The notes beneath the pieces were generated by a model. It was not told where the DNA came from and did no database searches. It was given only the letters and a program-made list of their open reading frames with translations. This document shows positions 1 to 39,601 of a stretch of DNA of 39,601 bases, in pieces; positions within the stretch are counted from its first letter, which is position 1, and each line of letters starts with the position of its first letter. The DNA comes from Chloroherpeton thalassium (lineage in GTDB: Bacteria > Bacteroidota > Ignavibacteria > Kapaibacteriales > UBA2268): contig DYLM01000011.1 in NCBI GenBank assembly GCA_020722095.1, positions 1 through 39,601 of the forward strand, given 5' to 3'. A program made the translations under genes and the position numbers.

Positions 1-56
1 ATCCAACACCCAACATCCAACACTTAACATCCAACACTTAACATCCAACACTTAAT
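1..56. repeat. 14-bp tandem repeat, cut by the window start
   Basis: Four head-to-tail copies of ATCCAACACTTAAC and close variants (units begin at 1, 15, 29 and 43). The first unit has CCC in place of the CTT of the others. The array may continue to the left of the window. A degenerate relative of the same CA-rich text lies at 25890-25930. It sits just past the 3' end of plsC and does not code. Confidence 0.85.
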
Positions 57-87
57 GCCTTCATAACATTCTCAAATTCTCAAATTT

Positions 88-795
88 TCAAATTAACTTG
101 CTATTGATTGTTGAGTGTATGTCGGCAATCAATTGTTTTTCTTCTTTTCTGCCAAAATTTTCTTGCAAATGTTTGTCTATTGGCGGATGGATATAAACCC
201 GAACTTTTCCTTTTACAAACTCGAGCTGACCTTTTGGCAGTAGTAAATTAGTGCCAACAATTGTGATTGGAACAATTTCCTTTTGTGATTTGGCAGCAAG
301 CATAAATCCACCACGCTTAAATTCACCTAATTTGCCATCTGGACTGCGAGTGCCTTCGGGATAAATTAATACAGATATTCCTTGCTTTGTTTCCTCGATT
401 GCTTGTTTAAGACCTTCTAAAGCATTCTTGGAATCTTCCCTAACTATTGCAATATAAGGTGAAATTTTTAGTATATAACCAAAATAAAAGATTTTTTCTA
501 AACTTTTACGATAAACAATCCTAAAACTATGCGGAAGTGCTGACAGCAAAACAGGAATATCAAATAGACTAATGTGATTGGACAAAAATATGTAATTTTT
601 ATTTAAATCAAGGTATTCGAGTCCGTGAATTTCGAGTTCCACTTTGCTAATTCGTAATAGTGAATTTGCCCATTTTCGTGCTAATTGATGAAAAGCAGAT
701 GCTTTCCCAAAATATCGCAGCAGAAAAATATTGCCATAGTAAAAAGTGGAAAGAGCAATTCTTATAAAGTTGAGTATGAATCTAATTCTTTTCAT
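88..795 (-). CDS. plsC: 1-acyl-sn-glycerol-3-phosphate acyltransferase (PlsC family)
   Basis: Transfers an acyl chain to lysophosphatidic acid to make phosphatidic acid at the inner membrane. The acyltransferase block I motif NHISLFD (NHx4D) and the block III motif YPEGTRS are both present and correctly spaced in a protein of about 235 residues, normal for the family. A hydrophobic N-terminal stretch fits membrane association. A GTG at 807 would give a start 4 residues longer. I prefer the ATG at 795 because its ATG overlaps the TGA of the upstream arsR gene (ATGA), a classic translational-coupling arrangement. The function call is from family motifs; substrate specificity within the LPLAT group is not settled by sequence. 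Confidence 0.9.
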   Translation of the reverse strand: MKRIRFILNFIRIALSTFYYGNIFLLRYFGKASAFHQLARKWANSLLRISKVELEIHGLEYLDLNKNYIFLSNHISLFDIPVLLSALPHSFRIVYRKSLEKIFYFGYILKISPYIAIVREDSKNALEGLKQAIEETKQGISVLIYPEGTRSPDGKLGEFKRGGFMLAAKSQKEIVPITIVGTNLLLPKGQLEFVKGKVRVYIHPPIDKHLQENFGRKEEKQLIADIHSTINSKLI

Positions 796-1088
796 TGAGT
801 TTCGCACATAATTTCACAAATTTTCAAAATATGTTTATCACAAATACTAAAATAATGACGTTTTCCTTCAGACCTTTTACACACAATATGATTTTCTAAC
901 AAGATTTTTAATTGTCTCGATACATTTGCTTGAAGAAAATTTGTATTCTCAACAATTTCAGATACTGATTTTTCACCATCTTGCAAGGACTTCAAGATAA
1001 TTAGTCTGGACTCTTCCGAAAGAACTTTAAACCTATTGCTAAGTTTAAAAATATTGGAGTCGTCTAACACAAATTTGGAGTTTTCCAT
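792..1088 (-). CDS. ArsR-family winged-helix transcriptional regulator
   Basis: A 98-residue HTH protein. The segment around residues 40-62 (SVSEIVENTNFLQANVSRQLKIL, broken here as SVSEIVENTN / FLQANVSRQL) is a typical ArsR recognition helix-turn-helix, followed by a wing (residues 70-81). The usual metal-site motif ELCVCDL in the recognition helix is absent. Four cysteines instead lie in the C-terminal third (70, 83, 91, 95), so a thiol- or metal-based signal through the C-terminal helix is possible (inference). The gene is upstream of and coupled to plsC. It is divergent from a glutaredoxin gene across 68 bp of AT-rich DNA, so it may control both directions. The cognate signal is unknown. 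Confidence 0.85.
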   Translation of the reverse strand: MENSKFVLDDSNIFKLSNRFKVLSEESRLIILKSLQDGEKSVSEIVENTNFLQANVSRQLKILLENHIVCKRSEGKRHYFSICDKHILKICEIMCETQ

Positions 1089-1156
1089 ATAAAATAATTA
1101 CTATTAATATTCGTTTTTATTATTTTAAAAATATTAAAAAATTAAAATTAAGGAAA

Positions 1157-1405
1157 ATGGAGCAAACAGCAAAAGTAATTGTATTTTCGACCCCGACTTG
1201 TTCATTTTGCAATCAAGCAAAAAGATATTTTAAAGAAAAAAATATAAAATTCAAAGATGTCGATGTCTCACGCGACCAAGCAGCACTAAAGGATATGCAA
1301 AAACGAACTGGCGGTAATACCGGAGTACCCGTGATTTTAATTAACAATAAACCGATAATTGGTTTTGATAAACCAAAGATAAATCAACTTTTAAATCTAA
1401 AATAA
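1157..1405 (+). CDS. Glutaredoxin-like thiol-disulfide protein
   Basis: A small (82 aa) thioredoxin-fold protein with the redox motif C15-S-F-C18 in the context STPTCSFCNQAK. The cis-proline loop GNTGVPVILINN and the following IIGFD complete the glutaredoxin signature. The dipeptide SF replaces the usual PY/PF between the cysteines, as in the YruB/NrdH-like glutaredoxin groups. It probably reduces disulfides or feeds electrons to a reductase in the cytoplasm. The start has an AAGGAAA stretch a few bases upstream. It is divergent from the cysteine-rich ArsR gene and 51 bp upstream of groES, so co-transcription with groES is possible. Confidence 0.88.
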   Translation: MEQTAKVIVFSTPTCSFCNQAKRYFKEKNIKFKDVDVSRDQAALKDMQKRTGGNTGVPVILINNKPIIGFDKPKINQLLNLK

Positions 1406-1456
1406 ACAAATAAATTAAAACAATTAAATAACAAAAATTAAAAAATAGGAGATGTT

Positions 1457-1729
1457 ATGCAAATCAAACCTTTTGGCGACCGATTGCTGATTGAAGCAAC
1501 TGAAATTCAAAAAAAGACTGAAAGTGGAATTATTATTCCCGATACAGCCAAAGAAAAACCAATTTTAGGCAAAGTAATTGAAATCGGTACAAGCGATGAT
1601 GTAAAAGAATCATTTGCAGTGGGCGATACAGTTATTTATGCTAAATACGGCGGCGAAGATATTACTTTAAACAACAAAGAGTATAAACTTGTTCAAATCT
1701 CTGATATACTTGCAAAAGTAATTGAATAA
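1457..1729 (+). CDS. groES: Co-chaperonin GroES
   Basis: A 90-residue protein with the full Cpn10 signature: N-terminal IKPFGDRLLIEA, the mobile loop (residues ~18-35, KKTESGIIIPDTAKEKP) that binds GroEL, and the KYGG...EYKLVQISDILAKV C-terminal strand. It would cap the GroEL folding chamber. AGGAG lies just upstream of the ATG. GroEL does not follow: the next feature is a C/G-rich repeat and then the shikimate-pathway fusion gene. Either groEL is elsewhere or this is an additional groES copy. Confidence 0.95.
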   Translation: MQIKPFGDRLLIEATEIQKKTESGIIIPDTAKEKPILGKVIEIGTSDDVKESFAVGDTVIYAKYGGEDITLNNKEYKLVQISDILAKVIE

Positions 1730-1754
1730 AACAAGCTGTTGATTTTTTATTAGA

Positions 1755-1853
1755 ACCTCCCCCTGACCCCCTCACGGAGGGGGAATAAATAACTCCTCCT
1801 CTCCAGAATGGATCGCCGACAAGTCGGGGCAGGAAGGGGGTTGTGGGGTGAGG
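1755..1853. repeat. C/G-rich bipartite hairpin repeat, copy A
   Basis: The left half reads CCTCCCCCTGACCCCCTC and then GGAGGGGG, forming a hairpin. The right half carries a degenerate CCGAC/GTCGGGG stem and a run AAGGGGG. The left half is nearly identical to the reverse complement of the right end of copy C (18013-18042) and to the left end of copy D (36464-36500). The right half is diverged. It lies between groES and aroEK and could act as an RNA-processing or termination structure. Confidence 0.75.
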
Positions 1854-1894
1854 AAAATCAATTAATTCATTTTAAATTCTATTAAGGCAAAAAA

Positions 1895-3202
1895 ATGTTA
1901 AAATTATCCGTTGTTGGTAATCCTGCCTTTCATAGCTTAAGCCCTAAAGTATATCAGGTTTTATCTGATGCTAATCAAATTAATTTGAGTTACAATAGAA
2001 TATCCGCAGAAAAAATTGAAGACGCATTAGAATTTGCTAGGACGATTAAAATGAACGGGTTGAATATTACTCGCCCCTTCAAAGAATCCGTTATCGAGCA
2101 TTTAGATAAAGTTGGTTATCAGGCTACGAATTTGAATTCTGTGAATACAATTCGCATTGAAAATGATTTCTTAACCGGACATAATACCGATTATTTTGGC
2201 ATATTAAAAACAATTTGGGATAATAATTTAATATTAAATAAGAAAAAGGTTCTAATTCTTGGAGCGGGTGCCGCTGGAAGAACAGCAACATTTGCTGTTA
2301 GAAATCTTAATGCAGTTATTATAGTTTGGGACAGAAATGAAGAAAAGGCAAAAGAAGTTGCCCAAGAAGTAGGGGTTAATTACATTACAACTAAGGAACT
2401 TACGAGTAACCAACATAGTTTCGACATAGTTGTTTCCTCAATCCCCCCAAACTCCTTGATCCTATCTCAAATAAAATGGAATTCGTCACAAATTATCATA
2501 GATACTGTTTATCACAATTCTTTTTTTGCAAAAAACAAAACAAAATATGGTTTTAATGTTATTGTAGGCGAAAAATGGCTTTTTAATCAAGCAGTGCTGT
2601 CATTTGAGATTTTCACTTACAAAAAGCCCATAGAATTGCACATTGACAATGAAGTTTTAAATTTGGAGAAGAAGTCATTTAACTCATTCGTCCTTATAGG
2701 ATTTTCTGGTTCAGGTAAGTCAAGTTTAGGCAAGGAAGTTGCTGAAAAATTGGGCTTTCAATTTTTTGACACAGATATTATGATTTCTAATAAACAAGAC
2801 AAATCTATAAATGAGATTTTCCAAGAACACGGTGAAGATTATTTTAGAGAACTTGAAACCTCTGTTTTGAAGGAAATTTTGAATAAATGCAATAATGGCA
2901 AATCAAATGCAATCATAGCAACCGGTGGTGGCATTATCGAAAAAGCTGAAAACATAGAATTGATAAAGAAAATTGGATTGCCAATTTGGATTTATGCACC
3001 AATACAAGATGCTTATAATAGAATAAATCTATTCAAAAATCGCCCATTGATAACTAACTTTGAAAATGCAAGTTCTTTATTTGCAAGTAGAATTGATAAA
3101 TATTACACTGCATCTGAAGGCATTTTTATCAATAATCGTGATTTTGAAACAGGTGCTGCCCGATTGGAAATGGAATTAAAAGCTATCGCAAAGTTAAATT
3201 AA
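1895..3202 (+). CDS. aroE-aroK: Fused shikimate dehydrogenase - shikimate kinase
   Basis: A two-domain enzyme for consecutive steps of aromatic amino-acid synthesis: 3-dehydroshikimate to shikimate (NADPH), then shikimate to shikimate-3-phosphate (ATP). Residues 1-~255 are AroE: substrate serines in SLSP (14, 16), catalytic Lys63 in TRPFKE, Asn84 in NSVNT, Asp99 in HNTDYFG, and the nucleotide-binding GAGAAG at ~123-128. Residues ~260-435 are shikimate kinase: Walker A GFSGSGKS near 270, FFDTD, the substrate arginine in YFRELE, ATGGG near 350, and the LID NRPLI. Both active sites look complete. The order AroE then AroK on one chain is uncommon in bacteria. An AAGG lies upstream of the ATG. Copy A of the hairpin repeat lies just upstream. 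Confidence 0.93.
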   Translation: MLKLSVVGNPAFHSLSPKVYQVLSDANQINLSYNRISAEKIEDALEFARTIKMNGLNITRPFKESVIEHLDKVGYQATNLNSVNTIRIENDFLTGHNTDYFGILKTIWDNNLILNKKKVLILGAGAAGRTATFAVRNLNAVIIVWDRNEEKAKEVAQEVGVNYITTKELTSNQHSFDIVVSSIPPNSLILSQIKWNSSQIIIDTVYHNSFFAKNKTKYGFNVIVGEKWLFNQAVLSFEIFTYKKPIELHIDNEVLNLEKKSFNSFVLIGFSGSGKSSLGKEVAEKLGFQFFDTDIMISNKQDKSINEIFQEHGEDYFRELETSVLKEILNKCNNGKSNAIIATGGGIIEKAENIELIKKIGLPIWIYAPIQDAYNRINLFKNRPLITNFENASSLFASRIDKYYTASEGIFINNRDFETGAARLEMELKAIAKLN

Positions 3203-3287
3203 TCCTTCCTCAATTAAAAATCTTCATTTTCTTAATTCACACTTAAAAGTGGAATGATATTTGTGTTATTTTCAAAAAAAAATAAAT

Positions 3288-4223
3288 ATGAATTCAACAG
3301 AAAATTCCTTTTTTAATGAAATAATTAATTTGCCAACCGAGCAAGTTAATCCAGCTACAAGGAACATTGATAAAGTGCCTTTAATTGACATTCTAAAAAT
3401 GATTAATGATGAAGATAAGAAAGTTGCTTTTGCAGTAGAAGATGAAATCCCGTTTATTGCACAAGCTGTGGATCTTATCAAAATATCTTTGCAATCAAAT
3501 GGAAGATTGATATATATTGGAGCAGGAACATCTGGCAGGCTTGGTGTGATTGATGCTGCCGAATGCCCTCCAACTTTCGGCACAAACCCAGAAATGATTA
3601 TTGGAGTAATTGCTGGCGGCAAAGAGGCAATGTTTGTTGCTCAAGAAGGTGCCGAAGATAATATTCAGCAAGCAATAATTGACTTGCAAGATTTATCATT
3701 AAATGCCCAAGATGTAGTTTGTGGAATAGCGGCATCGGGCAGAACTCCATACGTGAAATCAGGAGTAAATTATGCAAAATCAATAGGTTGCAAAACGATT
3801 ATGCTTTCCACTTCCACAAGGGAAAATGTTCTTAAATTGGGTATAAATGCTGATGTGTTTATTTGCCCTTATGTTGGACCAGAAGTAATAGCTGGGTCTA
3901 CCAGAATGAAATCGGGTACGGCACAAAAGTTAGTTTTGAATATGCTAACAACTGCAACAATGGTATTGCTCGGAAAAACTTATAATAATATTATGGTGGA
4001 TTTGCAACAAACAAATACCAAACTTGTGGAACGATCCAAAAATACAATTATGACAATTTGCAACGTGGATTATCAAACTGCTTCAAGTTTGTTAGCCGAA
4101 GCCCATCAAAGCGTTAAACATGCAATAATGATGGGACTGACGAATTTAAATCATTCCCAAGTAAGTGAACTTTTGAAAAAAGGAAATAATCGTATTAGCG
4201 ATTCATTAAAGTTAATGGAATAA
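3288..4223 (+). CDS. murQ: N-acetylmuramic acid 6-phosphate etherase MurQ
   Basis: Cleaves the D-lactyl ether of MurNAc-6-phosphate to give GlcNAc-6-phosphate, a peptidoglycan recycling step in the cytoplasm. A 311-residue SIS-fold protein with the family signature IGAGTSGRLGVIDAAECPPTFG near residues 75-97, GGKEAM, and GSTRMKSGTAQKLVLNMLTT in the second half. A TTG at 3261 would add nine residues, but the ATG at 3288 starts the conserved part and is preferred. No anhMurNAc kinase or MurNAc transporter lies beside it. It meets the next gene tail-to-tail with 8 bp between stops. Confidence 0.93.
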   Translation: MNSTENSFFNEIINLPTEQVNPATRNIDKVPLIDILKMINDEDKKVAFAVEDEIPFIAQAVDLIKISLQSNGRLIYIGAGTSGRLGVIDAAECPPTFGTNPEMIIGVIAGGKEAMFVAQEGAEDNIQQAIIDLQDLSLNAQDVVCGIAASGRTPYVKSGVNYAKSIGCKTIMLSTSTRENVLKLGINADVFICPYVGPEVIAGSTRMKSGTAQKLVLNMLTTATMVLLGKTYNNIMVDLQQTNTKLVERSKNTIMTICNVDYQTASSLLAEAHQSVKHAIMMGLTNLNHSQVSELLKKGNNRISDSLKLME

Positions 4224-4231
4224 CTTTTATT

Positions 4232-4963
4232 TTATAATCTTGATTTAAATACAGATGAAAGCATTACTTTATTGACATTTTCATCGGGGAAAATGCTACA
4301 ATCTATGATTTCAACTTTATGTTTAATCTCTTTTTGATTTAAGATTTCGCTCATTCTATAGGCTTGTCTTATCATTTTTAGATTTTCTTGTTCAACAAGT
4401 AAGTATAAATGCCGTTGAGATTGCAAAAAAGAAAGCCAATAATTTTCGGTTAAGTTTGGCAAATAATGCATTGGTGAATTGAAATAACAATTTTCATCGT
4501 AAAAATTCTTGGATAGCCACTGAATGTCAAAAAACGAATTTGCAGCGATTGTACCCATAAAAATATCTGGTCTGCGTAAATATGAATTAACTGCGTGATA
4601 GCCACCAATTCCCGCACCGCAAGTGACAATCGGCACTGGCGAACCATTATCATCATATATAAACTGAACTAACTCATTTGCGATAAATTGATTTAGATTA
4701 TAATGTTGATTGGATCTTTCACTTGGAGTGATTTCTTCGTTCAGCCAACTTTTTAGATTATTTGTTTGAACTGAAATAAGTTTAATGTGACCTTTTGTAA
4801 TTAATGTGCTTAATTCATCAATTAATCCAATTTTCTCGTATTCCAATGGATCATCGTCAGTAATTGGAAACATTAGGAAATTCATTCCAAAATGCCCATA
4901 AACAACAACCTCCACTTTATCTTGAAGGTTATCACTGTTGATTTTATAAATTTCTCTTCTCAT
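4232..4963 (-). CDS. Esterase-fold (alpha/beta hydrolase) protein lacking its catalytic residues
   Basis: The sequence follows the putative esterase (EstD/COG4947-like) family: the strand-turn-helix CGAGIGGYHAVN at residues 115-126, then IAANSFFD, and NSPMHYLPNLT, which match that family's GASFGAYHAxN and FNSPxDYLPNL blocks. The nucleophile serine is replaced by glycine at residue 118 (codon GGA). The acid region normally GEED reads EQEN. The C-terminal block that normally holds the catalytic histidine (GHDWPWW) reads IFPDENVNK, with no histidine. It is therefore probably a non-hydrolytic pseudoenzyme with an unknown binding or regulatory role. Full length (243 aa) and undisturbed frame argue against simple decay. 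It lies 15 bp downstream of the alcohol dehydrogenase, likely the same operon. Confidence 0.7.
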   Translation of the reverse strand: MRREIYKINSDNLQDKVEVVVYGHFGMNFLMFPITDDDPLEYEKIGLIDELSTLITKGHIKLISVQTNNLKSWLNEEITPSERSNQHYNLNQFIANELVQFIYDDNGSPVPIVTCGAGIGGYHAVNSYLRRPDIFMGTIAANSFFDIQWLSKNFYDENCYFNSPMHYLPNLTENYWLSFLQSQRHLYLLVEQENLKMIRQAYRMSEILNQKEIKHKVEIIDCSIFPDENVNKVMLSSVFKSRL

Positions 4964-4978
4964 TACAACCTAATTAAT

Positions 4979-6124
4979 TTAATAAGCTAAATCTAATATT
5001 TTAATAAAACTTTCCTCGGAAAGTTGTTTTATTCTTCCTGTTCTTCCATATTCCTCGATGCACTTGATAATTTCTGGATAATCGTTTTTGCTAAAACCTA
5101 ATTCTCGCAGTGTAGTTGGACTGCCCCAAGATTTGAACTTGCTTTGCATTGCCTTTGCACCTTCCAGACCATTTTGCACTCCGTATACATTTTTTGCCCA
5201 GCGGTCGAAGATTTCGGGTTTGGCATCATAAACATAATTGATAAATGCTGGGAAAATTACTGATAATCCTTCTGCGTGTGCTACTTCGGGATTTAATATA
5301 CTTAATGCGTGTTCGATTGCATGGCTTGTCCATTCGCCACCCAACATACCAATACTTGTCATACCATTAAGTGCAATAGTAGAACTCCAAGCAAAATTTG
5401 CTCGCGATGTATAATCATTTGGGTTTTCCATCAAATTATCAATTTGCGAAATTACAGTTCTTTGGGTGGATTCGTTCAATGTTAGCCCAATTTCATTATT
5501 CATATTGCTCATAAAGTAATTTTCCATTAAATGTGATAGCGAATCCACTCCACCATTTGCAGTTTGTCGCTTTGGTAAAGTTGCTTGCACACTTGGATCA
5601 ATTATGCTGATTTTTGGATAAACAAGCGGACTGCCAAAAGACCATTTCCTTTTTTCTTCTTCATTGCTTAGCACTGCAAATGAATTCATTTCCGTACCTG
5701 TAGCCGATAGAGTGAGTATAACATAAATTGGCAATGCTACTTTTGGTTGAATTTTTTTAGCAAATAAGTCCCAAATATTATCTAAAAAATATCCTGCAGA
5801 AATTGATTTTGCCTCGTCAATAACCGAGCCACCCCCAACAGCCACAATTCCGTCAATATTGTTTGCTTTGGCATAAGCCTTTGCTTCTTCGGCGTGAACT
5901 ATAGTGGGATTTGGGCGAACTCCCCAATATTCCACAAAATCTATTTGCGATGAATTTAATGATTTTACAACTTTATCATAAACCCCGTTTTGCTTGATGC
6001 TGCCACTGCCGGCAAGCAACAAAACTTTGGTAATTTTATCTTTTTTTATATTTTTACCGATAGATTCGATAGTATTTTTACCAAAAATTATTTGAGTTGG
6101 ATTAAAATATTGAAAATTGTCCAT
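4979..6124 (-). CDS. Iron-containing alcohol dehydrogenase (YqhD/BdhA-like)
   Basis: A group III, probably NAD(P)H-linked, alcohol/aldehyde oxidoreductase of 381 residues. The N-terminal NPTQIIFGKNTI and the nucleotide-binding GGGSVIDEAKSIS (near 97-109) are typical. LSATGTEMNSFAVLSNEE and the metal ligands follow: Asp and His in GGVDSLSHLMENY, His in SHAIEHALS, His in VAHAEGLS. The closest known relatives are butanol/aldehyde dehydrogenases such as BdhA and YqhD, which often detoxify short aldehydes. It is transcribed ahead of the pseudo-esterase and divergently from a secreted protein. The promoter region between them contains two inverted repeats (6171-6244). The natural substrate cannot be read from sequence. 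Confidence 0.9.
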   Translation of the reverse strand: MDNFQYFNPTQIIFGKNTIESIGKNIKKDKITKVLLLAGSGSIKQNGVYDKVVKSLNSSQIDFVEYWGVRPNPTIVHAEEAKAYAKANNIDGIVAVGGGSVIDEAKSISAGYFLDNIWDLFAKKIQPKVALPIYVILTLSATGTEMNSFAVLSNEEEKRKWSFGSPLVYPKISIIDPSVQATLPKRQTANGGVDSLSHLMENYFMSNMNNEIGLTLNESTQRTVISQIDNLMENPNDYTSRANFAWSSTIALNGMTSIGMLGGEWTSHAIEHALSILNPEVAHAEGLSVIFPAFINYVYDAKPEIFDRWAKNVYGVQNGLEGAKAMQSKFKSWGSPTTLRELGFSKNDYPEIIKCIEEYGRTGRIKQLSEESFIKILDLAY

Positions 6125-6170
6125 TTATTTATTTTAAATTTTGATAATTTAATTTAATTATAATGCAATA

Positions 6171-6244
6171 ACGATTTTTAATCTAATTTAGTAATTATTT
6201 TTGATAAAAATCGTTTTATAAATAGTATTGATTTAAAAATCAAT
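6171..6244. promoter_or_regulatory. Divergent intergenic region with two dyads
   Basis: A perfect 10-bp inverted repeat ACGATTTTTA (6171-6180) / TAAAAATCGT (6205-6214) with a 24-bp spacer, and an 8-bp palindrome ATTGATTT-AA-AAATCAAT at 6227-6244. Both lie between the divergent alcohol dehydrogenase (start 6124) and the secreted protein (start 6275). They could be operators. In such AT-rich DNA the second could be chance. Confidence 0.35.
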
Positions 6245-6274
6245 AAATAAAGAATTTTCGATTAAAATCAAATT

Positions 6275-6958
6275 TTGATTGTGAACCAAAAAATCATATT
6301 TTATATTGCGTTGTTATTGACTCTGCTGAGCATTGAAACTTATTCGGATTCTTATTTTCCGAATAATTCCAAATCAATGATTGTGGACACTTTGATGTAT
6401 CGCCAGTTGCAAGATTCAATTTTTAATATTTATTCTCGGCTTAATGTATCTGCTCGTTCACTTTTCCAATTTAACTTAAAGTTAACAGACGATAGTTGGC
6501 AGAAAGATCTAAACATTCAAGATGAGTTGCCATATCAGTTGGCTCTTCGTAGTTTAGATGTTGTGCCCTCAGAAGCGTTTATACCTTCGGGAGTGGAGCG
6601 AGTGCTATGGAACGAAAATGTAAATTCTGGCTTGCGTCTTCCAACTGGTCTTGCCTATCCTCAAGTAGGTTTGCGAGTTCCATTGAAGGATATTGCTGTT
6701 TTCTTGGGAATGATGGAGGACACAAGCCCGGTGATTAATTATTCCACAGATTATCTTGCTGACATTGAGATTGTTGTGTATTCGGTTCAAGCAAAAGTAA
6801 TAGCAACATTATACACAGGCAAGCAAAGTCCGGGTCATTACACTCTCACTTGGAATTTCCGAAATGATAGCGGTCAAAGAATGCCAAGTGGCGATTATAT
6901 TGCAGAAGTACGCATCGGAAATGCTAAATATATTCGCAAGAGAATTGTTATTCCATAA
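6275..6958 (+). CDS. Uncharacterised secreted protein with FlgD-like Ig C-terminus
   Basis: I do not recognise the N-terminal two thirds. The first ~25 residues form a signal peptide ([18 protein letters not shown]). The last ~65 residues ([20 protein letters not shown] ... [16 protein letters not shown]) have the pattern of the FlgD Ig-like domain used at the C-terminus of many secreted FCB proteins: an interaction-motif strand, a W-x-G/R-x-D-x-x-G turn (here WNFRNDSGQ), and PSGxY. No ATG is available. TTG at 6275 or GTG at 6281 are the possible starts, both giving the same signal peptide. It is 22 bp upstream of the heptose adenylyltransferase gene, so the two are probably co-transcribed. 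Function unknown. Confidence 0.6.
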
Positions 6959-6980
6959 TCTATCATTAATTCAAAAAAAT

Positions 6981-7439
6981 ATGTTAATTAATTCAGATTT
7001 ACTTGCTAAAATTATTTTTGAGCAAAAATTAAATGGAAAGAAAGTTGTATTCACTAATGGATGCTTTGATATTATCCATTCAGGACACATTTTTTATTTA
7101 ACCGAAGCAAAAAAATTAGGCGATATTCTTGTTGTTGGCTTAAACACGGACGACTCGGTAAGGCGACTAAAAGGTGAGAATCGACCTGTAAATAATCAAT
7201 ATGATAGATCGGTTGTCCTATCTGCACTCAAACCTGTTGATTTTGTTTGTTATTTTGACGAGGATACTCCATTAGAATTAATTAAGATAATCAATCCCGA
7301 TGTGCTTGTTAAGGGAGCAGACTATTCCATAGAAAACATTGTTGGATCAGATTTTGTTCTTGCCAATGGCGGTTCGGTGCAAACCATCAAGTTTGTGCAA
7401 GGAAAATCCACAACAAATATCATCAACAAAATGAAATAA
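6981..7439 (+). CDS. rfaE2: D-glycero-beta-D-manno-heptose 1-phosphate adenylyltransferase (RfaE2-type)
   Basis: Adenylylates heptose-1-phosphate to ADP-heptose for lipopolysaccharide inner core. The cytidylyltransferase-fold signature [16 protein letters not shown] carries the HxGH nucleotide site. [25 protein letters not shown] and [10 protein letters not shown] are the classical RfaE C-domain blocks. The 152-residue length matches stand-alone RfaE2, so the kinase half (HldA/RfaE1) must be encoded elsewhere. An in-frame extension reaches back to 6864, but this would overlap the preceding gene by 95 bp. The ATG at 6981 starts right at conserved sequence and is preferred. A MITE-like element begins 49 bp after the stop. 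Confidence 0.92.
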
Positions 7440-7488
7440 TAGAATTTGATAATGGTGTATAGTTGTTGGGTAAATTTGTAGGAAAGAT

Positions 7489-7629
7489 GAGGCTGTCTCA
7501 TAAGTCAGTTTTGCTGTCATTCCCACGAAAGTGGAAACCCATAGCCCACGAATTTATTCGTGGGAAAATGGATTCCCGTTTGCACGGGAATGACAATTTT
7601 GAAATATTTTGGACTTATGAGACAGCCTC
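7489..7629. mobile_element. 141-bp MITE-like element with 18-bp perfect terminal inverted repeats
   Basis: The left end GAGGCTGTCTCATAAGTC (7489-7506) is the exact reverse complement of the right end (7612-7629). Inside, a second inverted pair GTCATTCCC (7516-7524) / GGGAATGAC (7586-7594) and a central palindrome with CCCACGAA arms (7545-7564) make the element fold on itself nearly end to end. There is no transposase. The ends resemble the GGCTGTCTCA-type termini I associate with IS1182/IS5-like elements (from memory). No clear target duplication is visible. It lies between the convergent rfaE2 and pth genes, 7 bp from the pth stop. A truncated copy lies at 25956-26005. Confidence 0.75.
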
Positions 7630-7636
7630 CATTTCT

Positions 7637-8248
7637 TTAATGCTTCTCAGGTTCGGCTTCGGGTTTGAATAATTTACCTGAATTTATTGCCGAAGCACTG
7701 CGGGCAAAGCCACTCAAAATAAGGTGATTTATTCCCATAATTGCATTTTCTTGCATTGTTTGCACTTGCTCTAATTCGTCCGAATTGAAGTCCGATAATA
7801 CATAATCAACCAATTCTCCTGCACCAAATTTCCTGTCAATTCCCAGACGCAACCGAATGAAATTAGGATTTTGCGTTTTTTCGATAATTGACGCAATGCC
7901 ATTATGACCACCATCACTTCCACCTTTCCGCAAATGAACTTTGCCCAAAGGAAAATTATATTCATCAACTAATACAACAATTCTCTCGATTGGCACTTTG
8001 TAATTAATCATCAATCGTGCAACTGCTTCGCCCGATAAATTCATATAAGTAAGTGGCATTCCAATTATACAAGTCTGATTTTTATGCTTATATTCTGCTA
8101 TTTGATAATATTTTGTCTTTTCAAAAAAATTAAGTTCATTTTTTTCAATAATTTTATCAATCACCGACCAACCAATATTATGGCGAGTATTCTTATATTT
8201 CGCACCTGGATTGCCCAACCCTAATATTAACCAATCTGCATTTTGCAC
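7637..8248 (-). CDS. pth: Peptidyl-tRNA hydrolase
   Basis: Releases peptides from peptidyl-tRNA dropped by ribosomes. 203 residues, normal length. The signatures are LILGLGNPGAKYKNTRHNIGW, with Asn13 and catalytic His23, then GMPLTYMNLSGEAV with the substrate Asn, VLVDEYNFPLGKVHLR with the catalytic-site Asp, and GGSDGGHNGIASI. The DEYNFPLG segment differs from the common DDLDLPLG but keeps the Asp. It follows ftsK by 34 bp on the same strand. Its last codons run to within 7 bp of the MITE-like element, so the C-terminal tail may have been altered by that insertion (inference). Confidence 0.95.
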   Translation of the reverse strand: MQNADWLILGLGNPGAKYKNTRHNIGWSVIDKIIEKNELNFFEKTKYYQIAEYKHKNQTCIIGMPLTYMNLSGEAVARLMINYKVPIERIVVLVDEYNFPLGKVHLRKGGSDGGHNGIASIIEKTQNPNFIRLRLGIDRKFGAGELVDYVLSDFNSDELEQVQTMQENAIMGINHLILSGFARSASAINSGKLFKPEAEPEKH

Positions 8249-8282
8249 TTTTGCTACCTTTGTTTAGATTATTATTTGACAA

Positions 8283-11279
8283 TTACAAATATGCTTCAAG
8301 TTGCGATAAACTATCCAATAGAACATCTCGCATTTTGCTGCCTTTGCCTTCTCCAACTATGCCTGCGGCTTCCAATTCGTCCATAATCCTACCAGCACGA
8401 GCATAGCCAATTTTCATTCTACGCTGCAACATCGAGACCGATGCCTGTTGCATAGAAACAATTAACTTAGCGGCTTCTTCAAAAAGTGGATCGCGGTCAT
8501 TTGGATCCATATATTTTTCTTCCTTCTCTTCGGTATCCACACTTGGCAAAATATATGGTTCGGGATAGCCTGTTTGACTTGCAATAAATTCACAAATGCT
8601 ATCAACTTCGTCAGTGGAAATAAAAGCATTTTGCACACGAATTGGTTTGGGTGTTCCCGGTGGCAATATCAACATATCGCCATTGCCGAGAAGTTGCTCG
8701 GCTCCTTGTTGGTCCAAAATTGTGCGGCTGTCAATCCTTGATGATGCAAGATAAGCGATTCTTGCGGGGAAGTTCGCTTTGATTAAACCAGTAATTACAT
8801 CTACGGACGGACGCTGAGTGGCTACAATTAAGTGGATGCCAACCGCTCTTGCCATTTGTGCCAAACGGGTGATTGGCTCTTCGATTTCCTTCGAGGCAGT
8901 AAGCATTAAATCTGCCAACTCGTCAATCACAACAACAATGTAGGGCATTGGTGAGTGTTTGATTTTCTCACTTTTACGGATTTTACCTTCATAAAATTTT
9001 GCATTATAATCGTGAATATTCCTCTGACCTGCATCAGCAAGAATATCGTAGCGATTTTCCATTTCCACTACACAAGATTTAAGTATCAGTACTGCATCTT
9101 TGGGATTAGTGACAATCAAATCTTCAACATCGGGCGAGGTTGCCAAATAATGCTGACTTAATGCTGCATATTGGGGCATTTCCACTTTCTTTGGATCAAT
9201 GATTACAAATTTTAAATCTGCTGGATGAATTTTGAATAATAAACTATTGATAATTGTATTAACGCCCACACTTTTGCCCGAACCAGTTGAGCCAGCAATC
9301 AATAAGTGAGGCATTTTGGTCAAATCTTCGATAAACACTTCGCCATTAATTGTTTTGCCGAAAGCAAGTGGCAATCTAAAAGTTGAAGAATGATATTTTT
9401 CAGAACTAACTATATCTCCAAAGCGAACCATTTGTGGCTTGGCATTTGGAATTTCCACTCCTACGGTACCTTTGCCCGGCATTGGAGCCAATATTCTTAT
9501 ACCTTTTGCTTTGAGAGCCATTGCCAAATCGTCCGAAAGCGACTCAATTCTACTGATTTTAATTCCAGGAGCAGGTACAAATTCGTATAAAGTCACAACA
9601 GGACCAGGAGTAATTGTCATATTTTCAATTACGATTTTGAATGTCTCCAATTTCTCTTGTAATATCTGAGCATTTGCCTTGAATTCTTCGTAATCCACAT
9701 TGCTTTGGGCGGGTTGCTTAATTAATAAATCCAAAGGTGGAAATTTATAATTGATTTTCATTTCGGAATGGTCAGTATAAATCAATGATTTTGCGGTATC
9801 AGCGGCTTTTGTTTCGGGCAGAACAGTTACTCTGACATTTTGCGAATCCTGAAAATCTTGTTGAATCTGATTTGGTTTTTCAGTGATTGTTGGCTGAATA
9901 TCGGGAATAATTTCATTTTGATTACTTTGGGTTTGAATACTTTTTTCATTTCCATTTTCATATTCATTTTCAACATCACTTTGCTTATTCCACTCAATTT
10001 GATTTAATAATTCATCAATTTCTGTGATTTTCTCATCAATAGGAGTGTTGTTTTCGTTTGTGTTGAAATTATTAGCTTGTGATGCTAATGGAGTTTTTTC
10101 TTCGTTATCAGTATAATAATCAATGTGTTCTTCGTCCAAAATATGCTTCAATTCTTCGGTTTCGTGTTGCATTTCCTCTTGGAAATCTTTATTTGGCATT
10201 GCAACTTTACTTGGGTCAATCAGTTTAATTTGTGGAGTGAACTTTTTGGGTTGCTCTGGTTCGGGCTTTACTTCAATATTGCTTTGTTTTATCTGATTAT
10301 CTTCCTCAATGTTTAATATTTTATTGCGTGTCGAAAATGGAATATCGGACAATCCAGAACTCGCAACTCCACTATTTGCAGCGGCATCATTATTATTTAC
10401 AATATGAAATTCGATTGGCTTTTTGGTGCTTTCTTTGGCGATATTTTCAATATTTTGATTGGCGATATTTTCAATTACTTCTGATGTAGAGGAATCGTCT
10501 TGCTCGGATTCTGCAATATTTTCAGCATCTTGTGCTTGAACTTCTTCATTTGGATTTTCTGATGTTTCTTCGGGATTTTCATCTTTATTTTCTTTTCTAT
10601 TCTTAAAGAAATTTATGATATTTGCATAAAGATATTTGATAATATCCGAAATTTTAAAATTCATTCGATAGAAAATAGTCAAGAATATTGCAAATACAAA
10701 AATTAAAAATGCACCGTAATTACCCAAAACCGAGCTAATCAAATGAGCAAAGAAATATCCTACAAGTCCGCTCCACTCAAAAGGAATTGTGCCCAGCCAA
10801 GTAAATGACTGAATCGAACCAAAAAAGCCCGATGCAAAAAGCATTATTAGCGTCCAAAAAATCGTGGTTTTGCCCAGATTGGAATAGTCTTGATTTTTTC
10901 GTAAAATTGCAAAACTTAAATAAATTCCCAAGAAGAGAATAATGATAATTGGATAACCGAAAGTTTTGTTTAATAGAATGTCGGATAAATAAACGCCAAC
11001 TAAACCCAGCCAATTTTTAGTAATTGATTGACGGGCAATAATTTCGGGATTTCCGTCTAATAAGCCCAATAAGTCCGAAATGGATAAAGTGGATTGCTCC
11101 ACATCACTACGATTGAACGATACTATCGCAAAAGTAAGAAAAGTCAGAACAAGCAATGATAAAAATGCAAAGGTTTTAATGTGAAATGTATATTTTGACT
11201 TGACTTTTTCGATTAAGTTTTCTTTATTTTCCGTAGAATTATCTTCATCTAACGGCAAATGCTTTTCTTCCGAAAACAT
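8283..11279 (-). CDS. ftsK: DNA translocase FtsK/SpoIIIE
   Basis: Septal ATP-driven DNA pump that clears chromosome termini and supports XerCD dimer resolution. The 998 residues divide into an N-terminal membrane part with about four helices (first ~32-55, last ending ~205) and an acidic Asn/Glu-rich linker (~210-500). The RecA-like motor follows, with Walker A AGSTGSGKSVG near 663 and Walker B VVVIDELADLM near 785, plus RLAQMARAVGIHLIVATQRPS. The C-terminal gamma winged helix (~930-998: AKLIVSMQQASVSMLQRRMKIGYARAGRIMDELEAAGIV, shown in part) would read KOPS sites. It lies between comB and pth on the same strand with short gaps. Confidence 0.97.
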   Translation of the reverse strand: MFSEEKHLPLDEDNSTENKENLIEKVKSKYTFHIKTFAFLSLLVLTFLTFAIVSFNRSDVEQSTLSISDLLGLLDGNPEIIARQSITKNWLGLVGVYLSDILLNKTFGYPIIIILFLGIYLSFAILRKNQDYSNLGKTTIFWTLIMLFASGFFGSIQSFTWLGTIPFEWSGLVGYFFAHLISSVLGNYGAFLIFVFAIFLTIFYRMNFKISDIIKYLYANIINFFKNRKENKDENPEETSENPNEEVQAQDAENIAESEQDDSSTSEVIENIANQNIENIAKESTKKPIEFHIVNNNDAAANSGVASSGLSDIPFSTRNKILNIEEDNQIKQSNIEVKPEPEQPKKFTPQIKLIDPSKVAMPNKDFQEEMQHETEELKHILDEEHIDYYTDNEEKTPLASQANNFNTNENNTPIDEKITEIDELLNQIEWNKQSDVENEYENGNEKSIQTQSNQNEIIPDIQPTITEKPNQIQQDFQDSQNVRVTVLPETKAADTAKSLIYTDHSEMKINYKFPPLDLLIKQPAQSNVDYEEFKANAQILQEKLETFKIVIENMTITPGPVVTLYEFVPAPGIKISRIESLSDDLAMALKAKGIRILAPMPGKGTVGVEIPNAKPQMVRFGDIVSSEKYHSSTFRLPLAFGKTINGEVFIEDLTKMPHLLIAGSTGSGKSVGVNTIINSLLFKIHPADLKFVIIDPKKVEMPQYAALSQHYLATSPDVEDLIVTNPKDAVLILKSCVVEMENRYDILADAGQRNIHDYNAKFYEGKIRKSEKIKHSPMPYIVVVIDELADLMLTASKEIEEPITRLAQMARAVGIHLIVATQRPSVDVITGLIKANFPARIAYLASSRIDSRTILDQQGAEQLLGNGDMLILPPGTPKPIRVQNAFISTDEVDSICEFIASQTGYPEPYILPSVDTEEKEEKYMDPNDRDPLFEEAAKLIVSMQQASVSMLQRRMKIGYARAGRIMDELEAAGIVGEGKGSKMRDVLLDSLSQLEAYL

Positions 11280-11347
11280 TTTTAAATTCCCCTATGCTGC
11301 AAAATTCAAATATAAGAATTTCTATTGAATATTTTTTAAAATTTAAG

Positions 11348-12091
11348 TTAAATTATTGATTTTTTTATGCTTATGCCTTCAATTATTGGCAATGATGGGT
11401 ATTTATTCCAAGAAAAACTTTCCTCTATGTCTTCTGCCAAACCAGCGGCATACATTTTTTTACAATGGTCGCGGGATTTTAGAAAGTCAAAAATATTCTC
11501 TTTGTGATAATCAAATAAATCCTTTGCTGCACAAGCTGCGTCTTGAAGCTCGTAGCTCCCTCTTTTGGTTAATTCGCTAATATATCCACCAATGCATAAA
11601 GTGTCCTCGAAAGAGAAAAGTCCATTATTTCCTGCACATAAGAACGATATATTCTCAATCTCGGAATCATCTGCCATAGTATGGTGAATATACTCCATCA
11701 CTTTATCGAAATTGACATAAGCGGCAATAATTCTATGTTTGGAGGATTTTGCTTTGGTAAAAATGCGTGTGCCATTTGTAGTAGTAAAAATGATTGTTTT
11801 ACCTTCAATTTTTTCGCGAGTGTATTCCAAAGGTGAATTGCCAAAGTCGAAACTTGCAGGTTTCATCATATTTTTTTCTCCACCGATAATGCGAATTGAG
11901 CGGTCGAGGCTTGCGTAAATTTTCATTGCTTGGTCGGCTTCTTCGGCGGGAATAATTTCTTTTGCTCCATTATAAATTGCAGCAGCAATAGTTGTACTTG
12001 CTCGGAGTGCATCTACATAAACAACTATCGATTTGGCAAACTGATTTTCGTCTTCTTTAAAATTAGCAGTTAAATAAGCGTTTATTAACAT
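11348..12091 (-). CDS. comB: 2-phosphosulfolactate phosphatase family protein (ComB)
   Basis: A 247-residue ComB-family protein: VYVDALRASTTIAAAI near the N-terminus, IIGGEKNMMKPASFDFGNSPLEY (residues ~73-95, in part GEKNMMKPASFDFGNSP) and IIFTTTNGTRIF are the family blocks. In archaea it dephosphorylates phosphosulfolactate for coenzyme M. In bacteria that lack the rest of that pathway, as appears to be the case in this window, the substrate is uncertain. It heads the comB-ftsK-pth minus-strand run. The region upstream (12092-12494) is non-coding. Confidence 0.9.
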   Translation of the reverse strand: MLINAYLTANFKEDENQFAKSIVVYVDALRASTTIAAAIYNGAKEIIPAEEADQAMKIYASLDRSIRIIGGEKNMMKPASFDFGNSPLEYTREKIEGKTIIFTTTNGTRIFTKAKSSKHRIIAAYVNFDKVMEYIHHTMADDSEIENISFLCAGNNGLFSFEDTLCIGGYISELTKRGSYELQDAACAAKDLFDYHKENIFDFLKSRDHCKKMYAAGLAEDIEESFSWNKYPSLPIIEGISIKKSII

Positions 12092-12494
12092 TATTAAATT
12101 TCAATTTTATTTAAAACAAAATTATCAATAAGTAAATAAATAGCAATATTATGTGCAGTTATTATTTTCCTAAAACTAATGTTGAATTTTTGTAAAAAAA
12201 TGTTAAAAAATAGGTTATCGCATATTAATTAGTAGTTCGTATAAAATATTATGCTAATTGTTCATTTTAAAGAAGCAAAATCTTTGCAATTTTTGAACTG
12301 ATAACCAATACCCAGCACTTAAAGCCCAGAGCACTCCAACAAATAAAAATCCCCCAATCTTTCGCTTGATATCCAAGTGAATTATCGGAGGATACAATTC
12401 GCATAAACAATTTAAAACAAATAAAGGAAAATTAAAATGAAAACTATAAAACTTATTTATATTTATTTATTAATTAATTTACTTTCTATATTTT
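12092..12494. other. Intergenic region with a possible short leader-like ORF
   Basis: About 400 bp with no convincing gene. A plus-strand ORF at 12437-12511 (24 codons, MKTIKLIYIYLLINLLSIFF...) follows an AAAGGAAAA stretch and looks like an isolated signal peptide. It overlaps the 3' end of the barrel gene and may be a gene remnant, a micropeptide or chance. On the minus strand at ~12250-12420 a start-less frame encodes a hydrophobic segment (GGFLFVGVLWALSAGYWLS); I give it little weight. The stretch 12304-12340 is CA-rich and resembles the degenerate repeats at 1-56 and 25890. Confidence 0.3.
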
Positions 12495-13355
12495 TTACAA
12501 CGAGAATCTAATGTCAAATCCAGCTTGAATTGCACTTACTCTCCAACTTTGGTCACTGCTAAGTTCTGTGATACCAAAATTATAAACAATACCAGGAACA
12601 ATATAGAAACGACCCATTAAAATTTCGTATTGGATACCGGCTTTGACTGCTACGCGTAATGCACTTGCATTTGGAATATTGCCATCATTCACAACAATTG
12701 TTCTGTCGTTGTTTTCGTAACGAATACCCAGCTGTTCCCAATTATCAGCACGGCGGAAGCGAGCATTTAATGGTTCCATCAAACGGAAATCTTGTCTAAA
12801 TGTTTTGGATAGAGCATAGTCAAAAGTAGGTCCAATTGTGAAGCCTAAGTTCATTCCTTCAAATGGATTTATTTTATACACTGCTTCGAATGTAGCCATA
12901 CTATAATCAACACTCAAAATGTGAAGTGTTGATGAATTAATGATTCTTTGGTCGATAACATTGCCATTTGCATCAACAACTGAAACTAATGAAGGATAAG
13001 TATCCCCACCAACTTCCAAGTAAGAAGGCATTGTTTGGTACATTGCTCTAACGATTATCGAAGAATTGGAGTTCTTGAAATCTCCTAAAATATGTTCGTA
13101 AGTAAACCCTACAAAAAAGCCATTATCTTGTCCGCTTTCAAAAGTTGGGCAAGGTGCAACATTCTCGTTGCCAGCATCAGCAAAAGTTTTAAGACTTACA
13201 CTATGCAATGACCTATTATAACCAAAAACTGGTCCGATGAAAATTGGGCGAGTCTCTTGGAATGGAGCAAGCGGGTTTTCTAAGTCGCCTTGTGCATTAG
13301 TGTCAACAAATCCCAATGACACTAAAAGCAATAATAAAAGTAAATGTTTGTGCAT
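12495..13355 (-). CDS. Outer-membrane beta-barrel protein
   Basis: A 286-residue protein with a clean signal peptide (HKHLLLLLLLVSLGF, cleavage near NAQG), followed by alternating amphipathic strands rich in Gly/Tyr/Phe. Examples are FVGFTYEHILGDF, MNLGFTIGPTFDYALS, IQYEILMGRFYIVPGIVYNFG and the final AGFDIRFSL. This is a small outer-membrane barrel of the PF13568/OmpA-barrel type. It starts only 3 bp after the stop of the 1354-residue T9SS cargo gene, so the two are one operon. This recalls the pairing of T9SS cargo with PorP/SprF-type barrels, but I do not see PorP/SprF-specific features. Exact role unknown. Confidence 0.75.
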   Translation of the reverse strand: MHKHLLLLLLLVSLGFVDTNAQGDLENPLAPFQETRPIFIGPVFGYNRSLHSVSLKTFADAGNENVAPCPTFESGQDNGFFVGFTYEHILGDFKNSNSSIIVRAMYQTMPSYLEVGGDTYPSLVSVVDANGNVIDQRIINSSTLHILSVDYSMATFEAVYKINPFEGMNLGFTIGPTFDYALSKTFRQDFRLMEPLNARFRRADNWEQLGIRYENNDRTIVVNDGNIPNASALRVAVKAGIQYEILMGRFYIVPGIVYNFGITELSSDQSWRVSAIQAGFDIRFSL

Positions 13356-13358
13356 TTT

Positions 13359-16300
13359 TCACCTAATTATATTAATTGTATTAATCTCTATTTTATTATC
13401 AATTTCTGTTTTTAAATAATATTTTCCATTTGTCAAATTTTCAACTACAAAAATTAAGAAAAAATTTCCTTTTGACAAAATCTTTTTATCAAAAAGTACA
13501 AATTCTTTTCCAAAATTATCAAAAATGGAAATGTAAAGATAACTATTTTTCTTCAATTGTAAATCAATTTTGATAAAATTTGTTGCAGGATTTGGATAAA
13601 TTTGCATTTTTGGTTGGTCATCAACAATAATTATCGGTCGCATTGGGTTCATACAAACCTCTTTAAGTCTTACTACATTTGTAGTGCTGTCGTTTTCAAA
13701 ACATCCGATTGGAAGCAATGAAACATTAAAATCAGTCTTACTTAATGAATCTAAAAGTGCATAAAAAGTAAGATTAATGCTCCATTTATCGCCTTTTTTA
13801 AAGATATACGGGGCATCGTTCCATTTAAGTTCAATTTTATCCAAAGTTTGATTTATCGTAAAATTCTTCTCAATTACCGTATCGCCAGTTATTATTGTAA
13901 GCGTTGCTGATTGATTAATTGCATAAATAATATTTTGACGAGTTGCAATTTCTATATCAAAACTAATTTCTTCGTCTGTATTATTCGTAATTTCGCCCGA
14001 TAATGTTATAGATGTTGAATCTGTCGGGAAAATTTCAATATCTTTTAGTTCAGTTAAATTGATTTTGCCATTTTTTGGGACAATGTTCAGTGAATTTTCC
14101 TTAACATTAATTTCGTTGAAAACCCCGATTGCATCTATGTTTACAACCTCATTCAATTTAAAATGGAAGATCAGAGTTAATTCGTAAAAATCATTTGCAG
14201 CAATTGGAATTGGCAATTTACTTTGATAATCTTTCAAAATTTCATATTCAATATTATCAGGTATTATCGAAAGATTTATCGAATCTAAACTTATTTGAAA
14301 ATCTTCATTATTCACGAATTGAATTTTAACTGTATCAGACAAGCAGACATAATGCTCATTTTCGGAAATTATCCTTACTTCACAATCAATCTGTGGTGGC
14401 GAAATCGAATTCCCACGAATGATAATTGTATCGATTTTACGAGCAAAATTGGGCATAGCATCATTAACAACACCAAGCACAAGAATATGCTCGCCTAATT
14501 CACTTGGAGCGAAAATAACATCAAATTCTAATGATGAATAGATTGGAATAGAATAATTATAATAATTGCTCAAATCAATTGTAAAAGCGTTATTTGTATT
14601 AGAAATTATATAAACCGAATCAATAAATAATGCTTCGTTTCCTGTACTAAAGATTAATTTCTCTTTTGCATTTGCTTGAGTATAAATTTCAATATCGCCA
14701 AAGTCATAATTTTTGGTCTCAATTACTGGTAAAGTGCCAGTACCACGAATGTCAAAAATTATTGGATCATGCAATTGCCAATCGCACTTTAATTGTGCTG
14801 AAAGCCTATAATCAATCGTGTCTGCTGGGTCGTATTCCAACGAAACGGGATAAATTCCTAATCCATCTATCTGAGCAGATAAATTTTCGAGTGTATTGGA
14901 ATTATTATCAGGAACATCAACAAGCAAGTATTTTTCGAATTGCAATAGTGAAGAAACATTGCCATCATTCACAATATTGATAATCGTGTCCAAATTAGTG
15001 CCAATCCGTCTTTTGCCAAAATCTACATAAATATCTTGGAATAATGGAGCAACTCCACGTCCAGTAACCGCTACTTTATTTTCAAGTTTCAAGTGATTAT
15101 TGAATTTTACATTTTCAATATAATTTGCTCGCGATGTTGGCTTGAATTTGACTGGTATCTGCAAGATAGAATCTTGATAAAGCCAAAAAGGAAATAGCCT
15201 ATCTGTTGTAAATTCAAATCCTGCTTCATTCATATAATACGAAAGTCCATCTAACCGAATTTGTACATTTCCTATATTCTTTATCTGAATAAAATGTTCG
15301 GCGGAATCTCCAATGAAAACATCGCCAAAGTCCCAACCAGTCAATTCTAAACCGGGTTGAACAACTTCTGCTAAAAGTGTGATTCGGCGAGTGATCCCGC
15401 ACTCGAAATTAAGTTGAATTTCCGAACGCAATGCATCTAACGTCATATTTGGGTCAAAGCAAACTTTGCCAAGCAGTGTTTCGTTTGGCTCGAGTGTATC
15501 GGGCAATGAAAAATCGTAATAATACCCAAGTCTTGAATCAAAAGGAAAATCAATGGAATTTAACACGATTGGTTCGTCTGCATTATTGCGAATGTAGAAA
15601 TTGGAACACAAGGAATCTGCCCAACTAATTGTGCCGTAATCAATATTGCTTGTCCAGTCAATTTTTATGGGATTATGAATAAATTGATATGTATTTTTAT
15701 TGCCTTTTTTATCCCACGAATAAATTACCAAACGAGCAGGTGAATAAATATCAATCACACTTGCATTGAAGTGAATTATGCTATCGCCGAGTTGCAATGG
15801 GAATAATTTGTAATCAAAATTGGTTGTTAAATTTTCGTCCACTGTTGCAAAGTTCAAACCCGATGAATTCGCTTGTGGGAAATCAATAATTTGCCCTTCC
15901 AAGTAAAAGCAACTTGTATCTACAAGTGCAACTGGTGCCATAATATCATCATTTTCGGGGTCAAGCAAACCCGCTCCCAGCACCATTGCATAAGAATCGT
16001 ATTCGCCTACTCCAAATAATATGCCACTAAATTTGCCTTCGGTTGCTATAATTTCGTGTGTTCCTATATCAAGAGGCAGAATTGCCCAGAATAAATCTGT
16101 ATTTACAATTCTTTGAGTTTTTATTGCCGAAATAGTATCAATTTTATCTCCATCTAAATACAGATAATCCAGAGCTTGCGATTGTGCTATTAGAGTAACG
16201 TAATGATTAGTGTATTGATCGGGATTGAAGAATACTCCGCCAGGAGTGGAAATCAGCACTCTTTGCACAAATTGCTCTTGTGGCGGGAGCATTACCATTG

Positions 16301-17423
16301 AAGGATCGAAGTTCTTGCCCTCATTGTCCAATCCTGTTCTCATCATAAATTGAGCAATTTGGAATGGTTGGTCGCTCTGCCATATTGCAGGAGAATTTAG
16401 CCCTACAATTTCGTGAACTTCCAAACTATCAGTAAAGTTTATATCCACAGGATATGGACTGGTATAATATTTTACTTTTGTATTTGGATTAATATTTATC
16501 AATTTAAAATAATCACCATTTGGACTAACACCAAAAGGAATGGAAAAGTAAAGTTTGCCCCAAGATTTAATTGGTTGCAACATTTCCACTATATGATCTT
16601 TGGAATCTTTACCTTTGGGTACATCTTGCATAATTGCAGTCCGCATATGTCCGGAGAGAACTCCAATTGGTTTATCAGACTTGATTAATGTTCCCGAAAG
16701 GTCGCCAAAGCCACGAGGAAAATCAGCAGATTGAACCAAATAAGTTTCGCCTCGGTTTAAATGAACTTGATAATATCGGTCAGATAATTTTCCAGCGGCA
16801 GTTTTTGATTTTGGTGAAAATGTTATTATTGTATTATTTTCCGATGCCATAATCAAAAATTCAGAGGGACGTGGATAAAACTGAATCAAAGAGTCTGTTG
16901 AAGTTGGTGGGGGATCTATGGGGTCGTATAAGTCATTTGGCATTGATAATATTGCGTATTCGTTGCCCCAATTTGCAGTAGGAATACAAACGTAACTATC
17001 CGATGTTCTGGGCTGGCTATTAAAAGCATATACAACAATTGGATTGTCTGAAATAATTTCAATTGCATTTTTGGTAACAACTTCGGACTCATCGTTATAA
17101 TAACGATTGCTTATTGTTGTAGTTAGAACCGAATCACCGGGAATATTGTAATTTTCTTTATAGCCATTTGGGTGAGTAATTTGAACTTTTGTCCATTTTC
17201 GTGCCGATATAAATATGCGTAATTCTACACCACGATAGTCAGTTTCGTAAAATTCATTTTCCATAAAGGAAACCCAAAAATGCGTACCTTCATAAGAAGA
17301 AAATTGTTCCGTTCCTGCTTTGCTGGTAATTGTGAAAGATAAAAATAAAGAAATAGCAGTAAAAAGTTTGAATATTAAACTTCTGCTAATTGAATTATAT
17401 ATTTTATTTCTTGTATATTTCAT
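13359..17423 (-). CDS. Large secreted T9SS cargo with IgGFc-binding-like N-domain and anchor-D repeats
   Basis: 1354 residues. A signal peptide (~1-36) is followed by a region (~40-500) with the pattern of the IgGFc-binding N-terminal domain seen in bacterial surface proteins: GTHFWVSFMEN, PIVVYAFNSQPRTSDSYVCIP and WGNEYAILSMPND. The middle has at least three choice-of-anchor-D/ASH-like modules beginning GWDFGDVFIGDSAEHFIQI, YVDFGKRRIGTNLD and NYDFGDIEIYTQAN. The last ~75 residues are a type A T9SS sorting domain beginning MQIYPNPATNFIKI. It is probably exported through the outer membrane and attached to or released from the surface. The ligand is unknown. The downstream barrel gene is 3 bp away. 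A repeat-flanked DUF559 gene lies upstream. Confidence 0.85.
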   Translation of the reverse strand: MKYTRNKIYNSISRSLIFKLFTAISLFLSFTITSKAGTEQFSSYEGTHFWVSFMENEFYETDYRGVELRIFISARKWTKVQITHPNGYKENYNIPGDSVLTTTISNRYYNDESEVVTKNAIEIISDNPIVVYAFNSQPRTSDSYVCIPTANWGNEYAILSMPNDLYDPIDPPPTSTDSLIQFYPRPSEFLIMASENNTIITFSPKSKTAAGKLSDRYYQVHLNRGETYLVQSADFPRGFGDLSGTLIKSDKPIGVLSGHMRTAIMQDVPKGKDSKDHIVEMLQPIKSWGKLYFSIPFGVSPNGDYFKLININPNTKVKYYTSPYPVDINFTDSLEVHEIVGLNSPAIWQSDQPFQIAQFMMRTGLDNEGKNFDPSMVMLPPQEQFVQRVLISTPGGVFFNPDQYTNHYVTLIAQSQALDYLYLDGDKIDTISAIKTQRIVNTDLFWAILPLDIGTHEIIATEGKFSGILFGVGEYDSYAMVLGAGLLDPENDDIMAPVALVDTSCFYLEGQIIDFPQANSSGLNFATVDENLTTNFDYKLFPLQLGDSIIHFNASVIDIYSPARLVIYSWDKKGNKNTYQFIHNPIKIDWTSNIDYGTISWADSLCSNFYIRNNADEPIVLNSIDFPFDSRLGYYYDFSLPDTLEPNETLLGKVCFDPNMTLDALRSEIQLNFECGITRRITLLAEVVQPGLELTGWDFGDVFIGDSAEHFIQIKNIGNVQIRLDGLSYYMNEAGFEFTTDRLFPFWLYQDSILQIPVKFKPTSRANYIENVKFNNHLKLENKVAVTGRGVAPLFQDIYVDFGKRRIGTNLDTIINIVNDGNVSSLLQFEKYLLVDVPDNNSNTLENLSAQIDGLGIYPVSLEYDPADTIDYRLSAQLKCDWQLHDPIIFDIRGTGTLPVIETKNYDFGDIEIYTQANAKEKLIFSTGNEALFIDSVYIISNTNNAFTIDLSNYYNYSIPIYSSLEFDVIFAPSELGEHILVLGVVNDAMPNFARKIDTIIIRGNSISPPQIDCEVRIISENEHYVCLSDTVKIQFVNNEDFQISLDSINLSIIPDNIEYEILKDYQSKLPIPIAANDFYELTLIFHFKLNEVVNIDAIGVFNEINVKENSLNIVPKNGKINLTELKDIEIFPTDSTSITLSGEITNNTDEEISFDIEIATRQNIIYAINQSATLTIITGDTVIEKNFTINQTLDKIELKWNDAPYIFKKGDKWSINLTFYALLDSLSKTDFNVSLLPIGCFENDSTTNVVRLKEVCMNPMRPIIIVDDQPKMQIYPNPATNFIKIDLQLKKNSYLYISIFDNFGKEFVLFDKKILSKGNFFLIFVVENLTNGKYYLKTEIDNKIEINTINIIR

Positions 17424-17470
17424 CTTTAACCTATAATTTTTTCCTCATCTGGTCCTCACCCCGAGAATAT

Positions 17471-17560
17471 TATTCCCCCTCTGTGAGGGGGCAGGGGGAG
17501 GTTTTGATTGAACATCCTCTTCCTATTCCCCCTCTATTAAGAGGGGGTCAGGGGGTGTGT
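17471..17560. repeat. C/G-rich hairpin repeat, copy B (3' side of the DUF559 gene)
   Basis: Two hairpin modules. B1 (17471-17503) is ATTCCCCCTCTGTGAGGGGG followed by CAGGGGGAGG, almost identical to the right end of copy C. B2 (17525-17560) is CCCCCTCT-ATTA-AGAGGGGG followed by CAGGGGGTGTGT. The inner edge AGGGGGTGTGT is the inverse of ACACACCCCCT at the left edge of copy C, so the DUF559 gene lies between short inverted repeats. B starts 48 bp upstream of the T9SS cargo gene and may affect its transcription. Confidence 0.8.
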
Positions 17561-17561
17561 A

Positions 17562-17930
17562 TTAATTTTCTTTATACTTTTTAATATATTCTTTCAATTT
17601 TCTTTCTACATATTCCCAATTTTCTATGACTTCTTCATCTGTAAATCTTAAGACATTTAAACCAATACTTTTAAAATATTCTTCTTTATTTTTATCATTA
17701 ATTTGAACCTCATTATCCAAATGTGATATTCCATCCACTTCTATAACTAACTTAACTTTGTGAGAATAAAAATCTGCTATATAATTTCCAATTGGTTTTT
17801 GACGATGAAAGTCAATACCTTCAAATTGAGCATTTTTTACTTCTCTCCAAACTGCTTTTTCAGCAAAAGTTTGATGATTCCTTAAAAATCTGGCTTTCTC
17901 CTTCAAATTGGGATTATAGCAAATTTTCAT
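17562..17930 (-). CDS. DUF559 (Vsr/restriction-endonuclease-like fold) protein in a repeat cassette
   Basis: 122 residues with the DUF559 pattern: TFAEKAVWREV (Glu24), FHRQKPIGNYIADFY (Arg43, Gln44, Lys45, Asp53), LVIEVDGISH (Glu64, Asp66) and LRFTDEEV. These acidic residues match the active-site arrangement of the PD-(D/E)xK/Vsr-type nuclease fold, so DNA nicking or cleavage is plausible but unproven. The ATG at 17930 has GAGG upstream. The gene fills the gap between hairpin repeats B and C with only a few bases on each side, and no methyltransferase or mismatch-repair gene is nearby. The same repeats occur without the gene elsewhere in the window, suggesting it belongs to the repeat rather than to the neighbouring genes. 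Confidence 0.85.
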   Translation of the reverse strand: MKICYNPNLKEKARFLRNHQTFAEKAVWREVKNAQFEGIDFHRQKPIGNYIADFYSHKVKLVIEVDGISHLDNEVQINDKNKEEYFKSIGLNVLRFTDEEVIENWEYVERKLKEYIKKYKEN

Positions 17931-17943
17931 AAATCCTCATTTT

Positions 17944-18042
17944 TAACACACCCCCTTTGTCCCCACCCGTCCCGACCTGTCGGGATCAAAGAGGGGGATT
18001 TTTTTTATTCCCCCTCACCGAGGGGGCAGGGGGAGGTTCTAA
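17944..18042. repeat. C/G-rich bipartite hairpin repeat, copy C (5' side of the DUF559 gene)
   Basis: The left half is CACCCCCTTTG ... TCCCGAC-CT-GTCGGGA ... CAAAGAGGGGG followed by ATTTTTTTT, a large two-tier stem with a T8 tail that looks like an intrinsic terminator on the plus strand. The right half is the CCCCCTCACCGAGGGGG hairpin plus CAGGGGGAGG. The whole unit is the near-exact reverse complement of copy D at 36464-36563. The flanking genes are on the minus strand, so the terminator-like side faces against them. Confidence 0.85.
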
Positions 18043-18060
18043 TTAAATTATCCAATTCCC

Positions 18061-18948
18061 TCAATATGTTTTTGTAAAATCATCTTTAATTAAAAGAATA
18101 AAATCAGCAATATTTGCATTTTCTGTGCCAAGCGAGTCAATTTTTGGTCCTTCGATTGTTGCAATAGTTGTGATTTTGAAATTCGGATTTTGCTTTTTCA
18201 AATACCAAAATATTCCTTGATAATCATTGGAATGGTATGAACCGTGAAAATGCAAGAATTTCATTCCAGATTTTATTCTCTTTGCAATAAAATGAGCCAT
18301 AGTTGCATCTTTAATTGCTTGTGCTTCAGCAAGATATTTTATCTCTTTATTATGCACGGGCATTCCCTTCATCTCTTTGTAACCTTCCAAAGTAGAATCA
18401 AATTCCACTGGCAAAGGTGCAATGTACTTTAAGGCTTCAGGCGAAAGTGTGCTTAATTTTTCCAATCCATTCCGCGAAACAAAAGCCGCATATCTACGTG
18501 GAATATTTGTTGCTACAAACTCAATTTTATTGTTTTTGCAAAATTCCAAAATTGGCTTATAATCTGTGGAATAATTTTTCCAAATTTTTGCCTCATCTTC
18601 AAAATTTTTTGCAGGATATAAATCTCTAAAGTATTCATCTATCAACATTTGGTCATCTGCTTCGAACATTTCCATTCCAACCATTAACTTATTGCCAAAT
18701 TCCTTATACATCAATTTGGTCAATTCTAATTCTGCCCAATGTGCAAAAGCATTATTATGCAATTCGCCAAATAGAATTATATCGGATTCCTTGATTTTTT
18801 CGGCAACTTTATCATATTCGGCATACTCGCCACCTTTTTCGTAAAGTGCAGCACCGCTAATGATATTCTTATCACAAGAAGTTAAAAAAATACTTGTTAA
18901 AACAGACAAAACCAGTAAAACACGAGTTAAAAATTTTAATTTAAACAT
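18061..18948 (-). CDS. ChaN-family (haem-binding-like) lipoprotein
   Basis: 295 residues with a lipoprotein signal peptide ending LTSC (Cys25). The ChaN/PF04187 core is clear: IILFGELHNNAFAHWAELEL near 55-75, LMVGMEMFEADDQMLIDEYF, and near the C-terminus MAHFIAKRIKSG and FLHFHGSYHSNDYQGIFWYL. ChaN of Campylobacter binds haem and is iron-regulated. Related proteins are distant homologues of Tiki/EreA-type enzymes, so haem binding is plausible here but not certain. It is a monocistronic minus-strand gene, divergent from DUF3109 across 188 bp. The haem-rich electron-transport genes lie 7 kb away. Confidence 0.85.
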   Translation of the reverse strand: MFKLKFLTRVLLVLSVLTSIFLTSCDKNIISGAALYEKGGEYAEYDKVAEKIKESDIILFGELHNNAFAHWAELELTKLMYKEFGNKLMVGMEMFEADDQMLIDEYFRDLYPAKNFEDEAKIWKNYSTDYKPILEFCKNNKIEFVATNIPRRYAAFVSRNGLEKLSTLSPEALKYIAPLPVEFDSTLEGYKEMKGMPVHNKEIKYLAEAQAIKDATMAHFIAKRIKSGMKFLHFHGSYHSNDYQGIFWYLKKQNPNFKITTIATIEGPKIDSLGTENANIADFILLIKDDFTKTY

Positions 18949-19136
18949 ACTTTTTCCAAAATTTATTTTTTCAATATATTAAATTACAAATGTTTTTGAA
19001 ATTTTGTTCATTTTCTTGTAATTTTCATTCAATTTCCGAGTATTTTGTTTGTATTTTTAAATAATTATTACAATTATTTATTGAAATTAACAAATTTTTA
19101 GTAAATTAGTAAAATTTTTGGCACGAATTTTATAGA

Positions 19137-19700
19137 ATGTTTGAAACTTACAAAATAGACAGCACAATCTTGCAAAAAAAGTTTCTTTGCGACCTAACAA
19201 AATGCAAAGGAGGATGTTGTACAGTCTACGGTGAAAATGGGGCTCCACTATTATCAGAAGAAATTCCAATTATTGAAGAATATCTACCAATTATCAAGAA
19301 ATATATGAAACCAAAATCAATTGAATATTTGGATAAATATGGATTTTGGGAGCACGACACCGAGGGGGAACTTGCAGTAACTTGCATAAATAAAAGAGAT
19401 TGCGTATTCGTCTATTACGATGAAGGTAGCGATATTGCAAAATGTGCCATTGAAAAGGCATATTTTGCGGGGGAAATCACTTTTCAGAAACCAGATTCTT
19501 GCCACTTATTTCCAATAAGAGTACGTGGCGAACACATTTATTACGAGGAATTTTCGATGTGCGAATACGCACTTGAAAATGGAGAAGAAAAAAATGTGAA
19601 TTTAGTGGATTTCTGCAAAGACTCGATTGAAAGGAAATTTTCTAAAGAATTTTATGTTTCTTTAAGCAATTTTGCTAAATCGGAGAAAAAGATTTTTTAG
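19137..19700 (+). CDS. DUF3109 family cysteine-rich protein
   Basis: 187 residues with the N-terminal cluster CDLTKCKGGCC (Cys18, 23, 27, 28), typical of DUF3109 and similar to the YkgJ-type CxxxxCxxxCC metal- or cluster-binding motif. Further conserved cysteines lie in TCINKRDCVF, KCAIEKAYF, DSCHLFPIR and SMCEYAL. The family is widespread in Bacteroidota and cytoplasmic. A zinc or iron-sulfur role is inferred from the cysteines only. It lies 52 bp upstream of rpoN on the same strand and is probably co-transcribed with it. Confidence 0.88.
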   Translation: MFETYKIDSTILQKKFLCDLTKCKGGCCTVYGENGAPLLSEEIPIIEEYLPIIKKYMKPKSIEYLDKYGFWEHDTEGELAVTCINKRDCVFVYYDEGSDIAKCAIEKAYFAGEITFQKPDSCHLFPIRVRGEHIYYEEFSMCEYALENGEEKNVNLVDFCKDSIERKFSKEFYVSLSNFAKSEKKIF

Positions 19701-19752
19701 AAAATATTATTTTTAGAAAATATAAGAATAAAAAAACAGCAAAAAGAAGATT

Positions 19753-21552
19753 ATGGCAGTAAATATCTCAGTTGGATTAAAAACATCATTGCAACAAACG
19801 CTAACTCCTCAACAGATTCAGTATTTGAAATTATTGCAAATGCCTTTAATTCAATTCGAGCAAGAAATAAAACGTGAAGTTGATGAAAATCCACTATTAG
19901 ATTTAGAAGAAGATAATTATGATGATTCAAATGAAATTGAGCAATATAATGCTACTCCCGAATCCGACACTCCTAACATTTCCAATGAATACGATTTAAT
20001 TGAATCTGCTAATTCTAACGAATATAGTGATGATTTTGACGACTCCGACATTTATTTCGAAGATATTAAAAATGTTACAGAATCACCACTTTCTAATTAT
20101 GTCCCAGGCGAGGATGAAGATCCTTACCATCTTTATACATTGATGTTGCAAGATGACGCAGAATTATCCACTTCCCCCAAATCAAATTATGATGACGATG
20201 ACGACTCACCAAGTTTTCAGATAAAGAGTCCTGTCAATTTTTTGGAAGAATTAGAAAAGCAATTATCATTGTTCTATTTATCGGAAGAAGAATTGCTTCT
20301 GGGCAAGCATATTTTGTGGAATGTGGACGAAGATGGCTATTTACGTCGTGAATTGAACGATATTGTAAAAGAAACAAATTCGCATATTGCCGAAATGAAT
20401 TTTGAGACACAAAAGAATTTATTTATTCAAAATTCCACACTAAAAGAAAAATTAATCAAGAAAAATCCTGCTTATAAATACCTAATAGATGACACAAGTA
20501 AATCTTTGCTTGGTTCAATATTGATTGATAAACCCGAATTAATAAATGAGTTGAGTGCTGATTTTTTGAAATATTCATTTGATAAAATTAATTCTATGCT
20601 TAAACCTGTTAATTTGGAACAAGCCGAGAAAGTATTGAAAATCGTTCAGAGCCTTGACCCTCCTGGGATTGCTTCTCGTAATATTCAAGAGTGCTTGATT
20701 TCACAATTAAAGATTGTGCCAAATCCAACTTATGCCCAGTCCAATGCATTGCGATTGCTCCAAAATGCTTTCGAAGAATTTTCCCGTAAGCATTTCAAAG
20801 ATGTACAGAAGGTTTTGAATATCAATGATGATGACTTAAAAGATGCAATTGAAGTTATCAAAAAGTTAAACCCAAAGCCTGGGGAAGGGATTAGTTTTTC
20901 GGAAATTAATACCGTAATTCCTGACTTTGTAGTAGAATTGGACGAGAAAAATCGTGAACCGCAAGTTATTTTGAACGATTCCACTATTCCTCCAATTAGA
21001 ATAAATGATTTATACGAAAGTTTGAAGAAAGAGTCAAAAGAAAAGAAATATAACAAAGAAACAAAGCAATGGATAAGGACAAAATACGAAGATGCAAAAT
21101 TTTTAATACAAGCAATTCAGCAAAGAAAAATTACAATGCTCAAAATTATGGTGGCAATTGCTGGCATTCAAAAAGATTTCTTTCTTTACGGACCCGAAAA
21201 TGTTAAACCAATGATTTACAAAGATATTTCGGACGTTACGGGAATGGATATTTCTACTGTTTGCCGAATTGTAAATAATAAATTTGTGCAGTCGCCTTAT
21301 GGCACATTTGAATTGAAATCATTTTTTAGCGAATCTTTGCCAACTGACGATGGCGAAGAAGTTTCAACAACTGTAATTAAGCAGAAAATTAAGGAAATGA
21401 TTGATAAAGAAGACAAGAATAAACCAATTAGTGACGACCAAATAGCAAAAAACTTGAAGGATGAAGGCTATAATGTCGCCCGCCGAACAGTTGCAAAATA
21501 CCGCGAGCAGATGAAAATTCCAGTTGCCAGATTAAGAAAAGAATTGCTGTAA
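19753..21552 (+). CDS. rpoN: RNA polymerase sigma-54 factor
   Basis: Directs RNA polymerase to -24/-12 promoters, which open only with AAA+ activators. The Gln/Leu-rich activator-interaction region is at residues ~7-45 (LQQTLTPQQIQYLKLLQMPL). An unusually long acidic stretch follows (~50-155, many Asp/Glu/Ser/Asn). The core-binding domain (~165-380) contains LDPPGIASRNIQECL. The HTH contains DISDVTGMDISTVCRIVNNKFVQSPYG, in two short blocks, and the RpoN box ARRTVAKYRE is at 576-585. The 599-residue length is above the usual ~480 because of the acidic insert. No enhancer-binding activator is encoded in this window. Confidence 0.97.
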   Translation: MAVNISVGLKTSLQQTLTPQQIQYLKLLQMPLIQFEQEIKREVDENPLLDLEEDNYDDSNEIEQYNATPESDTPNISNEYDLIESANSNEYSDDFDDSDIYFEDIKNVTESPLSNYVPGEDEDPYHLYTLMLQDDAELSTSPKSNYDDDDDSPSFQIKSPVNFLEELEKQLSLFYLSEEELLLGKHILWNVDEDGYLRRELNDIVKETNSHIAEMNFETQKNLFIQNSTLKEKLIKKNPAYKYLIDDTSKSLLGSILIDKPELINELSADFLKYSFDKINSMLKPVNLEQAEKVLKIVQSLDPPGIASRNIQECLISQLKIVPNPTYAQSNALRLLQNAFEEFSRKHFKDVQKVLNINDDDLKDAIEVIKKLNPKPGEGISFSEINTVIPDFVVELDEKNREPQVILNDSTIPPIRINDLYESLKKESKEKKYNKETKQWIRTKYEDAKFLIQAIQQRKITMLKIMVAIAGIQKDFFLYGPENVKPMIYKDISDVTGMDISTVCRIVNNKFVQSPYGTFELKSFFSESLPTDDGEEVSTTVIKQKIKEMIDKEDKNKPISDDQIAKNLKDEGYNVARRTVAKYREQMKIPVARLRKELL

Positions 21553-21624
21553 GAAAGCGATACTAATAATCAAATATTATAAGTAAATAATCGTAATTAA
21601 TAAAGAAATAATAAAGATAAAGAA

Positions 21625-21852
21625 ATGGAAGCCTACAAGTTTCAAACAAAAATTAATCACAAAGGTGAAATTTACCTTCCAATAAACCCTAATTTATACG
21701 AGAAGGAAGTTGATATTATTATTATCACCAAAGAAGAACAAAGAAAATTTAGAACAAGTGCCATAGATTTTGTAAATAAATGGGAGGGTTTTCTTAAGAA
21801 TGTTGATATTGAAGATGCAAAATATAAGTATTTAATGGAGAAATACAATTGA
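21625..21852 (+). CDS. Small antitoxin-like protein, no toxin partner
   Basis: 75 residues. The opening MEAYKFQTKINHKGEIYLP resembles the N-terminal strand of AbrB/SpoVT-like antitoxins and a small Bacteroidota family (..FQTKV..DGTI.LP.NP.LY..EVEVIII..), usually ending in a motif like FVNKWEGFLKN...KYLMEKYN. In other genomes such proteins tend to sit beside a PIN-type toxin (from memory). Here the next gene is convergent and unrelated, its stop abutting this stop with no gap. It is either an orphan antitoxin or a partner whose toxin has been lost. Function is inferred only. Confidence 0.65.
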   Translation: MEAYKFQTKINHKGEIYLPINPNLYEKEVDIIIITKEEQRKFRTSAIDFVNKWEGFLKNVDIEDAKYKYLMEKYN

Positions 21853-22371
21853 TTAATAATTTGATTCATCTCGCCAAGAGATAATTCGCCATTTGCCATC
21901 TACTGAACTTTTGCGAATGCGGAAATTTGCAATGCCATTTATTCGCAAAATATCTGCTGGGTTAAAAACAATAGTTAAATTGAAACTGCGCGAAATATCC
22001 CGTAAATTTGTGTCGCCAATATCCACAAAAATCTCATTCCATACCAAATCCAAACTTTGTGCGGCTTGGAAAAGCCCATTGGTTGTGAGCAATTCTTGTT
22101 CTCTGCCCCAAGATTCGTCAACTCCTTTATCGTAATTTCGGAAGATAAAAACGAAGTCATTATCTAATAAATTGCCATAAACCAATGTATCTTTGAAGGT
22201 GTAAGCATATTTGAAATTATTGAACAAGCCTTCGATTGATTCTTGGCTGGATATTAGACTTTGGTCGCTTGAACTATTGCTCAATTTTGGTGCAAACGGA
22301 TTATTGCAACTATAAAGTAAGCCAATCAAAACGAGTATTATTACTATGTATATGCTTTTATTTAAATTCAT
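21853..22371 (-). CDS. Small lipoprotein, NTF2-like candidate
   Basis: 172 residues from the ATG at 22371; a GTG at 22392 would add seven residues ahead of the signal peptide and is less likely. The lipobox LLYSC gives Cys22. The body (ESIEGLFNNFKYAYTFKDTLVYGNLLDNDFVFIF broken as SIEGLFNNF / AYTFKDTLVYGNLLDNDFVF, and the ending GIANFRIRKSSVDGKWRIIS) has the helix-then-cone-of-strands look of the NTF2/SnoaL fold, ending in the common DGKWRI motif. I cannot assign a ligand. It lies downstream of hicB on the same strand. Confidence 0.7.
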   Translation of the reverse strand: MNLNKSIYIVIILVLIGLLYSCNNPFAPKLSNSSSDQSLISSQESIEGLFNNFKYAYTFKDTLVYGNLLDNDFVFIFRNYDKGVDESWGREQELLTTNGLFQAAQSLDLVWNEIFVDIGDTNLRDISRSFNLTIVFNPADILRINGIANFRIRKSSVDGKWRIISWRDESNY

Positions 22372-22395
22372 TTCTGTTTCAAAAAATATCACCTA

Positions 22396-22605
22396 TTATG
22401 CAAACATTAATCTGCCTTTTGGCTCGGGAATCGGTCTGCCTAATTCTTTTGCTGTTTCAATCCATTCGCTAATAATTATCTTTGCGTTTGCAAGAGCATC
22501 TTCGTAACTTTCGCCATCAGCCATACAGCCCTTCAATTCTGGAATTTCGGCAATAAAACACTTGTCAATTTTATCCCAATACAATATTATTTCATAATTA
22601 TTCAT
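22396..22605 (-). CDS. HicB-like antitoxin, no HicA partner visible
   Basis: 69 residues with the HicB-like pattern: YEIILYWDKIDKCFIAEIPELKGCMADGESYEDALANAKIIISEWI (cited here in shorter blocks CFIAEIPELKGCMADGESYE and ALANAKIIISEWI), then GRPIPEPKGRL. This partially degraded RNase-H-like fold neutralises the HicA mRNA interferase. No HicA-like ORF (double-stranded RNA-binding fold with catalytic His) lies on either side: the neighbours are an NTF2-like lipoprotein and an MBL hydrolase. A 21-bp perfect dyad lies 13 bp upstream of the ATG and may be its operator. Confidence 0.82.
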   Translation of the reverse strand: MNNYEIILYWDKIDKCFIAEIPELKGCMADGESYEDALANAKIIISEWIETAKELGRPIPEPKGRLMFA

Positions 22606-22618
22606 ATTTATTCATATA

Positions 22619-22639
22619 AATCATTAGACACTAATGATT
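22619..22639. promoter_or_regulatory. 21-bp perfect dyad upstream of hicB
   Basis: AATCATTAG - ACA - CTAATGATT, 9-bp arms with a 3-bp centre, 13 bp upstream of the hicB ATG. On the minus strand (direction of both flanking genes) it is not followed by a T-run, so an operator for HicB autoregulation is more likely than a terminator. On the plus strand a TTTTTATTTT run does follow it, but no plus-strand gene precedes it. Confidence 0.45.
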
Positions 22640-22672
22640 AGTTTTTATTTTAGATTTTTTCTCTTTTGCTTT

Positions 22673-23308
22673 CTACATTTTCAAGTTTTTCAGAAATGGA
22701 TTGAATTTTTTCTCGGTGCCAATTGTGGAACTTCCCATGTGTCCAGGGAAAATTTCGTAATCATCGGGATAAATCATTAACTTATTTGTAATAGATTCCA
22801 TCAACTCTTTGCCATTTCCACCTTCAAAATCAGTCCGACCTACACTTAAATTAAATAGTGTGTCGCCGGTGATTATCTTATTTTCGCCAAGCAATTCAAT
22901 GCAAATACCACCAGCAGTATGTCCGGGAGTGTGCAGAATCTTAAAGTGCATATTTTCTACATCTAAAATCTGTTCATCTTCAACAAAAGTATATTCTCGG
23001 CAAGGTTCAATCTCAATTTTTGCCCAAGGTGGCAATTCTAAATCTGGATTTATCAGTCTAAACTCATCATTTTTATGCACATATATTTCGGGATTATATT
23101 CGGCTTTAAATTTCTGCAAATCAACTATATGGTCAAAATGTGAATGAGTAAGAATAATTGCAAACAAATGCCAATTACTGCTTTCAATGAACTGACTAAT
23201 TGGAGTGAAGGATTCGATTGGAGCGTCAAACAAGACGCATTTTCCAAAATATTCAACCAAGTAGGAATTATTATCGAGCGGACCTGTTGTAAATGTATAT
23301 AAATTCAT
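22673..23308 (-). CDS. Metallo-beta-lactamase-fold hydrolase (glyoxalase II-like)
   Basis: 211 residues with the two-zinc motif THSHFDH near residue 50, a later ligand in HTPGHTAGGI, GDTLF (Asp bridging ligand) and FPGHMGSSTIG (final His). The substrate-binding C-terminal helices of true glyoxalase II are missing, so it belongs to the shorter GloB-like/YcbL group that hydrolyses thioesters or related bonds. NNSYLV near the N-terminus is typical of the group. Cytoplasmic. It precedes hicB on the same strand with 67 bp between and is divergent from the aminotransferase. Confidence 0.9.
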   Translation of the reverse strand: MNLYTFTTGPLDNNSYLVEYFGKCVLFDAPIESFTPISQFIESSNWHLFAIILTHSHFDHIVDLQKFKAEYNPEIYVHKNDEFRLINPDLELPPWAKIEIEPCREYTFVEDEQILDVENMHFKILHTPGHTAGGICIELLGENKIITGDTLFNLSVGRTDFEGGNGKELMESITNKLMIYPDDYEIFPGHMGSSTIGTEKKFNPFLKNLKM

Positions 23309-23430
23309 TGTTTAAAATTAATAATTAATCTAATTATTGAAGTTTAAAAAATTTAATTATTGCTAAATTCTCCTTATTTCTTGTTAATTTTGAAATTATA
23401 AAAATGAAAATTAATTAAAATAATAAAATT

Positions 23431-24582
23431 ATGAAAGAATTTATTTCAGACAAATTACAAAATATGCCAATTTCGATTTTCTCAACAATTTCCAAATTGG
23501 CTCTCGAACATAATGCAGTGAATTTAGGGCAAGGATTTCCAGATTTTAACGGACCAGAGTGGATATTTGATTTTGCTCTGCAAGCAATGAAGGAAGGAAA
23601 AAATCAGTACGCTCCATCTTATGGTATTCTAACTCTAAAAAAAGCAATAGCAAATTATCAGAAAAAATACTATGATATTGATTATGATTTATCAGAAGTA
23701 ATCGTTACCGCTGGTGCAACCGAAGCCCTTTACGACACTTTTTCTGCTTTTATCAACAAAGGTGATGAAGTAATTTTATTCGAACCTTATTACGATTCTT
23801 ATCACTCTAATATTCAATTAGCAGGTGGAATACCCAAATATGTTACTTTGCATAAACCTGATTTTGCATTTGATTATGCCGAATTGGAATCAGCTATCAC
23901 TCCAAATACCAAGATAATTGTGCTAAATAATCCACATAATCCAACTGGAAAAGTGTATAGCCGCGAGGAATTGAACTTTATAGCCTCATTAGTTGTAAAA
24001 TATGATTTGATGGTAATTACAGACGAAGTTTATGAATTTCTCACTTATGATGGTGCGTCTCATATTCCGTTTGCCTCGCTTCCGGGGATGCGAGAGAAAA
24101 CCGTAACTATTTCCAGCAGTGGCAAGACATTTGGCTTTACAGGTTGGAAAATTGGCTATGCTTTGGCAAAACCCGAATGGATTGAGGCAATTCACGGCAT
24201 ACACCAATGGACAACTTTTGCAGTAAATACTCCCGGACAGCACGCAATGGCTAATGCTTTTAATCGTTTAGAGGAATACTTGCCCAATTTCCGCAAATTA
24301 TACCAAAATAAATTAGATTTGATGATTGATGGTTTGGCAAAGACAAATTTCAATTACTTCAAACCCAAAGGAAGTTATTTTATTATGGCAGAATTTCCAA
24401 ATACATTTGCTGACGACCAATCTGCTGCAATTCGGTTAATCAAAGAATACGGAGTAGCTACAATACCACCATCAGTATTTTATAGCAAGTCCGAAGAAGG
24501 TAAAACAATGTTGAGATTATGCTTTGCAAAACAAGACTCCACGCTTTTAAGTGGAATAGAAAAATTAAAATTAGTGAAATAA
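23431..24582 (+). CDS. PLP-dependent aminotransferase (YbdL/methionine aminotransferase-like)
   Basis: 383 residues, class I/II aminotransferase. NLGQGFPDFNGPEWI and NQYAPSYGILTLKKAI are the substrate-side blocks. VTAGATEALYDTF binds the cofactor phosphate, NNPHNPTGKVYSREEL and ITDEVYEFLTYDG carry the Asn and Asp/Tyr that hold the PLP ring, and SSSGKTFGFTGWKIGY contains the Schiff-base lysine. RLCFAK near the end holds the substrate-carboxylate arginine. The best match in my knowledge is YbdL methionine aminotransferase and the kynurenine-oxoglutarate transaminase group. It lies 27 bp ahead of a HAD gene on the same strand. Confidence 0.9.
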   Translation: MKEFISDKLQNMPISIFSTISKLALEHNAVNLGQGFPDFNGPEWIFDFALQAMKEGKNQYAPSYGILTLKKAIANYQKKYYDIDYDLSEVIVTAGATEALYDTFSAFINKGDEVILFEPYYDSYHSNIQLAGGIPKYVTLHKPDFAFDYAELESAITPNTKIIVLNNPHNPTGKVYSREELNFIASLVVKYDLMVITDEVYEFLTYDGASHIPFASLPGMREKTVTISSSGKTFGFTGWKIGYALAKPEWIEAIHGIHQWTTFAVNTPGQHAMANAFNRLEEYLPNFRKLYQNKLDLMIDGLAKTNFNYFKPKGSYFIMAEFPNTFADDQSAAIRLIKEYGVATIPPSVFYSKSEEGKTMLRLCFAKQDSTLLSGIEKLKLVK

Positions 24583-24609
24583 ATAGACAAATAAATAATA
24601 AATTAAGTT

Positions 24610-25350
24610 ATGCCAATAAAAGTAATTACTATAGATTTTTGGAATACTTTGTTCGATTCAAGCAATGGACAAGAGCGGAACAAAATTCGCAACGAAGCAA
24701 TTTATCGTGCAATTGCCGAGGCTGATTTAACGATAACTGCGAAGCAAATCAAAGATGCAATTTCGGCATCGTGGGCACATTTCAATGATAAATGGTTAAA
24801 CGAAATGCGTACTCCATTGCCCCGCGAATCAGTTGAATTTTTCTGGGATTATCTCAAGTTACCCGATAACGAATATGCAATTAACCAAGTTGTGGATGCT
24901 TTCGCAAGTGCTGTGCTAAAATTGCCACCAAAATTGATGAAAAATGCGGCTTATGCTGTAAAAGAATTGAGCAAGGAATTTAAGTTAGGGATAATTTCTG
25001 ATACGGGTTTCTCGCCTGGATATATTCTGCAAGAAGTGATGAAACAAGCCGGCGTTTTCGATTACTTTTCAGCATTCAGTTTTAGTGACGAAACGGGAGT
25101 CTCCAAGCCCCATCCCAAGGCTTATTATCGAATTTTGGGCGAGTTAAATGTTGAACCTGACGAGGCATTGCATATTGGCGATATTGAGAAAACCGATATA
25201 GAAGGAGCAGTTAATCTGGGAATGAAAGCAATTCGTTTTAGTGGCGATCCAAATACATTAATCAAGCCAAATAATCCGCACACTCGTGCAAATGCAGAAT
25301 GCTTTGATTGGAATGATGTCATTATAGAAGTCAGAAAATTGAATGTATAG
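24610..25350 (+). CDS. HAD-superfamily protein with Trp at the acid/base position
   Basis: 246 residues. Motif I is TIDFWNTLFDSS: nucleophile Asp9 is present, but the second Asp (D+2) is Trp11. Motif II is GIISDTGFSP, the motif III lysine lies in GVSKPHPKAYY and motif IV is HIGDIEKTDIEGA. A helical cap (residues ~20-100) lies between motif I and II. Because the D+2 Asp normally protonates the leaving group, phosphatase activity would be altered or slow. DFWNTL variants are nonetheless a recurring HAD subgroup. It probably forms an operon with the aminotransferase. The downstream region is a 684-bp repeat-rich gap. Confidence 0.85.
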   Translation: MPIKVITIDFWNTLFDSSNGQERNKIRNEAIYRAIAEADLTITAKQIKDAISASWAHFNDKWLNEMRTPLPRESVEFFWDYLKLPDNEYAINQVVDAFASAVLKLPPKLMKNAAYAVKELSKEFKLGIISDTGFSPGYILQEVMKQAGVFDYFSAFSFSDETGVSKPHPKAYYRILGELNVEPDEALHIGDIEKTDIEGAVNLGMKAIRFSGDPNTLIKPNNPHTRANAECFDWNDVIIEVRKLNV

Positions 25351-25473
25351 CAAATAATACATCAAAGACTGAAATTTTAATAAACGTCATTATTTAGGTA
25401 TACTTACTGATGTAAATTTCATTATTAAGCGAAGTTGAATTCCAATATCAATACGAAAATGATTAATTTATAG

Positions 25474-25493
25474 CCCACGAATTTATTCGTGGG
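25474..25493. repeat. 20-bp palindrome, CCCACGAA arms
   Basis: CCCACGAA-TTTA-TTCGTGGG preceded by TAG. The same 20 bp is found at 25662-25681 and inside the MITE-like element at 7545-7564, each time preceded by ATAG or TATAG. Confidence 0.85.
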
Positions 25494-25510
25494 TGATGTT
25501 GTGTTGAGCA

Positions 25511-25549
25511 CGTCTTTGCGAGTTCCGATTTATCGGAACGAAGCAATCT
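25511..25549. repeat. REP-like repeat of the TTGCGAG...GCAATCT type
   Basis: CGTCTTTGCGAG, then a perfect stem GTTCCGAT-TT-ATCGGAAC (25522-25539), then GAAGCAATCT. This frame (cattgcgag ... gcaatct) is a repeat type I know from many unrelated bacterial genomes. It is non-coding. Confidence 0.65.
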
Positions 25550-25554
25550 AATTC

Positions 25555-25584
25555 AATTTGAAAATTTGAAAATTTGAAAATTTG
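25555..25584. repeat. 8-bp tandem repeat AAAATTTG
   Basis: Three full copies and a partial one of AAAATTTG. A similar TCAAATT run lies at 71-93, again beside CA-rich repeats. Confidence 0.7.
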
Positions 25585-25600
25585 AATAAATCCCACTCAT

Positions 25601-25642
25601 TGATCCCGACAGGTCGGGACAGGTGGGGCAAGGGGGAGGCTC
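25601..25642. repeat. C/G-rich hairpin repeat, partial copy E
   Basis: GATCCCGACAGGTCGGGACAGG (two blocks around the CCCGAC-AG-GTCGGG stem) followed by TGGGG, CAAGGGGGAGG. It matches the right half of copy D only; the CCTCCCCCT half is missing. Confidence 0.75.
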
Positions 25643-25661
25643 TGATAAAAAATAATCATAG

Positions 25662-25681
25662 CCCACGAATTTATTCGTGGG
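25662..25681. repeat. 20-bp palindrome, CCCACGAA arms (second copy in this gap)
   Basis: Identical to 25474-25493 and to 7545-7564 and preceded by CATAG. Confidence 0.85.
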
Positions 25682-25716
25682 TGTTAGGAATTAGGAGTGA
25701 ATTACATAAAATTAAA

Positions 25717-25870
25717 AACCTTATTTTTTTCTAATAACCTTAGTAGAAATAATTTCCATTTTAGACCTCAAACCTTATTTTCATATTTAATTTAAAAAAA
25801 TTAGGAAATAAGGTTTTAATGTTTCGTTTGATTATTTTTCTCTACTAAGGTTAATAATGAAAATAAGGTT
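25717..25870. repeat. 154-bp imperfect palindrome built from AACCTTA boxes
   Basis: AACCTTA occurs at 25717, 25736 and 25771 and its inverse TAAGGTT ends at 25815, 25852 and 25870. Distances from the two outer ends are 0/19/54 and 0/18/55, so the two halves are mirror images with near-constant spacing. It could fold into one long hairpin as DNA or RNA. No ORF lies inside. It may be a MITE, two inverted copies of a ~54-bp unit, or a structured RNA. Confidence 0.65.
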
Positions 25871-25889
25871 GTTGATTTTATACACACAG

Positions 25890-25930
25890 CGCCTAACACC
25901 CGACACCTAACGCACAACACCCGACATCTA
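25890..25930. repeat. Degenerate CA-rich tandem repeat
   Basis: Repeated CTAACACCCGACAC-like text (CGCCTAACACCCGACACC, TAACGCACAACACCCGACAT). It resembles the cleaner 14-bp array at 1-56. Non-coding. Confidence 0.55.
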
Positions 25931-25955
25931 TACACCATTTTCACATTTTCATTAG

Positions 25956-26005
25956 ATTCCCACTTTCGTGGGAATGACAGCAAAACTGATTAATTAGACA
26001 GCCTC
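25956..26005. mobile_element. Truncated second copy of the 141-bp MITE-like element
   Basis: ATTCCCACTTTCGTGGGAAT, GACAGCAAAACTGA and then GACAGCCTC match the reverse complement of 7489-7531 of the full element, with the outer repeat changed (TTAATTAGACAGCCTC instead of CTTATGAGACAGCCTC). The other half is missing. It lies 29 bp from the 3' end of the cytochrome b gene. Confidence 0.7.
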
Positions 26006-26034
26006 TACAATTAAAGCAACTAATTTAACGTATA

Positions 26035-26913
26035 TTATTTATCTTTCTCTTCTATAACTTTTTTATTGAAAAACATTGCTCCAAAAATTACCATACTGAT
26101 TCCAGCCAATAGCATAACAGGGAAAATCACCAATGCTAACTCGTTAGTGAAGATAATATCAACGCCAAATACAAATTCAGCAATCATCACAATCAATGTT
26201 AATAAACCAGCAATACCAACCACAAGCATTCCAATAAATGTAATTGGATTATAGAATGATGGCGGCAAAGGTGGATTAACTTTTTCGGTTTCGTGATGAT
26301 CGTGATGAATATGCCAGCCAGTTACAATTGTTTTAAACAAATCTCCAAATGTGTGCCCGGTTGTGCCCAAATATAAGTGCACAAACAGGAAAATTGTTAG
26401 GAAAAATGCCACCAAAGTATGAAGTAAAGCCATAGGCCAAACTCCACCCATTCCCAAAATTTCTTCTGGAGCAAATTCAGGAAAGAGCAATGCCCATCCC
26501 GAAAATAAAATCAACGGGAAAAGTATAAATATTATTGAAACATATCCAAGTTGCTGTAGTGGATTGAACTTACTTTCTTCATTTGGTTCAAAAGGGTGAG
26601 GTTTGCCGTGATAAATATCATATAAATAATACTTTGCTTGCTTAAAAACTCTTTCGGTCATTCCTTTGAAATTCACTAAATAATGTTTATAATTACCAGT
26701 AAGAAAATTCAAGGTGATGTAAAAGAAATAGTTAAATGAAAGTAAAATTCCCGCAATATTATGAATAACAACCGATGTATGAAATGAAATTACAAATTTA
26801 GTTTCAGCCGAAAAGTGCATACTCATACCAGTTGCAATTAATATCAAGAAAAGAGTCGCATTTAATAGATGCCAAATTCTTAGCCAAAGTGGATATAGAT
26901 AGATTTTTTTCAT
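26035..26913 (-). CDS. Membrane cytochrome b (Ni/Fe-hydrogenase/thiosulfate-reductase b type)
   Basis: 292 residues, about six hydrophobic segments. Candidate haem-ligand histidines lie in LRIWHLLN (His15), SFHTSVVIHNIAG, ALLHTLVAFF and FLFVHLYLGTTGH. The N-terminal pattern YPLWLRIWHLLN...IATGMSMHF is that of the PF01292 di-haem cytochrome b family, which exchanges electrons between the quinone pool and a periplasmic partner. A His-rich cytoplasmic/loop segment WHIHHDHHE lies near residue 195. It starts directly after the stop of the 13-haem cytochrome gene, as expected for a two-subunit complex like the Geobacter CbcBA/Cbc oxidoreductases. It is not a bc1-type cytochrome b. Confidence 0.85.
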   Translation of the reverse strand: MKKIYLYPLWLRIWHLLNATLFLILIATGMSMHFSAETKFVISFHTSVVIHNIAGILLSFNYFFYITLNFLTGNYKHYLVNFKGMTERVFKQAKYYLYDIYHGKPHPFEPNEESKFNPLQQLGYVSIIFILFPLILFSGWALLFPEFAPEEILGMGGVWPMALLHTLVAFFLTIFLFVHLYLGTTGHTFGDLFKTIVTGWHIHHDHHETEKVNPPLPPSFYNPITFIGMLVVGIAGLLTLIVMIAEFVFGVDIIFTNELALVIFPVMLLAGISMVIFGAMFFNKKVIEEKDK

Positions 26914-28356
26914 TTATTTTCCTTTGTTAAAATACCATCTCATAAAGAAATGCACAATAATACCAACAATTACCAAACCAAATAAACCAATAAGTATAGA
27001 ATCCAATAATACATTGCGAGTAGTTCCCACTACATAAGCATCGCTCAGGATAGTTCCATTGATAAAACCATACTTCTCGCGGGATTGATGTTTCTCGTGC
27101 TTGTAGAGTTTTGCCATCAAAGCAGAGTTTTTGCTATGGCATTGTTCGCACTTTTTAATAACCTTTTCGGGTGGCAATAAGTCGTGTCCGTAAGTGTTTG
27201 GCTCATAAGATGAGTGACAATCAATGCATCGGACGGTTTCGTTATGTTTGCCAAGAGCAGGTAGAAATTCGTGTGCTTTAATAAAGGTTTGCAATCCAAA
27301 TTTCTTCATCATTTCCTCGTCTGCATGGCACTTAACACAATGGATCATTTGTGTTTTTACAGCGGCTTCGGGGTGTATCATATTGTTAGTAAACATTTTA
27401 ACGGGAACATCAACAACGGGATTAATGTTATGCTCGCCGTGGCAATAAGTGCAAGTAGGAGCTTCGTCTTCTCCAGCATCTAATGCAATTCCGTGCACAC
27501 TATTTTTGTATTCCATTGCAATATCTTTATGGCATCGACCACAAATATACGACACATTTGTTTTACTAATTTTTGAATTTGGTGATTTGCTTTTCTTTAA
27601 ATCGTGCACCCCGTGGCAATCTGTGCAAATAGCTGCTTTTTCATTACCTGATTTAATAGCCATTCCATGAACTGAATTATCGTAATCAATTAGAGTTTTT
27701 GAGAATTTAGTTGGATGAGTTTTATTATTTAAATGACAGGTTAAACATAATTGTTCTTGATTTCTCTTTAAATCAATTTTGGATAATTTATGATTTGATG
27801 TTACTTTTTGAGAATGGCAGTAAATACAAGTAGGAGCATTGGGATTATGCTGCTGAATTTCAACAAAGTGGTCAGATTTAATGTGTTGGTTCTTTTCTTT
27901 TTCGTGACACTTTCCGCAATAATTTGTTGAATTTGCAAAATTAGTAGGCGAAGTAGGACTCGATTTAGTCATAACTTCGTGGGTGCCGTGGCAACCTTTA
28001 CAATTCACATCTGGACTGCCCGAGTATCCATTTGCTTGCACAATTTGTGGATGGAATAAATGCTTGTCGAGTGGAGCTGAATGGCATTTTTTGCAATTCA
28101 CAGGTTGTATCATTTCCTTGTGCGGAATATCGTCAGGATTGAAACCCTCGTGGCAATCCACGCACTTCAATTTGGAATGAGCAGATGCGTTCAATACAGA
28201 CTTTTTAACTGTTATTGAAATTTCTTTGCCATTTTTGTCCATTGTCATACCCGCTTCGGCATGGCAATCCAAACAAACTTGATTTTGCTGCGAAGAAGTA
28301 GAAATTGGCAGCATTATAATCATTATTAAAACAGGGAGTAAAAATTTATTTTTCAT
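26914..28356 (-). CDS. 13-haem c-type cytochrome with C-terminal membrane anchor
   Basis: 480 residues from the ATG at 28356, which opens a good signal peptide (KNKFLLPVLIMIIMLPIST) and has AGAGAG upstream; the in-frame extension to 28428 has no such features. I count 13 CxxCH sites in order: CLDCH, CVDCH, CKKCH, CKGCH, CGKCH, CIYCH, CLTCH, CTDCH, CGRCH, CTYCH, CVKCH, CIDCH, CEQCH. A tandem internal duplication (NSVHGxA...G...A..CTxCHGxH) appears around haems 8-10. One transmembrane helix near the end (LLDSILIGLFGLVIVGIIVHFF, residues ~450-472) holds it in the inner membrane facing the periplasm. It abuts the cytochrome b gene, its probable electron partner, and follows an intrinsic terminator. 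Confidence 0.9.
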   Translation of the reverse strand: MKNKFLLPVLIMIIMLPISTSSQQNQVCLDCHAEAGMTMDKNGKEISITVKKSVLNASAHSKLKCVDCHEGFNPDDIPHKEMIQPVNCKKCHSAPLDKHLFHPQIVQANGYSGSPDVNCKGCHGTHEVMTKSSPTSPTNFANSTNYCGKCHEKEKNQHIKSDHFVEIQQHNPNAPTCIYCHSQKVTSNHKLSKIDLKRNQEQLCLTCHLNNKTHPTKFSKTLIDYDNSVHGMAIKSGNEKAAICTDCHGVHDLKKSKSPNSKISKTNVSYICGRCHKDIAMEYKNSVHGIALDAGEDEAPTCTYCHGEHNINPVVDVPVKMFTNNMIHPEAAVKTQMIHCVKCHADEEMMKKFGLQTFIKAHEFLPALGKHNETVRCIDCHSSYEPNTYGHDLLPPEKVIKKCEQCHSKNSALMAKLYKHEKHQSREKYGFINGTILSDAYVVGTTRNVLLDSILIGLFGLVIVGIIVHFFMRWYFNKGK

Positions 28357-28380
28357 ATAAAACTCTCTTTTGGATTTTAC

Positions 28381-28415
28381 AAAAAAAGGGCTGTTAGAAT
28401 TAAATCGAACAGCCC
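28381..28415 (-). terminator. Intrinsic terminator inside the cytochrome gene cluster
   Basis: Read on the minus strand: GGGCTGTT (28415-28408), a 12-nt loop, AACAGCCC (28395-28388), then seven Ts (28387-28381). It lies between the monohaem cytochrome and the 13-haem cytochrome, 25 bp before the latter's ATG. It would limit or separate expression of the last two genes. A second dyad TACATTA...TAATGTA lies at 28431-28453. Confidence 0.8.
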
Positions 28416-28485
28416 ATTTAATTTGCAATTTACATTATATTAAACTTAATGTAAAGTTTGAATTATTAACCTCAAAAAAGTCAAA

Positions 28486-28821
28486 TTATTTTTTCAGAGT
28501 TAATAACCACTTAGCCAAGACATTTAATTGTGCATCTTCGCCTTTGAATTTAACGGGATGTGATTTGTCGTTAAGTTTTACTTCTTTCTTCAAGTATTTA
28601 ACCAAAGTTGCTTGTGCAATCCCTTTATCTCCTACTGTTGATAAATCTGGGTATTTTGCAGCTTGCTTTGAAGTAATAGATTGCGAAGCAATAGCGTGGC
28701 AAGTGTTGCATTTTGAGTTTAGAAAAATGTCCTTGCCCGTTGGTTCTTCAGCAGTGATGAATGAAGCAAAGAAAAAAGAAATTACTGCGATTGCGATGAA
28801 TGTTTTTGCGAGTTTCATCAT
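28486..28821 (-). CDS. Small monohaem c-type cytochrome, no Met ligand
   Basis: 111 residues: signal peptide (LAKTFIAIAVISFFFASFITA), one haem site C38-N-T-C41-H42, and a C-terminal helix LNVLAKWLLTLKK. Periplasmic electron shuttle by inference. There is no methionine after residue 2, so the usual His/Met axial pair cannot form. His88 in KSHPVKFKG lies where the Met loop would be and may give bis-His ligation, which would lower the redox potential. AAGGAGG lies just ahead of the ATGATG start, one of the strongest Shine-Dalgarno matches in the window, suggesting high expression. It is the third gene of the cluster, before the terminator. Confidence 0.88.
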   Translation of the reverse strand: MMKLAKTFIAIAVISFFFASFITAEEPTGKDIFLNSKCNTCHAIASQSITSKQAAKYPDLSTVGDKGIAQATLVKYLKKEVKLNDKSHPVKFKGEDAQLNVLAKWLLTLKK

Positions 28822-28865
28822 TTCCTCCTTTTGTTTTAATTAATGTTATACAAAATTAAAAAAAA

Positions 28866-29351
28866 TTATATTTTAATTTCCAAAGTTTTTTTAGCCTCGT
28901 CAAACTTTCCAACGGCGTATTGCTTTAAATTATAGCCTTGGAAAGGTCCGCCAACATATTTCCCATCAACTGTAGAATAATGATTTGGATGGCATTGGCA
29001 AGCTAAAGTGCTATCTGTGTCGGTTGGTAAATTCACTGCACAATTCATATGCGGGCAAATAGAATTCACCACAGAGAATGAACCATCTTTATGGTGCGTA
29101 ATTACAATTGGATTATCGGCATTTTTGCCATCAATTTTAACTTTTTTAATTGAACCTGGCACGAGTAATTCGGGGTGCGGAGTTAAGTCTAACACATAAA
29201 AAGTAGTTACATTAGTATTCATATCAGTTACTAATTCTTCGCTTTCGCAAGCAGTAAATAATTGTGGAACAGCTGCAATTGCCAATCCAGCACCAATTAC
29301 TTTAGTAGTATTTAATAAAAAATCTCTTCTATTTGAATTTTCTTTAATCAT
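28866..29351 (-). CDS. Tat-exported Rieske [2Fe-2S] lipoprotein
   Basis: 161 residues from the ATG at 29351; this start has AGAGAGG upstream and leaves 29 bp after the previous gene, whereas the longer in-frame start would overlap it. NSNRRDFLLNTT (Arg8-Arg9) is a twin-arginine signal, followed by the lipobox LFTAC (Cys35). The Rieske site is complete: Cys99-x-His101 with Cys104, and Cys118-x-Cys120-His121, giving two Cys and two His ligands and the disulfide pair. The usual Gly-Ser after the second His is replaced by PNHYS, which should change hydrogen bonds to the cluster and its potential. It probably passes electrons between the cytochrome b/13-haem pair and the monohaem cytochrome (inference). 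Confidence 0.9.
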   Translation of the reverse strand: MIKENSNRRDFLLNTTKVIGAGLAIAAVPQLFTACESEELVTDMNTNVTTFYVLDLTPHPELLVPGSIKKVKIDGKNADNPIVITHHKDGSFSVVNSICPHMNCAVNLPTDTDSTLACQCHPNHYSTVDGKYVGGPFQGYNLKQYAVGKFDEAKKTLEIKI

Positions 29352-29380
29352 TTTATACCTCTCTTTCTTCAATATAAAAA

Positions 29381-30691
29381 TTAATAAAATAAATGAACTT
29401 GTAATGCCCAAGCAGCAAATTTGCCGTCAACGTGATCTCTGTCGTATATTCTGTATTCTGGTAAAATGCCGATGTATGGTAATGGGAATATTTTTGCTCC
29501 AAAAACATATTGAGTTGCTGAATAATCCGATTCTTCTTTTACAAAGTTGCTGTTTCCTCTTTCGTATCTTGCATAAAAATACATCGATTCGCCAGGAATA
29601 CCGATCTTTATATCATTAAATGGTTGATACGTTAATTCTGCTAAAAAGTTGTTAGTTTCACGAGTTTCTTGTTTTTTGCTTCCCATATATTCTAACATTA
29701 ATGAGAATCTGTCAATCATACCAACATTGAAGAATAAATTATAAACTGAGTAATAATCATTTCCATAGTAAATACCATTGTCTGTTTTTAAATCTCCATT
29801 CATCATCAAATAGCCACCAAAGAATGTTGTCCATCCACTAATAATTTCGGGTGGATAGAAACCTAATCTTGCAAATGTTGATAAATAGTTGCCATCTACC
29901 ATTTTAAGAACCGAAAGATTTTCGCTATCAAATACACCTATTGTAGCACCCAACCAAGGAATTGCTTCGTATTCGATTTGAGCTCCCCATTCAGTATAGT
30001 CGTGTGGCAATACCAGCGAAGCACGAGTAGCACCAACTACTTGTCGAATTAGCAATGTATGGTCGTCCCATTTTGTTCCAATCATAGGTTGGAAATAACC
30101 AACTCTCAAGTATGGTAGTTTTTCGCCAGGGCGTAAATACATACTGAAAGCGTAAGGTTTTTGTCCAGGATAGCGTTTTTCTGTTTCAATTTCATAAGCA
30201 AAATTATAAAAACCTTCAAGTTCAATAAAATCCCAAGGTTTGATACTAACATAAGGATCAACTTGCATAATCATAGCATCACGTTCGGGTTGACTTGTTA
30301 TCACAGTATCACGATAGTTCTCTACAACAATTGAATCGTTAACTTTATAATACTTAGTTTTGTCCGAAATTTCTCTGGTTTTCTGAGGACCGCCCCATTT
30401 AGCATTTTGCCAACGGAAATCTAATCCAAAAGTAACAATTCCATCAAATAATTGATTTGTGTTTTGCAATGCGTCAAATATAGACCCCAAACCAATTTTG
30501 GAAGGTTCCACAAGTGATGTTTGATTACGAGACATCCATCCACCTAATGTTCTTGCACCGCCACCTTGTGTATTAATGTGGCAACTTTGACACTTAGTAC
30601 CATAGGACTGCAATATAGAATATTCTGGACGAGCATAAGCTATTGATGCAGAGATAATAATGAGTAACGCTAATTTGGAAAAAAACTTCAT
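29381..30691 (-). CDS. Monohaem cytochrome-porin fusion, Cyc2-like layout
   Basis: 436 residues. The signal peptide ends AYA20, and a single c-haem site C34-Q-S-C37-H38 lies 14 residues into the mature protein, followed by GGGARTLGGW. The remaining ~390 residues look like an outer-membrane barrel: alternating strands such as GIVTFGLDFRWQ, LEGFYNFAYEIETE, LPYLRVGYFQPMIGTKW, WGAQIEYEAIPWLGATIGVF and SMYFYARYERGN, ending WALQVHLFY with a terminal aromatic. This is the layout of the iron oxidase Cyc2 (haem plug plus barrel), although the CQSCH...GGG motif differs from the Cyc2 consensus as I recall it. It is first in the cluster and its gene is preceded by the remnant of another gene. Confidence 0.8.
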   Translation of the reverse strand: MKFFSKLALLIIISASIAYARPEYSILQSYGTKCQSCHINTQGGGARTLGGWMSRNQTSLVEPSKIGLGSIFDALQNTNQLFDGIVTFGLDFRWQNAKWGGPQKTREISDKTKYYKVNDSIVVENYRDTVITSQPERDAMIMQVDPYVSIKPWDFIELEGFYNFAYEIETEKRYPGQKPYAFSMYLRPGEKLPYLRVGYFQPMIGTKWDDHTLLIRQVVGATRASLVLPHDYTEWGAQIEYEAIPWLGATIGVFDSENLSVLKMVDGNYLSTFARLGFYPPEIISGWTTFFGGYLMMNGDLKTDNGIYYGNDYYSVYNLFFNVGMIDRFSLMLEYMGSKKQETRETNNFLAELTYQPFNDIKIGIPGESMYFYARYERGNSNFVKEESDYSATQYVFGAKIFPLPYIGILPEYRIYDRDHVDGKFAAWALQVHLFY

Positions 30692-30867
30692 CTTCCACCT
30701 TTTTTTTATTTTGATTTTTTATTAAATTTAAATTACAAAATTTTTAGAAAATCTGTATATTTATGAATAAAATTTAATAAATATATATAAAAATAAAGGG
30801 TAATTTTAACTATATAACGTGTTAATACAGCCAAAATATTAAATTAAATTAATAATTTAGTCTTATC

Positions 30868-30991
30868 TTATTTTTTCAAAACTTCCAAAGTGTTCTTTGC
30901 TAATGCTTTGTAGTAACCGGGATTGTGGATACCATGACTACCGTCATAGGGCTAATAAGCTAATTCTGAAAGGATTGATTGATTTTTTCAT
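30868..30991 (-). pseudogene. Remnant of a deleted exported gene, probably a multihaem cytochrome
   Basis: On the minus strand an ATG at 30991 opens MKKSINPFRISLLAL, the start of a signal peptide, and hits TGA at 30944. In the next frame from 30951 to a TAA at 30868, the DNA reads PYDGSHGIHNPGYYKAL followed by AKNTLEVLKK and stop. HGIHNPxYxxxLxxN is the common C-terminal ending of multihaem c cytochromes, where the His often ligates a haem. So about 15 codons of the 5' end and 28 of the 3' end are joined out of frame with the middle lost. It lies 177 bp upstream of the cytochrome-porin gene, same strand. Confidence 0.7.
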
Positions 30992-31520
30992 ATAAACCTC
31001 AAAAGTTTTTGATTTTATTTTTTTTCTAATTGTAAATTAACAAAAATAAATTTAATAACAAAATAGTAAAAATTAATATTATTAAATAAATTGATTAAAA
31101 TAATAATTGTATCATATTGATATATAATAACTTAATTATTAATATAGCAAGAAAACGATTAATTATAATTAATTTTTTAGGCGTATATAAATTTAAAACA
31201 GAAATATTATGAATATATATTAATTTTATTTTTAGAATAATAGTTTTTGCCTCTCATAAACAAGTAAAAGGATAGTTAATTCTGAATTAATATATTCTCT
31301 CCAAATTCAATGAATTAAATTCATTTATCTGCAAAATTATTTAATATCAACAAGATACACTAATCTTCTGCTTGCAATTTATCTTAATTTTAATTAACTA
31401 TAAATTCTGCTCTTCTTAAGAAATCAAAACTAATTTTGCCATTAGCAAATATCGGTAAATATGTTTTCTTATAATTTTGAAACCAATTCAATTATTTCAT
31501 AACTTAATAAAAGGTTTTAT
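30992..31520. other. Long AT-rich gene-free region upstream of susC
   Basis: About 530 bp with no ORF and no strong hairpin. TAATTTTG at 31472-31479 matches the Bacteroidota -7 element TAnnTTTG, 41 bp before the susC ATG. A well-spaced -33 TTG is not evident (the nearest upstream TTTTG, at 31434, is too far). The region between the divergent cytochrome remnant and susC may carry regulatory sites, but I cannot define them. Confidence 0.35.
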
Positions 31521-34500
31521 ATGAAGTTTTATTTAACAATTATTCTGGCGATTTTCGTGTCTATCTCCATTGCATTCGGTGCAGATGACAGAATTATTAC
31601 TGGAAAGGTTACTGACAAAATTTCAAACGCTGGCTTGCCAAGCGTAACAGTCAGAGTGGAAGGTACAACAATTGGTACATACACTCGCCCCGATGGAACT
31701 TACAAATTATTAATTCCACGTGGTGCTCGTAGATTAACATTTACTTATATGGGTTATAAGCAAATGAGTATTGCTATCCCTGACAAAAACGAATTAGATG
31801 TTCAATTAGAACCAATTGCTATTAGAACAGACGAAGTGGTAGTTACTGCTTTCGGTATCGAAAAAGAAAGACGTTCCTTGGGTTATGCAATTCAAGAAAT
31901 CGAGGGTTCGGAAGCAGCTCAATCAAACGTATCTAATATGGTTAATTCATTGTCGGGCAAAATTGCTGGTGTGAATGTTACCAACGGTTCATCGGGTGCT
32001 GGTAGTACTTCGAGAGTTATTATTCGTGGCGAAACTTCATTTAGCTCCAATAATCAACCTTTATTTGTTGTTGATGGAGTGCCAATCAATAATCAAACCG
32101 ATTTAAGAAATAGTGCTTTATCGACTGGCGATAATATGAAAATAGATTTTGGTAACGGTGCAGCTGATATCAATCCTGATGACATTGAATATATGTCTGT
32201 TCTAAAAGGACCTGCAGCAACAGCATTGTATGGTTCACGTGCAGCAAATGGTGCAATTATCATAACTACTAAAAAAGGTAAAGGTCAAAAAGGGTTAGGC
32301 GTTACTTATTCTTCAAGTGTTGAATTTGAAACATTATTAACATATCCAAAATATCAAGATAAATATGGTGAAGGTAAAAACTACGCATTCTCATTTGAAG
32401 ATGGCTATGGAAATGGTGTTAATGATGGGGTAGATGAATCTTGGGGGCCCAAATTAGATGGTCGGTTAATTTCTCAATTTGATTCACCTGCTTCGGGAAC
32501 TTATACTTATCCAGATGGCAGAACGGTGAAATTACGAGCGGGCGATGTCCACGGTTTAAGTAGAATTCTTGGAGCTGGTGGTGTGGATTTGAATAGACGC
32601 GGAACAATAACTCCAACTCCTTATCTTTACCACGGAAATCCAGCAGTTGTGTTTTACGAAACCGGACAAACGTTCCAAAATTCAATTGCTTTCACAGGTG
32701 GAAATGACTTGAGTAATTTTAGATTATCTTACAGCAATTTAAGTAATAAAGGCATTTCTCCAAATACAGATTTATTCAGAAATAATGTTACTATGTCGGG
32801 TTCTTATAAATTGTCCGACTTTTTGAAAGTAGATGCAAATGCTCAATACATTAAAACACAAAGTAATAACCGTGTTGTGAATGGTTATGGAACAGAAAGT
32901 GTACCGTATTTATTCACTTGGTATGGAATGAATCTCAATACAGAAAGTTTGAAAGATTATTGGCAAAGAGGTTTGGAAGGCTTCCAACAATTCAACTATA
33001 ACTATAATTATCACGACAATCCATATTTCAATATGTATGAAAATACAAATGGATTAGACAAAGATAGATTAATTGGTGGTGTTTCCGCAAGAGTAGACAT
33101 CTACGAAAACTTCTCATTAACTCTTCGTGGTGGTGTGGATTTCTATAATGATAGACAATATATAAAAAGAGCGTTCTCAACACAAAGATTTCCAAAAGGT
33201 CAGTATCGTGAAAATAAAATTACTTTCAACGAAACAAATTTAGATTTTATCTTCAATTACTTTAATTCAATCGGCAAAGATATTACCTATACGTTATCAT
33301 TTGGCGGAAATGCAATGCACCAAATTAATAATTATCATAGTGTATCTAATAATCAATTAGTAATTCCAAATGTTTACACATTTGCTAATACTGATATTCC
33401 ATTAACTTCATCATTGGATAATCGCCAGAAGGCTATCAATAGTATGTATGGTTTTGGAACAATTTCTTGGAAAAATATGTTGTTTTTAGACTTAACTGCT
33501 CGCAATGATTGGTCTTCAACATTACCAAAAGCAAACAATTCCTATTTTTATCCATCAGCAAGTTTAAGCATAATCTATTCCGAATTATTAGGAATTAAAG
33601 ATAATCCATACTTCAACTTTGGTAAATTAAGATTCTCATTAGCACAAGTTGGTAATGATACCGACCCATATTTATTAGAAAACGTTTGGAACTTTGGAAC
33701 ACCATTTGGTTCAAGTTTATCAGCAGACGAATCATCAGTTTTGGCTAATGCAGACTTGAAACCAGAAATCATTACATCATTCGAGGTAGGAACAAATGCA
33801 ACTTTCTTAAACAATAGAGCAAACATCGACATAACTTATTATAATAATAGTTCAGAAAACCAGATTATTGGTATTCCAATTCCAAGAACAACTGGTTATT
33901 CCAATGTGTATATTAATGCTGGTTTAATTAAATCACAAGGGTTGGAAGTTACTTTGAATACTACACCTGTAAAATTAAAGAATGGTTTTGAATGGAATAT
34001 GGGAGTAAACTATTCTTACGATAGAAGTGTTGTAGAAGAATTAACTGAAGGAATTGAGCAATATTCAATTATGGGCAACCGTGTTTCGATTGTAGCACGC
34101 GTAGGTGAAAGAATGGGAACTATGTGGGGAACAGGGTTTAAAATGTACGACCCAGTTTCAAAGCAAGTAGTTGTTTATGAAAAAGGTTATGCAACAATCG
34201 AAGAAAATGGCAACAGAGTTAAAGTTGATGAGTCTCGTTTAAAAGTAATCTTTGAAAAAGGATTGCCTGTTTATGACAACACATTGAGGATATTAGGCAA
34301 CTACAATCCAGACTGGATGATGGGCATCCAAAATAATTTCAAGTTTAAAGGATTAGAATTTGGTTTCTTATTTGACTTTAGAATGGGTGGCAAAATTTAT
34401 TCCGAAACAAGAATGATTGCTGCTACAGCTGGTAATTTAGTAGAAACATTATGGGGCAGAGATCCGGAACATAAAGGTCCATATCCTGGAATGAAAGAGG

Positions 34501-34916
34501 GTGGAATTTCTTGGACAAAAGATGGAGTTGAGCGTACTGATGGTGTAATTGGTGATGGAGTAATGGTTGATGCAAATGGAAATTATGTAGAAAATTCATA
34601 TATTGTTGATGCTTCTGCTTATCATAATAGAAGATATTCTCGTGGTAATGAAACAGAAGGTATTTATGATGCTTCTTATGTAAAATTACGCGAAGTAAAA
34701 TTATCATATACATTTCCTTCATCAATGATAGAAGGTATTTTCTTGAAATCATTGAAATTGTCATTAGTTGGTCGCAACTTAATGTTATGGACAGAAAATC
34801 CACACTTCGATCCAGAGACAGTATCATTTACTGGCAACAAATTAATGCCAGGTGTGGAAGCACACCCAATCCCAAGCACTCGTGCATTCTCATTTGATAT
34901 TAATGTTGGTTTTTAA
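31521..34916 (+). CDS. SusC/RagA-type TonB-dependent outer-membrane transporter
   Basis: 1131 residues. A signal peptide ending near AFGAD is followed by a carboxypeptidase-regulatory-like domain (~23-105: ITGKVTDKISNAGLPSVTVR ... MGYKQMSIAIP) and a TonB-box region TDEVVVTAFG near 111-120. The plug has SQSxxG-like and VVDGVPINN blocks (IIRGETSF, FVVDGVPINNQT, LKGPAATALYGSRAANGAII), and then the large barrel follows. TonB/ExbBD energy would drive import of a ligand captured by the SusD partner 17 bp downstream. No glycanase follows; a phosphoesterase does, so the substrate may be phosphorylated. Divergent from the cytochrome cluster. Confidence 0.95.
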   Translation: MKFYLTIILAIFVSISIAFGADDRIITGKVTDKISNAGLPSVTVRVEGTTIGTYTRPDGTYKLLIPRGARRLTFTYMGYKQMSIAIPDKNELDVQLEPIAIRTDEVVVTAFGIEKERRSLGYAIQEIEGSEAAQSNVSNMVNSLSGKIAGVNVTNGSSGAGSTSRVIIRGETSFSSNNQPLFVVDGVPINNQTDLRNSALSTGDNMKIDFGNGAADINPDDIEYMSVLKGPAATALYGSRAANGAIIITTKKGKGQKGLGVTYSSSVEFETLLTYPKYQDKYGEGKNYAFSFEDGYGNGVNDGVDESWGPKLDGRLISQFDSPASGTYTYPDGRTVKLRAGDVHGLSRILGAGGVDLNRRGTITPTPYLYHGNPAVVFYETGQTFQNSIAFTGGNDLSNFRLSYSNLSNKGISPNTDLFRNNVTMSGSYKLSDFLKVDANAQYIKTQSNNRVVNGYGTESVPYLFTWYGMNLNTESLKDYWQRGLEGFQQFNYNYNYHDNPYFNMYENTNGLDKDRLIGGVSARVDIYENFSLTLRGGVDFYNDRQYIKRAFSTQRFPKGQYRENKITFNETNLDFIFNYFNSIGKDITYTLSFGGNAMHQINNYHSVSNNQLVIPNVYTFANTDIPLTSSLDNRQKAINSMYGFGTISWKNMLFLDLTARNDWSSTLPKANNSYFYPSASLSIIYSELLGIKDNPYFNFGKLRFSLAQVGNDTDPYLLENVWNFGTPFGSSLSADESSVLANADLKPEIITSFEVGTNATFLNNRANIDITYYNNSSENQIIGIPIPRTTGYSNVYINAGLIKSQGLEVTLNTTPVKLKNGFEWNMGVNYSYDRSVVEELTEGIEQYSIMGNRVSIVARVGERMGTMWGTGFKMYDPVSKQVVVYEKGYATIEENGNRVKVDESRLKVIFEKGLPVYDNTLRILGNYNPDWMMGIQNNFKFKGLEFGFLFDFRMGGKIYSETRMIAATAGNLVETLWGRDPEHKGPYPGMKEGGISWTKDGVERTDGVIGDGVMVDANGNYVENSYIVDASAYHNRRYSRGNETEGIYDASYVKLREVKLSYTFPSSMIEGIFLKSLKLSLVGRNLMLWTENPHFDPETVSFTGNKLMPGVEAHPIPSTRAFSFDINVGF

Positions 34917-34933
34917 TTTAGAAGAGGTTTAAA

Positions 34934-36448
34934 ATGAATAAAATTAAATATTTAGTAATCGTAGTTGCAGTTCTTGCATCCTTATTAAGCGGTTGTGATG
35001 ATTTCGGTGATATGAACAAAAACCCAAATGCTCCAACATCAATCGAAAATAATCCTGAATTATTATTGACATATCTAACACGTAACTTGCCTGAAACAAT
35101 TGCAATGGAAGGATGGTCTGATGGTAGTTCTTTGATGGCTCAATACGATGCAAAAATCGTGTTCACAGGCTTCGATTTATTTGACTGGGGCTCAAACGCT
35201 GGTTATTGGAATAGCTTATACACTTATGCTCGTAATTGCAATAATTTGGAAGAAATTGGACATAATGGACATAAAGCAATAGCTCAAACTCTAAAAGCTG
35301 TAGTTTTCCAACAATTAGTTGATAATTGGGGTGATGTGCCTTATTCAGAAGCCATTCAAGCAAAAACTGAAAAAAATTATACTCCAAAATATGACAAAGG
35401 CGAAGATATTTACTTGGATTTAGTTAAAAAATTAGATGAAGCAAATACTTTATATTCCAATAATACTGCTGGTGTTGTGGGCGATGTTCTTAATGATAAT
35501 GATTTAACATTATGGAGAAAATTCAATAATTCATTGATGTTAAGATTGTATATGAGAATGTCAGAAGTAAAACCTGATATAGCAAAAGCAGGAATTGCTA
35601 GAATTTTAGCAGATCCAGGGAAATATCCAATTTTATCCAATAGCAAAGAAAACATAGCATTATCCTATTTTGAATCAAGACCAAATACTTGGCCCGTACA
35701 CACTACGCGAGTAGGTTCATTTGACGAAAATAGAATGAGCGAAACAATCGAAAGTGTATTGAAAGCTTACGATGATACTCGTATGAAATTATGGTTCCGT
35801 CCAACTTCATCTTCGGTTACTGCCGGTAATCCTGAATGGGTTGGTATGAAAAATGGATTATCTGATGGTGTTGCTTATAATTACAAAGGCGGTTCATTGA
35901 ATTTATCCCGCTGGGGCGAAATTTTCTTTGAATATCCAAATGCAGCAGAATCAATTTTGATGTTACATAGCGAAGTTGAATTTATTATTGCCGAAGCAAT
36001 CCAAAGAGGTTGGACTGGTGGCGATCAGAAAACTCATTACGAAAACGGTATCAAATCATCATTTGATTACTGGAATTCTCGTGCTGCTGTAATGGGTCAA
36101 AGTTTAGAAATGCCTACAGATTATTTAAGCAAAACTTGGGCACCAAAAACTGAATATAACAAAGACTTGAATGTTAATGTTGCTTATGATGGTTCATTAG
36201 CACAAATCATTGTTCAAAAATGGATTTCCCATATTATGGTTGCTTACGAAGGTTTCAATGATTATAAAAGATTAGGAATTCCAAACATAATCAAACCAGG
36301 TCCAGATGCTATCTATTCTGTAATGCCAAATCGTTATGCTTATCCATCAGAGGAACAAGTACTTAACGGTGCTAACCGTGCAGAAGCTGCTGGCAGATTG
36401 CAACCAAATGGTGATGATATTCGTTCCAAAGTATTTTGGCAAAAATAG
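34934..36448 (+). CDS. SusD/RagB-type surface lipoprotein
   Basis: 504 residues with a lipobox LLSGC (Cys21) followed by DDFGDMNKNPNAPT, the usual SusD opening. Blocks such as VFQQLVDNWGDVPYSEAI, YDKGEDIYLDLVKKLDEAN and FNNSLMLRLYMRMSEVKPD are the TPR-like helices of the SusD-like 2 group (PF12771). AYEGFNDYKRLGIPN is near the C-terminus. It sits as a lid on the SusC barrel and gives ligand specificity. It lies 17 bp after susC, same operon. The stop is followed by repeat copy D, which may modulate expression of the downstream phosphoesterase gene. Confidence 0.93.
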   Translation: MNKIKYLVIVVAVLASLLSGCDDFGDMNKNPNAPTSIENNPELLLTYLTRNLPETIAMEGWSDGSSLMAQYDAKIVFTGFDLFDWGSNAGYWNSLYTYARNCNNLEEIGHNGHKAIAQTLKAVVFQQLVDNWGDVPYSEAIQAKTEKNYTPKYDKGEDIYLDLVKKLDEANTLYSNNTAGVVGDVLNDNDLTLWRKFNNSLMLRLYMRMSEVKPDIAKAGIARILADPGKYPILSNSKENIALSYFESRPNTWPVHTTRVGSFDENRMSETIESVLKAYDDTRMKLWFRPTSSSVTAGNPEWVGMKNGLSDGVAYNYKGGSLNLSRWGEIFFEYPNAAESILMLHSEVEFIIAEAIQRGWTGGDQKTHYENGIKSSFDYWNSRAAVMGQSLEMPTDYLSKTWAPKTEYNKDLNVNVAYDGSLAQIIVQKWISHIMVAYEGFNDYKRLGIPNIIKPGPDAIYSVMPNRYAYPSEEQVLNGANRAEAAGRLQPNGDDIRSKVFWQK

Positions 36449-36463
36449 TTCTTAGAATTTTTA

Positions 36464-36563
36464 TTAGAGCCTCCCCCTAACCCCTCACAGATGGGGAAAA
36501 AGAAAAAATCCCCCTCTTTGATCCCGACAGGTCGGGACAGGTGGGGACAAAGGGGGAGGAATT
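36464..36563. repeat. C/G-rich bipartite hairpin repeat, copy D
   Basis: CCTCCCCCTAACCCCTCAC, an AAAAAGAAAAAA spacer, then TCCCCCTCTTTG, the CCCGAC-AG-GTCGGG stem, and GGGGACAAAGGGGGAGG. It is the near-exact reverse complement of copy C at 17944-18042. On the minus strand the large stem is followed by a T-rich run, terminator-like against the direction of the flanking susD and phosphoesterase genes. Confidence 0.85.
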
Positions 36564-36658
36564 CTATTAAAAAACACTTACTTTCCTTTTCCATAACAAA
36601 TTGAAAAAGCAAACTTTTTATTAATTTTGTTCCTTCAATTTATTAAATCAGGATAAAA

Positions 36659-39484
36659 ATGAAAATCCATAAGTTAAAAATATACCTTAGCCTAATCGCT
36701 TTGTCAATTCTAATTTTACTTGGATGCACTAAAAGTGAAAATGAAAAATGGTTAATCACTTCACCTGCTGGCAATCGTTATGCTAAATTAGATGTAAGTG
36801 GCGAATCTATTGATCCGTTTGGTCGTATAATCAAACCTCGTGGCAAGACGTTCCGTACTGCTCCCCACCCTTATGGTTTAGTTTTAAGCAAAGACGGAAA
36901 TATTGCTGTTACTGCCAATTCTGGTACAGGTCCATTTTCTGTTACAATTTTCAAGAATATTTTATCTGATAATCCAGAAATACGACAAATCCCCGAAGGA
37001 TCGCAAAACGATGAAGATTTGCTTGGAGCTGTTTTTATGGGAATTCAGATTTCTCCTGATAATTCAAAACTATATATTTCTGGTGGACAAGAAAATAAAA
37101 TATACATTTTTGATTTGAATACATATCAAAAACTTGGAGAAATTTCTTGTAGTTTAGTTGATGGCGACAGAGACTATACCCACGGATATATTGGAGATAT
37201 GAAATTAAGTGCTGATGGCAAGACACTTTATGCAATTGACCAAATTGGTTTTAGAATGATTGTAATCGATGTGGAATCGGGCAAGATCCTTCATAATATT
37301 CCTACCGGTCGCTATCCTTTTGGAATTACTTTATCTCCAGATGAAAAATATGCTTTTGTAGCAAATGTTGGAGTGTTCGCATATAAGCCATTTAATCATT
37401 TAGACCCGAATAATTTAGATGCTACAGCATTAGATTTCCCTGCTTTTGGTTATAATACCAAAGAAATGAAGGAAGGTATCAAAAATGATACAGCTGATAT
37501 ACCAGGTTTGGGCGATCCAAATGTACCAGAATCATTTTCGGTTTGGAAAATTGAATTAGGAAATAAACCTGAAGTTAAAGCTAAAATTAAAACAGGTTTT
37601 TTGGTTGGCGAAGTAGTTGAAGGTATTCCTGCTGTGGGTGGTTCTTCGCCAAATTCAGTTGTTTGCGATGGTAATTATGTCTATGTAAGCAATGGAAATA
37701 ACGATTTGATTTCAGTTATTGATATTAGAATGGATAAAGTTGTTGATAATATTGAATTAATTCTTGATGAAAGAGTAAAAGATTACCGTGGTGTTATTCC
37801 TTTTGGCTTAGCTCTTTCGCCAGATAATGCTACTTTGTTTTGTGCTTGTTCTGGAATTAATGCTATAGCTTCTATTAATTTGCGTTCACGTAAAGTTAAT
37901 GGATTTATGCCTACTGGCTGGTTCCCTTCAAAGTTAGCTGTAACTCCAGATGGTAAATATTTGATTGTAGCTAATGCAAAAGGTTACGGAAGTGGCCCAA
38001 ATGGAGGAGCTAACTTCCAATTAGGTCCAGAAGGTTCTAATATCGGAAGATTAATGAAAGGTTCTATTTCAATTATGTCTATTCCAAATTCATCTGAATT
38101 AAGTAATGAAACAGAAAAAGTTAAAAAGTATAATTTTATCTTCACTAAAATAACATCTGAACTTATTGCAAAACATAAAGATAATCCTATTCCACTATTT
38201 CCGGGCGAAAAGGAATCTCCAATTAAATATATCGTTTTTGTTTCTAAAGAAAATAGAAGTTTTGATGAAGTTTTTGGGCAAATTCCTAATGCTAAAGGCG
38301 ATCCTTCATTAGCAAGATATGGATTAAATCGTTCTTTCGAAAATAAACGGGGTGATATGAAAGTGGAGGGAGCTAATATTATGGTAAATCATTGGCAATT
38401 AGCTCGCACTTTTAGTATTTCTGATAACTTTTATGTTGCTGCTGATCATTCTGCAGATGGACATCGTTGGCTTGCTAATACTTATCCTAATGAATGGGTC
38501 GAAACTTCTGTATCTGCAGCTTATGGAGGTAAAAGAAGTATGAGAAGAGATTCAAAAGCACTCGGTAATTACTCTTTTGTGGGTTCTTCTGGTTCGATTT
38601 ATCCCGAAGATTATAATCAACATGGTTCTTTGTGGGATCATTTGGAAAGAAATAAAGTATATTTCTTTAATTTTGGTTTCGGAGTGGAAATGGGAGCAAG
38701 TATAGATGATTCTATTTATAAGTATACAGGTGTTAAGTATTTGATAAACTATCCTATTCCTGGTCCTTTGTTTAATCGCAGTTCAAAAAGATACGCTACT
38801 TTTAATATGGCTATCCCTGATCAATTCAGATTAGACGAATTCATCACAGAATTTAACGATAAATGGATAGGGAACGGCAAAACTATGCCTCAACTTATTA
38901 CTATTATGTTGCCAAATGACCATGGAGCAGGAGATAGACCTTGGGCAGGTTATCCTTTTCGTGAAAGTTATATGGCAGATAATGATTTAGCTTTGGGAAG
39001 ACTTATTGAATTTCTATCTTCGACCCCATATTGGAAGAATATGGCTGTTTTTGTTACAGAAGATGATTCTCAAGATGGAGTAGATCATATTGATGCTCAC
39101 CGAAGTGTCCTTATGGTTATATCTCCATATGCTAAAAAGAAATTTGTAAGCAATATTCACACATCTTTTGGTAGTATCTTCAAAACAATGTTTAATATTC
39201 TTGGAATACCATATCTTAATCAATATGATGCAACCGCAACTGATTTGTCAGATATGTTTAATAACACTCCAGACTATACTCCTTATATAGCTTTGCCTGT
39301 TGATAAAAGAGTATTTGACCCTCAGAAAGCATTAGATCCTATTGATGAGATGTTTAATTGGCATGAAGCAATTAATTTGCCCAAATTAGATGCTCCAGAA
39401 GACTTTCAGAAGTCTGCAGATGAACGTGATAAGAAAATAATACTTGAAAGAGAGAAGTTAAGTAATCCAAGAAGGAAGAAATAA
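36659..39484 (+). CDS. YncE-type beta-propeller fused to phosphoesterase/phospholipase C-like domain, lipoprotein
   Basis: 941 residues. The lipobox ILLGC (Cys23) anchors it to a membrane. Residues ~40-475 form a YVTN-type beta-propeller (blades with SPDNSKLYISGGQENKIYIFD, SADGKTLYAID, TPDGKYLIVANAK and similar). Residues ~500-930 are an alkaline-phosphatase-fold phosphoesterase (PF04185 group): SKENRSFDEVFGQIPNAKGD near 524, HWQLARTFSISDNFYVAADHSADGHRW in short blocks with likely metal ligands, PNDHGAGD, VTEDDSQDGVDHIDAHRS. Relatives include acid phosphatase AcpA and phospholipase C. It is the third gene of the susC-susD unit, suggesting release of phosphate or headgroups at the cell surface. 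The substrate is unknown. Confidence 0.85.
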   Translation: MKIHKLKIYLSLIALSILILLGCTKSENEKWLITSPAGNRYAKLDVSGESIDPFGRIIKPRGKTFRTAPHPYGLVLSKDGNIAVTANSGTGPFSVTIFKNILSDNPEIRQIPEGSQNDEDLLGAVFMGIQISPDNSKLYISGGQENKIYIFDLNTYQKLGEISCSLVDGDRDYTHGYIGDMKLSADGKTLYAIDQIGFRMIVIDVESGKILHNIPTGRYPFGITLSPDEKYAFVANVGVFAYKPFNHLDPNNLDATALDFPAFGYNTKEMKEGIKNDTADIPGLGDPNVPESFSVWKIELGNKPEVKAKIKTGFLVGEVVEGIPAVGGSSPNSVVCDGNYVYVSNGNNDLISVIDIRMDKVVDNIELILDERVKDYRGVIPFGLALSPDNATLFCACSGINAIASINLRSRKVNGFMPTGWFPSKLAVTPDGKYLIVANAKGYGSGPNGGANFQLGPEGSNIGRLMKGSISIMSIPNSSELSNETEKVKKYNFIFTKITSELIAKHKDNPIPLFPGEKESPIKYIVFVSKENRSFDEVFGQIPNAKGDPSLARYGLNRSFENKRGDMKVEGANIMVNHWQLARTFSISDNFYVAADHSADGHRWLANTYPNEWVETSVSAAYGGKRSMRRDSKALGNYSFVGSSGSIYPEDYNQHGSLWDHLERNKVYFFNFGFGVEMGASIDDSIYKYTGVKYLINYPIPGPLFNRSSKRYATFNMAIPDQFRLDEFITEFNDKWIGNGKTMPQLITIMLPNDHGAGDRPWAGYPFRESYMADNDLALGRLIEFLSSTPYWKNMAVFVTEDDSQDGVDHIDAHRSVLMVISPYAKKKFVSNIHTSFGSIFKTMFNILGIPYLNQYDATATDLSDMFNNTPDYTPYIALPVDKRVFDPQKALDPIDEMFNWHEAINLPKLDAPEDFQKSADERDKKIILEREKLSNPRRKK

Positions 39485-39546
39485 TATAACTATTTATTAA
39501 TATTAATAATTATAAAAACAAAAGCACGTGAAAATAAAATAAAAAC

Positions 39547-39601
39547 ACGTATTTTTAAAGCAAAAGGACGTATTTTTAAAGCAAAAGGACGTATTTTTAA
39601 A
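39547..39601. repeat. 21-bp tandem repeat, cut by the window end
   Basis: ACGTATTTTTAAAGCAAAAGG repeats head to tail from 39547, 39568 and 39589 and runs off the window. A degenerate ACGTG copy precedes it at 39524. There are no unique spacers between units, so this is not a CRISPR array. It starts about 60 bp after the phosphoesterase gene. Confidence 0.85.

Follow-up and report, generated by a model that had tools for sequence, protein, structure and literature searches.

The window examined here, a stretch of 39,601 nucleotides, carries a row of five genes followed upstream by the remnant of a hexahaem lipoprotein gene (Table 1). The five genes encode proteins with cofactor motifs, as the original prediction had stated, and all lie on the minus strand at 26035-30691; Pfam domains were found for the Rieske protein, the monohaem cytochrome c, the multihaem cytochrome c and the cytochrome b. 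The source genome is a 2.46-Mb metagenome-assembled genome (MAG) that groups with the Kapabacteria and is 94.65% complete, a value that bounds every absence reported for it. Among named relatives, the cluster is carried by Candidatus Kapabacteria MAGs and by the complete genome of Ca. Kapaibacterium Ch6, described as a sulphate reducer with a cytochrome c oxidase (PMC7509429). The nearest cluster-bearing relative is a MAG labelled SulCav, with a barrel identity of 93%.

Table 1. Genes and other features of the cluster, in window coordinates
Feature	Coordinates	Strand	Characteristics
One-haem outer-membrane porin (barrel)	29381..30691	-	436 aa, signal peptide followed by CxxCH (residues 34-38)
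Rieske [2Fe-2S] lipoprotein	28866..29351	-	PF00355, twin-Arg signal, lipobox Cys
Small monohaem cytochrome c	28486..28821	-	111 aa, signal peptide, PF00034
13-haem cytochrome c	26914..28356	-	480 aa, 13 CxxCH, C-terminal membrane helix
PF01292 cytochrome b	26035..26913	-	292 aa, abuts 13-haem gene
C-terminal two-helix part of b subunit	26035..26265	-	Matches start of ImcH-like proteins
Hexahaem lipoprotein gene remnant	30868..30991	-	tblastn, frameshifted

Homologues of the barrel protein were detected in 79 of 100 relatives. Twenty loci of one family (family f1) were compared, one of which stops at a contig edge. The hexahaem gene lies directly upstream of the barrel gene in 19 of them and the Rieske gene follows the barrel gene in 17, while the monohaem cytochrome c, 13-haem and cytochrome b genes are present in 19, 15 and 14, respectively. 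The order barrel-Rieske-monohaem-13-haem-cytochrome b was kept in 14 of the 20 loci, drawn from many genera, a recurrence far beyond chance; the linkage expected for the five gene families was therefore borne out rather than being confined to the window. A barrel gene near a Rieske gene, with no multihaem genes, was also found in five further families of the order. All five genes of the window are under strong purifying selection. Comparison with the sister species yielded dN/dS values by the NG86 method of 0.07 for the barrel, 0.12 for the Rieske protein, 0.10 for the monohaem cytochrome, 0.03 for the 13-haem cytochrome and 0.09 for the cytochrome b, and values of 0.03-0.09 across the five genes by YN00. 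Thus, the five genes have been maintained without the hexahaem protein.

The barrel protein had no match in Pfam or NCBIfam. Its AF2 model (pLDDT, 75.8; pTM, 0.74) predicts a porin of about 16 strands, in which the haem segment has a pLDDT of <50, and the top PDB matches by Foldseek were OprO (4rjw; E=1.1e-9) and OprP (2o4v; E=1.4e-9), with a TM score of about 0.5. OprO and OprP are the templates reported for Cyc2, the fused cytochrome-porin of iron oxidisers, which is marked by AXPXFAR[Q/K][T/Y] before CXXCH and PXL after it (PMC8406198). Like Cyc2, the barrel protein has a signal peptide, a single CxxCH near the N terminus that is invariant across homologue alignments, a modelled OprO/OprP-like porin and a length of >365 aa. 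However, each of the two published Cyc2 motifs was found in 0 of 50 barrel homologues. A relaxed form, AxPx[F/Y][A/S], was present in 46 of the 50, and homologues in family f1 share a motif of their own, [A/S]RPxYSILQxYGTKCxxCHxNxQGGGxR; unlike Cyc2, the barrel is also paired with a Rieske lipoprotein. Since the Cyc2 motif is absent from all 50 homologues and a different motif is common to them, the barrel is Cyc2-like in architecture but was rejected as a member of Cyc2. Thus, the proposal of a Cyc2-type haem-barrel stood for the architecture and failed for family membership.

An MtrB-like barrel was also rejected, as the fold search returned 16-strand porins. The cluster resembles the MtrCAB and other porin-cytochrome (Pcc) conduits in combining a barrel with cytochromes proposed to join periplasm and surface. 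In those systems, however, a barrel of ~26 strands sheathes a multihaem rod, whereas the barrel modelled here is small, bears its own haem and is accompanied by a Rieske lipoprotein. Judged by model and gene content, the window has neither a barrel of the MtrB/OmbB type, plugged by multihaem proteins in the periplasm and at the surface, nor an intact multihaem lipoprotein adjacent to its barrel. A single N-terminal haem alone cannot carry an electron across the outer membrane.

The Rieske protein matched PF00355 (E=8.7e-10), and its ligand Cys and His residues and lipobox Cys were invariant in 23 homologues. Comparison with these homologues placed the conserved start at 29351, versus 29411 in the list of open reading frames. 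The lipid-bearing Cys is followed by acidic residues that resemble a Bacteroidota surface-export tag, so that the Rieske protein could lie on either side of the membrane. Among the loci without a Rieske gene, at least one (L063) has in the Rieske position a small lipoprotein of the cytochrome c kind, whose lipid Cys begins a similar acidic tail (CEQDE). The monohaem cytochrome c belongs to class I (PF00034; E=2.3e-5). Although a Rieske domain is present, a cytochrome bc1 or b6f complex was rejected because the b subunit of the cluster belongs to PF01292 and is not of the bc type.

The 13-haem cytochrome has its CxxCH sites at residues 28-403, all of them invariant in 12 homologues, and comparison with homologues placed the start of its gene at 28356, not 28428; its AF2 model was too poor for a fold search. 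The neighbouring cytochrome b matched PF01292 (E=2.8e-22) and is 40-91% identical to its homologues. The 13-haem protein has homologues elsewhere in the class, in other families, that are fusions of a 13-haem cytochrome with a PF01292 domain (for example, L104); these adjoin ImcH-like genes and sometimes also a monohaem cytochrome c gene. From their class membership, the genomes with these fusions would be Ignavibacteria. BLAST detected no close relationship between the cytochrome b of the window and the b domains of the fusions. The pair follows the plan of the CbcL/MtoC/MtrH quinone oxidoreductases, a multihaem cytochrome c and then a PF01292-type cytochrome b, but those are single polypeptides with a six-helix b domain (PMC6295460), whereas the pair is encoded by two adjacent genes; Geobacter CbcL has 9 haems, compared with 13 here. 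The proposed kinship with CbcL was accordingly upheld in split form, through the CbcL-like 13-haem::b fusions.

In many members of family f1, the b subunit is 731-740 aa long and includes a NapC-like domain with one CX3CH and six CX2CH sites, features reported for ImcH (PMC6295460). This ImcH-like seven-haem domain, which shares with ImcH its NapC-like start and its set of haem sites, differs from it in usually being fused to the b subunit. Alignment demonstrated that the b subunit of the window ends after two extra helices, the third helix and the seven haem sites of the relatives being missing; its residues 213-290 match the N termini of ImcH-like proteins, so that two membrane helices of the domain are left. 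The features expected of ImcH (a third helix, CX3CH and five to nine CX2CH sites) were present in 25 relatives' sequences and absent from the window, and the lost part had no match anywhere in the source genome (94.65% complete).

A second loss affects the hexahaem protein, a lipoprotein that in relatives has six haems, all invariant, and a collagen-like linker. In the window, the start of its gene at 30991 reads MKKSINPFRISLLAL and then TGA, and an out-of-frame hexahaem C terminus was detected at 30948-30868 (tblastn, 73% identity over 22 residues); this remnant is known from one assembly. The 94.65% complete source genome contains no intact hexahaem gene. The nearest relative (G001) also lacks the gene, despite strong barrel matches in both genomes, and the congeners G002-G004 have it. 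The two losses are separable, since loci L056-L058 have a short b subunit and keep the hexahaem gene. A search with the hexahaem profile returned 6i5b first (E=1.7e-9) and NrfA next, and also octahaem nitrite reductases. OcwA is a cell-surface terminal reductase whose description cites 6i5b once (PMC6703420), and we read 6i5b as the OcwA entry itself. The relatives' protein has a haem stretch and its C-terminal motif in common with 6i5b and NrfA but differs in having six haems, against nine or five, and in being a lipoprotein with a collagen-like linker. Relatives encode this multihaem protein intact, its C-terminal helical motif included, and the window has the frameshifted remnant alone. The cluster had been proposed to form a complete conduit in which a single-haem barrel replaces the usual barrel and multihaem plug. 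Neither proposal was supported by the comparison: relatives encode two more haem units, both lost in the window, and the form typical of the family pairs the barrel with the hexahaem lipoprotein and the b subunit with the ImcH-like domain.

The source genome has a bd oxidase, and its only match to the haem-copper family resembles quinol NO reductase; no aa3-type oxidase was found in this 94.65% complete assembly, and the electrons of the cluster therefore have no evident c-type oxidase. No gene for a molybdenum catalytic subunit lies near the cluster, and none was evident beside it in the loci of relatives. The cytochrome b scored 184.5 bits against the profile of the thiosulphate reductase b subunit (PhsC), below the cut-off of 204. 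A PhsABC thiosulphate reductase was rejected on this score and because PhsA was not found, the one PF00384 match in the source genome being NuoG-like by length. A nitrate or other molybdenum reductase was rejected on the same match and on the gene content of the relatives' loci, and a tetrathionate reductase because the octahaem protein of that family in this genome is encoded on another contig, together with a PF01292 b subunit of its own. Thus, the prospect that the cytochrome b and 13-haem protein belong to a known reductase with its catalytic subunit elsewhere was not realised. Another multihaem locus of the source genome comprises a 13-haem/FeS/NrfD set. The octahaem gene and its b subunit gene are followed by a gene for a decahaem lipoprotein, which also occurs in congeners that keep the hexahaem gene and is therefore not a specific replacement for the hexahaem protein; it could be a partner of the cluster. 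No description of this gene set was found in the open-access literature. A seven-gene Bacteroidetes cluster has been reported with six multihaem cytochromes and one barrel, and without mention of a Rieske gene (PMC8258643).

Collectively, these data suggest, with a probability of roughly 0.65, that the cluster is a quinone-to-outer-membrane electron-transfer module that has been reduced in the window lineage. From family knowledge and gene order, we infer that electrons would pass from quinone to the 13-haem cytochrome, the monohaem cytochrome c, the Rieske protein and the barrel. In the full form, menaquinone would exchange electrons with an inner-membrane assembly of the PF01292 cytochrome b, the CbcL-like 13-haem cytochrome and the ImcH-like seven-haem domain, the small soluble cytochrome c would carry them over the periplasm to the Rieske lipoprotein and the one-haem porin in the outer membrane, and these would hand them to the OcwA/NrfA-like hexahaem lipoprotein. 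The window species has lost the hexahaem gene and has a truncated ImcH-like domain, but selection maintains the other five genes. What is left of the chain probably acts on a small soluble redox substrate entering the pore, as proposed for Cyc2, or on another cytochrome encoded elsewhere. We lean toward an outward direction and anaerobic use.

The same hardware could also operate in the opposite direction, with the barrel acting as a Cyc2-like oxidase of Fe(II) or a small reduced solute and electrons travelling via the Rieske protein, cytochrome c and the 13-haem/b pair into menaquinone, and then to the bd oxidase or quinol NO reductase. The Cyc2-like porin architecture, the dispensability of the multihaem surface protein in the window species and the presence of genes for a bd oxidase and a quinol NO reductase-like protein all fit such a route, as does the occurrence of CbcL/MtoC relatives in reducers and oxidisers alike (PMC6295460). 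However, the Cyc2 motif is missing from every homologue tested, and a protein of the OcwA/NrfA type, known from characterised examples as reductases, is retained by most relatives; we regard inward flow as unlikely, though a credible contender.

A periplasmic reductase appears improbable. Here, the relatives' hexahaem protein would be an NrfA-like enzyme for soluble nitrite, sulphite or a similar substrate, fed by the 13-haem/b pair and supplied through the barrel, and the window cluster would be a leftover. The matches of the hexahaem profile to NrfA and octahaem nitrite reductases, and of the cytochrome b to the thiosulphate reductase b subunit, fit this scheme, but the latter stays below its cut-off, the haem motif of the barrel is invariant, and selection on the other five genes persists although the hexahaem gene has been lost. 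It is more improbable still, to the point of being hardly tenable, that the b, Rieske and c proteins stand in for complex III as an inner-membrane quinol:cytochrome c oxidoreductase with the barrel as a passenger. The three genes do occur together, and the only NrfD match of the source genome lies in the 13-haem/FeS/NrfD set and not in an ACIII locus. Against this, the b subunit is of PF01292 and not of the bc1 type, other families of the order likewise show the Rieske lipoprotein paired with the barrel, NrfD and aa3 genes share a contig in many cluster-bearing relatives, and ACIII has been reported for this group (PMC6338057).

Whichever the direction, the best reading is that the cluster is still functional though reduced: its genes, conserved in order and under selection to this day, probably relay electrons between the inner and outer membranes by way of an unusual one-haem porin and the iron-sulphur lipoprotein, in a copy without two haem-rich pieces that most relatives keep. 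The most novel part of the cluster is the pair of haem-porin and Rieske lipoprotein. Tentatively, this pair might be a new outer-membrane electron-transfer unit, distinct from Cyc2, that has been kept across several families of the Kapabacterial order, that in one family became coupled with a quinone module of the CbcL/ImcH type and with an OcwA-like lipoprotein, and that still works in the window species as a minimal one-haem crossing after the multihaem loss. These findings suggest that a widespread uncultured group has haem-bearing porins of a second family, which falls outside published Cyc2 and is tied to a Rieske protein, not to multihaem plugs or high-potential iron proteins. Species of one genus differ in whether they keep the hexahaem gene, which provides a natural comparison between a single-haem barrel alone and one with a multihaem partner for electron exchange with the outside.

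The nearest relative of the window (locus L073, contig DYPF01000021.1) was deposited as Chloroherpeton thalassium. Because this contig matches genome G001, which was placed in the genus of the window, the deposited name appears to be wrong.

In genome G013, the hexahaem-barrel-Rieske triplet occurs twice in tandem, with an extra hexahaem gene ahead. An 18- to 19-haem protein adjoins the cluster in two relatives, and the member in L061 carries a PF01292 domain. The barrel and Rieske genes of other families in the order flank a small membrane protein of unassigned family; a Pfam search with the L033 protein, the sole one tested, returned no match.

Coordinates of features in the window, its own genome and relatives
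Locus	Positions	Feature
Window	1895-3202	Single 435-aa ORF, shikimate dehydrogenase-shikimate kinase fusion as read by eye
L165 (own genome, contig C65)	5681-12344	Octahaem cytochrome, PF01292 b subunit, two more membrane-protein genes, then 10-haem lipoprotein and rhodanese lipoprotein
L154 (own genome, contig C206)	7038-10502	13-haem cytochrome, NrfD membrane subunit, four-cluster-type FeS subunit
L033	7996-8289	Small membrane protein
L039	8726-9109	Small membrane protein
L148 (G013)	8080-17055	Tandem triplets
L061	390-3221	18- to 19-haem protein
L149	1835	18- to 19-haem protein

Two further multihaem loci were identified in the window's own genome. The octahaem cytochrome of L165 is assigned to the tetrathionate reductase family by a 564-bit match to TIGR04315 and is accompanied by a b subunit of its own, and the 10-haem lipoprotein at this locus carries CEKDDE after the lipid Cys. 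The genes of L154 constitute a second quinone-linked multihaem set.
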